Positions 1 to 64,000 of a stretch of DNA of 64,000 nt are shown here, one piece after another. Below the pieces are notes generated by a model. It made no database searches. It saw only the letters and a list, made by a program, of their open reading frames with translations, and was not told where the DNA came from. How positions within the stretch are numbered: the first letter of the stretch is position 1; the number at the start of each line of letters is the position of its first letter. This stretch comes from Acidimicrobiia bacterium (GTDB taxonomy: Bacteria > Actinomycetota > Acidimicrobiia > IMCC26256 > JAMXLJ01): the NCBI GenBank assembly GCA_024281095.1, contig JAMXLJ010000138.1, positions 1-64,000 of the forward strand, in the 5' to 3' direction. The position numbers were made by a program, and so were the translations under genes.

Positions 1-770
1 CCCCGACGGCTCACCGGAGCATGGTCGGCGGTGTCCTCGATCGATGCCACCGTCCAACCCGCGGCCGCGAGCCACTCGAGCGCAACGTCGGCCGGCGGCA
101 CCGTGAGCACCGGTTCACCCGACTCTGCAAGCGCCTGTTCACGTGCCCGTTCCCCTTCGGTGGCCTCGCGATCTCGCGTCGAGATGCTGACCGCGAGGTC
201 GCTGCCGGGTGCACCGCGCGCGGCCGTCACGCGCAGCAGCTCACGCACCGATTCTTCGGGCAGGTACCGCAACACGCCTTCGCACAGGAATTGCGTGCGT
301 TGCTGCGGATCATGACCGGCGGCATCGAGTGCGTCTGCCAGGCCCGGTTTCGTGAAGTCGGCCGTGACGAACGCGATGTCGTCGACGGAAGCATCGATAT
401 CGCTCAGGAGACGTCGCTTCTCGGCTTGCGTCGCGGGGTGGTCAACCTCGAAGAAGCGCACGCCGGGCGTGCGAAACCGCAGCGCGCGTCCGTCGTAGCC
501 GGCGCCGAGCACGACGACCTGGTCGACACCGTCGCGCAGCGCGCGGACCACTGCCGCGTCGAAGAACCGCGTCCGAACGGTGAACGACGCAAAGAACTCA
601 CTGTCGGCGCGGCGGCTCCAGTCGCCGCGCTCGTGGCGCAACTCGGCTGCCAAGGAGGCAACGAGCCGGTCGTCGGCCGCGCCGTCGCCGGTCTCCCATT
701 CGGGGCGGCCGACCATGGAGCGCAGCACGGCGACGCCGCGAGCGGTCGATGACGCTTCGTCGGGACGCAT
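1..770 (-). CDS. SAM-dependent methyltransferase, TIGR00027/LCMT-like, C-terminus cut by window edge
   Basis: The frame opens at the ATG at 770 and runs off the window start, so about 256 codons are visible and it is absent from the ORF track. It reads as a class I SAM methyltransferase of the leucine-carboxyl-methyltransferase-like group: a glycine-bearing VVVLGAGYDGRALRF SAM loop near residue 88, then an acidic FFEVDHPATQ strand typical of this group, and a later FLCEGVLRYLP segment. In this family the substrate is usually unknown; roles in small-molecule or secondary-metabolite O-methylation are suggested. The listed ORFs in this stretch are shadows of it. Confidence 0.85.
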   Translation of the reverse strand, partial: MRPDEASSTARGVAVLRSMVGRPEWETGDGAADDRLVASLAAELRHERGDWSRRADSEFFASFTVRTRFFDAAVVRALRDGVDQVVVLGAGYDGRALRFRTPGVRFFEVDHPATQAEKRRLLSDIDASVDDIAFVTADFTKPGLADALDAAGHDPQQRTQFLCEGVLRYLPEESVRELLRVTAARGAPGSDLAVSISTRDREATEGERAREQALAESGEPVLTVPPADVALEWLAAAGWTVASIEDTADHAPVSRR

Positions 771-809
771 CCCGCCATCACAGCACGTCTACGGGCCAGC
801 GCTCGTCGT

Positions 810-1346
810 CTACCTGGAGACCTGCTGTTGCGCCTCGAGGAGGCTGAGTCGGTGAGTGCAGACCAGCGCGTGGAGCCGGTTCTCCAGTCTGTCCTTGACG
901 TTGGCGGCCGGCCACGGCTCGGGCCAGAGGTTCCGAACGTCATCAGGGGCTCCACCGAGCTCGAGCGGGATGAGGTGATCGAGCTCGTAGAGCGAAGGCG
1001 AGCCCGCCAACCCGTAGGCCCTCATCCGTTCGAGCTTGATCCGGTTGGTCACCGCCTGCGTGGGGCGGACGCGTCGCGTGTACCCCGTGACGCAGATCGT
1101 GGAGTCGATGTTTGCCTGGATCACCCGAGGGTCCGCCGCACCAGGCGTGCAACGCACGTCTTGATGGCCGCTCGCTTCGACGCAGGAGGATGCCGCCACA
1201 GGAACGGATTGCGACGCCGGTGCGGCTCCCGGCGATGCTCGGATCGGCGTGGTGTGGGCTGTCGTCGTGGGTGTCGTCGTCGATGACGACGCGCAGCCGG
1301 CGAACAAGACGAGCGCGATCGCGTATACGACAAGTGCACGCTTCAC
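810..1346 (-). CDS. Secreted lipoprotein with HNH-like motif
   Basis: 178 residues. The N-terminus (MKRALVVYAIALVLFAGC) is a clear lipoprotein signal with a lipobox cysteine at residue 18, followed by a Ser/Thr/Pro-rich spacer. The C-terminal half carries ELDHLIPLELGG and then NLWPEPWP, which resembles the core of HNH/His-Me-finger proteins (a DH pair followed by an Asn downstream). This is probably an exported, membrane-anchored protein with a nuclease-like fold; whether it is catalytic cannot be decided. It lies between a methyltransferase and another lipoprotein on the same strand. Confidence 0.75.
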   Translation of the reverse strand: MKRALVVYAIALVLFAGCASSSTTTPTTTAHTTPIRASPGAAPASQSVPVAASSCVEASGHQDVRCTPGAADPRVIQANIDSTICVTGYTRRVRPTQAVTNRIKLERMRAYGLAGSPSLYELDHLIPLELGGAPDDVRNLWPEPWPAANVKDRLENRLHALVCTHRLSLLEAQQQVSR

Positions 1347-1421
1347 GAGCCCCCTTTGCGCGCGACGCGGATCGCCGAGGCGACTGTATCGGCAGTGTCG
1401 AGCGTCGAGGTTTGTTCGCAG

Positions 1422-2474
1422 TCAGGGCGTGGGTGGCGCGGGGATGACGCCGACGGGATAGCTCACGTCGGGGAGCTCGACCCACGTCGGACCCGGGACG
1501 AGCCGGATCGGCTGCCCGGTGGGGTCGAGAAGGTCTGCGGGCTTCGCCTTGTCGGGTCGGACCCAGTGGCCCTTGACGAGCTTCCCGCCGGCGAACACCC
1601 AGACGTCGCCCTGTCCGATCAACGCCGCCTCCGAACCGAAGTTCCCGACGCCGCCGGTGTACTGCACCGCCATGACGACGACGTTCGCCGGTGCTATCTG
1701 CTGGCCCGATACCGTCAGGAACGGCTTGCCCGCGGTGCTGCGGAGCCAACGGCTCGTCGCTTTGTCCCACGTGTACGTCGTGTCGTAGCCGGGCTGGAAC
1801 CCGATGTTGACCGCCGCAACGGGCGAGCCCGCGAACGTCTCGCCGGGATTCAGATAGCGGAACAGCGGTGGCGGGGGGACGGGCTTGCCGCCCAACGCGA
1901 ACAGTTGCGCGCCTCGACCGTACAAATTGTGCGGGGCGGAGCGGCGACGGTCGCGGAACATCGCCGCGCCGGCGCCCGACTCGTCGACGACGTGCACCGG
2001 GGCCACGTTGATCGCGTTGCTGGCGTAGGCCGCGCCCCCCGAATAGGCGAAGATGCCGCCGACCGGCCACACGATCAGCGGGTCGGTCAGGCGCACGGAC
2101 CGGACCGGCCCCACGACGGCCGGCACCTGTGACTGGAACATGGCGAGGAAGCGGGTGATGCCGCTCTCGACGACCTCTTCCCAGACGATGTCCGCGCTCT
2201 CGAGCCCCGCTTGCGGCCGGGCATACACGTCGAGGTTCTCCACTTTGACGTTCAGCACCGGCCGGGTCTGATACGCGCCGCTCGGATCCGGGACGCCGGT
2301 CAGCGGCGCGGTCGGCGGCGCCGCCGTGGTTGCCGTGGTCCCGTTGGACGTCGTCGTGGGCGACCGGCGTTGCGCGTGCTTCGAGCCTCCGCCACCACAG
2401 CTCGCCGCCGCGACCACCGCGACGACCAGGAACGCTGCGCTCCGACGCTGACGCGTCACGCGTGCGTGCCTCAT
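1422..2474 (-). CDS. DUF3048 (YerB-like) lipoprotein
   Basis: 350 residues from the ATG at 2474; the ORF track starts upstream, but this start directly precedes the basic signal MRHARVTRQRRSAAF and the lipobox VVAAASC. After a Ser/Thr/Pro linker the YerB-type domain starts (RPVLNVKVENLDVYARPQAG, then DIVWEEVVESGITRF and VGPVRSVRLTDP), the hallmark segments of DUF3048. Members are surface lipoproteins found widely in actinobacteria and Bacillus; their biochemical role is not established. The C-terminal third follows the family (VWVFAGGKLVKGHW, ending with a TWVELP segment). Confidence 0.88.
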   Translation of the reverse strand: MRHARVTRQRRSAAFLVVAVVAAASCGGGGSKHAQRRSPTTTSNGTTATTAAPPTAPLTGVPDPSGAYQTRPVLNVKVENLDVYARPQAGLESADIVWEEVVESGITRFLAMFQSQVPAVVGPVRSVRLTDPLIVWPVGGIFAYSGGAAYASNAINVAPVHVVDESGAGAAMFRDRRRSAPHNLYGRGAQLFALGGKPVPPPPLFRYLNPGETFAGSPVAAVNIGFQPGYDTTYTWDKATSRWLRSTAGKPFLTVSGQQIAPANVVVMAVQYTGGVGNFGSEAALIGQGDVWVFAGGKLVKGHWVRPDKAKPADLLDPTGQPIRLVPGPTWVELPDVSYPVGVIPAPPTP

Positions 2475-2554
2475 CGGTATGACCGAACCTCGAAGGTCAT
2501 CGTGCTCAGGTGGAGCAGCCCGTCCCATGCCGTTCGACAGTAGGGCGGCTCGGC

Positions 2555-3472
2555 ATGCCGTTCGCGGCGCGCGGCGTTCATGAGATTCCTCTCATCACTC
2601 AGAAAGCGCGCGTAGCGGTCGATGAAGACATCGTGGGGTTGCGGTCTGACGCGGGTGAGCACACGCGCGAGAAGGAATTCAACGAGGCCGCTGCCGTCTT
2701 GAACGCGCTCCTGGCGCGTCGGCGTCATGCGTTGTTGCTCGCCGGGTTCGCGCTGCGGAATGTGCGCGCGCTCATTGGCGCGTGGCGAGTGATCCGCGCG
2801 CTACCACAGCTCGACGTGACTCTGTCGACCTCGCCCCAGGGTCGCCACCTCCGCTCACTGGTGAGACGGCGTTTCGTGGGGGTGCCCCGCCGCCGCAACG
2901 CGGTCGCGGTCGCGGCCCTTCCCGGCGAGATCGACGAGTTCCTGAGGGGCCGGCCCCGGCAGGCCGTCAGGACCAATATCACTCGCGCGAAGGCGGAGGG
3001 CATCGAGTGCACACGCCTTTCGACACGTGCGGAGCAAGCACGGCGGGTGGCTGACGTGTTGGCCACACGCGATGAGGACGCCACGAGGATCAGAGACGTC
3101 GCTCGGGAGCGTCTCGACGCCGGCATCGACGAGTTCTTCGCCGCCGTCGACGGCACCGACGCGACGCTCGTCGTCGCAGCCGTGACCGTCGATCAGGAAT
3201 GGGCGCACATCGGGTGGTTCGTGAGCGACCCGCACGATGAGCGGTCCGCGGAGGCCCGCTATCTCTTGTATGTGCACGTGTTCGAGTACCTGATCGCGCT
3301 CGGCGTTCGATACGTGTTCGTGCAGTCGGCCGTGACGCTCCCGCCGGGCCTGCGGTACTTCCAGCGCCGCCTCGGGTTCGTGCCCACGAACCTTCGGCTC
3401 AGCCGCACCGAGATACCAACCCGAACCCAGATCGGAGAGGCTTCCCGTACGTCGCAATGCGAGGCGGTGTGA
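2555..3472 (+). CDS. GNAT/FemAB-like acyltransferase
   Basis: About 305 residues. The part from roughly residue 100 onward looks like a GNAT or FemAB-type acyltransferase: FLRGRPRQAVRTNITRAKAEG resembles the basic helix of FemAB-like proteins, and the tail VRYVFVQSAVTLPPGLRYFQRRLGF resembles the closing alpha-beta unit where the substrate acyl group is placed. The start is uncertain: GTG at 2510 is the longest, ATG at 2555 is used here, and the first 50 codons have weaker GC3 bias than the rest, so the true start may be further in. Convergent with the next gene. Confidence 0.65.
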   Translation: MPFAARGVHEIPLITQKARVAVDEDIVGLRSDAGEHTREKEFNEAAAVLNALLARRRHALLLAGFALRNVRALIGAWRVIRALPQLDVTLSTSPQGRHLRSLVRRRFVGVPRRRNAVAVAALPGEIDEFLRGRPRQAVRTNITRAKAEGIECTRLSTRAEQARRVADVLATRDEDATRIRDVARERLDAGIDEFFAAVDGTDATLVVAAVTVDQEWAHIGWFVSDPHDERSAEARYLLYVHVFEYLIALGVRYVFVQSAVTLPPGLRYFQRRLGFVPTNLRLSRTEIPTRTQIGEASRTSQCEAV

Positions 3473-3508
3473 CGAATCGCGCCCGCGGCGGCACGGTGCC
3501 CGGCGTGA

Positions 3509-4393
3509 TCAGAGCTCGCCCGTCGCCTCGCTCGGAACGGGTGCCCCGGTGCCACGAACCGATGGCACGAAGCGATCCACGGTGAGGAACGCGACGCCCG
3601 CGAGCGCGAGCAGGATCAGGCCGGTGAGGATGCCGGCGTTGAGCGCACGTGCGACCGCGGCGATCAGGCTGGCCCATGGACTGTGACTCACCTGCGGCAC
3701 GATCAGCACGGGGATGATCCAGAGCACCAAGAGGTGCGCGGCACTGATGCCGAGGAGCCATCGGCCCACGACCTTCACCGTCGTCTTGCGGTCCCGGCTG
3801 ACTGCCATGGCTGCTGCCACCAAGACGAGCGCACCCAACGCGTAGAGCGGAAACCGGTTGTGCAGCGCCTTCCGCCCGGCAGCGAGTGGCGTGACGCGCG
3901 GGACGTTGATCGTCACGGGTGGAATCTTGCCGAGGTCCTGCAGGCTGAGGGTCGGAGCGGCCGCGTTCACGATCGTGACGACCGTCGGCTTGTCGAGCAC
4001 AGCGGGCGCTGTGCCCTGACCGATGAGACGCTCGTGCGCGGCGACGATGAACTGCTCCAGCTTCGCCCGGATGTCGGCCCGGTCGAGCACCGCGGTCATT
4101 CGGAGGATCAGCGCATTGGTGCTGGCGCTCGCGGCGGCCGCCGATGGCGGCGCGCCCGTTGCCACGTTCAACGACGGTTGACCCACAGCAGAGGCAACGA
4201 CGGGCGCGATCTCGCGGCTCAGATAATGACGCAGGTCCGCGCTCTCCAGCACCGCCGTCGTGACCCGTCGCGTCCGCGACGTGTCGAGGATGGTGTGTGA
4301 GGTCCACCAGGAGGCGAAAGCCAGGGTCGCGAGTGCCATCCCGAAATGCAGCAACAGCTGCCCCGATTGCCGCGGGCTACGCAACGCTTCCAT
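3509..4393 (-). CDS. Hypothetical integral membrane protein
   Basis: 294 residues, no family recognised. It has an N-terminal membrane segment (LLLHFGMALATLAFASWW), an extracytoplasmic domain of about 140 residues with several short helices (LRHYLSREIAPVVASA, LEQFIVAAHERLIG), and three more membrane segments in the last third (FPLYALGALVLVAAAMAV, GISAAHLLVLWIIPVLIV, AGILTGLILLALAGVAFL). A GGGGAG-type ribosome site lies just before the ATG. The architecture (one TM, external domain, three TMs) is common for actinobacterial envelope proteins of unknown role. Confidence 0.75.
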   Translation of the reverse strand: MEALRSPRQSGQLLLHFGMALATLAFASWWTSHTILDTSRTRRVTTAVLESADLRHYLSREIAPVVASAVGQPSLNVATGAPPSAAAASASTNALILRMTAVLDRADIRAKLEQFIVAAHERLIGQGTAPAVLDKPTVVTIVNAAAPTLSLQDLGKIPPVTINVPRVTPLAAGRKALHNRFPLYALGALVLVAAAMAVSRDRKTTVKVVGRWLLGISAAHLLVLWIIPVLIVPQVSHSPWASLIAAVARALNAGILTGLILLALAGVAFLTVDRFVPSVRGTGAPVPSEATGEL

Positions 4394-4500
4394 GAGCCCC
4401 GCTCCCCGCCCTTTTTGGTCCGCCCGGCGGGGGCATTCTTAGCCGTGATTCGGCGGGGCCTCAACGGCGACGCCTTGGCGGCTTCGGAGAGATTGACGCC

Positions 4501-4537
4501 GCGGCGGGCACCCGTTGTCTCAACCGGTGCCCGCCGC
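4501..4537 (-). terminator. Strong hairpin downstream of DUF6458 gene
   Basis: GCGGCGGGCACC pairs perfectly with GGTGCCCGCCGC; inside it, after one C-C mismatch, GTTG pairs with CAAC around a TCT loop, giving about 16 pairs. It sits just after the stop of the DUF6458 gene in its direction of reading. There is no T-run on either side, as is usual for actinobacterial terminators. Confidence 0.6.
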
Positions 4538-4572
4538 AGTGGCGTTCTCGGGACCTGCCCGGCGCGTGCGGG

Positions 4573-4791
4573 TTAGAGCAGATCGCGACGGTCCTCGTAG
4601 ACGACTCGCTCGCGCCGGCGATATGGCGACACGCTGCTCCAGAAGAGCGCGGAGAGGAGCGCGCCCACGCCGCCGACGATCATGAGGATCACGCCCACGG
4701 TCTGGATGTCGAGGCCGTTGACATGTTTGTGCACGGCGAACGTCAAGATCGCGCCGATCGCCGCCAAGACGAGACCGACTCCGATGCCCAT
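4573..4791 (-). CDS. DUF6458 small membrane protein
   Basis: 72 residues from the ATG at 4791, chosen because GGAGGGAG lies at normal spacing upstream; the ORF track extends it wrongly to 5793. Two membrane segments (IGVGLVLAAIGAILTFAV and TVGVILMIVGGVGALLSALF) flank a short HKHVNGLDIQ loop, and a charged tail ends in YEDRRDLL. This is the compact pattern of the DUF6458 family of actinobacterial two-TM proteins, whose role is unknown. Confidence 0.85.
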   Translation of the reverse strand: MGIGVGLVLAAIGAILTFAVHKHVNGLDIQTVGVILMIVGGVGALLSALFWSSVSPYRRRERVVYEDRRDLL

Positions 4792-5049
4792 TGTGTGTCT
4801 CCCTCCGCTCAGGGCTTCGTTGCCCCGGACGGCGTGAGGGATACCCGACCACGGTGAGCGGCAAACCATCCCGCGTGGTGGTATTCGGCGCCGGGGCCCT
4901 GGCTTTCGCTCGTCCCCGGCCGGAGGTCGGGTGCCGCGATGCCGCGATGAGTTTCGGAGTGCCGCGACGTCGAACCAGCGAGAGGCGACGAGCCGTCGTC
5001 GGTCCGGAGAGGAGGCGCTCGTGGCGCGCAACAACATGGGGTTCGTCGC

Positions 5050-6165
5050 GTGAGCGGCGTGCGGGTGCTCGTGGGAACCCGGAAGGGCGCGTTCATCCTC
5101 ACTTCGGATGGCACGCGCACCGACTGGGAGGTCGCGGGCCCCCACTTCGGCGGCTGGGAGATGTACCACCTGAAGGGCTCTCCCGCGCTGGCCGACCGCA
5201 TCTACGCGTCGCAGTCGACGGGCTGGTTCGGTCAGTTGATCCAGCGCTCCGACGACGGCGGGGCGACGTGGGAGCCGGTGGGCAACGAATTCCGGTACGA
5301 GGGCGTGCCCGGCACCCACCAGTGGTACGACGGCACGCCGCACCCATGGGAGTTCGCGCGCGTGTGGCACCTCGAACCCTCCGCGACGGATCCCGACACG
5401 CTCTATGCCGGCGTCGAGGACGCCGCGTTGTTCAAGAGCGACGACGGCGGTGCGAAGTGGCAGGAGCTGCCGGCGTTGCGCAGTCACGGTTCCGGGCCGT
5501 TCTGGCAGCCCGGTGCCGGCGGCATGTGCCTGCACACGATCGTGATCGACCCGCGCGACGCGAACCGTCTGTACGTCGCCATCTCGGCCGCCGGCGTGTT
5601 CCGCTCGGACGACGGCGGCGAGAGCTGGCGACCGATCAACCGCGGATTGCACTCCGAAGGCATCCCCGACCCCGATGCCGAGGTCGGCCACTGCGTTCAC
5701 CGCATCGCCCTGCATCCGTCGCGGCCGGAGGTGCTGTTCATGCAGAAGCACTGGGACGTGATGCGCAGTGACGACGCGGGCGAGTCGTGGCATGAGATCA
5801 GCGGCGACCTACCTACCGATTTCGGCTTCGTCATCGACGTGCACGCGCACGAACCGGACACGATCTACGTCGTGCCGATCAAGAGCGACTCCGAGCACTA
5901 TCCGCCCGAGGGCAAGCTCCGCGTCTATCGCAGCCGGACCGGGGGCGACGAGTGGGAACCGCTCACCAACGGGCTGCCGCAGAGCAACTGCTACGTGAAC
6001 GTGCTGCGCGACGCGATGGCGGTCGACAGCCTCGACCCGTGCGGTGTGTACTTCGGCACCACCGGCGGTCAGGTCTACGCGTCGCCCGATGGCGGCGACA
6101 CGTGGGCACCGATCGTCCGCGACCTGCCGGCCGTATTGTCGGTGGAGGTGCAGACGTTGCCGTGA
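5050..6165 (+). CDS. Asp-box (BNR) beta-propeller, exo-alpha-sialidase-like
   Basis: 371 residues, GTG start. The chain contains five Asp-box signatures ([40 protein letters not shown]) spaced as in a beta-propeller of the sialidase/VPS10 type. There is no signal peptide, so a cytoplasmic place is likely, and the catalytic arginine triad of true sialidases is not evident. Proteins like this are often annotated exo-alpha-sialidase, but a binding role is equally possible. The stop overlaps the start of the MoaD/ThiS-like gene (GTGA), so the two are co-translated. Confidence 0.85.
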
Positions 6166-6458
6166 TCCGTGTCGTGCTGCCACCGCATCTGCGGACCCTC
6201 GCGCACACCGACCGCGAGGTGCGTCTCGACGTCGACGAGCCGGTCACGCAGCGCACGGTGCTCGACGCGCTGGAGCGGCGGTACCCGGTGTTGCGTGGCA
6301 CCATCCGGGACCACGAGACGCGGGAGCGCCGCGCGTTCGTTCGCTTCTTCGCGTGCGAGGACGACCTGTCCCACGAGTCGCCCGACGCACCGCTGCCTCC
6401 GGCGGTCGTGGCGGGCACGGAGCCGTTCTTCGTGATCGGTGCGATGGCGGGGGGTTAG
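6162..6458 (+). CDS. MoaD/ThiS family ubiquitin-like protein
   Basis: 98 residues starting at the GTG that overlaps the stop of the propeller gene (GTGA). The sequence has the beta-grasp pattern of MoaD/ThiS sulfur carriers: [14 protein letters not shown], a [15 protein letters not shown] helix, and a C-terminal [10 protein letters not shown] with the free diglycine that is adenylated and thiocarboxylated in sulfur carriers. No MoeB/ThiF-type E1 enzyme or MoaE lies in the window. The pairing with the propeller suggests a dedicated carrier, not molybdopterin synthesis, but that is inference. Confidence 0.85.
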
Positions 6459-7304
6459 GTGAGCTCCGTGAACGACCAACAGGCGCGGTTCTGGTCCGAC
6501 CTTGCTCCCACATGGATTCGGTTCGAGAGCGAGCTCGAGGAGATCAGCAAGCTCCCAGGATTGATCGCGATGGACCGGCTCGAATTGGCGCCGGGTCAGC
6601 GCGTGCTCGACATCGGGTGCGGCAGTGGTTCGACCACCCTCGAATTGGGGGCACGGGTTGCACCGAGCGGTAAAGCGACCGGCGTCGACATCGCGCCGGA
6701 AATGCTTGCGTACGCACGAGAACGCGCGGCGCGCCTCGGCGCCGGCAACGTCGACTTCGTCCACGCCGACGCGCAGCTCGACAGTCTCGGTGAATCCGCA
6801 TTCGACGCGGCGTATTCGCGCTTCGGTGTCATGTTCTTCTCCGACGTCGTCGCCGCGTTCGCCAACATCCGAAGCGCACTGCGGCCGGGCGGCCGGCTGG
6901 CGTTCGTCTGCTGGCAGAACGCGTTGGAGAACGAGTGGATGCTGGTGCCGACCATGGCGGTCATGTCGGTCACCGGCTCGCCGCCTCCGATGCCCGAGCC
7001 GGGGCAGCCCGGGCCGTTCTCGTTGGCGGATCCCGACCGGGTGCGATCCGTGCTCGCCGCGGCCGGGTTCGAGGGGATCGACGTGGTGCCTCACACGGAT
7101 GCCGTCGTCACGAGGGAGGACCAGATCCCCGATTTCGCCCGGCGCGGCACGCAGGTGGGCGCGGCACGCGAGGCGCTCCGCGACGCCGGGGACGACACGC
7201 GCCGGCGCGCGGTGGAAGCGGTGGAGGCGGCCTTGCGCGACCGCGTCGAGCACGGCGAGGTGCGCGTTTCGCGATCGGTCTGGGTGGTGACCGCGAGTAC
7301 GTGA
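6459..7304 (+). CDS. Class I SAM-dependent methyltransferase
   Basis: 281 residues, GTG start immediately after the MoaD-like stop (another GTG three codons on is possible). Motif I is VLDIGCGSGSTTLEL (about residues 49-63), motif II region GVDIAPEML, then a DFVHADAQ segment and AYSRFGVMFFSDVVAAFANI, as in UbiE/Methyltransf_25 enzymes that modify small molecules. C-terminal helices FARRGTQVGAAREAL fit substrate-binding elements of this group. The tight spacing puts it in one transcript with the propeller and MoaD-like genes. Confidence 0.88.
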   Translation: MSSVNDQQARFWSDLAPTWIRFESELEEISKLPGLIAMDRLELAPGQRVLDIGCGSGSTTLELGARVAPSGKATGVDIAPEMLAYARERAARLGAGNVDFVHADAQLDSLGESAFDAAYSRFGVMFFSDVVAAFANIRSALRPGGRLAFVCWQNALENEWMLVPTMAVMSVTGSPPPMPEPGQPGPFSLADPDRVRSVLAAAGFEGIDVVPHTDAVVTREDQIPDFARRGTQVGAAREALRDAGDDTRRRAVEAVEAALRDRVEHGEVRVSRSVWVVTAST

Positions 7305-7422
7305 TGCGTCATAGAAGCCCTATGTCCGCCTAGGCAATCGGTCAGCACGCCGACATACTCGGCGGGGCACCGACGTGCACACCACCCTTCCTGCCCAGTG
7401 GGTTCGGTGCCGCGCTGAGGTG

Positions 7423-7456
7423 GGGACAGCCGCGGCAGAGAACCCACGGCTGTCCC
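7423..7456 (+). terminator. Hairpin after the propeller/MoaD/methyltransferase operon
   Basis: GGGACAGCCG pairs perfectly with CGGCTGTCCC over a 14-base loop, in the 224-base gap after the methyltransferase. No T-run follows. It probably ends the upstream transcript before the next promoter at 7517. Confidence 0.55.
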
Positions 7457-7516
7457 TGCCCGCACCGCACGTGCGCGACCGACGCCTGCCTCTTTCCTCG
7501 CTCAGCGGACAACCGT

Positions 7517-7522
7517 TACGAT
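7517..7522 (+). promoter_or_regulatory. -10 box giving a leaderless start
   Basis: TACGAT ends six bases before the ATG at 7529, so transcription should begin on or next to the start codon. No ribosome site is present in that gap. Confidence 0.5.
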
Positions 7523-7528
7523 TCGCCC

Positions 7529-8611
7529 ATGGGGCAGGGGGTGGAGGAACTGCGGGTTTCCGCACGCTCGATCGTCCAGGGCGTCCTGTCCCGCTGGGGC
7601 GTCCAGGTGCGCTTCGGGCATCGCTCCGAGGCGCCGCGACGTCCCGGCATGGTCGGACGAGTCGGTGCCCCCGCACGTGACGACGTCGGCGCGGTCGCCG
7701 CGCCGCCGGCTGCCTCCGCCGGCGCGGGACAGCCGAGTCGTGCCCCGCTCACACGGTCGAATGGCGGTGGATCCGGGCCCGAGCTGCAGCGCGTCGCACC
7801 GCGAGCGGTGCTCTTCGACGACCAGCCCGTCGACACGCGAGTTCGCCGGCCGTCCGACGAGCTGGAGGGCATCTTCTCGCACGCTCGCCTCGTGCCGCCC
7901 GCGACCGCGCCCGCGCCGGTGGTCGAGCCCGAGCAACCGTCCCGGGGCCTCGAGGAACCGCGCGACCGCGTCGTGCGCCGGCCCCCGGAGGCCGCCGAAG
8001 GCGGCGACGCCGATGTTCCCGCGCCGCGGCCTCGACGGCTCACGATCGTCGACACACAGATCCGCCGGCGGAAGATGCGGGGGACCCTCGGGTTGGTGCT
8101 CAACTGGCACAACGACGCGATGCACGCGGGCGTGAAGGCGGCCGACGCGGCGCTCACCGTTGCCCGCCTGTCGATCGACATCCATCTGCGGACACGCGCC
8201 GCGCGCGTCGATTACGCCAAGACCTTCTCGTTCGCGCTCGGGCGTGAGGTCGGCGCGATGCGCCGCGCCCCGGATCGCGTGCCGGTGTCGGAACCCGAGG
8301 GCACCGGCACGCACGCGGTCGACCCTCGGCGCCGCGAAGCCCGCGTCGAGTACTACGAGCCGTTGACCGTTCCGGCGCCGTCGGCGGTCCCGACGGCAAA
8401 GGCAGCACCGGCAGCACCGGCAGGCGGCGTGTACGAGGCGCGGCAGAACGGCAGCGTGCACCGCGCTCAGGGAGTCGCCGCGGAGGAAGTCGAGGACCTC
8501 TACTCGCACGCTCGTGAGCGGGCGACGGCACCCTTCGTCCCTCCTGCGTCGCAGCCCAACGGACACGGGGCGCACCGCAGCGCCAACGGCGGTTACGGCC
8601 CCGGGAACTGA
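7529..8611 (+). CDS. Hypothetical protein with repeated SHAR motif
   Basis: 360 residues; no family recognised. Long Pro/Ala/Arg-rich, probably disordered stretches surround a more conserved-looking middle (about residues 170-242: LTIVDTQIRRRKMRG, LGLVLNWHNDAMHAGVKAADAAL, LSIDIHLRTRAARVDY). A short element appears twice: DELEGIFSHAR near residue 110 and EEVEDLYSHAR near residue 319. The -10 box six bases before the ATG supports the start and strand. The antisense ORF (7502-8575) is full of Arg/Cys runs and is a shadow. It might be a scaffold or envelope-associated protein, but there is no direct sign of function. Confidence 0.7.
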   Translation: MGQGVEELRVSARSIVQGVLSRWGVQVRFGHRSEAPRRPGMVGRVGAPARDDVGAVAAPPAASAGAGQPSRAPLTRSNGGGSGPELQRVAPRAVLFDDQPVDTRVRRPSDELEGIFSHARLVPPATAPAPVVEPEQPSRGLEEPRDRVVRRPPEAAEGGDADVPAPRPRRLTIVDTQIRRRKMRGTLGLVLNWHNDAMHAGVKAADAALTVARLSIDIHLRTRAARVDYAKTFSFALGREVGAMRRAPDRVPVSEPEGTGTHAVDPRRREARVEYYEPLTVPAPSAVPTAKAAPAAPAGGVYEARQNGSVHRAQGVAAEEVEDLYSHARERATAPFVPPASQPNGHGAHRSANGGYGPGN

Positions 8612-8676
8612 CGAGTCCCGAGCGCCGCGGCCGCACGCGGAGTGACTTGCTTCCGCGGCGGGAAGGGACCGTGGCG

Positions 8677-9021
8677 ATGTCGGACACGGCGTTGCTCGCC
8701 TTCAAGGCGCTGACCGGTGGCCTGTTCGTGGCCGGTTTCGCGGTGGTCGCCGAGTTGCTCGTGCCCAAACGCTTTGCGGGGCTCTTCTCGGCGAGCCCCG
8801 CGGTTGCGCTCGGAAACCTGCTCGTGATCACGGCCAGTAAGGGTCGCCATGAAGCGGCGCTCGACGTCGAAGGAATGATCGCCGGCGCCGTAGCGATGAC
8901 GGTGGCCGCGAGCGCGGGCTTCGCCGCCGTTCGTCGTTTCCGCGCGATCCGAGGAACGCTCGTGGTGTGGTGCGTGTGGGGTGTCGTCGCCGAGGCCGCC
9001 TACTTCACGGTCGTGCGATGA
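8677..9021 (+). CDS. DUF3147 family membrane protein, first of a pair
   Basis: 114 residues from the ATG at 8677, preceded by GGAAGGGA at good spacing; the ORF track begins upstream at a TTG. Four short hydrophobic segments (ALTGGLFVAGFAVVAELLV, ASPAVALGNLLVIT, IAGAVAMTVAASAGFAAV, TLVVWCVWGVVAEAAYF) fit DUF3147-type four-TM proteins. The stop overlaps the start of a second, similar gene (ATGA), so the two are probably subunits of one membrane assembly. Function unknown. Confidence 0.78.
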   Translation: MSDTALLAFKALTGGLFVAGFAVVAELLVPKRFAGLFSASPAVALGNLLVITASKGRHEAALDVEGMIAGAVAMTVAASAGFAAVRRFRAIRGTLVVWCVWGVVAEAAYFTVVR

Positions 9022-9470
9022 GTTGCCGCACCGACGAGCCGCTCGCACGCGTGGATACCGGGCGGTTGCGGCGTATCCGGCCGCGCGAGATCGCTCTCCG
9101 CTTCGTGTTCGGAGCCGCGATCTCGGTCGTGATCGGTCTCATCTCGCGCGCGTTCGGCCCGAGGGCCGCCGGGATGTTCCTCGCGTTCCCGGCGATTCTC
9201 CCGGCGTCGGTCACGCTGATCGAGCACAAGGAGGGCACGCCGGAGGCCGCGGAGAACGTCGCCGGCGCGGTGTTCGGCGGGTTCGGGCTCATCGCGTTCG
9301 CGCTCACGGCTCGCGCACTGCTGACCACGATTGCCCCGGCACTCGCGCTCGTGCTGTCCTTCGGTGCCTGGATCGGCGTCTCGGGATCCTGCTACCTCGC
9401 GTACGAGTTGCTTCGGCGCCACGCCGAGCCTCCCGAGCGGGCAACCGGTCATTGCACCGTTTCCGACTGA
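9018..9470 (+). CDS. DUF3147 family membrane protein, second of a pair
   Basis: 150 residues from the ATG at 9018, four bases back into the preceding gene. A basic N-terminal arm (RLRRIRPREIALRFVFG) leads into four TMs; AGMFLAFPAILPASVTLIEHKEG matches the SASPAVALGNLLVITASKG part of the upstream protein, so the pair arose by duplication. GTPEAAENVAGAVFGG follows as in the partner. The conserved small-residue FPAILPAS loop is the most likely functional element. No function is known for the family. Confidence 0.8.
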   Translation: MSCRTDEPLARVDTGRLRRIRPREIALRFVFGAAISVVIGLISRAFGPRAAGMFLAFPAILPASVTLIEHKEGTPEAAENVAGAVFGGFGLIAFALTARALLTTIAPALALVLSFGAWIGVSGSCYLAYELLRRHAEPPERATGHCTVSD

Positions 9471-9557
9471 GGCGGCCATGACGCCTCCGTCCCCGTTCGC
9501 CGTGCCTCCGATACGTCCGCGGCGCCGCTACGTCCGCACTTTGTCCCACTGGTCGCG

Positions 9558-9563
9558 TACGCT
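9558..9563 (+). promoter_or_regulatory. -10 box before DNA methyltransferase
   Basis: TACGCT ends six bases before the GTG at 9570, the same geometry as other leaderless starts in this window. It supports the GTG as the first codon and an independent promoter for the cassette. Confidence 0.45.
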
Positions 9564-9569
9564 CGGCGG

Positions 9570-11006
9570 GTGGTGCGATCGGGAGCGGGCGCGGAAGGTG
9601 CGCGGAAGCGTCGTGGGCCGGCGCGGCGCCCCACCGCCACCTCGAATTTCGGCGTCGGCCGGCGCGAGAGCCACGACGCGTCGATGTTCTACGAGCGTTT
9701 CGAGCCGCCGGAGCTCAGTTCCGACGCGGCCGTAGCGGAGCGGTACGAACTCGCCGATCCGTTCCAGGTTGGGGACGCGCGCAACATGGAGGTCGTACGC
9801 GACAACTCGGTCGCGCTCGTCGTTACGTCACCGCCGTATTTTGCGGGGAAGCAGTACGAACAAGAGCTCGAACGCGAGGGCATCCCGAGCTCCTATCGCG
9901 AATACCTGCAGCTGTTGACTGACGTGTTCGCAGAGTGCAAGCGCACTCTCGAACCGGGTGGTCGCATCGCGGTGAACGTGGCCAATCTGGGGCGCAAGCC
10001 GTACCGGAGTCTCTCGGCCGACGTGATTGCAATCCTCCAGGACGAACTGCGACTGCTCGTTCGCGGTGAGGTGATCTGGCGGAAGGGCGAGGGGGCAACC
10101 GGCAACTGCGCGTGGGGCTCGTACCGCAGCCCCGCCAACCCGGTGCTGCGCGACGTGACCGAGCGCATTGTGATCGCGAGCAAGGGCCGCTTCGACCGTG
10201 CGCTGGCGGGCCCGGAACGTCGCCGCGTCGGGCTCCCGCACCAACCCGATCTCGACGCCGACGAGTTCATGGCCGCGACGCTCGACGTGTGGGACATCGC
10301 GCCCGAGAGTGCGCGCCGCGTGCAACATCCCGCGCCGTTCCCCGTCGAGCTGCCTGAACGGCTGATTCGCCTCTACACGTATCGCGACGACCTCGTACTC
10401 GATCCGTTCATGGGCTCCGGGTCCGCGCTCGTCGCCGCGGCCCGGCTCGGGCGTCGGTACGTCGGCTACGACCTCGATCCGCAGTACGCCCGAATCGCCC
10501 GTGGGCGCGTGGAGAGCGAGGGCGGCGAGGAGCCGGCGACGCCGGGTTACGCGCCGGCGACGGCAGTGGCAGAAGAGCTTGTCAGCCAGGCCGGATTCGA
10601 CGTGGTCGGCCGGGCCAAGCGTCTCGCGGGCACCGGCGTTGCGGTGAGCATCGTCGCCAATGACGCCGACGGCGTGGCGTGGTATTTCGACGTCAGCGGA
10701 GCCTTCACGGTGAACCGGGGCGGGTTGTTCCGAACCGAAGCCGTGTTCCGCGCAATCGGACGCGCGCACGTGCTCGCCCAAAAGCAGTACCGCCCGTTCG
10801 TGCTGCTGACGACGGACGTCCCACGCCGCGCCAGCGAAGCCGACCGAGCGCTGCGCGCGGGTGCGGGGGCTTGTTTCGACGTGGTCGACCTCCGCTCCGA
10901 CGATGCCGTGCAGCGCCTGCGCGTGTACGCGAAGGGCAATCACACGACGCGCCCCGCCGCCGGGTTCTGGTCGCAGCAGGAGCTCGACGGCGCGTTTCCT
11001 TCCTAG
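9570..11006 (+). CDS. DNA methyltransferase with degenerate PD-(D/E)XK-like C-terminal domain
   Basis: 478 residues. Catalytic motif IV is TSPPYF (about residue 86) and the SAM loop DPFMGSGSALVAA (about residue 277) comes after it, the beta-class order; SPPY favours N4-cytosine or N6-adenine methylation. After about residue 330 comes an extra domain: helix AEELVSQAGFDVVGRAKRL, then VAVSIVANDADGVAWYFDVSG and PFVLLTTDVP, which looks like a PD-(D/E)XK core where the usual lysine is replaced by serine (FDVSG). GTG 9570 fits the -10 box; ATG 9684 is the alternative. It probably modifies chromosomal DNA and may guard against the nuclease-like neighbour 15 bases downstream. Confidence 0.85.
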   Translation: MVRSGAGAEGARKRRGPARRPTATSNFGVGRRESHDASMFYERFEPPELSSDAAVAERYELADPFQVGDARNMEVVRDNSVALVVTSPPYFAGKQYEQELEREGIPSSYREYLQLLTDVFAECKRTLEPGGRIAVNVANLGRKPYRSLSADVIAILQDELRLLVRGEVIWRKGEGATGNCAWGSYRSPANPVLRDVTERIVIASKGRFDRALAGPERRRVGLPHQPDLDADEFMAATLDVWDIAPESARRVQHPAPFPVELPERLIRLYTYRDDLVLDPFMGSGSALVAAARLGRRYVGYDLDPQYARIARGRVESEGGEEPATPGYAPATAVAEELVSQAGFDVVGRAKRLAGTGVAVSIVANDADGVAWYFDVSGAFTVNRGGLFRTEAVFRAIGRAHVLAQKQYRPFVLLTTDVPRRASEADRALRAGAGACFDVVDLRSDDAVQRLRVYAKGNHTTRPAAGFWSQQELDGAFPS

Positions 11007-11021
11007 CGGCACCGAGCGACG

Positions 11022-12026
11022 TTGGCCGATCTCCGCACCACGATCACAGAGGTCGTCACCGGCCTCGGGATGACGGGCTTGGACGACATCGACGACGCGC
11101 TTGCCGCGCGGCCGCGTTCGCTCGTCGACGTCAGCCCGGAGCTCTGGGACCAGCTGGGGGAGGGTTGGTCGCGACCGTCGCAGAGACAGGCGTTCGTCGC
11201 GGCGTGGACCAATGGGAGACGCTTCCTCGAGGCGCGTGATGGTCTGCGCGGTCGCGAGCCGCTGATCATCGAATGGAAGGGCTCACATCGTGCGCCGGGT
11301 GACGAAGTTGTCCCTGCGGATCTCCGGGTCGATCACGTCTATCTGGTGAGCTGCAAGTACCTGTCGCAGATCGTCATCAACGCGTCGCCGGCTCACTTGT
11401 TTGAACGGCTGCTCGCGGGTGGGCACGGAACCCGTGGCAGCGACTGGTACCAGCAGATCGCGCCGGCCGAGTATCAAGCGCTGTACGACGCAACGCGCGA
11501 CGAGTTGCGAGCCGGCGCGCTGCCCGGGCTCGTCGCCGATCTCGGGTCGGGCGATCGGACGCTCCTCCGGAAGGCGTTGCGCCGCACGTGGCCCCCGACG
11601 TTGGAAGGAACGTACGCGGCGTTCGTCGACGCGGTGGCCCGGGGATCGGCCCGCGTCTGGAGTGCTGCCCTTGACCGCACGCGCGATCGCGAACGGATGC
11701 TGTGGCGTCTCCTTCGCATCGGGAGCGCGCCGTACTTCGTGCTCGGCAGCTCGCCTCGCGGGTCGCTGCGGCTGCGGATCGCCACCCCGTGGGACTGGCG
11801 TCAGCAGTTCGAGTTGCGCACCTTCGAGGTGGAGGCGCGCCCCGGTGGGCAGCCGATGGTCGGGTGGCGGGCTGTTGTCCGCCGGCGAGCAGACCGCGAC
11901 GACGTGACGGTCGACGGGCGGGTCGAGGTGCGTTGGAGCCACGGCCGTTTCGGCGGCCCGCCGGAGGCGAAGGTGTATCTCCACACGCCGCACGCCGACG
12001 TTCCGGGCTATTTCCCCCTTTCGTAG
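11022..12026 (+). CDS. Putative restriction endonuclease, PD-(D/E)XK-like
   Basis: 334 residues, TTG start 15 bases after the methyltransferase, same strand and base use. Near residues 80-115 it has LIIEWKGSHR, DLRVDHVYLVSCKYLS, then a helix with HLFERLL: an acidic residue followed by a D...SxK strand pair, as in PD-(D/E)XK nucleases. The C-terminal half is rich in beta strands (LRLRIATPWDWRQQFELRTFEVEARP, RVEVRWSHGRFGGPPEAKVYLHT) and may bind DNA. The next-door methyltransferase makes a restriction enzyme the most natural reading. No family was recognised, so the function is inferred; a regulator or immunity factor is possible. Confidence 0.6.
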   Translation: MADLRTTITEVVTGLGMTGLDDIDDALAARPRSLVDVSPELWDQLGEGWSRPSQRQAFVAAWTNGRRFLEARDGLRGREPLIIEWKGSHRAPGDEVVPADLRVDHVYLVSCKYLSQIVINASPAHLFERLLAGGHGTRGSDWYQQIAPAEYQALYDATRDELRAGALPGLVADLGSGDRTLLRKALRRTWPPTLEGTYAAFVDAVARGSARVWSAALDRTRDRERMLWRLLRIGSAPYFVLGSSPRGSLRLRIATPWDWRQQFELRTFEVEARPGGQPMVGWRAVVRRRADRDDVTVDGRVEVRWSHGRFGGPPEAKVYLHTPHADVPGYFPLS

Positions 12027-12062
12027 CGCCCTCGCTCGCGCGTTCCGTGGCCCTGCGCCCGG

Positions 12063-14606
12063 TTGGCCCGCGCGGAGAGCGAGTTCGTCAAGTCTCTCGG
12101 TTTCCCGGGCGATACAGCACCCGTGATCGAGGATCGGCATGCGCGGGCGGGTCGCATGTGGGCGGGGATCGCGGCGCTCGTGCGCCGGCGGTCCATCACG
12201 GTGCTCGCAGTTGCGGCCACGCTCGTCCTGTTACTCGGCGGCGCGGGTTCACTCCTGAAGTTCGAGACGAGCCAGGACGCGCTGATCGGCGGCCGGTCGC
12301 GCGTCGCCCAGGAGAGTCGCCGCTACCAGGACGCGTTCGGCGGAAGCTCCATGCTCACCGTCTTCAACGGAGACATCGAGCGGCTCTTCACGCCGCAGAA
12401 CATCGCTCGCATGGAGGCGCTCGAGAACGATCTCAAACGAACCCACCTCTACAAGTTCGTGCTGAGCCCGCTCACCGCGATGCGATTCGCCCAGGCGGAG
12501 CTCGGCGTGGGCGCGCAGTTGTTCGCCGAGGCGAAGACGAGCGACCCCGCGAACGCGGCGAAGTACGACGCGATCCTCAACAGTGAGCTGAAGCGGATCG
12601 GTGCTGTGCAGGGAGCGCAGACGCTCGACAATCCGTCGTTCGTGCGCTTCCTGCTCTACGACGAGCACGGCAACATTCGCTCGGCGCTCAAGACGACGTT
12701 CGTCGACCGTCAGCACGCGCTGATGATCGTGCGGTTGCAAGGCAACGATCCGATCGACCGCATGGGCAAGGCGGCCGACACGGTGAAACAGGTCGTCGCG
12801 CGGCACCCGCTCGACGGTTTCACGACGTTGACGACCGGGCCGCCCGTGTTGCTCCAGGAGATCAACGACTACTTGCAGCACGGCATCGTCACGCTCGGCG
12901 GCTTGGCCGTGCTCGTCATGGTCGTGCTGCTGTTCTTCGTGTTCCGCGTTCGGTCGCGCCTGCTGTCGCTCGGGTGCGTGCTCGTGTCGACGGTCTGCAC
13001 CTTCGGGATCATGGGCCTCGTCGGGCTCCCACTGAACCTCGTGACGATTTCGGGCCTGCCCATCCTGCTCGGCATGGGGGTCGACTTCGCGATCCAGGTG
13101 CACAGCCGCTTCGAGGAGGAGCTCGCGCGCGACCATGACCCGGCCGGAGCGGCCACGCGGGTGATCAGCCGTCTCGCGCCCGCGCTGGTGGTCGCGATGG
13201 TCGCGGCCGGCCTGGGCTTCCTTGCGATGCAGATCTCGCGTGTGCCGATGATCCGCCAGTTCGGCGCGATGCTCATCCTCGGCGTCGGCGTGATCTTCGC
13301 GGTCGTGCTGTTCGTGCCGCTGGCGTTCTTGTTGCGACGCGAGCGCCGTCGCACCACAGGCGACGCGGGCTCGAGCACGACACCCGTAGGGTCGCGTGCG
13401 CCGCTGCTCGAGCGCACGGTTCGCGGCCTGGCCCGGGTGGGTCGGGCCCGGGTGCTCCCGATCGTCGTCATCGGCGCGCTCGTGGTCGCGGCCGGGCTGG
13501 CGGTCGAGGGTCGCTTCACGATCCAGACCGATCCGGAGCGTTGGATCCCGCCCAACGGAAGTACGGAGCGCAGCCTCCGACAGTTGCGCGCCCAAGCCGG
13601 CTTCTCGAGCGAGGTCGACTTCATGGTGGAAGCACCCAACGTGCTCGCGGACCCGGTCGCCGGATGGATGGACGGCTACGCGCGCCAGCAGCTCGCGAAG
13701 CACAAGGACGAGTTCGTGCAGTACGCCAGCCTCGGCGGCGTCGTCAGCAGCGTCACCCAGGGCGTACCGACCGAGAAGCAGCTGCGCCTGATCTATTCGG
13801 TGGCACCGCCCGACATCAGGACCGCCTTCGTGACGCCGGACTTCAAGCGGGCCAACCTCCTGTTCCCGATCACCGACATCTCCTTGCACCAGCGCGATGT
13901 GTTGCTCACCGAGATGAAGCGCGACGCGCATCCGCCGGCCGGTGTGGCCGCGACCCCGTCGGGCCTCGTGGTCGTCGGCGTCGCCCTCGTGAAGGCGCTG
14001 CAGGCGAACCGGACGGTCATGACGCTGGCCGCCCTCGCGCTCGTGGCCCTTTGGCTGCTCCTGTACTACCGCAGGTTCGTGCAGGTCGTGCTGACGCTGG
14101 TGCCCGTGCTGCTCGCGGTCGGGCTGTCTTCGGTCGTCGTGTTCGCGACCGGGCTCGAGTTGAGCCCGCTCACGAGTGTCGCCGGCCCGCTCGTGATCGC
14201 GGTCGGCACGGAGTTCGCCGTGCTCATCATGTCGCGCTATGTCGAGGAGCGCGAGCGAGGGCGCTCGCGTGAGGACGCGGTCGACATCGGGATCGTCCGC
14301 ATCGGCCGAGCGTTCGTCGCGTCGGGCCTCACGCTCGTCGGCGGCTTCGCGGTCATCGCGCTCTCGGCGTTCCCGCTGCTTCGCGACTTCGGGATCATCG
14401 TCGCCTTGAACACGCTCGTCGCATTGCTCGTGGCGCTGGTGGTACTACCACCGTTGCTCGTGTGGGCCGACGGCCATCCCCGTATCGGTGGCTTCTCGCC
14501 CGGCTCCGAGTCTCAGGACGACGCGGACGAGACGGCGCCGCGCGGGATTCCGGTGCCGCCTCCGGCGCGGCGCATGGTGCGCCGGCGATTCAACGTGCCG
14601 CGGTGA
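12063..14606 (+). CDS. RND/MMPL superfamily transporter
   Basis: 847 residues with an internally doubled layout: one TM, a large external domain, then five TMs, repeated. Charged TM-region motifs are GMGVDFAIQVHSRFEEELARD in the first half and AVGTEFAVLIMSRYVEERERG in the second, the GxxxD/E positions that carry protons in RND proteins. HpnN- and MmpL-type relatives move lipids or hopanoids to the outer envelope. The start is uncertain: TTG 12063, GTG 12123 and ATG 12156 all precede the first TM (ITVLAVAATLVLLLGG). It ends 17 bases into the tail of the convergent DUF35 gene. Confidence 0.85.
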   Translation: MARAESEFVKSLGFPGDTAPVIEDRHARAGRMWAGIAALVRRRSITVLAVAATLVLLLGGAGSLLKFETSQDALIGGRSRVAQESRRYQDAFGGSSMLTVFNGDIERLFTPQNIARMEALENDLKRTHLYKFVLSPLTAMRFAQAELGVGAQLFAEAKTSDPANAAKYDAILNSELKRIGAVQGAQTLDNPSFVRFLLYDEHGNIRSALKTTFVDRQHALMIVRLQGNDPIDRMGKAADTVKQVVARHPLDGFTTLTTGPPVLLQEINDYLQHGIVTLGGLAVLVMVVLLFFVFRVRSRLLSLGCVLVSTVCTFGIMGLVGLPLNLVTISGLPILLGMGVDFAIQVHSRFEEELARDHDPAGAATRVISRLAPALVVAMVAAGLGFLAMQISRVPMIRQFGAMLILGVGVIFAVVLFVPLAFLLRRERRRTTGDAGSSTTPVGSRAPLLERTVRGLARVGRARVLPIVVIGALVVAAGLAVEGRFTIQTDPERWIPPNGSTERSLRQLRAQAGFSSEVDFMVEAPNVLADPVAGWMDGYARQQLAKHKDEFVQYASLGGVVSSVTQGVPTEKQLRLIYSVAPPDIRTAFVTPDFKRANLLFPITDISLHQRDVLLTEMKRDAHPPAGVAATPSGLVVVGVALVKALQANRTVMTLAALALVALWLLLYYRRFVQVVLTLVPVLLAVGLSSVVVFATGLELSPLTSVAGPLVIAVGTEFAVLIMSRYVEERERGRSREDAVDIGIVRIGRAFVASGLTLVGGFAVIALSAFPLLRDFGIIVALNTLVALLVALVVLPPLLVWADGHPRIGGFSPGSESQDDADETAPRGIPVPPPARRMVRRRFNVPR

Positions 14607-15048
14607 ACCTCGGTACGGCGACGTCGTCGGCGACGTCGTCCCATACGAGCCGCACCGGCATGCCGACCTCGACGGACGACGGTTCGCAGTCGACGAGGTT
14701 CGACACGAGCCGTACGCCGCCCGCATCCGGCAGCTCGACGACCACGACGACGTACGGCAGCGCGTCGCGCATCAACGGCACGACCGCGTGGTGAATCACG
14801 GTGTAGCTGTAGACGCGACCGTCGCCGGTCTGTTCGACCCAGTCGATGCCCTGAGCCTGGCAGACGTAGCAGAACGGGCTCGGCGGCATGCGAAACGTCC
14901 CGCAGTTCGTGCAGCGGGGCACGACGAGTCGGTGCTCGGCGGCCGCGATCCAGAACGGCTCCGTCCACGAATCCGGTGTGAGCACCGCGAGCTCAGCCGG
15001 GGGCGCGCCGCCCGGTCGTGAGCGTGGAGCCGGTTGCGTGTCGGTCAT
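14590..15048 (-). CDS. DUF35 OB-fold/zinc-ribbon protein, partner of thiolase-like enzyme
   Basis: 152 residues. The zinc ribbon CTNCGTFRMPPSPFCYVC (about residues 46-63) is followed by an OB-fold half (GRVYSYTVIHHAVVP, YVVVVVELPD, VEVGMPVRLVWDD). DUF35 proteins bind acyl-CoA and form complexes with thiolase-superfamily enzymes; in steroid side-chain breakdown such a complex (Ltp2 with a DUF35 domain) is a retro-aldolase. The start lies four bases after the stop of the thiolase-like gene, so the two are one operon. Its C-terminus overlaps the end of the RND gene by 17 bases. Confidence 0.9.
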   Translation of the reverse strand: MTDTQPAPRSRPGGAPPAELAVLTPDSWTEPFWIAAAEHRLVVPRCTNCGTFRMPPSPFCYVCQAQGIDWVEQTGDGRVYSYTVIHHAVVPLMRDALPYVVVVVELPDAGGVRLVSNLVDCEPSSVEVGMPVRLVWDDVADDVAVPRFTAAR

Positions 15049-15052
15049 CGCT

Positions 15053-16243
15053 TCACCTCCGCAGCAGGAGCGAGCTCACCGGGATCGACGCCGGGCCACC
15101 CGTGACCAACGCGATCTCGGCGTCGGCCACCTGGTTCACCGCGGTGCCGCGCAGCTGCTCGACAGCTTCCTTCACGTGCGTCATCCCGATGATGTAGGCC
15201 TCGCTGAGGTTGCCGCCGTGCGTGTTGACCGGCATCGACCCCGTAGGGAACCGGATGCTGCCCGCTTCGACGAACGGGCCGCTCTCGCCGATCGGGCACA
15301 GCCCGTAGTCCTCGAGCTGCATCAGCACCATTGGCGTGAAGTGGTCGTACAGCTCCGCGACGTCGACGTCGGCCGGGCCGACGCCGGCCATCTCGTAGAG
15401 GCGTTGTGCGACCGGGCGGTGCCCCGACGACGCGAAGTACTCGTCGTCCATGTTCATCCACGTGATCGCTTGTCCCCAGCGGCCGTTGCCCCCGTTCGCG
15501 GTCGCGAGCACGTACACCGGCTTCTGGCGCAGATCGCGGGCGCGCTCGGCCGACGTCGTGACCACGGCAACCGCGCCATCGCACTCGAGGCAGTAGTCGT
15601 AGAGGCACAGCGGATCGGAGATCATGCGCGCGTCGAAGTAGTCGTCGAGCGTCAGCGGCGCACGCATGAGCGCGCTCGGCCGCGGGATCGCGTTGTTGCG
15701 GGTGGAGATCGCAACCTCCGCGAGGTGCTCGCGCGTGGTGCCGTACAGGTGCATGTGACGGCGGGCGAGGATGGAGAACATCTGGCCCGGGCCGAGGAGC
15801 CCGGCCGGACGCACGAAGTCGCCCTCGGGCGAAGGAGGCGCGGAGTACTGCCCCCCGCCGCCTGCGCTGCCGGCGAACGACGCACCGAACCGGCGCAGGC
15901 CGGCCTGCTGCAGCGTCATGTAGCTCACCACGACGTCGGCCATGCCGCTCGCGATGGCGGCGGCCGCCAGCCCCACGGATCCGGCCGCGCCCCCGCCGCC
16001 CCCGGTCAGCATTCCGCTGAAGCGGACCTCCGGGATGCCCAACGTCTGCGCGACGAGCGCGGGATCGAGACCGAAGCTGTAGAGACCGAACCCGTCGACG
16101 TCGCGCACCGTCAGGCCGGCGTCGTCGAGCGCGCCGAGGATGGCCTTGCCGACGAGCTCGAGGTTCGTCTGCGGGAGTGACTGGCCCCGCTTGTAGTACT
16201 GCGACGCGCCCACCCCGACGATCGCCGCCCTGTCCTTCAACAT
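15053..16243 (-). CDS. Thiolase-superfamily lipid-transfer-type protein lacking the nucleophilic Cys
   Basis: 396 residues from the ATG at 16243; GGGAAT precedes it. The N-terminal IVGVGASQYYKRG and C-terminal NTHGGNLSEAYIIGMTHVKEAV are thiolase-fold landmarks of the SCP-2/Ltp group. Where biosynthetic or degradative thiolases have the reactive cysteine (MCASG-like), this protein reads GMLTGGGGGAAGS, and the GHPLGxSG motif is absent. It is therefore unlikely to be a true acyltransferase; an Ltp2-like aldolase working with the DUF35 protein is the best guess. The operon context with a TetR repressor upstream and CoA ligases nearby fits catabolism of a CoA-activated side chain. Confidence 0.88.
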   Translation of the reverse strand: MLKDRAAIVGVGASQYYKRGQSLPQTNLELVGKAILGALDDAGLTVRDVDGFGLYSFGLDPALVAQTLGIPEVRFSGMLTGGGGGAAGSVGLAAAAIASGMADVVVSYMTLQQAGLRRFGASFAGSAGGGGQYSAPPSPEGDFVRPAGLLGPGQMFSILARRHMHLYGTTREHLAEVAISTRNNAIPRPSALMRAPLTLDDYFDARMISDPLCLYDYCLECDGAVAVVTTSAERARDLRQKPVYVLATANGGNGRWGQAITWMNMDDEYFASSGHRPVAQRLYEMAGVGPADVDVAELYDHFTPMVLMQLEDYGLCPIGESGPFVEAGSIRFPTGSMPVNTHGGNLSEAYIIGMTHVKEAVEQLRGTAVNQVADAEIALVTGGPASIPVSSLLLRR

Positions 16244-16247
16244 TCGC

Positions 16248-16934
16248 TCATTCCCTTGCTGCACGGCTCCGGGCTGCACCGTGCGCCGCCCGCGTCGTTC
16301 GTTCCCCGGCGAGCGACCTGCGTTCCTCCGTCGCTCCGGTCGCCGCGCCCGGTACAGGGCGCAGGCTTTGGAGGATCGTCGCCATGTGCAGGCGGAGTTG
16401 ACGATCGAGGGGAACTCGCAACGCGCGTTGCGCGTGCATCTCGAGGCTGCCGACGATCCCGGCGATCACCAGGCTCACGACGTCTTCGACCGTGGCGCCC
16501 TCCGGAAGCCGCAGCTCACCGGAGGCGATGCCTCTGCGCACGGGCTCGCGCACGAGCTTGAAGAACGTCGCACGGAGCCGCCGGTACGTCGAGTCGAACC
16601 CCGGGAGCTTCCGCAGTTCGACGTTCGCAACGAGGCTGAAGTCGCGCCGCCAACCGGCGTCGGCTTCACCGGCGACGAGCCACTCCACCACCGACCACAG
16701 CCGCTCCGCCGCCCCTGCGTCGCTCGCCAGCAGGTCCTGCTGTTGCTCGACGACGCGGTCGGCGTAGTGGTCCACCGCGCTGCGCACGAGGTCTTCCTTC
16801 GACGAGAAGTGGTGATAGATGGAGCCGGTCGTCACGCCGGCTTCGGCCGCCAGCTCGCGGAGGCCGACGCCCGCATACCCGCGCTCCGCGAGCATGTGCA
16901 GTGCGACCGCGAGCAGCTGCTCCCTCGACTCCAT
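16248..16934 (-). CDS. TetR family transcriptional regulator
   Basis: 228 residues. The N-terminal helix-turn-helix is typical: LLAVALHMLAERGYAGVGLRELAAEAGVTTGSIYHHFSSKEDLV (about residues 7-50), followed by a helical ligand domain. The C-terminal 30 residues are Arg/Ala-rich and probably unstructured. The start codon lies inside a perfect CATAAC-GAAA-GTTATG palindrome, so the protein most likely represses its own gene. It stands directly upstream of the thiolase-like/DUF35 pair and divergent from the DUF2889/CoA-ligase genes, so it may control both; acyl-CoA or a related ligand is likely. Confidence 0.92.
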   Translation of the reverse strand: MESREQLLAVALHMLAERGYAGVGLRELAAEAGVTTGSIYHHFSSKEDLVRSAVDHYADRVVEQQQDLLASDAGAAERLWSVVEWLVAGEADAGWRRDFSLVANVELRKLPGFDSTYRRLRATFFKLVREPVRRGIASGELRLPEGATVEDVVSLVIAGIVGSLEMHAQRALRVPLDRQLRLHMATILQSLRPVPGAATGATEERRSLAGERTTRAAHGAARSRAARE

Positions 16935-16947
16935 AACGAAAGTTATG
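16932..16947. promoter_or_regulatory. Palindrome over the TetR start codon, probable operator
   Basis: CATAAC-GAAA-GTTATG is a perfect six-base inverted repeat with a four-base spacer. Its left arm contains the ATG of the TetR gene on the minus strand; the right arm overlaps TAGCAT, a likely -10 box for the same gene. A bound dimer would block this promoter. Confidence 0.65.
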
Positions 16948-16961
16948 CTAGCAAGTGGCGC

Positions 16962-17041
16962 CGCAGCGGGAGGGAGCCGGGGAAGGTGCGGACGACGCTG
17001 CGCCTTGGGCGGACGCCCGGGAGGCGCAGCGGGAGGGAGCC
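16962..17041. repeat. Direct repeat containing a strong ribosome site
   Basis: CGCAGCGGGAGGGAGCC occurs at 16962-16978 and again at 17025-17041, identical over 17 bases. The second copy supplies the GGGAGGG site of the DUF2889 gene. The first has no obvious start codon behind it and looks like a local duplication of the leader. Confidence 0.6.
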
Positions 17042-17614
17042 ATGGAAATGGATCTCGGGTTGCCGCCGGAGAGCATCCAGCGCGAGAAGTCGGTGGGCAT
17101 GTGGTACGAGGGCGGCACCCTGCGCGTGCGCGGCCAACTGCGCGATCGCTACACGGACCCCGACCGTCACGAGACCGTGCTGCACGAGTACCGCCTCGAT
17201 TTGTGGGTGGATCGCGAGACGATGATCGTGGCGGATGCGCGGATCGACCCGATCCATCTCCCGTACGGCGAGTGTTTCCAGGCGCCGGGCAACATCGGCC
17301 GGCTCGTCGGGTTGACGCTGCGTCCAGGCTTCACCGCCGAGGCGCTCGAGCGCCTGCAGGGCGAGGCCGGCTGCACGCACATGAACTCCTTGATCTCGGA
17401 CCTGTCGATCGCGTCGCTCTTCCACGGCTACATCACGCTGCGCGCGTACGAGCGTGAGCACGGCGGCACACCGGCAATGCCGCCCGACGACCACCGCACC
17501 GGCATCTGCGCGGGCTGGCGCGCCGGCGGCGCGCTCGCCACGTGGATGGAGTCAGGGCGCGGGATCGCGCCCAGTCCCATCTACCCGACGACGATCCGGC
17601 ACACGGACCCATGA
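17042..17614 (+). CDS. DUF2889 domain protein
   Basis: 190 residues from the ATG at 17042, which has GGGAGGG at ideal spacing; the ORF track begins earlier. The sequence has RVRGQLRDRYTDPDRHETVLHEYRL, VWVDRETMIVADARIDPI and CTHMNSLISDLSIA, the HxE, IxxAxA and CTH elements of DUF2889. The family is frequent beside acyl-CoA ligases and dehydrogenases in actinobacteria and proteobacteria; its role is unknown. The stop overlaps the start of the CoA-ligase gene (ATGA). It stands divergent from the TetR gene and probably shares control. Confidence 0.85.
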   Translation: MEMDLGLPPESIQREKSVGMWYEGGTLRVRGQLRDRYTDPDRHETVLHEYRLDLWVDRETMIVADARIDPIHLPYGECFQAPGNIGRLVGLTLRPGFTAEALERLQGEAGCTHMNSLISDLSIASLFHGYITLRAYEREHGGTPAMPPDDHRTGICAGWRAGGALATWMESGRGIAPSPIYPTTIRHTDP

Positions 17615-18918
17615 GCGATCGCTACTTCGAGCCCGACGCGGAGACGATGCCGCGCGATCAACTCGACGAGCTCCAGGAGGAGAAGCTCCTCGGAGACCTG
17701 TTGCCGTGGGCTTACAAGCGTTCACCGCTCGTGCGGGCCACATGGGATGCCGCAGGAGTGTCGATCGACGACGTCACGTCGATGGACGACTTCCGCGAGA
17801 AGGCGCCGTTCGTCGACAAGGACGCGATCCGGCGCTTCCGCGACACGAGCAACGACCGTTACGGCGGCCTGCTGTGCGTCGATCCGCTGCGCGCGGGCGG
17901 CCCGTTCACCGCGGTGTTCTCGACGTCGGGCACCACGGGCGACCCGACCCTCGTTCCGTCGGTGACGTCGGGGCCGAGCATTCTGACCCGCGAGTTCTGG
18001 GAGATGGGGTGCCGGCCGGGCGACTACTTCGTCGAGATGCTCTTCACGTACCGCGGGCCCGGCATCCACCATACGATCCGCGGCATTGGCGCGACTCCGG
18101 TGTTCGTCGACCACTCGCCGTTCGAGTTCCCCAACGTCTACCGGTTGAGCCGCGAGCTGCGGCCGACGGGTTGGTACACGATGTCGACGCCGTTGATTCT
18201 CGCGCTCGAGCAGATGGCGCCGGCGATGGGCATCGACCCGCGCGACATGTTCGCGAGCTACAAGGGCGTGATCTACGCAGGTGAGCCGTTGGGAGCACGG
18301 GCGCGTGCGCTGCTCGACGAATGGGGCGTCAACTTCTTCGTGCACACGGGCGTGGCCGACGTCGGCGCGGCCACGGAGTGTCGTGAGCACGACGGCTGCC
18401 ACATCTGGGAAGACATCGCCTTCGTGGAAGTGCTCGACCCGGACGGAACCGACCCGGTCGCCGACGGCGAGCGCGGCGAGCTCGTCGGTACGACGCTCGT
18501 CGACAAGATCGCGCCACTCGTGCGATACCGCAGCGACGACCTCGTGCGCGTCACTCGCGAGCGGTGCGCGTGCGGGCGAACGCACGCGCGCATGTGGCCG
18601 GTCGGCCGGAAGAGCGACGAGATCGTCGTCGACGGTGTGTCGGTGCTTCCCGGCGACGTCTGGCCGGCCATCGAGAGCGTGGCCGAAACCGAAGCGGCGC
18701 TGTTCCAAGTGATACGGCCGGCACGCGAGCTCGACCGGCTCCGCCTGCGTGTGGGCTTCGCGAGCGAGGGACCGCACGGTCTCGCCGACGTCCGCGATCG
18801 CGTGATCGACGCGGTCGAGGCGTGTGTCGGCCTCGTGCCCGACGTCGAGCTCGTGCCGAACGAGGTGCTGCTCCGTCAGGGGCCGCCCCACAAGATTCCG
18901 CGGGTGACGAAGCAATGA
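17611..18918 (+). CDS. Phenylacetate-CoA ligase-like (PaaK family) enzyme
   Basis: 435 residues, start overlapping the DUF2889 stop. It belongs to the PaaK branch of adenylate-forming enzymes: the P-loop STSGTTGDPTLVP (about residue 109), the acidic YRSDDLVR segment, the cysteine-bearing RCACGRTHARMWPVGRKSDE hinge and the terminal lysine region HKIPRVTKQ are all present. The reaction is ATP-dependent CoA thioester formation on a carboxylic acid, probably aromatic or ring-containing. The next gene (overlapping ATGA) looks like a shortened relative and may be a second subunit. Confidence 0.9.
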   Translation: MSDRYFEPDAETMPRDQLDELQEEKLLGDLLPWAYKRSPLVRATWDAAGVSIDDVTSMDDFREKAPFVDKDAIRRFRDTSNDRYGGLLCVDPLRAGGPFTAVFSTSGTTGDPTLVPSVTSGPSILTREFWEMGCRPGDYFVEMLFTYRGPGIHHTIRGIGATPVFVDHSPFEFPNVYRLSRELRPTGWYTMSTPLILALEQMAPAMGIDPRDMFASYKGVIYAGEPLGARARALLDEWGVNFFVHTGVADVGAATECREHDGCHIWEDIAFVEVLDPDGTDPVADGERGELVGTTLVDKIAPLVRYRSDDLVRVTRERCACGRTHARMWPVGRKSDEIVVDGVSVLPGDVWPAIESVAETEAALFQVIRPARELDRLRLRVGFASEGPHGLADVRDRVIDAVEACVGLVPDVELVPNEVLLRQGPPHKIPRVTKQ

Positions 18919-19619
18919 GCTCGACGGTCCGCATGCCGCCGCCGGATGTGTGGGGCGTCGGTCGCGTCGCCGTGGGTGGCGAGATGATCCCCTGGCCCGT
19001 GAGCCATGCCGATGTCGACGACGAGACCGACTCGCACGTCGCGACGATGCGGCGTCTCGGTGTCGGCGAGGGCGACGTCGTCGTGATCTGTTCCCTGCTG
19101 TCCGAGGCGATTCACGTGTTCCCGCTCGAGCAGGCGGCCAACGCGGTCGGTGCGCGCTATTCGTCGACCGACGCGACCGAGTTCGACGCGTTCCGCACGG
19201 CCGCGATGGTCAGCCAGGTGTCGCCGGTCGCGGTGATCGGCGTCAACCGCGACGTCGTCACGGGGCTTCGTGGCGCCGGACGTGACCTTCGCGAGGTCTT
19301 CGGACCCGTGAAGGTCGTGGTCGCGGCCGACGAAGACGCGCGCGAAGCGCTGGAGGGTGCCGGCCTCGCGCCGCGACGGTGGTTGAAGCTCGGGCCGGTC
19401 AGCGGGTTCGAGTGTGCGGAGCGCGACGGTGTCCACGTCGACGGCAGTCGGGTGCGGGTCATGACCACCGAGGACGGCGGTCTGCTCGTCACGACCACCG
19501 TGCCCCGGCTGACGCCGTGCGTCGACTTGGCCACGGGGTTGCACGGCGAGGTCATCGAGCGCCCGTGTGCGTGCGGCAGCACGGACCCTCGGATCCGGAT
19601 GGTGCCCGCTCCCGGTTGA
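18915..19619 (+). CDS. Truncated CoA-ligase-like protein, possible second subunit
   Basis: 234 residues, coupled to the PaaK-like gene by an ATGA overlap. It has a Rossmann-like ligase N-part (GVGEGDVVVICSLLSEAIHVFPLEQAANAVGARYSSTDA) and ends with RPCACGSTDPRIRMVP, which mirrors the RCACGRTHARM hinge of the partner. The ATP P-loop (SGTTG) and the C-terminal lysine domain are missing, so it cannot be a complete ligase. It looks like a natural split or pseudo-enzyme partner that supports or regulates the full ligase. This is a recognisable pattern but I do not know a named family for it. Confidence 0.75.
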   Translation: MSSTVRMPPPDVWGVGRVAVGGEMIPWPVSHADVDDETDSHVATMRRLGVGEGDVVVICSLLSEAIHVFPLEQAANAVGARYSSTDATEFDAFRTAAMVSQVSPVAVIGVNRDVVTGLRGAGRDLREVFGPVKVVVAADEDAREALEGAGLAPRRWLKLGPVSGFECAERDGVHVDGSRVRVMTTEDGGLLVTTTVPRLTPCVDLATGLHGEVIERPCACGSTDPRIRMVPAPG

Positions 19620-19648
19620 GGCTCGTCCGGCGCCGGTAGGTCTGAGGA

Positions 19649-20488
19649 GTGGGGGAGCTCCTCGGACTCGCGGTCGCATGCGCGTTCGGATCGGCCGACT
19701 TCTTCGGCGCGCTCGCAAGCAGGCGGTCGCCCGTCCCGACGATCCTCTTCGGCCAACAGCTCTCGGGCCTCGTCCTCGGGCTCGTGTTCGTGCTGCTGGT
19801 CGATCCCACCGTTCCGCCCGCCGGCGACGCCGTGCTCAGCGCGGCCGCGGGCATCGGCGCGATGGTTGGGCTCGCCTACTTGTACCGCGGGCTGGCGTTG
19901 GGCCGGATCAGCGTGGTCGCGCCACTGAGCGCGGCCGGCTCTGCGGCGCTCGAGGTGGGGTGGGGGGTCGGGCGGGGCGAGCGACCCGGCGGCACCGTGG
20001 TCGCCGGCGGCGTGCTGCTGCTCGCCGCGGTCGTCGTCATCGCAGGAGCGGTGGCCGACGACGACCGGGAGATCACCTTCGCGCGGGAGCTGGCGTTCGC
20101 GACTGCGGCCGCGCTCGGGTTCGCCGCGTCGTTCGTGCTCATCGCGGAGACGACGGGGGCGAGCGGCTTCTGGCCGGTCGTGATCGGACGCGCCGCCGCG
20201 GTCGCGGTGCTCGTCGCCGCCCTCGTGCCCCGGGACCGACCGCTGTTGCCGGCGCGCGGTGACGTGCCGCTGGTCGTGGTGTCGGGACTTCTCGACGCCG
20301 CGGCCAGTGTGGTGCTCGTCGTCGCCGTACGCCGCGAGATGCTGTCGCTCGTCGCTCCCATGGCTGCGCTCTACCCGGCGGTCACCGTCGTGCTCGCCCG
20401 GATCTTCCTGCACGAGCGGGTGAGGGCGCGGCCCGGCGTGGGCCTTCTGGTCGCCTTGGTCGGTCTGGCGCTCATCGCTGCGCACTGA
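19649..20488 (+). CDS. EamA/DMT family transporter
   Basis: 279 residues, GTG start with GAGGA upstream. About ten hydrophobic segments in two halves follow the EamA pattern; the first half has the motif FGSADFFGALASRR and LAYLYRGLALGRISVVAPLSA, the second MLSLVAPMAALYPAVTVVLARIFLHERV, the signature of the drug/metabolite transporter superfamily. The substrate cannot be told from sequence; small metabolites or amino-acid derivatives are usual. A 29-base gap separates it from the ligase-like gene, so it may belong to that transcript. Confidence 0.88.
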   Translation: MGELLGLAVACAFGSADFFGALASRRSPVPTILFGQQLSGLVLGLVFVLLVDPTVPPAGDAVLSAAAGIGAMVGLAYLYRGLALGRISVVAPLSAAGSAALEVGWGVGRGERPGGTVVAGGVLLLAAVVVIAGAVADDDREITFARELAFATAAALGFAASFVLIAETTGASGFWPVVIGRAAAVAVLVAALVPRDRPLLPARGDVPLVVVSGLLDAAASVVLVVAVRREMLSLVAPMAALYPAVTVVLARIFLHERVRARPGVGLLVALVGLALIAAH

Positions 20489-20656
20489 CCGGGACGAAAT
20501 TTCCGATCCGTCCCCTCAACTCCGGGCCGTGCCTGCCGAACGGTAACGGAAAGGAAACGTTAGGATCTGGCAAAACTTCTGCTACGGTCCGTGGCGCCCA
20601 TTCGCAGCGCGCGGTCGCCAGCGGCAGGGCATCCCGATGGGGCTAGGGAGCAAGAG

Positions 20657-22336
20657 ATGGTGAAGGTCGCGGCGCTCGGACTCGACGCTGCGGAGTTCGG
20701 GTTCATCGAGCGATTGCTCGCGCGCGGTGAACTGCCGCATCTGGCGGAGCTGCGAGCCCGTGCGCTCGAGTGCCGGCTCGAGAACGTCGTCACGTATCGG
20801 TCCGAGCTGCCGTGGAGTCTCTTCGCGACGGGCCGGCGCGCCGACGATCTCGGGTACTGGGGCACGGTCGCCTTCGATCCCGCGACCTACCGCGCCGTCG
20901 TCGCGGGTGCGCTCGACGCGGCACCGTTCTGGGCCCGACCCGACCTGCGATCGCTCGTGTTCGACGTTCCGCACACCGTGTTGCGTCCCGACGTGGCGGG
21001 CGTGCAGATCACCGCATGGGGCGCGCACTCGCCGGAGTACCCCAGGGCCTCGATGCCCCAGGGCCTGCTCACCTCGATCGACGACAGGTTCGGGCCTCAT
21101 CCTGCGTTCGCGAACGACTCCGACCCGGGCTGGTACTCCCCCGAATATCTCGCCAACCTGACCGCTTCGTTGCAGGCGGGCGCGCGCCGCCGCATCGAGA
21201 TCCTCGAGTGGCTCCTCGAGAAGGACGATTCGTTCGACTTCGTGCTCGCCACGATGTCGGAGCCGCACTCCGGTGGCCACCACCTCTGGCACGGCGCCGA
21301 CGCGGGTCATCCGCTGGCCGGCACCCCGAGCGCAGCCGTCGCCGCAGCGCACCTCGTCGATCTGTACCGGACGCTCGACGAGTGCGTCGGCCGGTTCGTG
21401 AGCCTCGCCGGCCCCGAAACCACGGTCGTCGTGTTCGCGTTGCACGGCATGCAGACGAACGGCAACGACCTTCCGTCGCTCGTGCTGCTTCCCGAACTGC
21501 TGCACCGGCGTCATGTCGGGCGTGCCGCGCTTCGTGATCCGGATCCGGCCCGGTGGCGCGCTTCCGGTATGCAGCCGATCGTCCCCGACGAATCGGAGCA
21601 GTGGATCGCCTACATGGCGTCGCGCTTCGCGGACACGTTGGCCGCTCGCGTGCGCAACGTCGCGAAGCAGGTGCTGCCGCACGGTGTGATGCATGCGGCT
21701 CGTCGCGCCCTCGGGCGGCCTGATCCGCGGCTCGGCCCGCTCGTGACCGCGATTCCCGCGGAAGACCGACGTGAGCCGTCGGCGCTGGGGCTCGGCGCCC
21801 GCGACCCCGACTACCAGATCGTGTGGCGGTATCGCCGGCACTGGCCGTCGATGCCGGCATTCGCGCTCCCGTCGTTCTCCGACGGGCACGTGCGCGTGAA
21901 CGTACGCGGTCGTGAGCACGACGGGATCGTCGACCCGGCCGACTTCGCTGCCGCCTGCGACGCGGTGGTCGAGCTCGTCGCCGCGTGCCGCGACCCGCGC
22001 ACGGGTGAACCGGTGCTCGCCGACGCGGTGCGCATGCGTACGAGCCCGCACGACGACGGCCCCGCCGCCGACCTCGTGCTGACGTGGGCCGGAGCCGCGG
22101 ACGCGTTCGAGCATCCGCACCTCGGCACGATCGGTCCGTTCCCGTTCTGCCGTACCGGCGAGCACAGCCCCGACGGCTTCGCCCTCGTCGCCGGCCCGGG
22201 CATCACGCGTCGCGACCTGGGCGTGCGCTCGGCGTACGACCTCCCACCGACACTGCTCACACTGCTCGAACGGCCACCCGACCATTCGCTCACCGGCCAC
22301 GCGCTGCCGGTCGCGGTCAGTGGGGTCGCGTCATGA
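20657..22336 (+). CDS. Alkaline phosphatase-superfamily phosphodiesterase
   Basis: 559 residues from the ATG at 20657, which has GGGAG at good spacing; the ORF track start is earlier. The chain opens VKVAALGLDAAEFGFIERLLARGELPHLAEL, the metal-binding strand of type I phosphodiesterase/nucleotide pyrophosphatase proteins, and has the later EPHSGGHHLWH and FALHGMQTNGND segments that correspond to the distal metal sites. No signal peptide is seen. The ATGA overlap with a glycosyltransferase suggests joint work on a phosphate- or sulfate-carrying sugar. A TAGGAT -10 box lies at 20561. Confidence 0.82.
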   Translation: MVKVAALGLDAAEFGFIERLLARGELPHLAELRARALECRLENVVTYRSELPWSLFATGRRADDLGYWGTVAFDPATYRAVVAGALDAAPFWARPDLRSLVFDVPHTVLRPDVAGVQITAWGAHSPEYPRASMPQGLLTSIDDRFGPHPAFANDSDPGWYSPEYLANLTASLQAGARRRIEILEWLLEKDDSFDFVLATMSEPHSGGHHLWHGADAGHPLAGTPSAAVAAAHLVDLYRTLDECVGRFVSLAGPETTVVVFALHGMQTNGNDLPSLVLLPELLHRRHVGRAALRDPDPARWRASGMQPIVPDESEQWIAYMASRFADTLAARVRNVAKQVLPHGVMHAARRALGRPDPRLGPLVTAIPAEDRREPSALGLGARDPDYQIVWRYRRHWPSMPAFALPSFSDGHVRVNVRGREHDGIVDPADFAAACDAVVELVAACRDPRTGEPVLADAVRMRTSPHDDGPAADLVLTWAGAADAFEHPHLGTIGPFPFCRTGEHSPDGFALVAGPGITRRDLGVRSAYDLPPTLLTLLERPPDHSLTGHALPVAVSGVAS

Positions 22337-23460
22337 GCCGTCGCGATCCCGCCGACGTGAAGGTCAGCGTCTGCATCATCAACTACAACTACGCGCGCTA
22401 CCTGGCCGACGCGATCGAGAGCGCACTCGATCAGGACCACCCGAACCTCGAGGTGATCGTGATCGACGACGGCAGCACCGACGCGTCGCTCGCGGTGGCG
22501 CAGCGGTACGCGCCGCGTGTGCGCACGATCCGCAAGGCGAACGGTGGACAGGGCTCGGCGGTGAACGCGGCGTTCACCGCCGCCACGGGTGAGGCGTTGT
22601 TCTTCCTCGACGCGGACGACATGCTCACACCGGGCACGGTCTCGCTCGCGGCCGCCGCGTTCGCGGAGGATCCGTCGCTCGCGAAGGTGCAGTTCTCCAT
22701 GGAGATCGTCGACGCGAGCGGCATCTCCACCGGCCGCTGCATCCCGGGGCCGGGGACGCACTTCCCGAGTGGGGACCTCTCCGACCGGGTGCTGCGGTGC
22801 CGCAACTACCCGTGGCCGCCGAGCAGCGCGAACGCGTATTCGTCGGCCGCGCTCGAAATCGTGCTGCCCATACCCGAGGAGATCTACCGCGGCGACACCG
22901 ACTGCTATCTGGCCGAGACGGTTCCCTTGTGCGGCCCGATCCGGTCGATCCCGCACGTCGGTGCGAAGTACCGCTGGCACGGAGCGAACGACTTCGCGGG
23001 GAGTGCAGGTGGTGTCGCCTGGCTGCACCACAAGCTCGATCTCGTCGACGCGGGTCACGAGGCGGTGCGCCAGACCGCGCGGAAGCTCGGGATGTCGCTG
23101 GCTTCGTTCCCCGACGACGTCGCCGACCTCGACGACATGGCGTACCTCGGCGTACGTCTCGCGTCGTTGCGCATGGACCCGGCATCGCACCCGCTGCGCG
23201 GCGACCGTGTGCACGACCTCACCATCCGGGGGATCGTGGCGAGCTTCCGGCACCCGTATCTGTCACGCCGGGCGCGGCTGAAGCGGGTGGTCTGGTTCGT
23301 CGCCGCCGGGTTCGTCCCGCGGCGCGCCGGGCGCTGGGTCTGCCGGCTCTTCGTGCCCGACGGCCCCTTCCGGCCGCGGTGGCAGGCGATGTTCGGGCGC
23401 GCCCGCGAGCTTCCCGAGGTCGCGGTCACGAACGGACGCACGCACGCGAAGGCCGTCTGA
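22333..23460 (+). CDS. Glycosyltransferase family 2
   Basis: 375 residues, start overlapping the phosphodiesterase stop. The GT-A fold is plain: SVCIINYNYARYLADAIESALDQD, VIVIDDGSTDAS, KANGGQGSAVNAAF, and the metal-binding FFLDADDML. The nucleotide-sugar donor and acceptor are not visible from sequence. The C-terminal third contains basic helices (HPYLSRRARLKRVVWFV, RRAGRWVCRLFV) that probably contact the membrane. It is co-translated with the phosphodiesterase and convergent with a PAP2 phosphatase, which hints at envelope polysaccharide work. Confidence 0.93.
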   Translation: MSRRDPADVKVSVCIINYNYARYLADAIESALDQDHPNLEVIVIDDGSTDASLAVAQRYAPRVRTIRKANGGQGSAVNAAFTAATGEALFFLDADDMLTPGTVSLAAAAFAEDPSLAKVQFSMEIVDASGISTGRCIPGPGTHFPSGDLSDRVLRCRNYPWPPSSANAYSSAALEIVLPIPEEIYRGDTDCYLAETVPLCGPIRSIPHVGAKYRWHGANDFAGSAGGVAWLHHKLDLVDAGHEAVRQTARKLGMSLASFPDDVADLDDMAYLGVRLASLRMDPASHPLRGDRVHDLTIRGIVASFRHPYLSRRARLKRVVWFVAAGFVPRRAGRWVCRLFVPDGPFRPRWQAMFGRARELPEVAVTNGRTHAKAV

Positions 23461-23468
23461 ACCGCGGC

Positions 23469-24359
23469 TCAGCCGGGAACGCGAACCGGCCCGGGTTGGC
23501 GTCGTTGCCGCGGGAGCGGTGCCGCCGTGCCGGCATCGTCCGGCCGGAACCGCCTCGCTCGCGAGCGCCGCGTGACGGCTTCGCCCGCCCGCACGATCCC
23601 GTACGCGACCCCGGTCGTGACGACACCGGACACCGCATCGAGGATCCAGTGGTTGCCGGTGACGACGATCGCCAGCGTGATGGTGAAGGGGTACGCGACG
23701 AGCAGCGCGCGTGACCACCAGCGACGCAGTTGCGGGTACAGCGCGAACACGCACCATGACGACCATCCGAGGTGCAGGCTGGGTACCGCGGCGTAGAGGT
23801 TGCCGAAGGCGTCCTTGTCGTTGCCGCTCGGAGGCTTGCCCAGGCCGAAGTACTTCACCGCGGTGTCGACGAACCCGTAGTTGCCGGGCATCAAGCGCGG
23901 CGGCATCACGGGATAGAGCCAGAAACCGAGCAGACCGAGGCCGAACACGACGAAGAGCACGTTGCGCCAGCGCACGTAACGCGCCGGCGCCTTCCGGTAC
24001 AGCCACACGAGCACGACGACCGGCATGACGAAGTGAATGCTGCCGTACCAGATGTTCTCGAACGAGATGAACGGGTGGTACTTCAGGAAGAAGTGCTGGA
24101 GGCCGTGCTCGACATACAGACCGGTCGCCTTCTCGATGTGCACGAGTTGCTTCGCGTGCTCGAACGCGAGGTGTTGCGGGCCCTGCACCTTGTCGCGCAG
24201 CCAGTCGTACGCGTAGTACACCGCGAACACGAGGGCGATCTCGAGCACCCACCCGTACCGAAGGCGCCGGCTCGACGGCGCGCGGGGCTCGGGCGGCGCA
24301 GGTGTTTCGTCCTGCGGCCGCGGCGGCGGCACGGGGAAGGGTACGGCTGCGGCTTGCAT
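23469..24359 (-). CDS. PAP2-superfamily membrane phosphatase
   Basis: 296 residues. After a proline-rich N-terminal arm come five or six TMs. The PAP2 catalytic motifs are present as VPSLHLGWS (about residue 193) and GNHWILDAVSG (about residue 235), the histidine pair of the inositol-phosphorylceramide-synthase-like PAP2_3 branch; the first K/R motif is weaker. This group acts on lipid phosphates or transfers phospho-inositol groups. A TAGCCT box ten bases before the ATG suggests a nearly leaderless transcript. It converges with the glycosyltransferase. Confidence 0.88.
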   Translation of the reverse strand: MQAAAVPFPVPPPRPQDETPAPPEPRAPSSRRLRYGWVLEIALVFAVYYAYDWLRDKVQGPQHLAFEHAKQLVHIEKATGLYVEHGLQHFFLKYHPFISFENIWYGSIHFVMPVVVLVWLYRKAPARYVRWRNVLFVVFGLGLLGFWLYPVMPPRLMPGNYGFVDTAVKYFGLGKPPSGNDKDAFGNLYAAVPSLHLGWSSWCVFALYPQLRRWWSRALLVAYPFTITLAIVVTGNHWILDAVSGVVTTGVAYGIVRAGEAVTRRSRARRFRPDDAGTAAPLPRQRRQPGPVRVPG

Positions 24360-24421
24360 GGAAGCTTTCAGGCTAGAGCCAGCGACGGCCTGTCCTCGGA
24401 ACTACCCCAACTGCTGCGGTG

Positions 24422-24832
24422 CTACTGGTCCCGGCGGCGGACCGCGAACGTGGCGGTTGCATGGGCCACGACCTCGCCTTCCGCGTCACGAACCCAGGCC
24501 TCGGCGAACGCCACGCTGCGGGTGAGGCGCTGTACCTCGCCACGCACGGTGAGACCGTCACCTTCCTTGGCCCCACGGGGCATCGAGTAGTCGATCTGCA
24601 GCGTGGACACGCGGTCGCCGCGGTCGAGCGCGGCGTTCAGGGCGAAGTTCATGGCCGCGTCGAGGGTGACGCCGTACACCCCGCCGTGGACGATCCCGAA
24701 CGGGTTGCACGCCATCGTGGTCGGGTTCCAGACGGCTGAGCACCAGCCATCGCCGTACGAGTCGAACGCGAGGCCGATGGCGGCGAGGAGCGGCATGCCG
24801 CCGTCGCCGAGCTGCGAGTCCATGTTCCGCAC
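24422..24832 (-). CDS. Hotdog-fold thioesterase, PaaI-like
   Basis: 136 residues. GTG 24832 is chosen because TAGATT lies eight bases upstream, the leaderless geometry; ATG 24823 is the alternative. The hotdog core is NPFGIVHGGVYGVTLDAAMNFALNAAL with the HGG loop of the PaaI/4-hydroxybenzoyl-CoA thioesterase group, then ISTLQ-like and ARVQRLTRSVAFAEAWV strands (here VSTLQIDYSMPRG, EVQRLTRSVAF). It hydrolyses acyl- or aroyl-CoA. It is divergent from the thiolase gene and may share its control region. Confidence 0.87.
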   Translation of the reverse strand: MRNMDSQLGDGGMPLLAAIGLAFDSYGDGWCSAVWNPTTMACNPFGIVHGGVYGVTLDAAMNFALNAALDRGDRVSTLQIDYSMPRGAKEGDGLTVRGEVQRLTRSVAFAEAWVRDAEGEVVAHATATFAVRRRDQ

Positions 24833-24886
24833 GACCGGCCAATCTACGCACGTCTGCGGCCCTGAGGCGGACGGGGCGCGCGGGCG

Positions 24887-24902
24887 TACACTCGACCGGT
24901 CG
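24887..24902 (+). promoter_or_regulatory. Thiolase promoter with palindromic site
   Basis: TACACT (24887-24892) is a good -10 box. Directly after it lies CGACCGGTCG (24893-24902), a perfect ten-base palindrome that covers the expected transcription start and could bind a TetR-type repressor. GGGAGGA precedes the thiolase ATG at normal distance. Confidence 0.5.
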
Positions 24903-24925
24903 GTCAAGTTTCGCGGGAGGATCTC

Positions 24926-26080
24926 ATGGCCACGGCTGTCATCGTCGACGCGGTCCGCACCGCGCTCGGGCGTCGCAACGGGAAGCTCAAGGACACCCAC
25001 CCGGTCGATCTCGCGGCGTTGACCCTGCGATCGCTCGTGGAGCGCAACGGTGTCGACCCCGCGCAGGTCGAGGACGTGATCATGGGCTGCGTCATGCAGG
25101 TCGGCGACCAAGCGGTCAATGTCGGCCGGAACGCGGCGCTGGCGGCCGGCTTCCCGGAGTCGGTCGTCGGAACGACGGTCGACCGTCAGTGCGGGTCGTC
25201 GCAGCAGGCGGCGCACTTCGCTGCGCAGGGTGTGATCGCCGGTGCGTACGACGTCGTCATCGCGGCCGGGGTCGAGAACATGACGCGGGTGCCGATGGGC
25301 GCCTCGTTCATTTCCGGCAGCATGCCGTTCGGCCCGAAGATGATGGAGCGCTACAACCTCGTGCCGCAGGGCATCTCGGCCGAGCTCATCGCGGAGAAGT
25401 GGGGTATCACGCGGGAGCAGAACGACGAGCTGTCACTCGAGTCCCACCGGCGTGCGACACGCGCGACCGACGAGGGCCGCTTCGAGAGGGAGATCATTCC
25501 CGTCACGGTCACGACCGACGACGGCACCGCGGAGTTCAAGGTCGACGAGGGCTTCCGGCGCGACTCCTCGCTCGAGAAGCTCGGGTCGCTCAAGCCGGCG
25601 TTCAAGCCGGACGGCGTGGTCACCGCCGGCAACTCCAGCCAGATCAGCGACGGCGCCGCCGCGCTGCTCATCATGAGCGAGGAGAAGGCGAACCAACTCG
25701 GCCTGCGGCCGCGCGCCAGGTTCCATTCGTTCGCGCTGGCCGGCGTCGACCCCGTGCTCATGCTCACGGGCCCGATCCCCGCGACGACCAAGGTGCTCGA
25801 GCGGGCCAAGATGACGCTCGACCAGATGGACCTGATCGAGATCAACGAGGCCTTCGCGCCCGTCGTCCTGGCGTGGCAGCAAGAGCATCACCCCGACATG
25901 ACCAAGGTCAACGTGAACGGTGGTGCGATCGCGATCGGCCACCCGCTCGGATGCTCGGGCGCGCGGCTGATGACCACGCTCCTCAACGAGCTCGAGCGCA
26001 CTGGCGGCCGCTACGGCCTGCAGACGATGTGCGAGGGCGGCGGTATGGCGAACGCGACGATCATCGAACGCCTGGGTTGA
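24926..26080 (+). CDS. Acetyl-CoA acyltransferase (thiolase)
   Basis: 384 residues with all classical thiolase residues: nucleophile in DRQCGSSQQA (about residue 90), EINEAFAPVVLAWQ, and the C-terminal GHPLGCSGARLMTTLL with the second active-site cysteine and the histidine. The reaction is thiolytic cleavage of 3-ketoacyl-CoA or its reverse. It is a catabolic-type thiolase of normal length (usually 380-400). The strong ribosome site, -10 box and palindrome upstream indicate its own regulated promoter, divergent from the thioesterase gene. Confidence 0.94.
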   Translation: MATAVIVDAVRTALGRRNGKLKDTHPVDLAALTLRSLVERNGVDPAQVEDVIMGCVMQVGDQAVNVGRNAALAAGFPESVVGTTVDRQCGSSQQAAHFAAQGVIAGAYDVVIAAGVENMTRVPMGASFISGSMPFGPKMMERYNLVPQGISAELIAEKWGITREQNDELSLESHRRATRATDEGRFEREIIPVTVTTDDGTAEFKVDEGFRRDSSLEKLGSLKPAFKPDGVVTAGNSSQISDGAAALLIMSEEKANQLGLRPRARFHSFALAGVDPVLMLTGPIPATTKVLERAKMTLDQMDLIEINEAFAPVVLAWQQEHHPDMTKVNVNGGAIAIGHPLGCSGARLMTTLLNELERTGGRYGLQTMCEGGGMANATIIERLG

Positions 26081-26084
26081 CCAC

Positions 26085-26345
26085 TTGCTGTACCTCAAGA
26101 TCCTGATCGCGATCCTGGCGGCCTTGACGATCTACGTCATCGCCGCCGGGATGATCAGGTCGTTCAACACGGAGCCCCCGGCCGAGCCCGAGCCGGGCGA
26201 GCTGCGCCCGGTGGACTATCGCTACCGGTGCGTCGTGTGCGGCGCCGAGGTGACGATGACGGCGGCTCCGGGCGACGAGGTGCCGGAGCCGCCGCGGCAC
26301 TGCCGTGAGGACATGGCCCTCGTCGTAGAGGCTACGGACGGCTGA
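26085..26345 (+). CDS. Small membrane protein with zinc-ribbon-like tail
   Basis: 86 residues, TTG start four bases after the thiolase stop. One TM (LYLKILIAILAALTIYVIAAGMI) is followed by a Pro/Glu linker and a probable zinc ribbon (YRCVVCGAEV, later PRHCREDM with three cysteines in all). The topology suggests an outside-anchored helix with the ribbon in the cytoplasm. No family name is recalled. It may be translated from the thiolase message. Hairpins at its stop suggest transcription ends there. Confidence 0.7.
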   Translation: MLYLKILIAILAALTIYVIAAGMIRSFNTEPPAEPEPGELRPVDYRYRCVVCGAEVTMTAAPGDEVPEPPRHCREDMALVVEATDG

Positions 26346-26370
26346 ACTCCCAGGTGGGCGCCCGGAGTTC
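26344..26370. terminator. Hairpin at the stop of the zinc-ribbon gene
   Basis: GAACTCC pairs perfectly with GGAGTTC over a 13-base loop that itself contains GGGCGCCC. The left arm overlaps the stop codon. It lies between convergent genes and could end transcription from either side. Confidence 0.45.
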
Positions 26371-26387
26371 CCCCTCGAGGGCGCAAT

Positions 26388-26440
26388 CCACAGGTTGGGG
26401 ACAAGCCTGTGGGAAGTTACACCGTTGGTATTTGTTCACG
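26388..26440. other. Hairpin and DnaA-box-like cluster between convergent genes
   Basis: CCACAGG and CCTGTGG (26388-26394 and 26406-26412) form a seven-base perfect stem. In the same stretch are TTGTCCCCA (minus strand, 26396-26404) and TTGTTCACG (26432-26440), each one base from the actinobacterial DnaA box TTGTCCACA/G. In mycobacteria this locus lies near oriC. The cluster is too short to be an origin by itself. Confidence 0.35.
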
Positions 26441-26455
26441 CTCTGGTAACCGGCG

Positions 26456-26716
26456 TCAGCGGTACCGGGTCGCGAACACGAAACCGGCGCAGATCTCGAC
26501 CAGCCCCAGGATCAGATAGCGGTTGTGGGCGCCTCCGGGGAGCAGCCCGAGGTAGTTGGTGATCACCACCAGGCAGCCGCCCAGCAGGAGGCAGAACATC
26601 GCGGTCGGCACCCACATCGGGCTCGCCGGCGCCTTCTTCGGGGACGGCGGCGTGTACCGCGACGGCTTGGGCTTCGGCTGCGTGGTCCGCGACGACTTGC
26701 TCTTCGGCTGCGGCAC
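26456..26716 (-). CDS. crgA: Cell division protein CrgA
   Basis: 86 residues from the GTG at 26716; a GTG ten codons upstream (26746) is the other choice. The N-terminal basic, Pro/Lys/Ser-rich arm (PKSKSSRTTQPKPKPSRYTPPSPKKAP) is followed by two TMs (SPMWVPTAMFCLLLGGCLVVITNYLG and NRYLILGLVEICAGFVFATRYR), the signature of CrgA. The protein binds FtsZ, FtsQ, FtsI and others at the septum and controls divisome assembly in actinobacteria. Its position beside trpG/pabA and the pknB cluster, on the opposite strand to trpG, is as in mycobacteria. Confidence 0.92.
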   Translation of the reverse strand: MPQPKSKSSRTTQPKPKPSRYTPPSPKKAPASPMWVPTAMFCLLLGGCLVVITNYLGLLPGGAHNRYLILGLVEICAGFVFATRYR

Positions 26717-26757
26717 GCGGCCGAGGATATCCGTGCGGCGTGCCACATCGGCGCGGG

Positions 26758-26763
26758 TACGGT
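26758..26763 (+). promoter_or_regulatory. -10 box giving a leaderless trpG/pabA start
   Basis: TACGGT ends six bases before the GTG at 26770. No ribosome site is present, which suggests a leaderless message. Confidence 0.45.
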
Positions 26764-26769
26764 CGTGGC

Positions 26770-27369
26770 GTGACCGGTGCCCGGGTGCTCGTCATCGACA
26801 ACTACGACTCGTTCGTCTACAACCTCGTCCAGTACCTCGGCGAGCTCGGCACGACCCCGATCGTTCACCGCCACGACGCGTTGTCGCTCGCCGAGCTGCG
26901 CGCGATCGAGCCCGACGCACTGCTCGTCTCGCCCGGGCCCGGCCGGCCCGAGGACGCGGGCATCTCCAACGACGCGATCCGTGACTTTGGCGAGCGGGGC
27001 ATCCCGGTGCTCGGCGTCTGCCTCGGGCACCAGTGCATCGGCCAGGTCTACGGCGGCGAGGTGGTGCGCGCGCCGCAGGTGATGCACGGCAAGACGTCCG
27101 AGATCCGTCACGCGGGCACGGGCGTGTTCGCCGGGCTGCCCAACCCGATCACCGCGACGCGCTATCACTCGCTCGTCGTCGAACCCGGCTCGGTGCCTTC
27201 GTGTCTCGAGATCACCGCCGAGGCGGATGACGGCGTCGTGATGGGCCTGCGGCACCGTGAGCTGCCCATCGAGGGTGTGCAGTTCCACCCGGAGTCGATC
27301 CTCACCGACGCCGGTCGCGATCTCCTGCGGAACTTCCTCGCCGCGAGGGCTGCCGACCCGGTTCGTTAG
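26770..27369 (+). CDS. trpG/pabA: Anthranilate / aminodeoxychorismate synthase glutaminase subunit
   Basis: 199 residues from the GTG at 26770. It is a class I glutamine amidotransferase: DNYDSFVYNLVQYLG, the oxyanion segment SPGPGRPEDAG, the nucleophile in GVCLGHQCIGQ and the catalytic HPES (GVQFHPESIL). It releases ammonia from glutamine for the partner synthase (TrpE or PabB), which is not in this window; its location in the division locus, as in Mycobacterium, favours a dual TrpG/PabA. The 3' end overlaps the convergent mutY-like gene by four bases. Confidence 0.93.
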   Translation: MTGARVLVIDNYDSFVYNLVQYLGELGTTPIVHRHDALSLAELRAIEPDALLVSPGPGRPEDAGISNDAIRDFGERGIPVLGVCLGHQCIGQVYGGEVVRAPQVMHGKTSEIRHAGTGVFAGLPNPITATRYHSLVVEPGSVPSCLEITAEADDGVVMGLRHRELPIEGVQFHPESILTDAGRDLLRNFLAARAADPVR

Positions 27370-28139
27370 GGCAGGCGCGCGAGGCGGCCGTCGACCCGGG
27401 CGAGCCCGTCGGCGACGAGTGACTCCAGCGCTTCGCGGTCGACGGTGGCGACGGGCACCGCTGCGGCGCGAAGCGTCGCCAGAACGTTGCCGCGCCGTTG
27501 ACGGAACGAGCCTGCAAACCGGCCTTGTGGCGCGGCGCGTGTCTCGTCCGCGAGCGGGCCGCGTGCCGTGCAGGCCCGCGCGAGCGGGCACTCCTCGCAG
27601 CGCGGATTACGCGGGCGACACAGCAACGCGCCGACGTCCATGAGCGCGAGCAGCCGGTCGCGTCCGGTGAGCGGACCGGCAACGTCGCGCATCGCCGCTT
27701 CCGCGGCTCGCGGTGTGAGTCGCATGCCACGAACGCGCTCGACGACTCGACGCACGTTCACCTCCACCGCGACGACGTCGGCATCGTGGGCCTGGGCGAG
27801 CACCGCGTTGGCCGTGTACCGCCCGACCCCGGGCAGGGTCGCGAGATCGTCGGGCCATCCCGACGCCGCGATCGCCGTCGCCGCCTCCCACAGGCGGCGG
27901 GCCCGACGCGGGTAACCGAGCCGGCCCCACGCCTCGATGACCTCACCGGGGCCCGCGGCGGCCGTCGCCTCGGGCGTGGGGAAGCGGTCGATGAACGCGG
28001 GCCATGCCGCCGCGACCCGCGGCACCTGCGTCTGGTGCAGCATCACCTCCGACACGAGGATCGGCCAGCGGTCGCGCGTCGCCCGCCAGGCAAGATCGTG
28101 ACGGCCGTGGCGGAAGTACCAGTGCGCGAGCGCGCTCAC
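27366..28139 (-). CDS. MutY-like HhH-GPD glycosylase with Glu at the catalytic Asp position
   Basis: 257 residues, GTG start overlapping the pknB stop (GTGA). MutY features are clear: the catalytic glutamate region ILVSEVMLHQTQVPRV, the helix-hairpin-helix LPGVGRYTANAVL, and a 4Fe-4S loop CRPRNPRCEECPLARAC with C-x6-C-x2-C-x5-C spacing. Where MutY has LDGNVKRV (catalytic aspartate), this protein reads VAVEVNVRRVV, so Asp is Glu. The C-terminal NUDIX-like domain that recognises 8-oxoG is missing or very short. It may still excise adenine or act on another lesion. It is the last gene of the fhaA-pknB operon. Confidence 0.88.
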   Translation of the reverse strand: MSALAHWYFRHGRHDLAWRATRDRWPILVSEVMLHQTQVPRVAAAWPAFIDRFPTPEATAAAGPGEVIEAWGRLGYPRRARRLWEAATAIAASGWPDDLATLPGVGRYTANAVLAQAHDADVVAVEVNVRRVVERVRGMRLTPRAAEAAMRDVAGPLTGRDRLLALMDVGALLCRPRNPRCEECPLARACTARGPLADETRAAPQGRFAGSFRQRRGNVLATLRAAAVPVATVDREALESLVADGLARVDGRLARLP

Positions 28140-30034
28140 GTCGTGGTGGTCGTCGAGGACCCGCTGAACTGACCCACCGTGATCGTGACGGTGGAGCCCT
28201 GCGGCGCCTGCATGTTGCCCTGCGGATTCTGGGCGAGCACGAGCCCGTCGTGTGACGCGGTCGACGGAACGGTGACGACCTGCACCTTGAACCCGGCTGC
28301 GCTCAGGGTCGCCTGAGCCTGCGACTGCGTGGTGCCGGTCACGTCGGGGACCGTGGCGTTTTGCGGACCGGTCGAGACGAACAGCTTCACCGTGCTGCCG
28401 CGCGCGGCCTGCGTGTTGCCGGCCGGGTCCGTGCCGATGACCTGACCCGCGGGCACGGTGTTGCTCGGCTGATTGACGCGCTGGACCTTGAACCCGGCCG
28501 CGGTCAACGTCTGCGTCGCGGTCACCTGGTCGTCGTTCTGCACTTGCGGCACGCTCACCGGAGCGGGGCCGGCCGAGACCATGACCGTCACGACGGCACC
28601 CCTCTGCACCTGGGCCCCGGGCGGCGGGTCGGTGCTGATCACGACGTTCGGCTGGATGTTCTCGCTCGGCGTGGTCTGCTTGTTGACCCTCAGGCCGAGG
28701 CCGGAGAGCGTCAGGTTCGCCTGGTCGAACGTCTGGTTCGTCACGTCGGGCAGCGCGAACGGGCCCGCGCCGCTGCTGACGCGCAGGGTCACGGTGTCGC
28801 CCTTGTGGATCTTCGTGCCCGCAGTCGGGCTCTGGCTGACGACGTTGCCGGCCGGGACCGTGTCACTCGTCACCGGCTCCGTCTTCACCTTGAAGCCCGC
28901 ACCGACGAGCGTGAAACGCGCGGTCGCTTCCGGCTGATTCACCACGTTCGGCGTCGCGACCGTCTTGCCGCCACTGTTCCCGAGGAGCAGGACCAACGCG
29001 ACGATGGCCGCGCCTAGCAGGAGGAGCGCCGCGATGACGGCCAGGATGGGCCCGCGTGACCGGCGTCGTTCCTCTTCCACGGTGCGGCGCGCGACCGTCG
29101 ACGGCACCGGGGCCGCGGCGACGGTCTGTTGCGCCGCGGTCGGTTGCACCGCGGTCATGGATCCCGTGATCGCCGCGACCTCTGCCGTGACCGGCGCGGC
29201 GATGGGCGGCTGGCCGCGCTGGAAGCGCAAGAGGTCCGTTCGCAGATCGTCGGCCGACTGGTAGCGCGAGTCGGGGTCCTTCGCCATGGCGGTCAACACG
29301 ATGCGTTCGAAGTCGGGTGGCAACGCGCCGACGCGTTGCGACGGCGGCTGCACGTCTTCGCGTACGTGCTTGTACGCGACCGCGACGGGCGTGTCGCCCG
29401 AGAACGGCGGCGTTCCGGTGACCATCTCGTAGAGCACGACACCGAGCGAGTACACGTCGGAGCGCCCGTCGCAGGGCAGCCCCTGTGCCTGCTCGGGCGA
29501 GAAGTACGTGGCCGTACCCATGACGGAGCCCGTCTGCGTGAGACCCTCGCTCGTGCCGGCGCGGGCGATCCCGAAGTCGGTGACCTTGACGATGCCGCTC
29601 GGCGTGATCAGCACGTTGCCCGGCTTCACGTCGCGGTGCACGACGCCGGCGCGGTGCGCGTAGCCGAGCGCGCCCGCGATGTCGGCGCCGATCTGCGCCG
29701 CCTCGTGGGGCGACAGCCGGCCGCGTGAGCGGATGAGGTCGCGCACGCTTTGACCGTCGACGTACTCCATGACGATGAAGTACGTGTTGTCCTCCTGGCC
29801 CCAGTCGTAGATCGCCACGATGTTGGGGTGGCTCAGGTTGGCGGCGGCCTGGGCCTCTCTGCGGAACCGCTCCACGAAGCTCTGCTCGCGTGCGTACTCC
29901 GGGAAGAGGACCTTGACGGCCACCGGACGGTCGAGCAGTTGATCCCGCGCGAGGTAGACCTCGGCCATCCCACCGCGCGCGAGCACGCGGTCGACCTCGT
30001 AGCGATTGGAAAAGGAGCGAGGATCCGCTGCCAT
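28136..30034 (-). CDS. pknB: PASTA-domain Ser/Thr protein kinase PknB
   Basis: 632 residues. The N-terminal kinase domain has the glycine loop (LARGGMAEVYLARD), the VAVKVL lysine, HRDVKPGNVL, DFGIAR and an activation loop with threonines (SEGLTQTGSVMGTATYFSPEQ). A Pro/Ala linker and one TM (GPILAVIAALLLLGAAIVALVLLL, about residues 328-352) lead to four extracellular PASTA domains, which in relatives bind muropeptides or lipid II. The kinase controls peptidoglycan growth and division. It overlaps the mutY-like start and follows pbpA on the same strand. Confidence 0.97.
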   Translation of the reverse strand: MAADPRSFSNRYEVDRVLARGGMAEVYLARDQLLDRPVAVKVLFPEYAREQSFVERFRREAQAAANLSHPNIVAIYDWGQEDNTYFIVMEYVDGQSVRDLIRSRGRLSPHEAAQIGADIAGALGYAHRAGVVHRDVKPGNVLITPSGIVKVTDFGIARAGTSEGLTQTGSVMGTATYFSPEQAQGLPCDGRSDVYSLGVVLYEMVTGTPPFSGDTPVAVAYKHVREDVQPPSQRVGALPPDFERIVLTAMAKDPDSRYQSADDLRTDLLRFQRGQPPIAAPVTAEVAAITGSMTAVQPTAAQQTVAAAPVPSTVARRTVEEERRRSRGPILAVIAALLLLGAAIVALVLLLGNSGGKTVATPNVVNQPEATARFTLVGAGFKVKTEPVTSDTVPAGNVVSQSPTAGTKIHKGDTVTLRVSSGAGPFALPDVTNQTFDQANLTLSGLGLRVNKQTTPSENIQPNVVISTDPPPGAQVQRGAVVTVMVSAGPAPVSVPQVQNDDQVTATQTLTAAGFKVQRVNQPSNTVPAGQVIGTDPAGNTQAARGSTVKLFVSTGPQNATVPDVTGTTQSQAQATLSAAGFKVQVVTVPSTASHDGLVLAQNPQGNMQAPQGSTVTITVGQFSGSSTTTTT

Positions 30035-30109
30035 GCGTCGAGAAACCCTACTGGTCCGTCGGTTCGGTCATGAGGCGCGTCCTCTCCGGGAAATGTCGAG
30101 ATCTCGCGG

Positions 30110-31576
30110 TCATGGGCCCTGCAGCAGCTTCTGGAGAACCTGACGTGCGATCGGTGCCGACACCCGCCCACCGGTGGCGTCGCTGCCCTGGTTGCCGCCG
30201 TGCTCGACGATGACCGCCACGGCGAAACGCGGCGCGTCGGACGGCGCGAAGGCGATGAACCAGGCGTTGGGCGCCTGCTGACCGCCGACCTGCGCGGTGC
30301 CTGTCTTGCCGGCCACGGGCACGCCGGGGATCTGGGCGGGGGTGCCGGTGCCGTTCGCGACGACCCCGTTCATCAGCGTTGTGAGCGTCGCGGAAACCTG
30401 GGGCGTCATCGCCTGTTTCCATTGCTTCGGCTCGAAGCGGCGCACGAGCCCACCTTGCGCGTCGCGGATCTCGCTCATCACGTGCGGCTCCATGATCACA
30501 CCGTTGTTCGCGACCGCCGCAGCGACGAGGGCCATCTGCAACGGCGTGACGGCAATGAAGCCCTGGCCGATTCCCGCGAGACCGTAGAACGCCTTGTTGG
30601 TCGCGAACGGCTTGCCGTCCATGTCGGTCGACGGGACCGCGCCGGGCGCGACGTCGAGCGGCGGTCGCTCACCAACGCCGAACGCGTGCATACCGGGCGG
30701 GAAGAGGTCGCCGAGACCGATGCCGATGTCGGCGAAGGTGGTGTTGCACGAGACGGTGAAGCTCTCCGTCAGCGTTCCTCCGCAGCTCTCGTTGCCGAAG
30801 TTGGCCAGTGTGCGCGGCGAGTCGGGCAGCTGAAGGCTGGTGCGGACCGGAAATGTCGAATCGACCGTGACCTTGCCGGTGCCGAGACCCACCGCGGTGG
30901 TGACGACCTTGAAGGTGGAGCCCGGCGCGTAGATCTCGCGGTACGCGCGCGCGAGGTTCGGGTGGGTCGGATCGTTGTTGAGCCCGGTGAAGTAGGTGTT
31001 GACAAACGTGCCGTTGTGCGCGGCGAGCCCGCTCGGGTTGAACGACGGGTTGGAATACATCGCCAGAATTGCGCCCGTACGCGGGTCGAGCGCGACCACC
31101 GACCCCCGCTGCGTGCCAAGTGCCTGACGCGCGACCTCCTGCACGTCGGAGCGCACCGTGAGCACGACCGAGCCGTACTGGTCCTTGGTCGACAAGATGT
31201 TCCGGAAGTTGAACCGGGCGACGTCGGGATCGTGGCCCGCGAGCGCATCGTTGTAGGTCGCTTCGACACCGGTGTTGCCGACGACGAACGACTGATATCC
31301 GACGATCTGTGCGAGCAGGTCCCCGAGCGGGTACTCGCGTTGCAGCTTGAAGAGGTCGTTGGACGCCACCGACTTCGCCGCAACCTTGCCGTCGGCCGTG
31401 ATGATCTCACCCCGGGGGTGCGAGTAGTCGCGCACGAGCCGCCGCACGTTACGGGGATCGTGATCCAGCTTCTTCGCGTCGACGACCTGCAAGTAGGTGA
31501 GCTGGCCCACGAGCGCGAGCAGCAGCACCACGACCGTGATGCCGAACCGGCGGATCATGCGGTCCATCGTGTTCAT
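30110..31576 (-). CDS. pbpA: Penicillin-binding protein PbpA (transpeptidase)
   Basis: 488 residues, start overlapping the rodA stop (ATGA). One N-terminal TM (FGITVVVLLLALVGQLTYLQVV), a dimerisation region, and a transpeptidase domain with active-site triad motifs APGSTFKVVT (nucleophilic serine), SCNTTF, and GKTGTAQV. It crosslinks peptidoglycan during cell elongation with RodA as the glycosyltransferase partner. PknB and PstP phospho-regulation of this pair is known in mycobacteria. Order rodA-pbpA-pknB is conserved. Confidence 0.96.
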   Translation of the reverse strand: MNTMDRMIRRFGITVVVLLLALVGQLTYLQVVDAKKLDHDPRNVRRLVRDYSHPRGEIITADGKVAAKSVASNDLFKLQREYPLGDLLAQIVGYQSFVVGNTGVEATYNDALAGHDPDVARFNFRNILSTKDQYGSVVLTVRSDVQEVARQALGTQRGSVVALDPRTGAILAMYSNPSFNPSGLAAHNGTFVNTYFTGLNNDPTHPNLARAYREIYAPGSTFKVVTTAVGLGTGKVTVDSTFPVRTSLQLPDSPRTLANFGNESCGGTLTESFTVSCNTTFADIGIGLGDLFPPGMHAFGVGERPPLDVAPGAVPSTDMDGKPFATNKAFYGLAGIGQGFIAVTPLQMALVAAAVANNGVIMEPHVMSEIRDAQGGLVRRFEPKQWKQAMTPQVSATLTTLMNGVVANGTGTPAQIPGVPVAGKTGTAQVGGQQAPNAWFIAFAPSDAPRFAVAVIVEHGGNQGSDATGGRVSAPIARQVLQKLLQGP

Positions 31577-32904
31577 GAGTGGGATGCCACCGCGATGGCC
31601 GACGTTCGCGCGTACGCCTCGGCGTCGGCCGCAGCCTCGTCCGAGATGCGCAGGAGCAGCGCGACGAGCACGAAGTTCGCGACGAGCGACGATCCTCCGT
31701 ACGAGACGAACGGCAGCGTGATGCCCGTCAATGGGATCAGTCGCGTGACCCCGCCGATGATGACGAACGCCTGGATACCGATGAGGCCCGTGAGGCCGGT
31801 CGCGAAGAGCTTCGTGAACGGCCGGTCACTCGACACGGCGATGCGGAAGCCGGCTCCGACCACGATGAGAAAGGCGATGACGACCGCGACGGTGCCGAGC
31901 AGGCCGAGCTCCTCGCCCACCGCGGCGAAGACGAAGTCGGTGGCCGCGTTCGGGATCTTCTGAGGGCTCCCGAGACCGAGGCCGGTGCCGCCGAAGCCGC
32001 CGCTGCCGAACGCGAACAGCGACTGGATCAGCTGGTAGCCCTTTCCTTGAGCGACGGGCCACGGGTTGATCCACGTCGACACGCGTACCTGCACGTGCCC
32101 GACGGCGTTGTACGCGAACACCGACGCGACCGCGAAGAGCCCGGCCGCGCCGATCAGGTAGGCCGACCGTTCCGTCGCGACGTAGAGCATCCCGACGAAC
32201 ACCGCGAAGAACAACATCGACGAACCGAGGTCGCCCTGCCCCGCCATGATGATGAGCGAGAAGCCCCACGCGAGCACGAGCGGGAGCAGGTGCTTGGGAT
32301 CGGGCACCATCATCCGCCCGATCCGCCGGCTCCCGGCCGACAGCAGTTCACGCTTGTCGGCGAGGTACGACGCGAAGAAGACGACGAGGAGCACCTTCGC
32401 GATCTCGTTGGGCTCGAAGTTCACCGGGCCGAGGTGCACCCAGAGCCGCGCGCCGTTGATGGTGGCACCGATACCCGGTGCGAGTGGCAGCACGAGCAAA
32501 GCGAAGCCGAGCAACGCGAACGTGTAGCGGTATCGCTCGAGCGCGCGCGGCCGCCGCACGACCGCGAGTGTCGCGACGAAGCACGCCACACCAACGCCGG
32601 TCCACACGGCCTGTGTGCGCGCGAGGTGATGATTCAGACGCGAGATCATGATGAACCCAATGCCGCACAAGAGCGCGACGAGCGGGAGCAAGGTTGCGTC
32701 GCCTCGTGGCGCGAACCAACGCACGCCGAGATGCGCGACGGCGAACATCCCGACCATCACCGCGAGCAGCACCCAGAGGTCCGGTGGCAGGTCGAGCTGC
32801 TTCGAGAGCTGCACGAGGATGTAGCCGGAGACGACGATGACGACAGCCAGCAGGCCCAGCAGGAGCTCGGACCCGCGGCGACGGCGCGCAACAGCAGATT
32901 TCAT
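31573..32904 (-). CDS. rodA: RodA (SEDS peptidoglycan glycosyltransferase)
   Basis: 443 residues from the ATG at 32904; the ORF track adds an unrelated upstream part. About ten TMs. The SEDS landmarks are RLWVHLGPVNFEPNEIAKVLLVVFFASYLA, a GQGDLGSSMLFFAVFVGML segment with the catalytic aspartate, QLIQSLFAFGSGGFGGTGLGLG and LPFVSYGGSSLVANFVLVALLL. It polymerises lipid II for lateral wall growth. The 13-base gap to pstP and the overlap with pbpA mark one operon. Confidence 0.96.
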   Translation of the reverse strand: MKSAVARRRRGSELLLGLLAVVIVVSGYILVQLSKQLDLPPDLWVLLAVMVGMFAVAHLGVRWFAPRGDATLLPLVALLCGIGFIMISRLNHHLARTQAVWTGVGVACFVATLAVVRRPRALERYRYTFALLGFALLVLPLAPGIGATINGARLWVHLGPVNFEPNEIAKVLLVVFFASYLADKRELLSAGSRRIGRMMVPDPKHLLPLVLAWGFSLIIMAGQGDLGSSMLFFAVFVGMLYVATERSAYLIGAAGLFAVASVFAYNAVGHVQVRVSTWINPWPVAQGKGYQLIQSLFAFGSGGFGGTGLGLGSPQKIPNAATDFVFAAVGEELGLLGTVAVVIAFLIVVGAGFRIAVSSDRPFTKLFATGLTGLIGIQAFVIIGGVTRLIPLTGITLPFVSYGGSSLVANFVLVALLLRISDEAAADAEAYARTSAIAVASHS

Positions 32905-32917
32905 GCCGGTGCGCCGG

Positions 32918-34192
32918 TCATGGTCCGATCGGTGTGCTCGGTGGCGGTGCAGCCGGCGGTGCGGGACTCGTGGTCGTGGTCGTGGCGGCAACGGCTCGGC
33001 GCTCGTCGGCCTTGCGCTGCAGCGCGGACAGGTACTCGAGCGCTCGCGTCTTGTCGGTGAACTTCTTCTTGCCCCGCACGTCGGCCTGGTCGGCCTCGGT
33101 GAGGTCGGAAACACGGAGTGGTGTGCGCCGCTCGACCGTGGGCTCGAATCCCAGCACACCGCCCGGGCGACCCCGGAACAAGGTGACCCGGCCGGCGTCG
33201 AACGTCACGAAGAACGCCTTGCGCGCATACCAGGCCACCGCACCGACCGCGACCCCGACCACGATCGCGACGGGCAGCAGCCACACGAGGAATCGGAAGA
33301 GCCGCCGTGTCGTACCTCGCGGCGCGAGCCGGATCGGTCTCGGGAGGTCCTCGTCGATGACGGCGTCCGAGGCGCGGTCGGCCTGCGGCTCCGCCTCCGA
33401 GGCCTCCGCGGAATCGACGGCCGCGGGCGTCGTGGGGACGAGCGGCGTGGCGGTGGTCAGGTCGGCACGCTCGCCCCGCGGTGGATCGTCGGACGCGGCC
33501 TCCAGGACGACCGCGCTCACGTTGTCTTCACCCCCGGCCGCGTTCGCCGCGTCGACGAGCATGTTCGCGGCGCGCTGCGGATCGTGCTCGCGGCGAAGGA
33601 TGCGGGCGATGTCGACCTCGCGCACCATCGTGGTCAGACCGTCGGAGCAGATGAGCACCCGGTCGCCGGGGTCCAGGTCGACCGGGTAGACGTCGACGAG
33701 AACGCTCTCGTCGACGCCGAGAGCGCGGGTGATGATCGAGCGTTGTGGGTGCACGACTGCCTGCTCGGGCGTGAGCCGGCCTTCGCGCACCAGCTCCTCG
33801 ACCAGGCTGTGGTCCTCGGTGATCTGCTCGAGCTCGTCGTCGTGGAAGCGGTACGCGCGCGAGTCGCCGACGTGGCCGATGACGATCGAGTTGCCGTCGG
33901 TCGCGACGGCGGCGGTGAGTGTCGTGCCCATGCCACGCAGGTTCTCGTCGTCGTGGGCCTTCGCGAACACGGCGGTGTTGGCTGACTCGATCGCCTCCGA
34001 GATGGGACGGCCCGCGGCCACGGCCGCCCGCAGCGCCTCGAGCGCGGTCGCGCTGGCAACCTCGCCGGCGCGGTGGCCGCCCATGCCGTCGGCGACTGCG
34101 AAGAGGTGCAGTCGTTCGTCGACACGGACGGCGTCCTCGTTGCCCTCCCGCACCCGGCCGACGTCGCTGGCGGAGCCCACGAGCAGCCTCAC
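32918..34192 (-). CDS. pstP: PP2C-family Ser/Thr phosphatase PstP
   Basis: 424 residues. The N-terminal PP2C domain (about residues 1-235) carries all metal and catalytic motifs: SDVGRVREGNEDAV, VADGMGGHRAGE, GHVGDSRAYR, LICSDGLTTMV and GGEDNVSAVVL. A linker is followed by one TM (FLVWLLPVAIVVGVAVGAVAWYA), a short outer domain and a Thr/Pro tail. It reverses PknB phosphorylation of wall proteins and FHA partners. Its stop is close to rodA and its start overlaps fhaB (ATGA). Confidence 0.96.
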   Translation of the reverse strand: MRLLVGSASDVGRVREGNEDAVRVDERLHLFAVADGMGGHRAGEVASATALEALRAAVAAGRPISEAIESANTAVFAKAHDDENLRGMGTTLTAAVATDGNSIVIGHVGDSRAYRFHDDELEQITEDHSLVEELVREGRLTPEQAVVHPQRSIITRALGVDESVLVDVYPVDLDPGDRVLICSDGLTTMVREVDIARILRREHDPQRAANMLVDAANAAGGEDNVSAVVLEAASDDPPRGERADLTTATPLVPTTPAAVDSAEASEAEPQADRASDAVIDEDLPRPIRLAPRGTTRRLFRFLVWLLPVAIVVGVAVGAVAWYARKAFFVTFDAGRVTLFRGRPGGVLGFEPTVERRTPLRVSDLTEADQADVRGKKKFTDKTRALEYLSALQRKADERRAVAATTTTTSPAPPAAPPPSTPIGP

Positions 34193-34662
34193 ACCGTCAC
34201 CTCCGTGACGGTCTGACCGAACTGGATGCGGTCACCGCGGCGTAGGCGCGTGGCGCCTTCGATGCGTTTGCCGTTGACGTAGGTTCCGTTGCGGGAGCCG
34301 AGATCTTCGACGTACGTGCGTCCGTCTCGTTGGAACAGACGCGCGTGGACCTGCGACACGAACGTGTCGTCGGGCAGCACGATCTGGCATCCGCCTCCGC
34401 GTCCGACCGTGACTTCGCGATCGAGCGTGAATGCCTCGCCGGCGAGCGATACGGGCTCGACGATGTGCAACGACGGAAGCCGCCGCCGATCGCGTGACTT
34501 CGGCTTCGGCTTCGGCGGCGGCACGACCTCGTCGGCCGCGAGGTCCACGTCCTTGGCCGCGCGCATCTCGAGCACCACCACCCGCACGACACGCGCGAGG
34601 AAGAGGTAGAGAAGGGCGAGGAAGCAGAACTTCAAGACGGTGAGCAGGTTCTCGGTAGTCAT
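34189..34662 (-). CDS. fhaB: FHA-domain protein FhaB (FipA)
   Basis: 157 residues. An N-terminal TM (LLTVLKFCFLALLYLFLARVVRVVVL), a lysine-rich linker, and one FHA domain (DREVTVGRGGGCQIVLPDDTFVSQVHARLF, ending YVEDLGSRNGTYVNGKRI) that binds phosphothreonine. In mycobacteria this protein ties PknA/B signalling to FtsZ and FtsQ under oxidative stress. It is co-translated with pstP (ATGA) and four bases downstream of fhaA. Confidence 0.95.
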   Translation of the reverse strand: MTTENLLTVLKFCFLALLYLFLARVVRVVVLEMRAAKDVDLAADEVVPPPKPKPKSRDRRRLPSLHIVEPVSLAGEAFTLDREVTVGRGGGCQIVLPDDTFVSQVHARLFQRDGRTYVEDLGSRNGTYVNGKRIEGATRLRRGDRIQFGQTVTEVTV

Positions 34663-34666
34663 CGTC

Positions 34667-35320
34667 TCAGGACGCCTCGAACCGGATCGTCGCCGCGCCC
34701 GCGCCGATCACGTCGCCGTCTTCGAGCAGGCGCTGGCTCACCGGCTGGCCATTCACGGTCGTGCCGTTGAGCGACCCCAGGTCGTGCAGCACGTAGCCCT
34801 CCGCTTCCGGGCGGATCTCGGCATGCCGCCGCGACACCTGGGGGTCGGGCAGGGGCACGGTGCAGTCGGAGAGGCGCCCGATCGTGACGGTGCCTTCGTC
34901 GAGCGCGATCCGCCGGCCGTCGGAGAGCACCAGCGATCCGGCCCTGCCGTGCACGCCTTCGACGATCGCGGCGTCGACGTGGAACTCGCCCCGCCGCAGG
35001 CGTTCGCCGACCGCGATCTCGACCCGCACCGGGCCGAGGAAGTGGTACTTCTCATCGCGCGCATGTTCGCGCGCTGCGTCCTCGAGTTCCCGGATCAGTG
35101 TGTCGGCGAACGACTCGAAGTGCTCGTAGTCCTCCTCGGCCAGCAACACCTTCACATGGTTGGGCGCGACAGTGCCGCGGACGCCGATTGTCCGATGCGC
35201 ATCGAGCTCGCGGACCATCCGTCGGGCGATCTCCACGGGCTGCAGACCGCTGCGGAACGCCTTCGCGAAGGTGCCTTCCACGAGCCGCTCGAGCCTCCGC
35301 TCGAACCCCTGGAGTCCCAT
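34667..35320 (-). CDS. fhaA: FHA-domain protein FhaA
   Basis: 217 residues. The N-terminal domain (GFERRLERLVEGTFAKAFRSGLQPVEIARRMVRELDAHR, about residues 5-115) is the FhaA_N fold and the C-terminal domain is FHA (GTVTIGRLSDCTVPLPDPQVSRRHAEI, GSLNGTTVNGQPV). Actinobacterial FhaA binds phosphorylated MviN to restrain lipid II flipping. The mycobacterial protein has a long disordered middle; here the two domains are almost adjacent. It is the first gene of the operon that runs down to mutY-like. Confidence 0.95.
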   Translation of the reverse strand: MGLQGFERRLERLVEGTFAKAFRSGLQPVEIARRMVRELDAHRTIGVRGTVAPNHVKVLLAEEDYEHFESFADTLIRELEDAAREHARDEKYHFLGPVRVEIAVGERLRRGEFHVDAAIVEGVHGRAGSLVLSDGRRIALDEGTVTIGRLSDCTVPLPDPQVSRRHAEIRPEAEGYVLHDLGSLNGTTVNGQPVSQRLLEDGDVIGAGAATIRFEAS

Positions 35321-35428
35321 CGCGACCGGAGTGTACCGGCGTCCCGCCGGCGTCCTGGGCCAGGCAGAGGGGCCGATCAGGGCCCTTGCTAACCTTCCTC
35401 CCCCGGTGCGGGCCCAGCCGCGCGCCGT

Positions 35429-35512
<84 letters not shown>

Positions 35513-35621
35513 CCGAGTGTGATGTCGCGAGACATCGTGGACAGGTCGTTCAGGTCAGGGAGAAGGCCGACCACGAGGCACAGCCACTCGGCGGTCCAGC
35601 CTTCGCTCCCACCGCGCGAGA

Positions 35622-35653
35622 CACCCCGTGCCGAGCAATCTCGACACGGGGTG
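35622..35653 (+). terminator. Strong hairpin after tRNA-Leu
   Basis: CACCCCGTG pairs with CACGGGGTG, and inside it CGAG pairs with CTCG around a CAAT loop, with one C-A mismatch between the two stems. It sits between the tRNA and a convergent gene. There is no T-run, but the 13-pair stem is a good terminator candidate for both sides. Confidence 0.6.
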
Positions 35654-35705
35654 CTCATCGCGTGCGCGGGATCCGGCGGACCTCCGCGTTCGTCGGCTCT
35701 GGCTG

Positions 35706-37439
35706 TCAGTGCTGGTCGAATTCCCGGAGCCCCGGAAGCACGCGGACGTGCTCCACGCGCACCGAGTCCAACGTGTTCTTGTCGAGTCCGAGAAGCGTCA
35801 GGATCGTCGGGGCGACCTGATACGTGCGCACGGGCTGGTCCACGGTCCGAGCCTGTGCCTCGTGCTCGGCCAAGCGCCTGCCGTCGACGACCAGCATTGC
35901 GACATGCGTGTCGTTGGCGGAGAACCCACCGTGCTCGGCAACCTTCTTCACGCTCTTCGAGTAGATGGTGCCCACGATTGGTTGGATGATGATGTCCGGC
36001 GTACGGGGATCCGTGGCCGGGTTGCCGAACTGATCCTCGAGCGGCTCGCCGGTGAGCAGCGTCTGGATCCGGGCCGTGTTGGCGCCCTTCCGATCTTTCT
36101 CGAGTGCCGCGACGGCCGGCGCCACGCCGGCGGAGTGCTGGTACCACATCAGCGAGACGTCGTCGTCGATGGTGAAGTCAGGCTGGGTGACGCCGGCATT
36201 CGTCAGGACCGCGTTTTCGGCGCTGCCGATCATGTGCAGCTGCTTGGGGTCGATGGGCGATTGCCCGTGCTTGGCACTGATGATGATCTGCGTCGACGAC
36301 AACAGATGCTTCGCCTTCAGCTCGTCGACCATCGAGCCGAGCGCGGTGTCGACGAAACCGATCGCGCCCTCGAGCTGCGGGGTGAAGGTCAGCGTGCCGG
36401 GCATGTAGCCGCCCGGCGTGTAGCCGGCCTGGCACGGGATCGGACGCTGCTTGGAGGTCGTGTTCCAGTCGCAGAAGTTCGGGTCGACGAGCTTCTGGCC
36501 GACGCTCACCGCTTGGAAGTTCATCCCGAAGATCGCCGGGACCGGAGCGTGGTTCGTACCGACCGAGTTCCAGCCGTCGATCTGGTTGAGGATCGCGTCG
36601 ACCTTGACCTGGTCGTACGACTCGGTGTCGCCGACCGAGTCGGTGATCGCCGCGCCCGGGAACTTGGTCGTGTCCCGCGGGAAGCTCACGATGTGAGTGG
36701 TTCCGACCCGGGTCGTCTTCAGTGTCGGCGGGATGATGTCGGCGTTGATCTCGGTCTGGAACGGGTCGTCGACCGCGTTCGGGGTGCCGTGACCGGCCAC
36801 GAGCCCGTTGGCAGCCGGGTGCTTGTCGGCCCATGCGGTGTACAGCTTGGCCGCGTGCGCCACGCTGAAGATCGAGTTCACGCGGTTGAAGTCGTTGGGA
36901 AAGACCGGCACGCATTTCCCATTCACGACGGCGCGATTGAGCTGGGCCGGGTCGACCCCCTCGTTGAGGATCGTGCGGGTGCCGTTCGGGTTGCTGAACG
37001 TCGGCGCACCGTTGTCGACGTTCTCGAAGTACTGCGCCTCGGCTCCCGCCGGCGGGGTGCAGTCCTGCTTGCCCGAAGCCAGCTGCGCCGGAGCCGTGAA
37101 GAACGTCCGGTCGTACGAGTCGTCGTAGTACACACCCGAAAGCTTGGGATCTGCTCCGGTGGTCAGGCCGACGATGCCCGGGGAGGAGTCGCTGGGCTTG
37201 GAAGTCGCGGCGTTTGTGTACGTCGTGCCGTAATGGGCGAGCTTCGCAAGATTCGGGCAGGCGCCAGCGGCCTCGCACTGTGCGAGGTCGAAGGCGTGGA
37301 AGCCGTCCACGCTGATGAGGAGCACATGGCGCGTACGCCCGGACGGATTGGCGGACGCCGGAGACGCGACCGCGGCGAGCCCGCCCACGAGCACGAGGCC
37401 GGCCACCGCACTGGCGAACCAGCGGCGAAATCGATGCAT
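35706..37439 (-). CDS. Secreted alkaline phosphatase-family phosphodiesterase
   Basis: 577 residues from the ATG at 37439, which has GGGAGGA six bases upstream. A Sec signal (RRWFASAVAGLVLVGGLAAVASPASA) precedes HVLLISVDGFHAFDLAQCEAAG, the metal-binding strand of type I phosphodiesterase/nucleotide pyrophosphatase proteins, with the nucleophile region TNAATSKPSDSSPGIVGL. Later IIISAKHGQSPID and GGFSANDTHVAMLV supply the histidine metal ligands. The likely substrates are extracytoplasmic phosphate esters. The gene is divergent from an SRPBCC gene and convergent with the tRNA region. Confidence 0.88.
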   Translation of the reverse strand: MHRFRRWFASAVAGLVLVGGLAAVASPASANPSGRTRHVLLISVDGFHAFDLAQCEAAGACPNLAKLAHYGTTYTNAATSKPSDSSPGIVGLTTGADPKLSGVYYDDSYDRTFFTAPAQLASGKQDCTPPAGAEAQYFENVDNGAPTFSNPNGTRTILNEGVDPAQLNRAVVNGKCVPVFPNDFNRVNSIFSVAHAAKLYTAWADKHPAANGLVAGHGTPNAVDDPFQTEINADIIPPTLKTTRVGTTHIVSFPRDTTKFPGAAITDSVGDTESYDQVKVDAILNQIDGWNSVGTNHAPVPAIFGMNFQAVSVGQKLVDPNFCDWNTTSKQRPIPCQAGYTPGGYMPGTLTFTPQLEGAIGFVDTALGSMVDELKAKHLLSSTQIIISAKHGQSPIDPKQLHMIGSAENAVLTNAGVTQPDFTIDDDVSLMWYQHSAGVAPAVAALEKDRKGANTARIQTLLTGEPLEDQFGNPATDPRTPDIIIQPIVGTIYSKSVKKVAEHGGFSANDTHVAMLVVDGRRLAEHEAQARTVDQPVRTYQVAPTILTLLGLDKNTLDSVRVEHVRVLPGLREFDQH

Positions 37440-37675
37440 TCGGATCCTCCCGGGAGACGTCACAGAGCGTGGCCTCGTCCGTCGGCTGAAGGGTGCGAGC
37501 GACGAGACCGCAGAAGCTGCCCGCGCTTGTCAGCGTCACACGGGAATGGATCCGGCGACCGCACGGAAACGAATCCTTCAATGCCCCGTCAGGTGGTGTT
37601 CAACCGGGACGCCTACCGCTCATGTCGCCGCCGGTCGGAAACCGCTCCCCACGCGCGAGGCGGCGTAACCGGTCG

Positions 37676-37681
37676 TAGAGT
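37676..37681 (+). promoter_or_regulatory. -10 box giving a leaderless SRPBCC start
   Basis: TAGAGT ends eight bases before the ATG at 37690. The gap has no ribosome site. Confidence 0.45.
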
Positions 37682-37689
37682 CACGAAGC

Positions 37690-38178
37690 ATGGACGTCTC
37701 CGGTTACAACCACTCTGACTCGATCACCATCAACGCTTCGCCCGACGATGTCTATGCGATCGTGAGCGACGTGAGCCGCATCGGCGAACTCAGCCCCGTA
37801 TGCCAGTCGGGCGCGTGGGACGATCCGGCCCAGGCAGGCAAGGAAGGCGCGTGGTTCACGGGCCACAACGCAATCGGTTCGTTCACTTGGGACACGCATT
37901 GCAAGGTCGTCGTTGCCCAGCCGGGCCGGGAGTTCACCTTCGTGAACCACGGGCCGAACGGCGAGTTCGAACTCGTGCGTTGGCGCTACACGCTGGAGCC
38001 CGTCGGTGAGTGCAGCCGGGTGACGGAGTCGTGGCAGGTGTTGCCGGCGTATCCGGACTTCGTCGCGGCTGGTGATCCGAACCTCGATGTCAAGGCGCGT
38101 GTCGACGGCATGGCGCAAATGGCCCGCGACGGCATCAAAGAAACGCTCGCCAACCTCAAACGCGTCGCCGAACGCTGA
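37690..38178 (+). CDS. SRPBCC family protein (polyketide cyclase/dehydrase-like)
   Basis: 162 residues. The START-like helix-grip pattern is visible: DSITINASPDDVYAIVSDVSRIGELSPVCQSGAW at the N-terminus, GREFTFVNHGPNGEFELVRWRYTLEP in the middle and a long C-terminal helix VKARVDGMAQMARDGIKETLANLKRVAE. Members bind a hydrophobic ligand in a cavity; the ligand cannot be told. A -10 box directly upstream suggests a leaderless message. It converges with the sigma-factor region. Confidence 0.9.
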   Translation: MDVSGYNHSDSITINASPDDVYAIVSDVSRIGELSPVCQSGAWDDPAQAGKEGAWFTGHNAIGSFTWDTHCKVVVAQPGREFTFVNHGPNGEFELVRWRYTLEPVGECSRVTESWQVLPAYPDFVAAGDPNLDVKARVDGMAQMARDGIKETLANLKRVAER

Positions 38179-38189
38179 CCGGGTGACGG

Positions 38190-39451
38190 TCAGGCGCGGT
38201 CTCGTGTCGCCCAGGCCGCGCGCTGCGCGAGCAGGAAATTGCGCTCGGCGGGATTCGACGTGAGGTCGATGGCGCGGTCGTAGGCCGCGATGGCTGCATC
38301 GACATGACCCGCGCGGGCGAGCAGGTCGGCGCGGGCCGCGTGGTACGGCTGGTACGTCTCGAGTCGGGCCGTATCCAGCGACGCGAGGGCGGCGAGCCCG
38401 TCGGTGGGCCCGTAGAGCTCGCCGACGGCGATGGCTCGGTTGAGCGCGACGACCGCGTTGGGGCGCAGCGCGAACAGATGGTCGTAGAGAGCGACGATCT
38501 GCGACCAGTCGGTGTCCTCGGCCTTGGCGGCGTCCGCGTGGACGGCGGCGATCGCGGCCTGGATCTGAAACGGTCCGGGCTGGTTGCGGCGGAGGCAGGC
38601 GCGCACGAGCCCGTGTCCTTCGGCGATGAGCGAGCCGTCCCAGCGTGTGCGGTCCTGGTCGGCCAGCCGCACCATCGAGCCGTCGGCGCTCGTGCGGGCC
38701 GGCCGTCGCGCCTCGGTGAGGAGCATGAGCGCGAGCAGGCCGACCGCTTCGGGCTCGTCGGGCATGAGTTCCGTGAGTACCCGTCCGAGGCGGATCGCTT
38801 CACGCGACAGGTCGACGCGCGTGAGGGTGTCGCTCGAAGTGCCGGTGTGACCTTCCGTGTAGATCACGTAGATGGTGGCGAGCACTGCGTGTAGCCCTCG
38901 GGGAGCTCGGCCGGACGGGGCACGCGGTACGACGCATGGTTGTCGCGCAGTTTGCGCTTGCCCCGCACGATCCGTTGCGCGAGCGCGGGCTCGGGAACGA
39001 GGAATGCGTGCGCGATCTCGGGCGTGTCGAGACCGCCGAGCAGCCGCAGTGTGAGCGCGACCTGGGTGTCGGCCGCCAATGCCGGGTGGCAACACAGGAA
39101 CATGAGGCGGAGCTGGTCGTCCGCGACGACGTCGACGAATGAGTCGAGGTCGTCGAGCTCGGCGCGGTGGCGGGGGTCGCGCTCATCGGCCTGCATTCGG
39201 TGCGCCGCGATGTAGCGGTCGGTGCGGGTCGCTTCGCGCCGCAACCGGTCGATGGCCCGGTTGCGCGCCGTGGTCGTGATCCAGCCGCCCGGGTTCGGCG
39301 GCAAACCGTCGGACGGCCACCGCTCCGCGGCGATGGTGAACGCCTCCGCCACCGCGTCCTCGGCGAGGTCGATGTCGCCGAGGACGCGGATCAGCGTGGC
39401 GGTGCAGCGGCCGGCCTCCCGACGGAAGACCTCCTCGAGCGGGTCAGGCAT
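38190..39451 (-). pseudogene. ECF42-type sigma factor with TPR-like C-terminal domain, broken by a frameshift
   Basis: Two ORFs in different frames read through as one about 420-residue sigma factor. The first (39451 to 38864) has region 2 (AGRCTATLIRVLGDIDLAEDAVAEAF, RLRRE) and region 4 (LGGLDTPEIAHAFLVPEPALAQRIVRGKRKLRD) and goes out of frame after RPAELPEG. The second (to 38190) resumes with LHAVLATIYVIYTEGHTGTS and carries the helical repeats of ECF42 sigma factors (IVALYDHLFALRPNAVVALNRAIAVGE). One base appears missing near 38892-38901, where GAG-CGG-CTA would restore the frame. It overlaps the YCII gene by eight bases. A sequencing error is possible. Confidence 0.85.
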
Positions 39452-39794
39452 CTGTCGGTCGGACCTCGACCGGTCCTTCGCACGCGGCCGCGGCCTTGCC
39501 GGCCCAGTCGAGCGCGGCGTCGAGGTCGACGGCCTCGATGATCCAGAAGCCGCCCATCTGTTCCTTGGTCTCCGCGTAGGGACCGTCGGTCATCGAGACC
39601 TCGCCGCCGGTGGCTCGCACCACCGTGGCCGAAGACGCCGGGTGCAGGCCGGCGCCGAACACCCATGCGCCCGCTTGCTCCAGGGCGGCGTTGTACGCGC
39701 CGACCTGTGCGCCGATGCGTTGCATGTCCTCCGAGGAGTAGTCGAGATCGTCGTACGGGCCGTCGTGCCAGACCGAGAGCAGGTACTGAGGCAT
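39444..39794 (-). CDS. YCII/DGPF-domain protein, ECF42 partner
   Basis: 116 residues. It has the DGPF-type signature (YAETKEQMGGFWIIEAVDLDAALDWAGKAAAACEGPVEVRP) and the SMTDGPYAE motif that gives the family its name. Such proteins are encoded next to ECF42 sigma factors throughout bacteria and may act as sensor or target of the sigma factor; the biochemical role is unproven. The reading frame is intact and overlaps the start of the sigma gene. Confidence 0.92.
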   Translation of the reverse strand: MPQYLLSVWHDGPYDDLDYSSEDMQRIGAQVGAYNAALEQAGAWVFGAGLHPASSATVVRATGGEVSMTDGPYAETKEQMGGFWIIEAVDLDAALDWAGKAAAACEGPVEVRPTDA

Positions 39795-39836
39795 GGTGAG
39801 AGTCTCCTTCTCGTAAACGAACGTGCGGGCGGGGGA

Positions 39837-40259
39837 TCAGGCGCCGGCTCGGCGCGCGAGCACCGGAACGATGATCGCCGCGGCCAGCAGGTGCAGAGCC
39901 ACCAGGGCGACCTTCGTGGCGGTGTCGGGCGGCAACACGACCGAGGGCACACACGACAGGGCGGTGAGCACCGCGGTGATCTGGACGAACCGGCTCCGTG
40001 ACGTGGTGCTGCGCCGGTTGAGCACGGCGAGGAGCAGTCCGCCGAGGACCGCGCCCAGGAACGTCATCTGTGCGAAGCCTGCGATGGGAATCATCTTGCC
40101 GCCCGTTGCGAGCGGGACGCCGGCGGCGTGCATTGCGGCGGCGACCACGCTCGTGACCGCGGCCGCGGCGAGCCCCACGACGACGGTGGTGCGCCGCAGC
40201 GAGCCGGCCGGTCGGTGGACGGATGTCGAACCGGTGAGGATCGGCGTGGTGACGGACAT
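39837..40259 (-). CDS. DUF6069-type membrane protein
   Basis: 140 residues from the ATG at 40259, which has AAAGGAG upstream; the ORF track begins 61 codons earlier, in the promoter. Four TMs (TVVVGLAAAAVTSVVAAAMHAAGV, AGFAQMTFLGAVLGGLLLAVLN, FVQITAVLTALSCVPSVVL, VALVALHLLAAAIIVPVLA) fit the DUF6069 family. It is the first gene of the sigma-factor group on this strand and likely part of the ECF42 regulon. Confidence 0.82.
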   Translation of the reverse strand: MSVTTPILTGSTSVHRPAGSLRRTTVVVGLAAAAVTSVVAAAMHAAGVPLATGGKMIPIAGFAQMTFLGAVLGGLLLAVLNRRSTTSRSRFVQITAVLTALSCVPSVVLPPDTATKVALVALHLLAAAIIVPVLARRAGA

Positions 40260-40307
40260 CGTGGCTCCTTTCGTTTCGGCGGCGCCTCGTGCGGCCGCAC
40301 GCCACGT

Positions 40308-40359
40308 CCACGAACGCCGCAGCCCGAATCGACAGCGATACGAAGGAAATTTCGGGCTG
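40308..40359 (-). promoter_or_regulatory. Candidate ECF42 promoter with an inverted repeat
   Basis: On the minus strand TGTCGA (40334-40329), the described -35 element of ECF42 promoters, is followed after 16 bases by CGTGG (40312-40308) and, about 50 bases on, by the DUF6069 start. CAGCCCGAA (40320-40328) and TTCGGGCTG (40351-40359) form a perfect nine-base inverted repeat that spans the -35 box and could be a regulator site or hairpin. Confidence 0.4.
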
Positions 40360-40469
40360 TCGGATTCGTGCTCGCTCCATCTTCCGTGGGCGGCGCCGAC
40401 GACGCGACCAGACGCGAGCTCGTTCGCCGGCGCCGCGCGCACGTCTGAACGAGTCGACGACGGGGATGT

Positions 40470-41660
40470 TCAGTCGGGGAGCATCGGCATCGAGAGGCCT
40501 TCGTCGCGGCCGAGCAGGACGGCTCGCTTCACCGCGTCGGAGCCGAACCGCTCGTGGACACCGTCGAGCGCCACGTCGAGAGCGCCGCCGTCGCGGCGAT
40601 CGAACGGCAGGGCAAGTTGCACGATGCTGTCGTCGTACAGGTTCGCGACCGACAGGCCGACGAGGGTCAGGCCGCGCGCATCGATGACGGGTCGAGCGGT
40701 CGCGAGGAGGACGCGGGCGGCGGCAAGGATCGTGTGACTCTCGGCCGTGGGCCAGGGCACGGTGTGCGAGCGCGTGGCGCGCCCGAAATCGTCGAAGCGC
40801 AAGCGGAGCACGACCGTGCGGCCGACTCTCCGGGCCGTTCTCATGCGCCTCGTGATCCGATCGACGAGCGCGACAACGATCGCGTCGACCTCTTCGCATG
40901 GCCGGCGAGAGCGCCCGAGCGCGCGTTGGGATCCGATCGAGCCGCGGCGGCGACCTGGCTGCACGGGCCGCGGGTCGCGGTTGTGCGCGAGCGCGTGGAG
41001 ATGGCGTCCGGACGCGCGTCCGAGCATGGCGACGAGCGTCGATTCGCCGAGACGAGCGACCTCGCCGACCGTCGTGATGCCGCGGCTGTGCAACTTCTCC
41101 GCCGTCTTCGCCCCGACGCCCCAGAGGCGCCGCACGGGAAGCGGGTGCAGGAACGCCGACTCGCGGTCGGGCGCGACGACAAGAAGGCCGTCGGGCTTGG
41201 CGACCGCGCTCGCCACCTTGGCGAGGAACTTCGTTCGCGCGACTCCGACGGTGATGGGCAAGCCGACGCGCTCGAGCACCTCACGCCTGAGGCGCTGCGC
41301 GATCTCGACCGGTGTGCCCGACACCCGCCGCAAACCGCCGACGTCGAGGAAGGCCTCGTCGATCGACAGGCCTTCGACGAGCGGCGTCGTGTCCTCGAAC
41401 ACCTGGAACACCGCTTTGCTCGCGTCGGAGTAGGCGGACATGCGCGGCGGCACCACGACCGCGTGCGGACAGAGCAGCCGCGCCTCACGGCCGCCCATGG
41501 CCGTGCGGACGCCGAACGCCTTCGCCTCGTAGCTCGCCGCGAGCACCACACCCCCGCCGACGACGACGGGCCGCCCGCGCAAACGGGGATCGTCGCGCTG
41601 CTCGACCGACGCGTAGAAGGAGTCGAGATCGGCGTGCAGGATCGTCGCCTCGCCGCGCAC
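40470..41660 (-). CDS. dinB: DNA polymerase IV (DinB)
   Basis: 396 residues, GTG start. Y-family landmarks are complete: ATILHADLDSFYASVEQRDDP, VVLAASYEAKAFGVRTAM, catalytic VEGLSIDEAFLDVGG, the thumb helix-hairpin-helix RRLWGVGAKTAEKLHSRGITTVGEVARL and a little-finger domain (VGRTVVLRLRFDDFGRATRSHTVPW). The polymerase bypasses lesions with low fidelity. A perfect LexA box touches the start codon, so it should be induced in the SOS response. The tail is not a clear beta-clamp motif. Confidence 0.95.
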   Translation of the reverse strand: MRGEATILHADLDSFYASVEQRDDPRLRGRPVVVGGGVVLAASYEAKAFGVRTAMGGREARLLCPHAVVVPPRMSAYSDASKAVFQVFEDTTPLVEGLSIDEAFLDVGGLRRVSGTPVEIAQRLRREVLERVGLPITVGVARTKFLAKVASAVAKPDGLLVVAPDRESAFLHPLPVRRLWGVGAKTAEKLHSRGITTVGEVARLGESTLVAMLGRASGRHLHALAHNRDPRPVQPGRRRGSIGSQRALGRSRRPCEEVDAIVVALVDRITRRMRTARRVGRTVVLRLRFDDFGRATRSHTVPWPTAESHTILAAARVLLATARPVIDARGLTLVGLSVANLYDDSIVQLALPFDRRDGGALDVALDGVHERFGSDAVKRAVLLGRDEGLSMPMLPD

Positions 41661-41673
41661 GAACGTATGTTCG
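41660..41673 (-). promoter_or_regulatory. LexA (SOS) box at the dinB start
   Basis: CGAACGTATGTTCG is a perfect match to the Gram-positive/actinobacterial LexA palindrome CGAAC-N4-GTTCG. Its last base is the first base of the dinB GTG codon, so LexA would block both transcription start and ribosome access. Confidence 0.85.
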
Positions 41674-41711
41674 CACGCCGCGGTGACGGTATCCAGGCCG
41701 CGCCGCGCCGA

Positions 41712-42179
41712 TCAGAACTCGGTGGCGGTGCCCTCCGTGCGGGATCGCATGTCGAGCGCCCGCACGAGCGACGCGACGACCTGCTCCCAAGCGTCCCGCA
41801 ACTCGTGGTCGTCGGGCCCGCACGGGGCGAGGTCGTCGATGGTGAGCGCCACGGTGCTGCCGCCCGCATCGGCGGCGATGTCCCACGTCACGATCACGGT
41901 CGGATCCGCACCTCCGGCCCGTGCACCGAGTGTGTAGCTGAGGCGGACCGGCGGCGTGGCCGCGAGCACCTCGCCGTCGGAGCGAACGATCGGCGTCGTC
42001 GTGCCGGGCTCCGCACCCGGCTCGAGGCGCACGGCGTCTCCCGGACGCCACGTCGACGTGAGATTGAGCCCGCGTGGCACGCCGGCGTTCGCCGAGCCGC
42101 AGGTGAGGCACTGCCAGACCCGCTCGGGCGGCGCGGCCGTCGTCGCCGAGATCATCCAGGTCGTGAACGGATCGCGCAT
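41712..42179 (-). CDS. SRPBCC (AHSA1-like) family protein
   Basis: 155 residues from the ATG at 42179 (AGGGGC upstream); the ORF track starts 28 codons earlier. The pattern WMISATTAAPPERVWQCLTCGS, DGEVLAATPPVRLSYTL and VTWDIAADAGGSTVALTIDDLA with the C-terminal helix HELRDAWEQVVASLVRALDM is that of the AHSA1/START-like group. These proteins bind ligands or regulate enzymes; nothing specific is visible here. It lies downstream of the ABC importer on the same strand. Confidence 0.85.
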   Translation of the reverse strand: MRDPFTTWMISATTAAPPERVWQCLTCGSANAGVPRGLNLTSTWRPGDAVRLEPGAEPGTTTPIVRSDGEVLAATPPVRLSYTLGARAGGADPTVIVTWDIAADAGGSTVALTIDDLAPCGPDDHELRDAWEQVVASLVRALDMRSRTEGTATEF

Positions 42180-42293
42180 CGCCCCTGCCTTCGTTCGCCC
42201 CGGTGCGCGGATCAACGCCGCACCGAACGCACGATTGTGGCGCAACTCGGCGCCGTCGCGCACGGCTTTGCACCCAGACGGGTGCGAAGCGAA

Positions 42294-43169
42294 TCAGGCC
42301 GAGGCGGTGTCGACCAGGCCGTAGCGCCGGCGGACGACGAGCTCCAGCCTCCCGAAGATCAACGCGTCGGCGACCACGCCGATCACGAAGATCACCACCA
42401 TCGTGGCAAGGAGGCCTTCGGCGTCGGCCTGCTCCCGTGCGAAGTTCAGCCGGGAGCCGAGCGAGTTGACGTGGCCGATGGTGACGAGGAGCTCGCCCGC
42501 CAACAGGCTGCGCCACGCGAACGCCCATCCTTGCTTGAGGCCCGAGACGAACGACGGCAGCGCGGCCGGGAGCACGACGTGGCGCAGCGAAGCGAAGCCG
42601 CGCGCACCGAGCACTTTGCCGGCGCGCAGCAGGATCGGCGGGATGTGATCGACACCACCCACGATGCCGTTCGCGACCGACGGCGCGGCACCGAGCACGA
42701 CCACGAAAAGGACCGCACGTTCCGACGACGACTGGAACAGCAGCAGCGCGAGCGGGAACCACGCGATCGAGGGCATGGTCTGCAGGCCCGTGACCATCGA
42801 GCCGATCCCGGAGCGCAACACGCGGCTTCGGGCCACCGCGACACCGAGCACCACGCCGATCACGAGCGCCACCGCGAAGTCCCCGAACGCGCGGCGCATG
42901 GTCACCAACATGGCGTCGAGCAGCGTGCCGTGCAGGAGATCTCTCCACAGACGGCTGAACGTCGGTGCCGGGCCCGGGAAGACATAGGTCGGTCGCCAGC
43001 CGCTCCACACGACGACCTGCCACACGAGCAGGACGATGCCGATCGCGACGAGCTTGGGCCACGTCGCGGCCCAGATGCGCGCCCCTCGGGTTGTCGGACG
43101 GGGCTCACCGAGCTCGAGAGCGTCGAGCCCCGACTCCAGCCGCGCGAGGCTCAGCTCATCGGTCGCCAT
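42294..43169 (-). CDS. ABC importer permease (nitrate/sulfonate/taurine type)
   Basis: 291 residues. Six TMs; the permease signature LGARGFASLRHVVLPAALPSFVSGLKQGWAFAWRSLLAGEL is the EAA loop that contacts the ATPase, as in SsuC/TauC/NrtB. Length fits the family. It overlaps the ATPase gene by 14 bases. Together with the following two genes it forms one importer. The substrate is not certain: an aliphatic sulfonate or similar oxyanion. Confidence 0.93.
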   Translation of the reverse strand: MATDELSLARLESGLDALELGEPRPTTRGARIWAATWPKLVAIGIVLLVWQVVVWSGWRPTYVFPGPAPTFSRLWRDLLHGTLLDAMLVTMRRAFGDFAVALVIGVVLGVAVARSRVLRSGIGSMVTGLQTMPSIAWFPLALLLFQSSSERAVLFVVVLGAAPSVANGIVGGVDHIPPILLRAGKVLGARGFASLRHVVLPAALPSFVSGLKQGWAFAWRSLLAGELLVTIGHVNSLGSRLNFAREQADAEGLLATMVVIFVIGVVADALIFGRLELVVRRRYGLVDTASA

Positions 43170-43959
43170 GGCGGCGCACCTCCTCGCGCAGACGGTCGGT
43201 CAGCGTGGCGGCGAGGTCGGCGACGTCGTGCGACTCGATCCGCCGCGGCCGCGCAATGTCCACCCGCTGCTCCTGGACCACGCGCCCCGGCCGGCTCGAA
43301 AGCAGCGCGACGCGGTCTCCGAGGCGAACGGCTTCACGCACGTTGTGGGTCACGAACACGACGGTGAGACCGGTCTCCTGCCACAGCCGCTCGAGCTCGT
43401 CGTGCAGCACGTCGCGCGTCATCGCGTCGAGCGCGCCGAACGGCTCGTCCATCAGGAGCAGCTGGGGCTGTTGCGCGAGTGCGCGCGCGAGGGCGACGCG
43501 TTGACGCATACCGCCGGACAGCTCGTGCGGCCGCCGGTGCTCGAAGCCTTGGAGGCGCACGGTTGCGAGGAGCCGTTCCGCCTCCGCCCGCCGTTGCCGC
43601 CTCGGCACCTTCCGAAGCTTCAGCGCGACCTCGACGTTGCCGCGGGCCGTGAGCCACGGGAACAGCGCGGCTTCTTGGAAGAGGAGCGTCGGCCGCTCAA
43701 CGGTGACCGTGACCGAGCCGGCCGTCGGACGATCGAGGCCCGCGACGAGGTTGAGGAGGGTGCTCTTCCCGCAGCCGGACGCGCCGATGAGGCAGAGGAA
43801 CTCGCCCCGTGCGACGTCGATCCCCACGTCGTCGAGCGCCTGGACCGGGCCGAACCACTTCGACACGTTGCGCAACGAGATCGCCGGTTCCGCGCCCGCC
43901 GGTGTGGGCGACGAAGCGGACGGCATCGAACGTGCGAGCCGGGCCGGTATCACGCTCAC
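43156..43959 (-). CDS. ABC importer ATPase (SsuB/TauB-like)
   Basis: 267 residues from the GTG at 43959, which overlaps the stop of the binding-protein gene (GTGA); the ORF track begins far upstream. Walker A is IGASGCGKSTLLNLVAG, the Q-loop TLLFQEAALFPWLT, signature LSGGMRQRVALARALA, Walker B LLLMDEPFGALD, and the H-loop VTHNVREAV. It drives uptake with the permease and lipoprotein next to it. The coding order SBP-ATPase-permease on one strand is typical. Confidence 0.94.
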   Translation of the reverse strand: MSVIPARLARSMPSASSPTPAGAEPAISLRNVSKWFGPVQALDDVGIDVARGEFLCLIGASGCGKSTLLNLVAGLDRPTAGSVTVTVERPTLLFQEAALFPWLTARGNVEVALKLRKVPRRQRRAEAERLLATVRLQGFEHRRPHELSGGMRQRVALARALAQQPQLLLMDEPFGALDAMTRDVLHDELERLWQETGLTVVFVTHNVREAVRLGDRVALLSSRPGRVVQEQRVDIARPRRIESHDVADLAATLTDRLREEVRRHGDR

Positions 43960-45011
43960 GTGGCCGATACCTGGGGCTGCCCCTTCGCCTTCAGGATCTG
44001 ATTCAGGAACGACAGGTCGAAGATGCCCTTCAGATCGACCGGCTGGAGGAGCCCGATCGCCACGGCGTTCTTCGCCGACTGCGCGAGCGAGCTCGCGATC
44101 GGATCGTTCGTGAACGTGAGGTTCCCGATCGCCGTGCTCGCGATTTCGGGCTTCAAGGTCTTGCCGGTGATCGCGCCGATTGCCTCGTTCGCGATGCTCG
44201 CGGCGCGCGCCGGATCTGCGTTCACGGCATCGTTGGCGTCGACCTGAGCCTGCACGAGCCGTTTCACCGTGTCGGGATGGGCCTGAAGGAACGCGGCCCG
44301 CACGACGAGCAACGTCGTGACGTACTTCCCATCCGGCCACAGCGTGCGCTCGTCGACGAGCACGTGACCCTTGCCCTCCTTCACGAGCCGGGTCGCCCAC
44401 GGCTCCGGCACCCACGCGCCGTCGATCGCACCCGTCTGGAACGACTGCAGCGTGAGCGAGTTGTCCTGGGGCACCACCGTGACGTCGCCGCCGCCTTCGG
44501 GCGTCGTCGTGTAGCCCTGCGACTTCAGCCACGACCGCAGCGCGACGTCCTGCGTGTTGCCGAGTTGGGGCGACGCGAGCTTCTTGCCCTTCAGTTGCGT
44601 CGCGCTCGTGATGGACGCCTTCACCACCAGGAACGCGCCACCGGATGCCTCACCGGACACGATCTTGATCGCGGTGCCCTTCGACTTCTGCCACGCGTTG
44701 ATCGCCGGGTTCGGACCGACGTACGTCGCGTCGATCGCGCCGGAGAACAACGCGTTCACCGCGTCCGGGCCGGCATTGAACGTGGCCGTCTTCAACGTCA
44801 CGTTCGCGCCGAGGTCACGGGCGTAGATGCCGTCCTTCACACCGACGAGCGCGGTCGCATGGGTGACGTTCGGGTAGTAGCCGAGCCGCAGCGTCACCTT
44901 GTCGGTGCCGGCCGAAGCCTTACTGGAGCCGCCGCCGCAGCCGGCGAGCGCAACGAACGCCACGACGAGCACCGCCGCGACACCGGTTCCCCGCCGCGAG
45001 AGGTGTCGCAC
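43956..45011 (-). CDS. ABC importer substrate-binding lipoprotein (SsuA/NMT1-like)
   Basis: 351 residues. The signal ends in a lipobox (VVAFVALAGC, cysteine near residue 25). The NMT1/SsuA fold is shown by LRLGYYPNVTHATALVGVKDGIY, DATYVGPNPAINAWQ, FQTGAIDGAWVPEPWATRLV and the LDVFNPI-type C-terminal helices (here IFDLSFLNQILKAKG). It captures a sulfonate, nitrate or similar small anion outside the membrane. The AT-rich region upstream (45012-45075) is the probable promoter. Confidence 0.93.
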   Translation of the reverse strand: MRHLSRRGTGVAAVLVVAFVALAGCGGGSSKASAGTDKVTLRLGYYPNVTHATALVGVKDGIYARDLGANVTLKTATFNAGPDAVNALFSGAIDATYVGPNPAINAWQKSKGTAIKIVSGEASGGAFLVVKASITSATQLKGKKLASPQLGNTQDVALRSWLKSQGYTTTPEGGGDVTVVPQDNSLTLQSFQTGAIDGAWVPEPWATRLVKEGKGHVLVDERTLWPDGKYVTTLLVVRAAFLQAHPDTVKRLVQAQVDANDAVNADPARAASIANEAIGAITGKTLKPEIASTAIGNLTFTNDPIASSLAQSAKNAVAIGLLQPVDLKGIFDLSFLNQILKAKGQPQVSAT

Positions 45012-45075
45012 TGGAGGGTCCTTCCCGAGTCGTAGTCAACTAAACAAGTCGACAAAGTAGACAATCTCGGAGACC
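45012..45075 (-). promoter_or_regulatory. Likely regulated promoter of the ABC importer
   Basis: This stretch is markedly richer in A and T than the surroundings and contains TAGT-CA-ACTA, GTCGAC and repeated GTCTAC/GTCGAC/GTTGAC units on the minus strand, with TTGTCT and TTTAGT as possible -35 and -10. The repeats suggest a regulator site, for example for sulfur or nitrogen supply, but none can be named. Confidence 0.4.
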
Positions 45076-45103
45076 AGGTCAAAGCGGGGACAACCGACGT
45101 GAC

Positions 45104-45607
45104 TTACGTGACCTCGCGGAGCCGGCCGGTGTCGACGTCGTACACGAACCCGCGCACGTCGTCCTTCCGTGGGACGAACGGGCTCGACCGGATGCGGGCA
45201 ACGGACTGGCGCACGTCGTCGTCGAGATCCGGGAACGCCTCGAGCGCGAACGGCGGCCGGAGGCCGGTCTCGGCCGCGATCCGGGCCTTGAGCTCGTCGT
45301 CGGTGAACGTCTGCATCCCGCAGTCGGTGTGGTGGATCACCATCACCGCGGTCGTGCCGAGCAGGCGCTGCGAGATGAGCAGCGACCGGATCGTGTCATC
45401 GGTGACCGCGCCGCCGGCGTTGCGGATCACGTGCGCGTCACCGTTGCCAAGGCCGAGCATGCGGGCCGGGTCGACCCGGGCGTCCATGCACGTGATGACC
45501 GCGACGCCGGTCGCGGGCTTCGACGGGAGATGCTCGCCCGAGGCTGCGTTCGCGTAGCGCTCGTTGTTCACCAGTAGGCCGTCGACGGCGGTCCCAGGAC
45601 GGTTCAT
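45104..45607 (-). CDS. Beta-class carbonic anhydrase
   Basis: 167 residues from the ATG at 45607 (GGGAG upstream); the ORF track starts earlier. Zinc-binding and active-site motifs are VAVITCMDARVDPARML (Cys and the Asp-Arg dyad) and VIHHTDCGMQTF (His and Cys), with RNAGGAVTDDTIRSLLISQ between them. The enzyme interconverts CO2 and bicarbonate. The stop is 92 bases upstream of the importer genes and it follows a membrane glycosyltransferase on the same strand. Confidence 0.93.
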   Translation of the reverse strand: MNRPGTAVDGLLVNNERYANAASGEHLPSKPATGVAVITCMDARVDPARMLGLGNGDAHVIRNAGGAVTDDTIRSLLISQRLLGTTAVMVIHHTDCGMQTFTDDELKARIAAETGLRPPFALEAFPDLDDDVRQSVARIRSSPFVPRKDDVRGFVYDVDTGRLREVT

Positions 45608-45718
45608 CGGTGCTCCCAAGTGCTCGGGTCGGACGTCGCATTCTGCGTCCGGGCGGAGGTCGCGGTCACACCGGTCTGATGCTTCGACCGCACGCCGCAC
45701 ATCGATGTGGGGTACCGG

Positions 45719-47098
45719 TCAAGCAGGAGCCGACACTTCCGTGCCCGTCGCGATGGTGCGCCCGCGCGCGAGGAGCAACACCGTGCCGAGGAAGGCGGCG
45801 AAGAGCACGACCGGAGCGGCGACCGTCGTGAGGTCGCGCCACAGCGGGTCCCACGCCGACTGCGGATGTGACTGCGGCAGCTCGTACGACGCGAGCACCA
45901 CTCCGCTCATCGCCGCGGCAATTGTCGCCAGGGGGTTGCGGCAGTCCACGGCGAACGACGGTAACGACCACAACGAGTACCACGGCAGCACGTACGAGCT
46001 CGCCGCGGTGTACGCGCCGGTCGTCGCGGCAACCGGCAAGAACGGATCAGGCCACTTCCGTAGGCGTGTCGCGAGGAACGCGACGAGGCCGATCACCGCG
46101 ATGACGGCGGCGCTGATGACGACGTCGATCTGCCAACCGCCGTGCGCGCGGACGTGCCCGGGCACGAGATAGGTGTTGAAGATGTTCCACACGGATGCTC
46201 GGCTCACGTTGTGGTTGCTCGAGAGCAGCACGCCGATCGATCGGGGCGCGAATGCGACTCCGGCGCCGATCACCGCGAGGCAGCTGACCGCGACGCGCGT
46301 CGCGTCCTTTCGGCGCCGGTTCACGAGCATCCACACGACCACGCCGGCAAGGCCGAGCAACGCGGTGAATTTCACGAGCGCCGCACAGCCCACGACGATG
46401 CCCGCCGCCGCCGCACGCCGGCGCCACGCCAACGCGGCACCGCCGAGCAATGCCAGGCCGACGAGTGCGTCGTTGTGGCCTCCGTTGACCGCGCTCGTCC
46501 ACACGACGGGTTGCAGCCCGAACCACAGAACCGCGCCGTTCGAGTGCGTCAGCCGGCGGAGGAGGAGGAGCGTGCCGAGCACTGCGACGGCCTCCGCGCC
46601 TTGGAAGCCGAGCCGCGCGACGAGAGCCGATGACCGCGCCACCATCGCGACGAGCGCGGCGAACGTCACGAACACCGGGCCGTAAACGCTGCGCGTCGAT
46701 CGCCAGCCCGTGCTGACGCGCGCGAGGAACGGGTCAGAGGCGAAGTGCGAGGGTGGTCGCACCCACGGGTTGGCGTGGTGCACGCTCACGATGCGGCCGT
46801 ACATCTCGTACGACCACAGGTCGTTGGAGCGGTGGGGTGGCGTGGCCATCGCCACGACCACGAGCGTCGCGATGACGGCCGCGACCACCCAGCCCGGCAC
46901 GGTCGGGTTGCGCCATTCGGATCGACCGATCCACAGGGCCGCGGCGGTGGTCATCAGCACGAGCGCCACGCCCGGTCCGCCGCGTACCCGCTCGCTCGCG
47001 GCCACGAGTACGACCGAGCCCATTGCGGTCGCGAGCACCAGCGCGAGACGGAAGGGGCGTGTGAGCGGGCCCGTGCTCCATTCACGCAGGTTGTGCAC
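45719..47098 (-). CDS. Membrane glycosyltransferase, DUF2029/GT87-type (mannosyltransferase-like)
   Basis: 459 residues from the GTG at 47098; the ORF track includes 60 codons that overlap the thioredoxin gene. About eleven TMs. The first loop has the acidic and aromatic pattern of GT-C enzymes (RSNDLWSYEMYGRIVSVHHANPWV with RVSTGWRSTRSVYGPVFVTFAAL), and the sequence SAVNGGHNDALVGLALLGGAALAWRR resembles actinobacterial polyprenol-phosphate mannosyltransferases (MptA/B, DUF2029). It probably adds sugars from a lipid carrier to an envelope glycan. The start lies 58 bases downstream of the thioredoxin stop. Confidence 0.85.
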   Translation of the reverse strand: MHNLREWSTGPLTRPFRLALVLATAMGSVVLVAASERVRGGPGVALVLMTTAAALWIGRSEWRNPTVPGWVVAAVIATLVVVAMATPPHRSNDLWSYEMYGRIVSVHHANPWVRPPSHFASDPFLARVSTGWRSTRSVYGPVFVTFAALVAMVARSSALVARLGFQGAEAVAVLGTLLLLRRLTHSNGAVLWFGLQPVVWTSAVNGGHNDALVGLALLGGAALAWRRRAAAAGIVVGCAALVKFTALLGLAGVVVWMLVNRRRKDATRVAVSCLAVIGAGVAFAPRSIGVLLSSNHNVSRASVWNIFNTYLVPGHVRAHGGWQIDVVISAAVIAVIGLVAFLATRLRKWPDPFLPVAATTGAYTAASSYVLPWYSLWSLPSFAVDCRNPLATIAAAMSGVVLASYELPQSHPQSAWDPLWRDLTTVAAPVVLFAAFLGTVLLLARGRTIATGTEVSAPA

Positions 47099-47156
47099 CG
47101 CGCCATGGAACCACGTGCCGGCGAAGCACGCGCGTTCGTGCGCGGCGACGAGCAGC

Positions 47157-47519
47157 TCAGCTTGCCTGCGCGGCGACCTGGCGGTGCACGTCTTCCATGT
47201 CGAGCTCGGCGACCTTGGTGATGAGCTCCTCGAGCATGGGCCCCTGCAGCGCACCGGGTTGCGCGAACAGCAAGACACCCTCCCGGAAGATCATCAGCGT
47301 TGGGATCGACATGATCCCGAGCGCACCGGCGAGCTCCTGTTCGGCCTCGGTGTCGACCTTCGCGAAGACGAGATCCGGGTGGTCTTCCGATGCCTGCTCG
47401 AACACCGGAGCGAACATGCGGCACGGGCCGCACCATCCTGCCCAGAAGTCCACGAGGACCGTGTCATTGTCGCGGATCGTCGACTCGAACGTGTCCTTGG
47501 TCATCTCGATCGTGGCCAT
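47157..47519 (-). CDS. trxA: Thioredoxin
   Basis: 120 residues from the ATG at 47519; CGGAGC precedes it. The catalytic WAGWCGPCRM (about residue 29) and the cis-proline loop MSIPTLMIFREGV are perfect for thioredoxin; length 120 is slightly above the usual 105-110 because of an extra C-terminal tail (ELDMEDVHRQVAAQAS). It reduces disulfides with NADPH via thioredoxin reductase. It stands first on this strand before the glycosyltransferase and carbonic anhydrase. Confidence 0.95.
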   Translation of the reverse strand: MATIEMTKDTFESTIRDNDTVLVDFWAGWCGPCRMFAPVFEQASEDHPDLVFAKVDTEAEQELAGALGIMSIPTLMIFREGVLLFAQPGALQGPMLEELITKVAELDMEDVHRQVAAQAS

Positions 47520-47652
47520 CTGGTTGCTCCGCTTCTCGGTTCGGATGCCGGAGTGGTTGCAACGCCGAGCACGGCGTCCCCATTCCGATACCCGGTCGAT
47601 CGGGTGCCGATACGCGGGCGTCCCGCGCGCCTTGTACTGGGAATACGCGACG

Positions 47653-48306
47653 ATGTCGGCCATGTCGGATGCCGTCCGCCCCCAGTTACCCGGGAATTCG
47701 CAGGTCGACGTCATCGGCGCGACCGAGATCGGTGCGGCCGCCCATGTCGCGGCCCGCGCCCTGCACGACGACCCGATGTTCGTATTTCTCTCGAAGGACG
47801 CGCAGCGGCGCCGCCGGGCGCTGCCGGTGTTCCTCCGCGCCGTTCTGGAATCGGGGCTCGCAGGGCGGGCCACCTATGTCGCCCGGAGGAGCGGAGTGGT
47901 CTGCGGCGTGGCGGCGTGGCTGTCGCCGGGCACCTATCCCCTCAGCATCTCGCGCCGCGCCCGCCAGGCGCTCGGCGCGCTGCGGGCGTTGGCGGCGACG
48001 CCGCGGACCATTCCCGCCGGACTCAGCGCCATGATCGCGATGGAACGTGCACACCCGCTCGAGGAGCACTGGTACCTCGCCCTGCTCGCGGTGGATCCGG
48101 CCGAACAGGGGCACGGATTCGGCGCCGCGCTCCTGCAGGAGATCCTGACGCGTGAAGGCGCCGACCTGTGGCCGGCGTATCTCGAGACGACGAACCCCCG
48201 GAACCTTGCGTGGTACGGGCGCTTCGGATTCGACGTCGAGGAGGAGCTCCGTCCGATCGCCACCGGCCCGGCGATCTGGACCATGCGAAGGCCGTCGGCG
48301 GGCTGA
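47653..48306 (+). CDS. GNAT family N-acetyltransferase
   Basis: 217 residues from the ATG at 47653 (another at 47662). The GNAT core is evident: acceptor-side IGAAAHVAARALHDDPMFVFL, the acetyl-CoA loop HWYLALLAVDPAEQGHGFGAALLQEIL (motif A, with Q-x-x-G-x-G/A) and YLETTNPRNLAWYGRFGFDVEEEL, which is motif B. The substrate is unknown. The gene is divergent from thioredoxin and ends before a strong hairpin that probably serves as its terminator. Confidence 0.9.
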   Translation: MSAMSDAVRPQLPGNSQVDVIGATEIGAAAHVAARALHDDPMFVFLSKDAQRRRRALPVFLRAVLESGLAGRATYVARRSGVVCGVAAWLSPGTYPLSISRRARQALGALRALAATPRTIPAGLSAMIAMERAHPLEEHWYLALLAVDPAEQGHGFGAALLQEILTREGADLWPAYLETTNPRNLAWYGRFGFDVEEELRPIATGPAIWTMRRPSAG

Positions 48307-48419
48307 CCGGTTCGCGTCGATCGGGACCAAGGTCCTCCGCACAACGATCCGATCGGCCCTACCTGGTCACGCCGCGTTCCGGCACGATGCGCACAGATCG
48401 GGTGGCTGCGACTTCGCGG

Positions 48420-48466
48420 AGGGCCGGGCGTGTCGGGGACTTGACACGCCTGGCCCTCTTGCTTTT
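48420..48466 (+). terminator. Terminator-like hairpin with T-rich tail
   Basis: AGGGCCGGGCGTGTC and GACACGCCTGGCCCT (48420-48434 and 48443-48457) pair with one mismatch over an eight-base loop, followed by CTTGCTTTT. It lies after the GNAT gene and before the convergent histidine-phosphatase gene, and could end both. Confidence 0.75.
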
Positions 48467-48505
48467 GCGCGCCCGTCTGCCGGATGCGGTGTGCGATCGA
48501 GCGGC

Positions 48506-49102
48506 TCAGAGCGGAACCGGCAGGAGGAACGCGTCCTCGTTCCAGTTGCGCACGACCCGGGTCTCACGCTCGAAGCCGAGCACCGACAGCGTCGCCGTGT
48601 CGAGCGCGAGGACTCGACCGCACTCCGGACCGAGCTCCAGCCAGCACGCCGCGAGCACTCGCAGGATGTGTCCGTGCGCGAACAACGCGACGTCACCGGG
48701 GACCGTGAGCGCCCGAGCCACGACCGCCTTCGCCCGTTCGGCGACCTGTTCCAGCGTCTCACCGCCCGGTACGCGACCGGTCCAGATGGTCCACCGCGGA
48801 TCGTGCTCGCGGATCTCGACGGTGGTGCGGCCCTCGTACTCGCCGTAGTCCCACTCGCGGAGGTCGGGCTCGATCTCGGCCACGTCGCCGTAGCCTGCGA
48901 TACGGCACGTCTCGCGTGCGCGGAGCAGCGGACTGGTGAGCACCAGCGCGAACCGCCTCCCGGCGAGGCGACGCCCGAGGGCCGCGGCCTCGCGGCGCCC
49001 GGCGTCGTTCAGCGCCACATCCGTCCGGCCCGTGTGACGCCCCGACTGCGACCAGTCGGTCGTGCCGTGACGCACGAGCCACACCTCTTGAGGCTCGGTC
49101 AT
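48506..49102 (-). CDS. Histidine phosphatase family protein (phosphoglycerate-mutase-like)
   Basis: 198 residues from the ATG at 49102; the ORF track adds 42 codons. The family signature WLVRHGTTDWSQSGRHTGRTDV contains the catalytic histidine, with REWDYGEYEG and LFAHGHILRVLAACW providing the acidic and second histidine residues. Enzymes of this group remove phosphate from small molecules or act as mutases. It is seven bases downstream of zwf and may act on a sugar phosphate of the same pathway. Confidence 0.92.
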   Translation of the reverse strand: MTEPQEVWLVRHGTTDWSQSGRHTGRTDVALNDAGRREAAALGRRLAGRRFALVLTSPLLRARETCRIAGYGDVAEIEPDLREWDYGEYEGRTTVEIREHDPRWTIWTGRVPGGETLEQVAERAKAVVARALTVPGDVALFAHGHILRVLAACWLELGPECGRVLALDTATLSVLGFERETRVVRNWNEDAFLLPVPL

Positions 49103-49109
49103 GGCCGGG

Positions 49110-50504
49110 TCACACCTCGGGATCGTGCCAGCCGCCATGGGACGCGACGAGCCGGTCGGCTTCGGACGGCCCCCACGTGCCCGGCCGGTACGGGATCGCG
49201 GCCGGATGGTCGCGAAGCACGCCGTCAACGACGCGCCACGCAGCCTCGACGCCGTCTTCGCGTGCGAACAGCAGCGGCTCGCCCTCCATCGCGTCGCCGA
49301 TCAACCGCTCGTAGGCCGACATCTCGTCGGGGCCGGCGTTGCAGACGTACAGCTCGAGCGGTTCGCCGACGAAATCCTCGCCGGGCTTCTTCGCACGCGC
49401 GCCCAACGCGATGGCCACGACAGGGTTCAGTCGAAAGCGCAGATAGTTCGTCTTGCCCGGCGGTGGCTCCGAATCGGCGAAGACGCGCTGCGGTGGCGCC
49501 TTGAGCTCGACCATCACCTCGGTGCACGTCACCGGAAGTTTCTTGCCCGTCCGCACGTAGAACGGCACCCCCGACCACCGCCACGAGTCGATCATGCAAC
49601 GAGTGGCGAGATACGTCTCGACGTCGGAATCCGGCGCGACGCCGTCTTCGTCGCGGTACCCCTCGAACTGGCCGCGCACGACGTCGTGCGGCCGCAGGGA
49701 CCGCATGGCCCGGAACACTTTCTCCTTCTCGTCCCGCAGCGATTCGACACCGCCGCCGACGGGCGGTTCCATCGCGAGGAGCGCGATGACCTGGAGCAGG
49801 TGGTTCTGCACGACGTCGCGCAACGCGCCGACCTCTTCGTAGAAGCGCCCGCGACCTTCCACGCCGAAGTTCTCCGCCATCGTCACCTGGACGCTGGCCA
49901 CGTAATTGCGGTTCCAGACGGGCTCGAGAAAGGAGTTGGCGAAGCGGAAGTACAGGATGTTCTGTACGGGCTCCTTCCCGAGGTAGTGGTCGATGCGGAA
50001 CACCTTCGACTCCGAGAAGACCTCGTGAAGCGTCCGGTTGAGAGCCTCGGCCGACGCGAGATCGCGGCCGAAGGGCTTTTCCACGATGACCCGACCGTCC
50101 TTGGCGCACCCGGACGACCCCAGTGCGTGCACGACGGTGGGAAACAAGCTCGGCGGGATCGCGAGATAGTGCGCGGGGAACCGTGAGCTGTCGAGCGCCG
50201 CATGCAAGCGATCGAAGGTGGCCGGGTCGCGGTAGTCGCCGGTCACGTACGACATCGATGCGGCGAGCTTGTCGAAGGCCGCGCCGTCGTCGATGCCTCC
50301 GCCGAACTGCTCGATCCCGTCACGCGCCCGCTGCCGGAGCTGCTCGATGCTCCAGTCCTCCGACGCGACCCCGATCACGGGCGCGTCGAGATGGCCGCGC
50401 TTCGTCATCGCGTACAACGCGGGGAAGATCTTCTTGTGCGCGAGGTCCCCGGTCGCGCCGTACAGCACGAGGGCATCCGACCGCGGCATACCGGTGCGGG
50501 TCAT
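49110..50504 (-). CDS. zwf: Glucose-6-phosphate 1-dehydrogenase
   Basis: 464 residues from the ATG at 50504, four bases back into gnd (ATGA). The NADP Rossmann motif is [20 protein letters not shown], the catalytic [21 protein letters not shown] and the substrate-binding EKPFGRDL segments are intact. It oxidises glucose-6-phosphate to 6-phosphogluconolactone with reduction of NAD(P), the entry step of the pentose phosphate pathway. Order pgi-gnd-zwf on one strand forms a metabolic operon. Confidence 0.97.
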
Positions 50505-51520
50505 GCGCCGGCTGCCTTCTCGAGATGGCCGCCGAACTCCTTGCGCATGGCCGACTGCACTCGGTTCGCGAACTCCGCATGTCCCTGCGACGCGAAGCGG
50601 GCGTAGAGCGCGGCTCCGAGCACCTGTGCGGGAACACCCTCCTCGATGGCGGCCTGCATGGTCCACCGCCCTTCGCCCGAGTCGGATACCCGGCCGGAGA
50701 ACTCTTCGAGCTTGGGCGACTTGTAGAGCGCCGCGGCCGTGAGGTCGAGGAGCCACGATCCGATGACGCTGCCGCGCCGCCACACCTCGGCCACGGCCGT
50801 GGTGTCGATGTCGAAGTGGTAGTACTCCGGGTTCTGGAGTGGTGCTGTCTCGGCGTCGAAGGCTTGTTTGCGGGTGCCCACGTCGGCATCGTGCAGGATG
50901 GCGAGCCCTTCGGCGAACGCGGCCATGATCCCGTACTCGATGCCGTTGTGAACCATCTTCACGAAGTGGCCCGCCCCGTGCTCGCCGCAGTGGAGGTACC
51001 CGAACTCCTCCGGGGCCGGTTCCCCGTCGCGCCCCGGCGTACGCGGGGCGGTGTCGACGCCGGGTGACAGCGTGCGGAAGATCGGGTCGAGGTGGGACAC
51101 GGTCTCGTTCTCTCCACCGATCATCAGGCAGAAGCCACGCTCGAGCCCGAACACGCCGCCGCTCGTACCCACGTCGACGTAGTGGATGCCCTTCGCGTCA
51201 AGCTCCTTCGCCCGCTTGATGTCGTCGCGGTAATAGGAGTTACCGCCGTCGATGAGGATGTCGTCACGGGAGAGGAGATCGGAGAGCTTGTCCACCATCT
51301 CGCTGACGAACGCGGCGGGCAGCATCATCCACGCCGCACGCGGCTGCGTGAGCTTCCCGACGAAGTCTTCGAGCGACGACGAGCCGGTCGCACCCTCGTC
51401 CGCGAGCATCTTCACGGTTGCCGGGTTGACGTCGAACACGACGCATTCGTGACCGTCGCGCATCAACCGTCGCACGAGATTCGCGCCCATCCTTCCGAGG
51501 CCGATCATTCCGAGCTGCAC
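50501..51520 (-). CDS. gnd: 6-phosphogluconate dehydrogenase, decarboxylating (short GntZ-type)
   Basis: 339 residues from the GTG at 51520 (GGGAGG seven bases upstream). N-terminal [25 protein letters not shown] is the dinucleotide motif with the NAD-type aspartate following; catalytic [23 protein letters not shown] and the substrate loop [19 protein letters not shown] are present. This is the short (about 300-340 residues) branch, distinct from the 470-residue NADP enzyme. It makes ribulose-5-phosphate, CO2 and NAD(P)H. Two bases separate it from pgi. Confidence 0.95.
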
Positions 51521-51522
51521 GT

Positions 51523-53172
51523 TCAAACCTCCCGGTTGTCGGAACCGCCGCCCGTTCGTCGCTCGCGGTACCGGCGGATGAGCGCGTTGGTGGAGCTGTC
51601 GTGACGGAGTGGGGCATCGGGATCCTGGAGCTCCGGCACGATGCGCGACGCGAGCACCTTGCCGAGCTCCACGCCCCATTGGTCGAACGAGTTGATCCCC
51701 CACACGGTGCCCTGCGTGAACACCTTGTGCTCGTACGTCGCGACGAGCTGCCCCAGCGTGTAGGGCGTCAGACGGTCTGCGAGCAGCGTCGTCGTCGGCC
51801 GGTTGCCGGGAAACGTCCGGTGCCGCGCGAGTTGCGGGTCGACGCCTTCCGCGGCGACCTCGCGCTCCGTCTTGCCGAACGCCAGGGCCTCGGTCTGCGC
51901 GAGGAAATTTGCCATCAGCAGGTCGTGATGATCGCCGACCGGGTCGTTGGGCTGCACGAACCCGATGAAGTCGCACGGCACGAGCCTCGTGCCCTGGTGT
52001 ATCAACTGGTAGAAGGCGTGCTGGCCGTTCGTTCCCGGCTGACCCCACACGACCGGGCCGGTGTCCACGTCGACGGGCGAGCCGTCGAGGCGCACCGACT
52101 TGCCGTTGCTCTCCATGTCCAGCTGCTGCAGGTAGGCGGGAAAGCGCTCGAGGTGCTGGCTGTACGGCAGCACTGCGTGCGTCTCGGCACCGAAGAAATC
52201 GATGTACCAGACGCCGATCAGGCCCATGAGGACCGGAAGGTTGCGCTCGAACGGCTCCGCGCGAAAGTGCACGTCCACCGCGTGGAACCCGTCGAGCATC
52301 TCGCGGAAGTGCTCGGGGCCTATTGCGACCATGAGCGACAGGCCCACGGCCGAGTCCATCGAGTACCGGCCGCCCACCCAGTCCCAGAAGCCGAACATGT
52401 TCCGGGGGTCGATGCCGAACTCCTCCACCTTCTCGGCGTTCGTCGACACCGCGACGAAATGTCGCTCCACCGCGTCCTCGTCGAGTGCGGCGACCAACCA
52501 GTCCCGCGCCGCGCGCGCGTTGGCAAGCGTCTCCAACGTCGTAAACGTCTTGGAGCACACGATGAACAGCGTCTCGGCGGGATCGAGATCGCGAAGTGCC
52601 TCGGTGATGTCGGCACCGTCGACGTTCGACACGAACCGGAACGTCATGTCACGCCGGCTGAAGTCCTGCAGCGCCTTGTACGCCATCGCGGGGCCGAGAT
52701 CGGATCCCCCGATGCCGATGTTGACCACGTTCCGAATGGGAAGCCCGGTCGCGCCTCGCCACTCCGCCGAGCGGACCTTGTCGCTGAACTGGCCCATCCG
52801 GTCGAGCACGTCGTGAACCTCGGCCACTACGTCGACGCCGTCCACCACGATCGACTCCGTGCGCGGCGCACGGAGAGCGACATGGAGCACCGGGCGGTTC
52901 TCGGTGACGTTGATGCGCGCGCCCGCGAACATCTCGTCGATCCGGGTTCGAAGGCCTACGGCCTCCGCGAGTGCGCACAGCTTGCGGATCGTCTCGACAG
53001 TCAGGCGGTGCTTCGAGTAGTCGAAGTACAGGCCGTCGAACGTGAGCGCCATCCGTTCGCCCCGCGACGGGTCCGTGGCGAACAGGTCGCGGAGATGCAC
53101 GTTGCGTATCGCGGCGAAGTGGTCCCTCAGTGCGTGCCACTCGGGCGTCTGATGAAGGGGGGTGTCTGTCAC
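51523..53172 (-). CDS. pgi: Glucose-6-phosphate isomerase
   Basis: 549 residues, normal length for the large bacterial form. The signature regions are [56 protein letters not shown], and the catalytic [16 protein letters not shown] and [21 protein letters not shown]. It interconverts glucose-6-phosphate and fructose-6-phosphate and feeds zwf directly downstream. It is the first gene of the operon and divergent from the AlkA-like gene. Confidence 0.97.
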
Positions 53173-53290
53173 GAGCTACTCCTGCGCGGGGGTGTCCACA
53201 GCCTTGCGCATGAGGCGACCCTGTGCGGTCGCGTGGCCGGGTCGGCACTGCCAGGGCTCTCGCCGAGTTGCCCGGGTATCCCTCGCTTTG

Positions 53291-54223
53291 GTGGGCGGGG
53301 CGGCGAAACTGCGCCGCGTGCGGGAGCGACGCCTGCAGCTGCGACATCCACTCGATCTGGCCCTCACGCTCGGACCGCTGCAGCGAGGTCGGTTCGACCC
53401 GTGCACCAGGGTCACGCCACGCGAGGTGTGGCGCGCGACGGGCACGCCGGCGGGCGCGGTCGCCGTGCGCATCCGCCACGAGGGTGGCGTCGTGGTCGCG
53501 ACGGTCTGGGGGTCCGGCGGAGCGTGGGCCCTGGAGCAGCTGCCACGGCTGCTCGGCCTGCACGACGACCCGGCCGTGTTCGAACCGCGTGACCCGCTGC
53601 TGCGCGAGCTCCACAGGCGGCATCCCGGCCTTCGCCTCGGTGCGACCGATCAGGTGATCGAAGCGCTCGTCGCGTCGGTGATCGAGCAACGCGTCACGTC
53701 GGTCGAGGCCCATCGCAGCTACGCGCGCCTCGTGCGCCGGCACGGCACGCGGGCTCCCGGGCCTGCCGCGGCGCGGGGCATGTACGTCCCGCCCGCGCCC
53801 GAGCAGCTCGCGGGCATGCCGTACTGGGCGTATCACCCGCTGGGGATCGAGCGCTCCCGCGCCGAGACGATCCGGCGTGCATGCACGCGTGCATCCGGGC
53901 TCGCCCGTCTCGGCTGCCGCGAGTCCGATGTCGTGCACCGTTCGCTGCGGTCGTTGCGCGGTGTCGGCCCGTGGACCGCGGCCGAGGTCGCCGCGGTAGC
54001 CCTCGGCGACCCGGATGCGGTGAGCGTGGGCGACTACCACCTGCCGCACCAGGTGGCGTGGGCGCTCGCCGGCGAGGCCCGGAGCGACGACGAGCGGATG
54101 CTGGAGCTGCTCGAGCCCTACCGGGGGCAGCGGGCGCGCGTGGTTCGGCTGATCACACTGGCCGGCCTCGGCCCCGCGCGGCGTACCCCGCGGGCGCGCC
54201 TGCGCGCGATCGAGCACATCTGA
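53291..54223 (+). CDS. AlkA-like DNA-3-methyladenine glycosylase II
   Basis: 310 residues from the GTG at 53291; GTG 53318 and the ORF-track start at 53162 (which overlaps pgi) are alternatives. The HhH-GPD signature is complete: RGVGPWTAAEVAAVALGDPDAVSVGDYHLPHQVAWAL with the catalytic aspartate in VGDYHLPHQV, preceded by DQVIEALVASVIEQRVTSVEA. The N-terminal part matches the AlkA_N-like fold (RHPLDLALTLGPLQRGRFDPC). It removes alkylated purines. No regulator is seen nearby. Confidence 0.9.
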   Translation: MGGAAKLRRVRERRLQLRHPLDLALTLGPLQRGRFDPCTRVTPREVWRATGTPAGAVAVRIRHEGGVVVATVWGSGGAWALEQLPRLLGLHDDPAVFEPRDPLLRELHRRHPGLRLGATDQVIEALVASVIEQRVTSVEAHRSYARLVRRHGTRAPGPAAARGMYVPPAPEQLAGMPYWAYHPLGIERSRAETIRRACTRASGLARLGCRESDVVHRSLRSLRGVGPWTAAEVAAVALGDPDAVSVGDYHLPHQVAWALAGEARSDDERMLELLEPYRGQRARVVRLITLAGLGPARRTPRARLRAIEHI

Positions 54224-54250
54224 GCCGGCGCCGCCTACGACGCGCGCCAG

Positions 54251-54616
54251 TTACTCCGGCGGTTCGCTCAGCGGCGTGCGCCCGGCGAAGCCGTCCTCGG
54301 GCCAATGCCACCAGTCCACGGCAGGCTCGCCGACGATCCAGCACAGCCAGTACTCGCGGCCGCTCGGGGCGATCGCGGGGAAGTCGACGAGCCCGCGGTC
54401 GACGTCGCGCAGCACGATGCCGTCACGGCGCAGTTCCTCGAGCAGCGGGCCGATTCGCGTGTCGACTGCTGCCTCGCCCTGTCCGTTCGACGAGCCGTTG
54501 CCGGAGACCCGGCCGGCGCGCTCACGTGTCGCAGCGACGACCTCGCGGATGCGCTCGACGATCGCATGGACGCGTTCCAGCGCGCCGTTCGCCTCGTCGA
54601 CGGTCCAGAACCGCAT
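54251..54616 (-). CDS. DUF2203 family protein
   Basis: 121 residues from the ATG at 54616; the ORF track adds 217 codons. The family pattern is FWTVDEANGALERVHAIVERIREVV at the start, LEELRRDGIVLRDVDRGLVDFPAI in the middle and EYWLCWIVGEPAVDWWHWPEDGFAGRTPL at the end. DUF2203 proteins are small, mostly helical plus a conserved aromatic tail, with no known function. Convergent with the AlkA-like gene and divergent from pheA. Confidence 0.9.
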   Translation of the reverse strand: MRFWTVDEANGALERVHAIVERIREVVAATRERAGRVSGNGSSNGQGEAAVDTRIGPLLEELRRDGIVLRDVDRGLVDFPAIAPSGREYWLCWIVGEPAVDWWHWPEDGFAGRTPLSEPPE

Positions 54617-54680
54617 CACTCCGACGATAGGACCCTGAACCGGCACGGGTATACGCAGGGGGCGCGCGCACGGACGCCGG

Positions 54681-54686
54681 TACGAT
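54681..54686 (+). promoter_or_regulatory. -10 box giving a leaderless pheA start
   Basis: TACGAT ends eight bases before the GTG at 54695. The gap (GCCCGGTC) has no ribosome site, so a leaderless message is likely. Confidence 0.5.
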
Positions 54687-54694
54687 GCCCGGTC

Positions 54695-55633
54695 GTGAGT
54701 CGCGTCGCGTACTTCGGCCCCCGGGGCACCTTCACCGAGGAGGCCGTCCTCACCCAACCCGATCTGGCGGGCGAGGAGATGCTCCCATTGGCAACCGTGC
54801 CTCAGGTCATGGCTGCGGTCGAGCGCGGCGACGCGCACCACGGCGTCGTGCCGATCGAGAACATGATCGAAGGCTCGGTGTCGGTCACCCTCGACACGCT
54901 CGCGTTCGAGAGCGATCTGCTGATCCAGCGCGAGATCGATCTGCCGATCGTCCTCCACCTCTGCGCCCGTCCCGAGACCCGCCTCTCCGACGTCCGCACG
55001 GTGCTGTCGCACCCGCACGCGCACGCGCAGTGCCGCGTGTGGATGAGCCGGAAGCTTCCCGACGCCGAGCTCGTGGCCGCGAACTCGACCGCGGACGCAG
55101 CCCGCCAGGTCGCGCGGTCGAAGCGCACGGACAGGGCCGCGATCGGCACCGCGTTCGCGGCCCGGCTCTACGGCCTGGAGCTGCTCGCGAGCGAGATCGA
55201 GGACCACCCGGAGAACCAGACCCGCTTCGTGCTTCTCGGCCGTGGCGTCCCTGCGCCCACCGGTCACGACAAGACCTCGATCGTGTGCTTCCAGCGTGTC
55301 GACAAGCCCGGATCGCTGCTGTCGATCCTGCAGGAATTCGCGGCGCGGGGCATCAACCTCACGAAGCTCGAGTCACGCCCCACCAAGCAGGGCCTCGGCG
55401 AGTACTGCTTCTTCATCGACGCGGCGGGGCACATCGCCGACGAGGTCGTGGCCGACTGCCTGCGTGCGCTCGCGGCGCGGCAGGCGGAAGTGAAGTTCCT
55501 CGGCTCGTACCCGGTCGCGGGTGAGGAGGAGGCCCACGCGCGCCGCACGGCCGTGTCCAAGGCCGAACGGGCTGCGGCCCGATGGATGCAGGAACTGCGC
55601 GAGCAGATCCGTCCGGAGCAGGCGCCGTCGTGA
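54695..55633 (+). CDS. pheA: Prephenate dehydratase
   Basis: 312 residues from the GTG at 54695. The dehydratase domain has VAYFGPRGTFTEEAVL, VPIENMIEGSVSVTLD and the catalytic TRFVLLGR; the regulatory ACT domain has GSLLSILQEFAARGINLTKLESRPTK with the ESRP motif that binds phenylalanine. It makes phenylpyruvate from prephenate. The gene is monofunctional (no chorismate mutase domain). Its stop overlaps the serS start (GTGA), an unusual but real coupling. Confidence 0.95.
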   Translation: MSRVAYFGPRGTFTEEAVLTQPDLAGEEMLPLATVPQVMAAVERGDAHHGVVPIENMIEGSVSVTLDTLAFESDLLIQREIDLPIVLHLCARPETRLSDVRTVLSHPHAHAQCRVWMSRKLPDAELVAANSTADAARQVARSKRTDRAAIGTAFAARLYGLELLASEIEDHPENQTRFVLLGRGVPAPTGHDKTSIVCFQRVDKPGSLLSILQEFAARGINLTKLESRPTKQGLGEYCFFIDAAGHIADEVVADCLRALAARQAEVKFLGSYPVAGEEEAHARRTAVSKAERAAARWMQELREQIRPEQAPS

Positions 55634-56883
55634 TCGACCTGCGCCGGCTTCGAACCGAGCCGGAGTACCGACGTGGCATCGAGCGCAAACGGGTGCGTCC
55701 CGGCCTGATCGACGAAGTGCTCGAGGCCGACGACGAGCGCCGGCGCCTGCAGACCGAGGTTCAGAAGCTGCGCGAACGGCAGAACGCCGCTTCGAAGCGG
55801 ATCGGCAAGGCGCCACCCGACGAGCGTCCCGCGCTCATCGAGGCTGCCGCGGCGCTGAAGGAGGAGCTCGCTGCGCTCGAGCCCCGGCTCGCGGAAGCCG
55901 AAGCGCGTGTGAGCTCGCTCGTGCTCCAGTTGCCGAACCCGGCCGACCCGCGTGTGCCCGACGGCGGCGAGGAGGACTCGGTGGTGTTGCGGGAGGTCGG
56001 CGCGCCGACGCCCGCGCCCGCGCTCGATCACGCCACGTTCGGCGCCGTGATGGGTTTCGTCGACACCGAACGGGCCGCGGAGATCAGCGGATCGCGCTTC
56101 GCCTACTTGCTGCGCGAAGGCGCGTTGCTCGAGCTCGCCCTCGTGCAGTGGGTGATGTCGCGCCTCGTCGCGGAAGGCTTCACGCCGGCCATCCCGCCGG
56201 TGTTGGTGCGCGAGTCGACCATGGAGGAAGCGGGGTTCTTCCCCACCGACCGCAACCAGGTGTACGAGGTCGACGGGGGCGAGCTGTTCCTCGTCGGCAC
56301 GTCGGAAGTGCCGTTGTCGGGCCTGCATCGGCGTGAGACCCTCGACGCGTCGGCTCTGCCCCTGCGCTACGGCGGGTTCTCCACGTGCTTCCGCCGGGAA
56401 GCGGGCACGTACGGCAAGGACACGCGCGGCATCTTCCGGGTGCACCAGTTCGACAAGGTCGAGATGTTCTCTTACGCGGATCCCGAGCATTCGTGGGACG
56501 AGATGGACACGCTTCTCGCGATCGAGGAGTCGATCGTCGGCGGCTTGGGCCTGCCGTACCGCATCGTCGACATCGCCGCCGGAGACCTCGGCCCGGCCGC
56601 GGCGCGCAAGTTCGACATCGAGGTGTGGCTGCCCTCCGAGCAGCGCTACCGCGAGCTGACGAGTTGCTCGAACTACCTCGACTACTCGGCCCGGCGTCTC
56701 GGCACGCGCGTGCGCGACGACGGTGACACGAGGCTGGTCCACACGCTCAACGGCACCGCCTGCGCGGTGGGGCGCACGCTGCTGTTCCTCTTCGAGCACT
56801 ACCAGCAACCCGACGGCGCTTTCGTGGTGCCAGACGTGTTACGCCCGTACACAGGGTTCGAACGCGTCGAGCCGCGCGGCTGA
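55630..56883 (+). CDS. serS: Seryl-tRNA synthetase
   Basis: 417 residues from the GTG overlapping pheA. The N-terminal coiled-coil arm (LRRLRTEPEYRRGIERK through ALKEELAALEPRLAEAEARV) binds the long variable arm of tRNA-Ser. Class II motifs follow: motif 2 STCFRREAGTYGKDTRGIFRVHQF and motif 3 NGTACAVGRTLLFLFEHYQ. Length is normal. A tRNA-Ser gene follows within 52 bases, so enzyme and substrate are adjacent. Confidence 0.97.
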   Translation: MIDLRRLRTEPEYRRGIERKRVRPGLIDEVLEADDERRRLQTEVQKLRERQNAASKRIGKAPPDERPALIEAAAALKEELAALEPRLAEAEARVSSLVLQLPNPADPRVPDGGEEDSVVLREVGAPTPAPALDHATFGAVMGFVDTERAAEISGSRFAYLLREGALLELALVQWVMSRLVAEGFTPAIPPVLVRESTMEEAGFFPTDRNQVYEVDGGELFLVGTSEVPLSGLHRRETLDASALPLRYGGFSTCFRREAGTYGKDTRGIFRVHQFDKVEMFSYADPEHSWDEMDTLLAIEESIVGGLGLPYRIVDIAAGDLGPAAARKFDIEVWLPSEQRYRELTSCSNYLDYSARRLGTRVRDDGDTRLVHTLNGTACAVGRTLLFLFEHYQQPDGAFVVPDVLRPYTGFERVEPRG

Positions 56884-56934
56884 CGAGCGGTGCGCACGAC
56901 CCGGCGCCGGCGCGCCCCCGCTACCCTCGTGCGC

Positions 56935-57020
56935 GGAGGGATGCCGGAGTGGCCGAACGGGGGAGTCTTGAAAACTCTTGAGCGAGAGCTCCGCGGGTTC
57001 GAATCCCGCTCCCTCCGCCA
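56935..57020 (+). tRNA. tRNA-Ser (anticodon TGA)
   Basis: Acceptor arms GGAGGGA and TCCCTCC pair over seven bases; discriminator G and an encoded CCA follow. The anticodon loop CTTGAAA gives TGA. The long variable arm and a T arm GCGGG-TTCGAAT-CCCGC confirm a class II serine tRNA. It lies 51 bases after serS; TACCCT seven bases upstream is a likely -10 box. Confidence 0.97.
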
Positions 57021-57050
57021 GGGGGTTGTCGGGCCGGCGGTGATGGCCGC

Positions 57051-57530
57051 GTGAGCGGCGTGCGCGACATCCCCAGGGTGCACACGCCACCGGGCGGCTA
57101 CGGCACCGAGATGCCGCCGCCGGTGCTCGCCGGGTGTACCGATCCGTTGCCCTCGGGCGCGCCGGACCTGCGCGGGACATGGAAGGTCACCGATGCTCGA
57201 TCCGATGGTGGGCCGCTCGCGGCCGACCATCCGATCTGGCAACACGTCGAACGCATCGAGCAGGCGGGCGATCGCGCCGTCATCACCGCCGGCGGTGTGA
57301 TTCACGACATGGTCGCCGACGGCACGTTCGAGCACGGTGTCGACGATGTGATGGCGCTCGACCTGACGACGCGCATCAACGTCGCCGCGTCCTACGAGGA
57401 CGGCGTGTTGGTGTTGCGCCCGCGCGACATGCCCGGTTTCGAAGTGCGACGTTTCCGCGAGGGTCCCGAGCTCGTGTGGCAGTACGGCCCGTTCTTCACG
57501 ACCCGCAGCGTCCGGATCGCCGACGCCTGA
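57051..57530 (+). CDS. Hypothetical protein
   Basis: 159 residues, GTG start 30 bases after tRNA-Ser. The body looks like a small beta-barrel: DLRGTWKVTDARSDGGPL, HVERIEQAGDRAVITAGGVIHDMVADGTFEHGVDDV, NVAASYEDGVLVLRP, ELVWQYGPFFTTRSVRIAD. The GTWKV start and alternating strands resemble a lipocalin-like binding fold, without a signal peptide. No family is recognised with certainty. It converges with the Rpf-like gene. Confidence 0.7.
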   Translation: MSGVRDIPRVHTPPGGYGTEMPPPVLAGCTDPLPSGAPDLRGTWKVTDARSDGGPLAADHPIWQHVERIEQAGDRAVITAGGVIHDMVADGTFEHGVDDVMALDLTTRINVAASYEDGVLVLRPRDMPGFEVRRFREGPELVWQYGPFFTTRSVRIADA

Positions 57531-57584
57531 GGCGCTCGCCGGCGCTCAGTCCGCCGCCCGGACGTGCACGGTCGGTGCCGCCCG

Positions 57585-58298
57585 CTACAACAGGCCGACC
57601 CGAGGCGCGCACCCCCAGCCCGTGTACCCGAAGCGCGCTCGTACGCGTTCGGCTACGACGATCTGTTGGTCACGCGTCGCGAGGCCGGCGTTCGACGCGA
57701 AGTCTCCTCCGCCGAAGTCGTTCCATGTGCCGTTGTAGAAGCCGAGGCCACCGGAGAAGCGCGAACCGCGCATGCTCCAGTTGCCGCCGGTCTCACATTG
57801 CGCGAGCCGGTCCCACACTGCATCACGCGCGCGACGCGCGATCGCAGTTTCGGCGTCGCGCGCGACAGCTGCTTCGTGCGCGGCAGCAAGCTGCATACGG
57901 ATCGCGTGGTCTGTCGACATCGCGCGTCCCTGCGGATCCCGCGACAAGCTCTCGCGCGTCGGCGCGGAGAGCGCGTTCGCGAGCGCGACATCGTTCAAGA
58001 CCTCGGGATGGACGCGCGCCGGACGCGCCGGACGCGCCGCGCTGCCGGATGCGCCGGCCGCCATCGTGAACGCGACCGACCCGGCAACGGCGGCCGCGCA
58101 ACAAACGGACACGACCGTCACATTGTTCCGATGTCGCCGGCGGCGACGCGATCGTGACGTCGGTCTGGTGCGGGAACGAGCGTGGCGGGAAGACCGCGAA
58201 CCGTGCGGGTCACCGTGAACCTGAACCTCTTGCTCACGGTTGGCCGAGCGGCGCTGACGGGCCGAAAATGACCCGCGCGTGGACGTCGTGGACTGCAT
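57585..58298 (-). CDS. Resuscitation-promoting-factor-like transglycosylase
   Basis: 237 residues from the ATG at 58298, which has AAGGAGA eight bases upstream. A long arginine-rich N-terminal arm (about 60 residues) precedes a single membrane or signal segment (VVSVCCAAAVAGSVAFTMAAGASG). The C-terminal Rpf domain is VWDRLAQCETGGNWSMRG, with the catalytic glutamate in CETGGNW, and ends GFYNGTWNDFGGGDFASNAGLATRDQQIVVAERV. Rpf enzymes cut peptidoglycan to restart growth. The Arg arm is unusual and may interact with nucleic acid or acidic lipid before export. Confidence 0.9.
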   Translation of the reverse strand: MQSTTSTRGSFSARQRRSANREQEVQVHGDPHGSRSSRHARSRTRPTSRSRRRRRHRNNVTVVSVCCAAAVAGSVAFTMAAGASGSAARPARPARVHPEVLNDVALANALSAPTRESLSRDPQGRAMSTDHAIRMQLAAAHEAAVARDAETAIARRARDAVWDRLAQCETGGNWSMRGSRFSGGLGFYNGTWNDFGGGDFASNAGLATRDQQIVVAERVRARFGYTGWGCAPRVGLL

Positions 58299-58382
58299 GC
58301 AGTGGGTCTCCTTGCTCCGGGGTCCGGAATCGGGCCGGCCGAGTCTCCGTTCACCGCGCCATCGCTCGCCTCGGAGGGAACG

Positions 58383-58871
58383 ATGTGGGTGACGGCGATG
58401 GGCGATACCCATGTCCGCAGGGGGAGAAACCGTCGATTGCCGGAATTGCTCTGCGAATCGCTCGCGCGGGCGGACGCGGTGCTCCACGCGGGCGACGTGC
58501 TCACGAGCGAGCTGCTCGAAGAGCTCGCATCGTACGCGCCCGTCTATGCCGTGCTCGGAAACAACGACCACGAGCTCGTCGGTGTCTTGCCGGAGACCCG
58601 TCGCGTCACCTTGGACGGTGTGGACGTCGCGATGGTGCACGATCCGGGCCCACGCGCCGGACGCGTCGCGCGTCTGCATCGTCGATTCCCCGACGCGGAT
58701 GTCGTCGTGTTCGGCCACACGCACGAACCGTGCGAGCAGACCGGCATCGACGGCCAGCTGCTCTTCAATCCGGGGTCACCCACGCAACGGCGGCGACAAC
58801 CGTTTCACACGTTCGGCGAGCTCGAGTTCCGCAACGGACGCATCGTGTCGCACCAAATCGTCCGCGCCTGA
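58383..58871 (+). CDS. Metallophosphoesterase, YfcE/MJ0936-like
   Basis: 162 residues from the ATG at 58383 (GGAGGG at good spacing). The calcineurin-like motifs are clear: TAMGDTHVRRG (first Asp and His), LHAGDVL, LGNNDHEL (GNHD-type), MVHDPG and FGHTHEPCEQ. It hydrolyses phosphodiesters or small phosphate esters using two metals. It is divergent from the Rpf-like gene and 55 bases before the ABC exporter. Confidence 0.92.
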   Translation: MWVTAMGDTHVRRGRNRRLPELLCESLARADAVLHAGDVLTSELLEELASYAPVYAVLGNNDHELVGVLPETRRVTLDGVDVAMVHDPGPRAGRVARLHRRFPDADVVVFGHTHEPCEQTGIDGQLLFNPGSPTQRRRQPFHTFGELEFRNGRIVSHQIVRA

Positions 58872-58926
58872 CCGAAGTCGAAGTCGGGATGAGCGCGGCC
58901 GGTTAGCCTCGGATCACGATGAAGGA

Positions 58927-61900
58927 ATGCTCGACGTGATCGCGGAGGAGCACGCGGCGTCGACGCGCGGATGGATACGGCGAATGGGGTCGTACCTCCG
59001 CCCTCACCGAGGCAAGGTCATCGTGGCGTTCTCCGCGGCCGTGCTTGGCACGACCATCGCCGCGTTCAGCCCGATCGTCGAGCGGCACATCGTCGACGAC
59101 GGCATCGTCAAGCATCACGGCGGGATCGCGGCATGGCTGGGGCTGCTCGTGGTCTTCGGCGTCCTGCGCTTCGTCGCCGCGTACGTGCGGAGGTACTGGG
59201 GCGGTCGGGTCAGTCTCGACGTGCAGCACGATCTCCGCACCGACATCTTCCGCCAGCTGCAGCGGCTCGACTTCGCCCGCCACGACGAGCTGCAGACCGG
59301 TCAACTCGTCAGCCGGGCCGGCTCCGACGTGACCTTGATCCAGGGCCTTCTCGCCTTCCTTCCGATCGCGCTCGGCAACGTCGTCATGTTCGTCGTGTCG
59401 ATCGCTCTGATGCTCTGGCTGTCGCCGCTGCTGACGGTGGTCATGCTGGTCGTGGCCCCGCTGCTCCTCGTCACCGCGGTCAAGTTGCGGACCTCGATCT
59501 TCCCGGCGAGCTGGGACGCGCAGCAGAAGGCCGGTGACGTCGCAACCGTGGTCGAGGAGGCGGTCACCGGCGTCCGGGTCGTGAAGGGCTTCGGGCAGGA
59601 GGAGCAGGAGCTGGAGCGGCTCGTGGGCGCGGCTCGCAAGCTCTACGGCTCGCGCACCCGGCTCGTGCGCACCCAGGCCCGGCTGCAACCGGCGCTGCAG
59701 ACCATTCCCGCGCTCGGCCAGGTTGCCGTGCTGGCCCTGGGCGGCTGGCTGGCCGTCGAGGGACGGATCAGCATCGGCACCTTCTACGCGTTCATGGCGT
59801 ATGTCTCGAACCTCGTGTCGCCGGTGCGGATGCTCGCCGGCGTGCTCACCGTCGGCCAGCTCGCCCGGGCCGGGGCGGAGCGCATCTTCGCCCTCCTCGA
59901 CTCCAACCCCGTCGTGACCGATCGGCCGGACGCCGTCGATCTGCCACCCGCGCGCGGCGACATCGTGTTCGACCGGGTGACGTTCGGCTACCTGCGATCC
60001 GAGCCGGTGTTGCGGGACTTCTCGCTCCACGTGAGAGCGGGCGAAACCGTCGCGCTCGTCGGCACGTCCGGCTCGGGGAAGTCGACGGTGGCCTTGTTGC
60101 TGCCGCGCTTCTACGACGTGCAGGACGGCGCGGTACGCGTCGACGGAAATGACGTGCGCGATGTCACACTGCTCTCGCTGCGCGGGCAGATCGGTGTCGT
60201 GTTCGAAGACAGCTTCCTGTTCTCCGACACGGTGCGGGCGAACATCGCGTTCGGCCGTCCCGACGCCAGCGACGCCGACGTCGTCGCCGCGGCGGAGGCA
60301 GCCGAGGCTCACGAGTTCATCGCGAGCCTGCCCGAGGGCTACGACACGGTCGTGGGCGAGCAGGGCCTCACACTGTCGGGTGGCCAACGACAACGGGTCG
60401 CTCTGGCGCGCGCGCTCCTCACCGATCCACGCATCCTGTTGCTCGACGATGCGACGTCGTCGGTCGACGCGCGCGTCGAGGAAGAGATCCACGCGACATT
60501 GGCCCGTCTGCTCGCCGGCCGCACGACGATCCTCATCGCGCACCGACGGTCGACCCTCAACCTCGCGGACCGCATCGTCGTCGTGGACGAGGGCCGCGTC
60601 GTCGACACCGGCACCCACGACGAGCTCTGGGCCCGCTGCGACCTGTACCGCATGCTCCTGGCCGGTCCGGGCGGCGACGCCGAGGGTGTCGGAGCAGACC
60701 AGGCCGAGCGAGCCGACGCCGGTCCGGGCGATGTGCCGGCGTTCTCCGAAGCGGCGCAGAGCGTCGTCGAGCCGGCTCCGGACGGCGTGACGGCATCGGC
60801 ATGGCCCCGACGTGCCGGCGACGCCGAGGGCGACGGCGCCGGCGTCGCGGTCGGTCCCGGCGGCCCACGGGCGGGGGGTGCCGGGCTCGGTTTCGGTGGC
60901 GGCCGTGGCGGCGGCATGTTCGGCGGCGGGGCCGAGATGGCGCTGGCCCCGACGCCCGAGCTCCTGGCCAAGGTGGCGGCGCTTCCGCCCCCGAACGACG
61001 ATCCCGGAGTCGACGTCCGCCACGAGACCCGGCTCGGTGAGCAGTTCGTGTTCCGGCGGTTCCTGCGCCCGTATCGCGCCGCGCTGGCGTTCGGCGTGCT
61101 GCTCGTCACGCTCGACGGCGTCGCGACCCTGCTCGGCCCCGGGCTCGTGAAAGCCGGTCTCGACCGCGGCGTCGCCGCGGGGTCCACCGCGGCGCTGTTC
61201 GCGGTCTCGGGTGCTTTCCTGGCCGTCACGTTGCTCGACTGGCTCGACATGTGGGGCCAGACGCTCGTCACCGGACGCACCGCTGAGCGGCTGCTGTTCG
61301 GGCTTCGAGTCAAGGTCTTCGCCCAGCTGCAGCGGCTCGGCGTCGACTACTACGAGCACGAGATGGCCGGTCGCATCATGACGCGCATGACGACCGACAT
61401 CGAGTCGTTGTCGCAGCTGCTCCAGAACGGTCTCGTGAGCGCGCTCGTGAACGTGGTGACGTTCGTCGGCGTCGGAATCGCGCTGGCCGTCCTGAACCCT
61501 CGGCTTGCGGGCGTCACCGCGTTGACGCTCCCGCCGCTCGTGTTCGCGACGCTGTGGTTCCGGCGCGCGTCGGGCCGCGCGTACGACCGTGCCCGCGACC
61601 GGATCGCGGCTGTGAACGCGAATCTCCAAGAGGGCTTGTCGGGCGTCCGGGTCTCGCAGGCCTTCACCCAGGAGACGCGCAGCTCGGAGGCGTTCGACGG
61701 CGTGGCCCGGGGCTATCTCGACGCGCGGCTGCGGGCCCAGCAGCTCGTGGCCACGTACTTCCCGTTCGTCGAGATGCTCTCGGAGCTCGCGGCCGCCGTC
61801 GTGCTGGGCGCCGGCGCCGCGTTGCTGCCGGCGGGACCGGGTGCCGGCGCCGAGGTGATCACGTTCCTGCTGTACCTGGACCTGTTCTTCACCCCGATCC

Positions 61901-62769
61901 AGCAGCTGTCGCAGGTGTTCGACTCGTACCAACAGGCACGCGTGTCGATGGGGCGGATCGGCGAACTGCTCGACACGCCGACGTCGGTCCCTCCGCCCGC
62001 GGATCCCGTCGTCCCCGGTCACCTGCGCGGCGAGATCGTGTTCGACCATGTTCGTTTCCGCTACTCGAACGCCATCGACGACGCGTTGCGCGACGTCGAT
62101 CTGCTCGTTGCACCGGGGGAGACGGTCGCGCTCGTCGGCGAGACGGGCGCGGGAAAGTCGACGATCGTGAAGCTCGTCGCACGGTTCTACGACGTGACCG
62201 GTGGGGTCGTCCGGGTGGACGGGATACCCGTGGACCGGTACGACCCAGCGGCCTACCACGCCCAGCTCGGCGTCGTTCCGCAGGAAGCCTTCCTCTTCTC
62301 CGGAACCATCCGCGACAACATCGCCTACGGGAGACGCGACGCGACCGATGCCGAAGTCGAAGCGGCGGCGCGAGCGGTCGGAGCGCACACGTTCGTTGCG
62401 GCGCTCCCGAATGGCTACCTGCAGCACGTCAGCGAACGTGGCCGTTCGCTGTCGGCCGGGCAGCGGCAGTTGATCGCGCTCGCGCGCGCGCGGCTCGTCG
62501 ACCCGGCGATCCTGTTGCTCGACGAGGCGACGTCGAACCTGGACCTCGCAACCGAGGCCGCCGTCACGCGGGCGATGGGTGTCGCGGCGAGAGGCCGTAC
62601 GACGCTGCTCATCGCGCACCGGCTGCAGACCGCGCGGCTCGCCGACCGGATCATCGTCGTCCACGACGGCAGGATCGTCGAGCAAGGCTCCCATGACGAG
62701 CTCCTGGGTCACGAAGGCCGGTACGCGGCAATGTGGGCCGCGTCCGCGCCCGAGCGCCACGCCGTGTAG
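58927..62769 (+). CDS. Fused heterodimer-type ABC exporter (two TMD-NBD halves in one chain)
   Basis: 1280 residues from the ATG at 58927 (GTG 58936 possible). Each half is a six-TM domain plus ATPase. Half one: Walker A LVGTSGSGKSTVALLL, signature LSGGQRQRVALARAL, Walker B LLLDDATSSVD, where the catalytic Glu is Asp. Half two: LVGETGAGKSTIVKLV, signature LSAGQRQLIALARARL, and LLLDEATSNLD with the normal Glu. One site is therefore degenerate, as in heterodimeric exporters that bind drugs or lipids. The halves are joined by a Gly-rich linker (FGGGRGGGMFGGG). Fusion into one protein is unusual in bacteria. Confidence 0.94.
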   Translation: MLDVIAEEHAASTRGWIRRMGSYLRPHRGKVIVAFSAAVLGTTIAAFSPIVERHIVDDGIVKHHGGIAAWLGLLVVFGVLRFVAAYVRRYWGGRVSLDVQHDLRTDIFRQLQRLDFARHDELQTGQLVSRAGSDVTLIQGLLAFLPIALGNVVMFVVSIALMLWLSPLLTVVMLVVAPLLLVTAVKLRTSIFPASWDAQQKAGDVATVVEEAVTGVRVVKGFGQEEQELERLVGAARKLYGSRTRLVRTQARLQPALQTIPALGQVAVLALGGWLAVEGRISIGTFYAFMAYVSNLVSPVRMLAGVLTVGQLARAGAERIFALLDSNPVVTDRPDAVDLPPARGDIVFDRVTFGYLRSEPVLRDFSLHVRAGETVALVGTSGSGKSTVALLLPRFYDVQDGAVRVDGNDVRDVTLLSLRGQIGVVFEDSFLFSDTVRANIAFGRPDASDADVVAAAEAAEAHEFIASLPEGYDTVVGEQGLTLSGGQRQRVALARALLTDPRILLLDDATSSVDARVEEEIHATLARLLAGRTTILIAHRRSTLNLADRIVVVDEGRVVDTGTHDELWARCDLYRMLLAGPGGDAEGVGADQAERADAGPGDVPAFSEAAQSVVEPAPDGVTASAWPRRAGDAEGDGAGVAVGPGGPRAGGAGLGFGGGRGGGMFGGGAEMALAPTPELLAKVAALPPPNDDPGVDVRHETRLGEQFVFRRFLRPYRAALAFGVLLVTLDGVATLLGPGLVKAGLDRGVAAGSTAALFAVSGAFLAVTLLDWLDMWGQTLVTGRTAERLLFGLRVKVFAQLQRLGVDYYEHEMAGRIMTRMTTDIESLSQLLQNGLVSALVNVVTFVGVGIALAVLNPRLAGVTALTLPPLVFATLWFRRASGRAYDRARDRIAAVNANLQEGLSGVRVSQAFTQETRSSEAFDGVARGYLDARLRAQQLVATYFPFVEMLSELAAAVVLGAGAALLPAGPGAGAEVITFLLYLDLFFTPIQQLSQVFDSYQQARVSMGRIGELLDTPTSVPPPADPVVPGHLRGEIVFDHVRFRYSNAIDDALRDVDLLVAPGETVALVGETGAGKSTIVKLVARFYDVTGGVVRVDGIPVDRYDPAAYHAQLGVVPQEAFLFSGTIRDNIAYGRRDATDAEVEAAARAVGAHTFVAALPNGYLQHVSERGRSLSAGQRQLIALARARLVDPAILLLDEATSNLDLATEAAVTRAMGVAARGRTTLLIAHRLQTARLADRIIVVHDGRIVEQGSHDELLGHEGRYAAMWAASAPERHAV

Positions 62770-62770
62770 G

Positions 62771-62776
62771 TACGCT
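62771..62776 (+). promoter_or_regulatory. -10 box giving a leaderless GH13 start
   Basis: TACGCT ends eight bases before the GTG at 62785 and starts right after the exporter stop. No ribosome site is seen between. Confidence 0.45.
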
Positions 62777-62784
62777 CCCGCTCC

Positions 62785-64000
62785 GTGCCCGACGAAGATC
62801 CGAGCGCCTGGTGGCGCGAAGGCGTCCTGTACGAGATCTACCCGCGTTCCTTCGCCGACACCGACGGCGACGGTGTGGGCAACATCGACGGCATCACCGC
62901 CCACCTCGACCATCTCGCGTGGCTCGGCGTGCAGGGGGTCTGGCTCAACCCGATCACCGTCTCGCCCGACGCGGACTGGGGCTACGACGTCGCGGATTAC
63001 ACGGACGTGCAGCCCGTGCTCGGCACGCTCGCCGACGTCGACGAGCTCATTGCGCGTGCCGATGAACGCGGCATCCGCGTGATCCTCGACCTCGTGCCCA
63101 ACCACACGAGCGACCGTCATCCTTGGTTCGTCGAGTCGCGCGCCTCGCGCGACAGCCCGAAGCGCGACTGGTACGTGTGGGCCGATCCCAAGGCCGACGG
63201 ATCACCGCCGAACAACTGGAGCAGCAGCTTCGGCGGCCCGGCATGGACGTTCGACGAGCACACCGGGCAGTACTACCTGCACAACTTTCTCTCGGAGCAG
63301 CCGGACCTCAACTGGTGGAACGAGGAGGTCCGAGCCGAGTTCGACCGGATCCTGCGCTTCTGGTTCGACCGCGGCATCGCGGGGTTCCGCATCGACGTCG
63401 TCCACATGATCGTCAAGGACCGGTTGCTGCGCGACAACCCGCCCACCACTGATGACGATCACTTCATGGATCAGGTCAAGGGCCAGCGCCCCGTGTACAA
63501 CTCGTGCCGGCCGGAGGTGCACGACGTGTTGCGCCGTTGGCGGCGGATCGCCGACGAGTACGACGCGCCCCGCGTCCTCATCGGCGAGACCCACGTGTTC
63601 GACTACGACGTGCTCGCGTCGTTCTACGGGAACGGCGACGAGCTCGATCTCGCATTCAACTTCCTCTTCCTGTTCGCCCCGTTCGACGCCGAGCAGTTAC
63701 GCGCGGTCGTCGACGCCACGAGCGCGGCGCTCCCCGCCGCTGCGTGGCCGGTGTGGACAGGAGGCAACCACGACGCGTACCGGTTCCCATCCCGTTGGGC
63801 CGCGGGCAACGCCGACGCCGCGCGCGCCGCGTTGATGATGTTGCTCACGCTACGGGGCAGCGTGGTTCTGTACTACGGCGACGAGGTCGGCATGACCGAC
63901 ACCGAGGTGCCGCGCGAGCGGCTGCTCGACCCGGTCGGCCTCCGGTTCTTTCCGCTGTACGGGCGCGACCCCGAGCGCACGCCAATGCAGTGGTCGGCCG
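62785..64000 (+). CDS. GH13 alpha-glucosidase / oligo-1,6-glucosidase, C-terminus cut by window end
   Basis: About 405 codons visible from the GTG at 62785; the frame stays open to the edge, so it is not in the ORF track. GH13 catalytic elements are complete so far: region I LDLVPNHTSDRHPWF, nucleophile in GIAGFRIDVVHMI, acid/base glutamate in VLIGETHVF, and TGGNHDAYR with the stabilising Asp. DTDGDGVGNIDGI is the metal-binding loop of the oligo-1,6-glucosidase/alpha-glucosidase branch. It hydrolyses or transfers alpha-glucosyl residues in the cytoplasm. Confidence 0.95.
   Translation, partial: MPDEDPSAWWREGVLYEIYPRSFADTDGDGVGNIDGITAHLDHLAWLGVQGVWLNPITVSPDADWGYDVADYTDVQPVLGTLADVDELIARADERGIRVILDLVPNHTSDRHPWFVESRASRDSPKRDWYVWADPKADGSPPNNWSSSFGGPAWTFDEHTGQYYLHNFLSEQPDLNWWNEEVRAEFDRILRFWFDRGIAGFRIDVVHMIVKDRLLRDNPPTTDDDHFMDQVKGQRPVYNSCRPEVHDVLRRWRRIADEYDAPRVLIGETHVFDYDVLASFYGNGDELDLAFNFLFLFAPFDAEQLRAVVDATSAALPAAAWPVWTGGNHDAYRFPSRWAAGNADAARAALMMLLTLRGSVVLYYGDEVGMTDTEVPRERLLDPVGLRFFPLYGRDPERTPMQWSA

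Follow-up and report, generated by a model that had tools for sequence, protein, structure and literature searches.

We propose that two adjacent genes in a 64,000-nucleotide stretch of DNA (the window), which comes from a genome of 4.39 Mb in 177 contigs, derive from a type II restriction-modification (RM) system: the methyltransferase has become a core gene and carries a pseudo-nuclease tail, and the endonuclease has been gained and lost. We put the probability of this reading at about two in three. We favor it because the methyltransferase is widespread, its tail is a burnt-out nuclease, and a separate nuclease is present in about a sixth of genomes.

If so, the modification half of an RM-derived system would now be a core gene in the class. 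The methyltransferase would methylate a short motif, probably at cytosine N4, and thereby protect the chromosome, and the 334-amino-acid protein encoded downstream would cut unmethylated copies of the same motif on incoming DNA. The tail would descend from a small PD-(D/E)XK nuclease similar to a free-standing 140-amino-acid paralogue (see below), which would have been fused to the methyltransferase, probably once, and would then have lost its catalytic residues. It would now be a non-catalytic module for DNA binding or dimerization and probably helps the methyltransferase to hold DNA. The cutting half (either the 334- or the 140-amino-acid nuclease) would have been lost and regained repeatedly, leaving orphan methyltransferases behind, and the product of a third gene (~107 amino acids), often present, is probably a helper or regulator of the nuclease.

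The two genes are genuine, with dozens of homologues for each at 40-80% identity and with open reading frames, and the motifs named in the first-pass annotation are present (Table 1). The cassette was given as starting at 9558, which is 12 bases 5' of the annotated GTG of the methyltransferase; this is immaterial. The methyltransferase was also correctly assigned to the beta class, as motif IV (TSPPY, from 9825) precedes motif I (DPFMGSG, from 10401) and the protein matches PF01555 (E = 1.9e-38). The Pfam match is limited to residues 81-310, so about 160 residues have no Pfam assignment. The best PADLOC model is MTase_II, a type II methyltransferase (4e-77), and the closest solved chains are 2zie (a putative modification methylase) and the cytosine-N4 methyltransferases 8s9m and 8s9n. 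The SPPY motif, together with these nearest solved N4C enzymes, suggests cytosine N4 as the target. A metaepigenome study that included an Acidimicrobiia bin (BS4) detected no motif or methyltransferase in it (PMC6329791), and our further literature searches for published methylation motifs from the class were empty.

Table 1. Coordinates of the two genes, their motifs, and related genes at other loci.
Feature	Position	Strand	Basis or remark
Beta-class N4/N6 amino-methyltransferase with pseudo-nuclease tail, 478 amino acids	9570-11006	+	GTG start; reading of the ORF
Methyltransferase catalytic domain (search query and basis of the tree)	9624-10523	+	60-80% identical in most of the class
TSPPY, catalytic motif IV	9825-9839	+	read directly from the sequence
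DPFMGSG, SAM-binding motif I	10401-10421	+	read directly from the sequence
C-terminal tail, PD-(D/E)XK fold, catalytically dead	10524-11003	+	AF2 and Foldseek
FDVSG, remnant of (D/E)xK	10686-10700	+	lysine missing in aligned tails
Putative restriction endonuclease, 334 amino acids	11022-12026	+	TTG start; REase_II matches; AF2
EWKG	11271-11282	+	read in the 334-amino-acid gene
D...SCKY	11319-11360	+	read in the 334-amino-acid gene
N-terminal candidate active site, E84, P98-x-D100, S110-x-K112	11271-11360	+	residue conservation, model
C-terminal hairpin ExRxSHG...PExK (E302-K317), second candidate site	11925-11972	+	conservation, REase_II region, model
Free-standing ~140-amino-acid proteins	L071:4484-4903, L072:4751-5170, L073:3980-4414, L085:1472-1888, L086:289-801		beside the methyltransferase; GVEIDxV...FEYKG intact
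~107-amino-acid protein, AYAVVxxDPPxVYLAED...	L049:2941-3276 and ~33 similar loci

The tail of the methyltransferase has a PD-(D/E)XK fold, as had been guessed from its sequence. In a profile scan we found no Pfam family for it, and two members weakly match UPF0102, which is a PD-(D/E)XK family. An AF2 model built on a 47-row alignment (pLDDT 90) has as its best PDB match in Foldseek the mismatch endonuclease EndoMS (5gke, 3e-4), and other matches include a Pyrococcus EndoMS homologue (2vld), XisH proteins (2inb), SfsA, and the restriction enzymes EcoO109I and EcoT38I. The matched chains 5gke, 2vld, 2inb, 4dap and 1wtd are all PD-(D/E)XK proteins. The tail belongs to this group by fold only, and it is a dead domain: the lysine of (D/E)xK is found in none of 41 fused tails (it is replaced mostly by S, A, C, G or T), the glutamate has become mainly aspartate, and the upstream aspartate is retained in 9 of the 41. 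Conserved basic residues of the tail family (R68, R73, K/R79 and R/K83, in the numbering of the protein from L071) would be suited to DNA binding.

The likely origin of such tails is visible in five genomes, where a separate 140-amino-acid homologue of the tail adjoins the methyltransferase and retains GVEIDxV...VWFEYKG. All five of these proteins have the catalytic aspartate and an intact (D/E)xK. The claim that the tail had lost its lysine (FDVSG) is therefore not only right but general. A profile of the five proteins matches fused tails in other genomes (E down to 1e-22). We predict that the free-standing protein is a previously undescribed small PD-(D/E)XK nuclease that is paralogous to the dead tail. 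The five genomes all lack the 334-amino-acid nuclease, so the two proteins look like alternative partners of the methyltransferase.

The downstream 334-amino-acid protein belongs to a tight family (homologues at 35-64% identity). HMM scans of Pfam, NCBIfam, PHROGs and PDB sequences gave nothing useful for it, so on present sequence libraries it would be a putative endonuclease family that is undescribed in Pfam and NCBIfam. It had been described as an active-looking nuclease with EWKG and D...SCKY elements. The second element held up: across 34 homologues, D100 and K112 (PADL...SCK) are invariant and E84 is nearly so. The first did not: relatives carry E, R, S or T where EWKG has its lysine, and EWKG is therefore not the (D/E)xK motif. 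A stronger candidate for an N-terminal site is D100...S110-x-K112, where the AF2 model (pLDDT 93) has a helix followed by strands. Invariant residues of the family form two clusters (N64-G65, W85, G87, P98, D100, K112, S115, N120 and P123; and E302, R304, S306, H307, G308, P314, E315 and K317). The motifs, the order of secondary structure elements and D100/K112 make a PD-(D/E)XK fold plausible, but Foldseek did not confirm it, as no PDB chain matched the model at E ≤ 0.001. The annotation of the neighbor as nuclease-like and linked to the methyltransferase is otherwise borne out, with linkage in many genomes and with matches to PADLOC's REase_II model (PDLC03456) in 31 of 34 family members. 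These matches are weak (best 2.3e-5) and, where shown, cover ~25-40 residues at the C-terminal hairpin; this short match and the lack of a relative of solved structure count against the RM reading. We found no true members of PDLC03456 among the relatives, the phylum sample or 14 control genomes.

Among viral models, the best structural neighbors of the 334-amino-acid protein are uncharacterized proteins from marine phage (E = 1.8e-7) and cyanophage (E = 7e-7), the latter being A0A0E3I1W5, a hypothetical protein of Synechococcus phage ACG-2014c. S-MbCM6_168, a hypothetical protein from Synechococcus phage S-MbCM6 (L234:41442-43076), is probably in the same cyanophage family. It has an invariant D...SLKK...PTLxN and a C-terminal ExRY.G..P; it is a candidate phage nuclease and may share the fold. 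A profile-profile comparison of the 334-amino-acid family with the cyanophage family was not significant, so we treat this kinship as a lead only. We also considered a phage or plasmid origin for the cassette and rejected it: phage and plasmid records contained no homologue of the nuclease and no near-full-length methyltransferase, and the methyltransferase cores found there are only ~30-36% identical.

The methyltransferase's catalytic domain is present in 238 of 296 genomes sampled from the class, apparently Acidimicrobiia (80%, at E ≤ 1e-50). In a sample of the phylum, most occurrences are in this class and the others in a few additional families, many again with long frames. The tail is found in 122 of the 296 genomes (E ≤ 1e-3), or about half of those with the methyltransferase; most of the remaining methyltransferases have no tail and end at the catalytic domain (~312-330 amino acids). 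The 334-amino-acid nuclease is present in 48 genomes (16%), all of which have the methyltransferase, as compared to 190 of the 248 genomes without the nuclease (Fisher test, 1.4e-5, ignoring phylogeny). Shared ancestry exaggerates this co-occurrence, as does the presence of the methyltransferase in 80% of genomes. Co-occurrence of the two genes had been put forward as a check on the pairing, and it holds in one direction only: every genome with the nuclease has the methyltransferase, but 190 of the 238 genomes with the methyltransferase lack the nuclease. Because the nuclease needs the methyltransferase and not the reverse, this is the asymmetry expected of restriction-modification.

Linkage of the two genes is conserved but not obligatory. 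Besides the window, we found 65 distinct loci where they are linked, and distances between the linked methyltransferases correlate with distances between their nucleases (Mantel rho = 0.36, versus a maximum of 0.24 in 999 permutations). Among 84,980 species genomes scanned, the nuclease has 256 relatives, of which the 80 best are nearly all from Acidimicrobiia or unclassified Actinomycetota; the methyltransferase is nearby in 41 and not nearby in 34 that have enough upstream sequence. Such separation, at times with housekeeping genes beside the nuclease, is not usual in mobile RM systems and counts against our reading. In 24 of 25 further genomes with an unlinked nuclease, the methyltransferase is elsewhere in the genome (in the four that we rechecked, with its tail). 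GC and GC3 of the pair in the window are close to those of its surroundings, so there is no sign of recent acquisition. A search for an empty site in a genome from the same genus (G036) found the methyltransferase on one contig and the transporter gene that lies downstream on another.

Several loci depart from the simple arrangement. At L133, L147 and L180, both genes are found in metagenome-assembled genomes (MAGs) labeled as Armatimonadetes, Planctomycetota and Acidobacteria, which reflects either transfer or binning error. Frameshifted or stop-containing copies of one or the other nuclease lie beside an intact methyltransferase at L048, L058, G074:C107 and G072:C1:343900; these could reflect either degeneration of the cutting half or errors in the MAGs. 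At L034:6852-8123 (G004), a gene that by eye is recombinase-like and partial copies of the methyltransferase lie between the two genes, which suggests an insertion that split the cassette. At L032:6053-8642 (G236), the intervening sequence holds an additional, truncated tail copy together with a gene that by eye looks to be of HTH/ImmA-IrrE type.

In ~34 loci, a gene for a protein of ~107 amino acids, which has no match in Pfam, adjoins the methyltransferase, usually between it and the nuclease. It is absent from the window. We found this gene only with tail-bearing methyltransferases, and at 31 of 70 loci with a nuclease partner versus 3 of 42 without. For two of these three loci, the genome does have the nuclease at an unlinked position.

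The first-pass annotation suggested that the dead domain recognizes or recruits the neighboring enzyme, so that the pair would form one complex. Most genomes with the nuclease do have a tail-bearing methyltransferase, including the tested genomes where the nuclease is unlinked, and in the window the two genes are 15 bases apart on the + strand and are probably co-transcribed. However, the tail is kept, and is about equally conserved, in ~80 genomes that lack the nuclease. A tree of 93 methyltransferases (catalytic domain) requires about 3 changes for the tail and about 19 for the nuclease; 35 of the sampled methyltransferases have the tail without the nuclease, and four nuclease-bearing lineages have methyltransferases without a tail. 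Independent pairs gave no association of tail with nuclease (0.2 versus 0.1 of 8 pairs), with little power. At a given identity of the catalytic domain, the identity of the tail is similar with and without the nuclease, so constraint on the tail is better explained by the methyltransferase than by the neighbor. Because the tail persists without the nuclease and is missing from four methyltransferases that have it, the recruitment idea is unsupported, and we consider it quite improbable. We are just as doubtful that the 334-amino-acid protein is a DNA-binding or regulatory partner of the methyltransferase instead of a nuclease. The glutamate of its (D/E)xK is S or Q, and the failure to match a known family or a PDB fold despite a confident model would fit, but such a partner would not readily account for the invariant D100, K112 and ExRxSHG...PExK cluster, or for the REase_II matches.

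Alternatively, the genes might belong to a host circuit, in which old strands or sites carry the mark of a core methyltransferase and the nuclease, where there is one, acts in repair or in the control of replication, like MutH with Dam. The prevalence of the methyltransferase (mostly at 60-80% identity), the absence of both genes' close relatives from phage and plasmid records, the housekeeping-type genes that at times lie beside the unlinked nuclease in the loci we inspected, and the likeness of the tail to EndoMS are all consistent with this. But a nuclease that is in only 16% of genomes and was gained or lost about 19 times is a poor fit to a housekeeping role, the sole recognizable nuclease profile is that of a type II restriction enzyme, and the likeness to EndoMS is at the level of fold and concerns the dead domain. 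We therefore view a host circuit as unlikely. A more speculative idea, for which we have somewhat more sympathy but would still bet against, is that the nearly class-wide methyltransferase is an epigenetic hub: its tail would be the dead, domesticated remains of an ancient RM nuclease that now act as a sensor or clamp, the 334- and 140-amino-acid proteins would be optional, swappable effectors, and the small protein would be an adaptor.

If derivation from a type II RM system is correct, then the conversion of an RM system to a core methyltransferase can be traced here, as an active ancestor-like nuclease, a dead fused copy, and both nuclease-bearing and orphan states coexist in one class. It would also add a candidate endonuclease family from outside the standard protein libraries, and a probable class-wide methylation mark in bacteria that are abundant in the environment but poorly cultured.

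The tail shares its fold with EndoMS/NucS and XisH (Foldseek 3e-4 to 2e-2), but it lacks the catalytic lysine and usually the metal-binding aspartate, it is fused to a methyltransferase, and its sequence is unrelated at this level. EndoMS/NucS is a two-domain catalytic enzyme, and only its nuclease-like domain matches (TM ~0.44) the dead tail. CcrM and CamA are core orphan methyltransferases, and the methyltransferase described here is similar in being conserved and mostly vertical, with the nuclease missing in most lineages; unlike those two, it still has a nuclease partner in about a sixth of genomes. The closest comparison is with type II RM systems that have a beta-class amino-methyltransferase (PvuII-type N4C; MTase_II and REase_II in PADLOC), in which a stand-alone methyltransferase lies beside a nuclease gene. 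Here, the methyltransferase has a dead PD-(D/E)XK tail and is near-universal in the class, and the nuclease is often unlinked and is from a family not described in Pfam or NCBIfam; but as in type II RM systems, the nuclease depends on the methyltransferase, and many of the methyltransferases are orphans.
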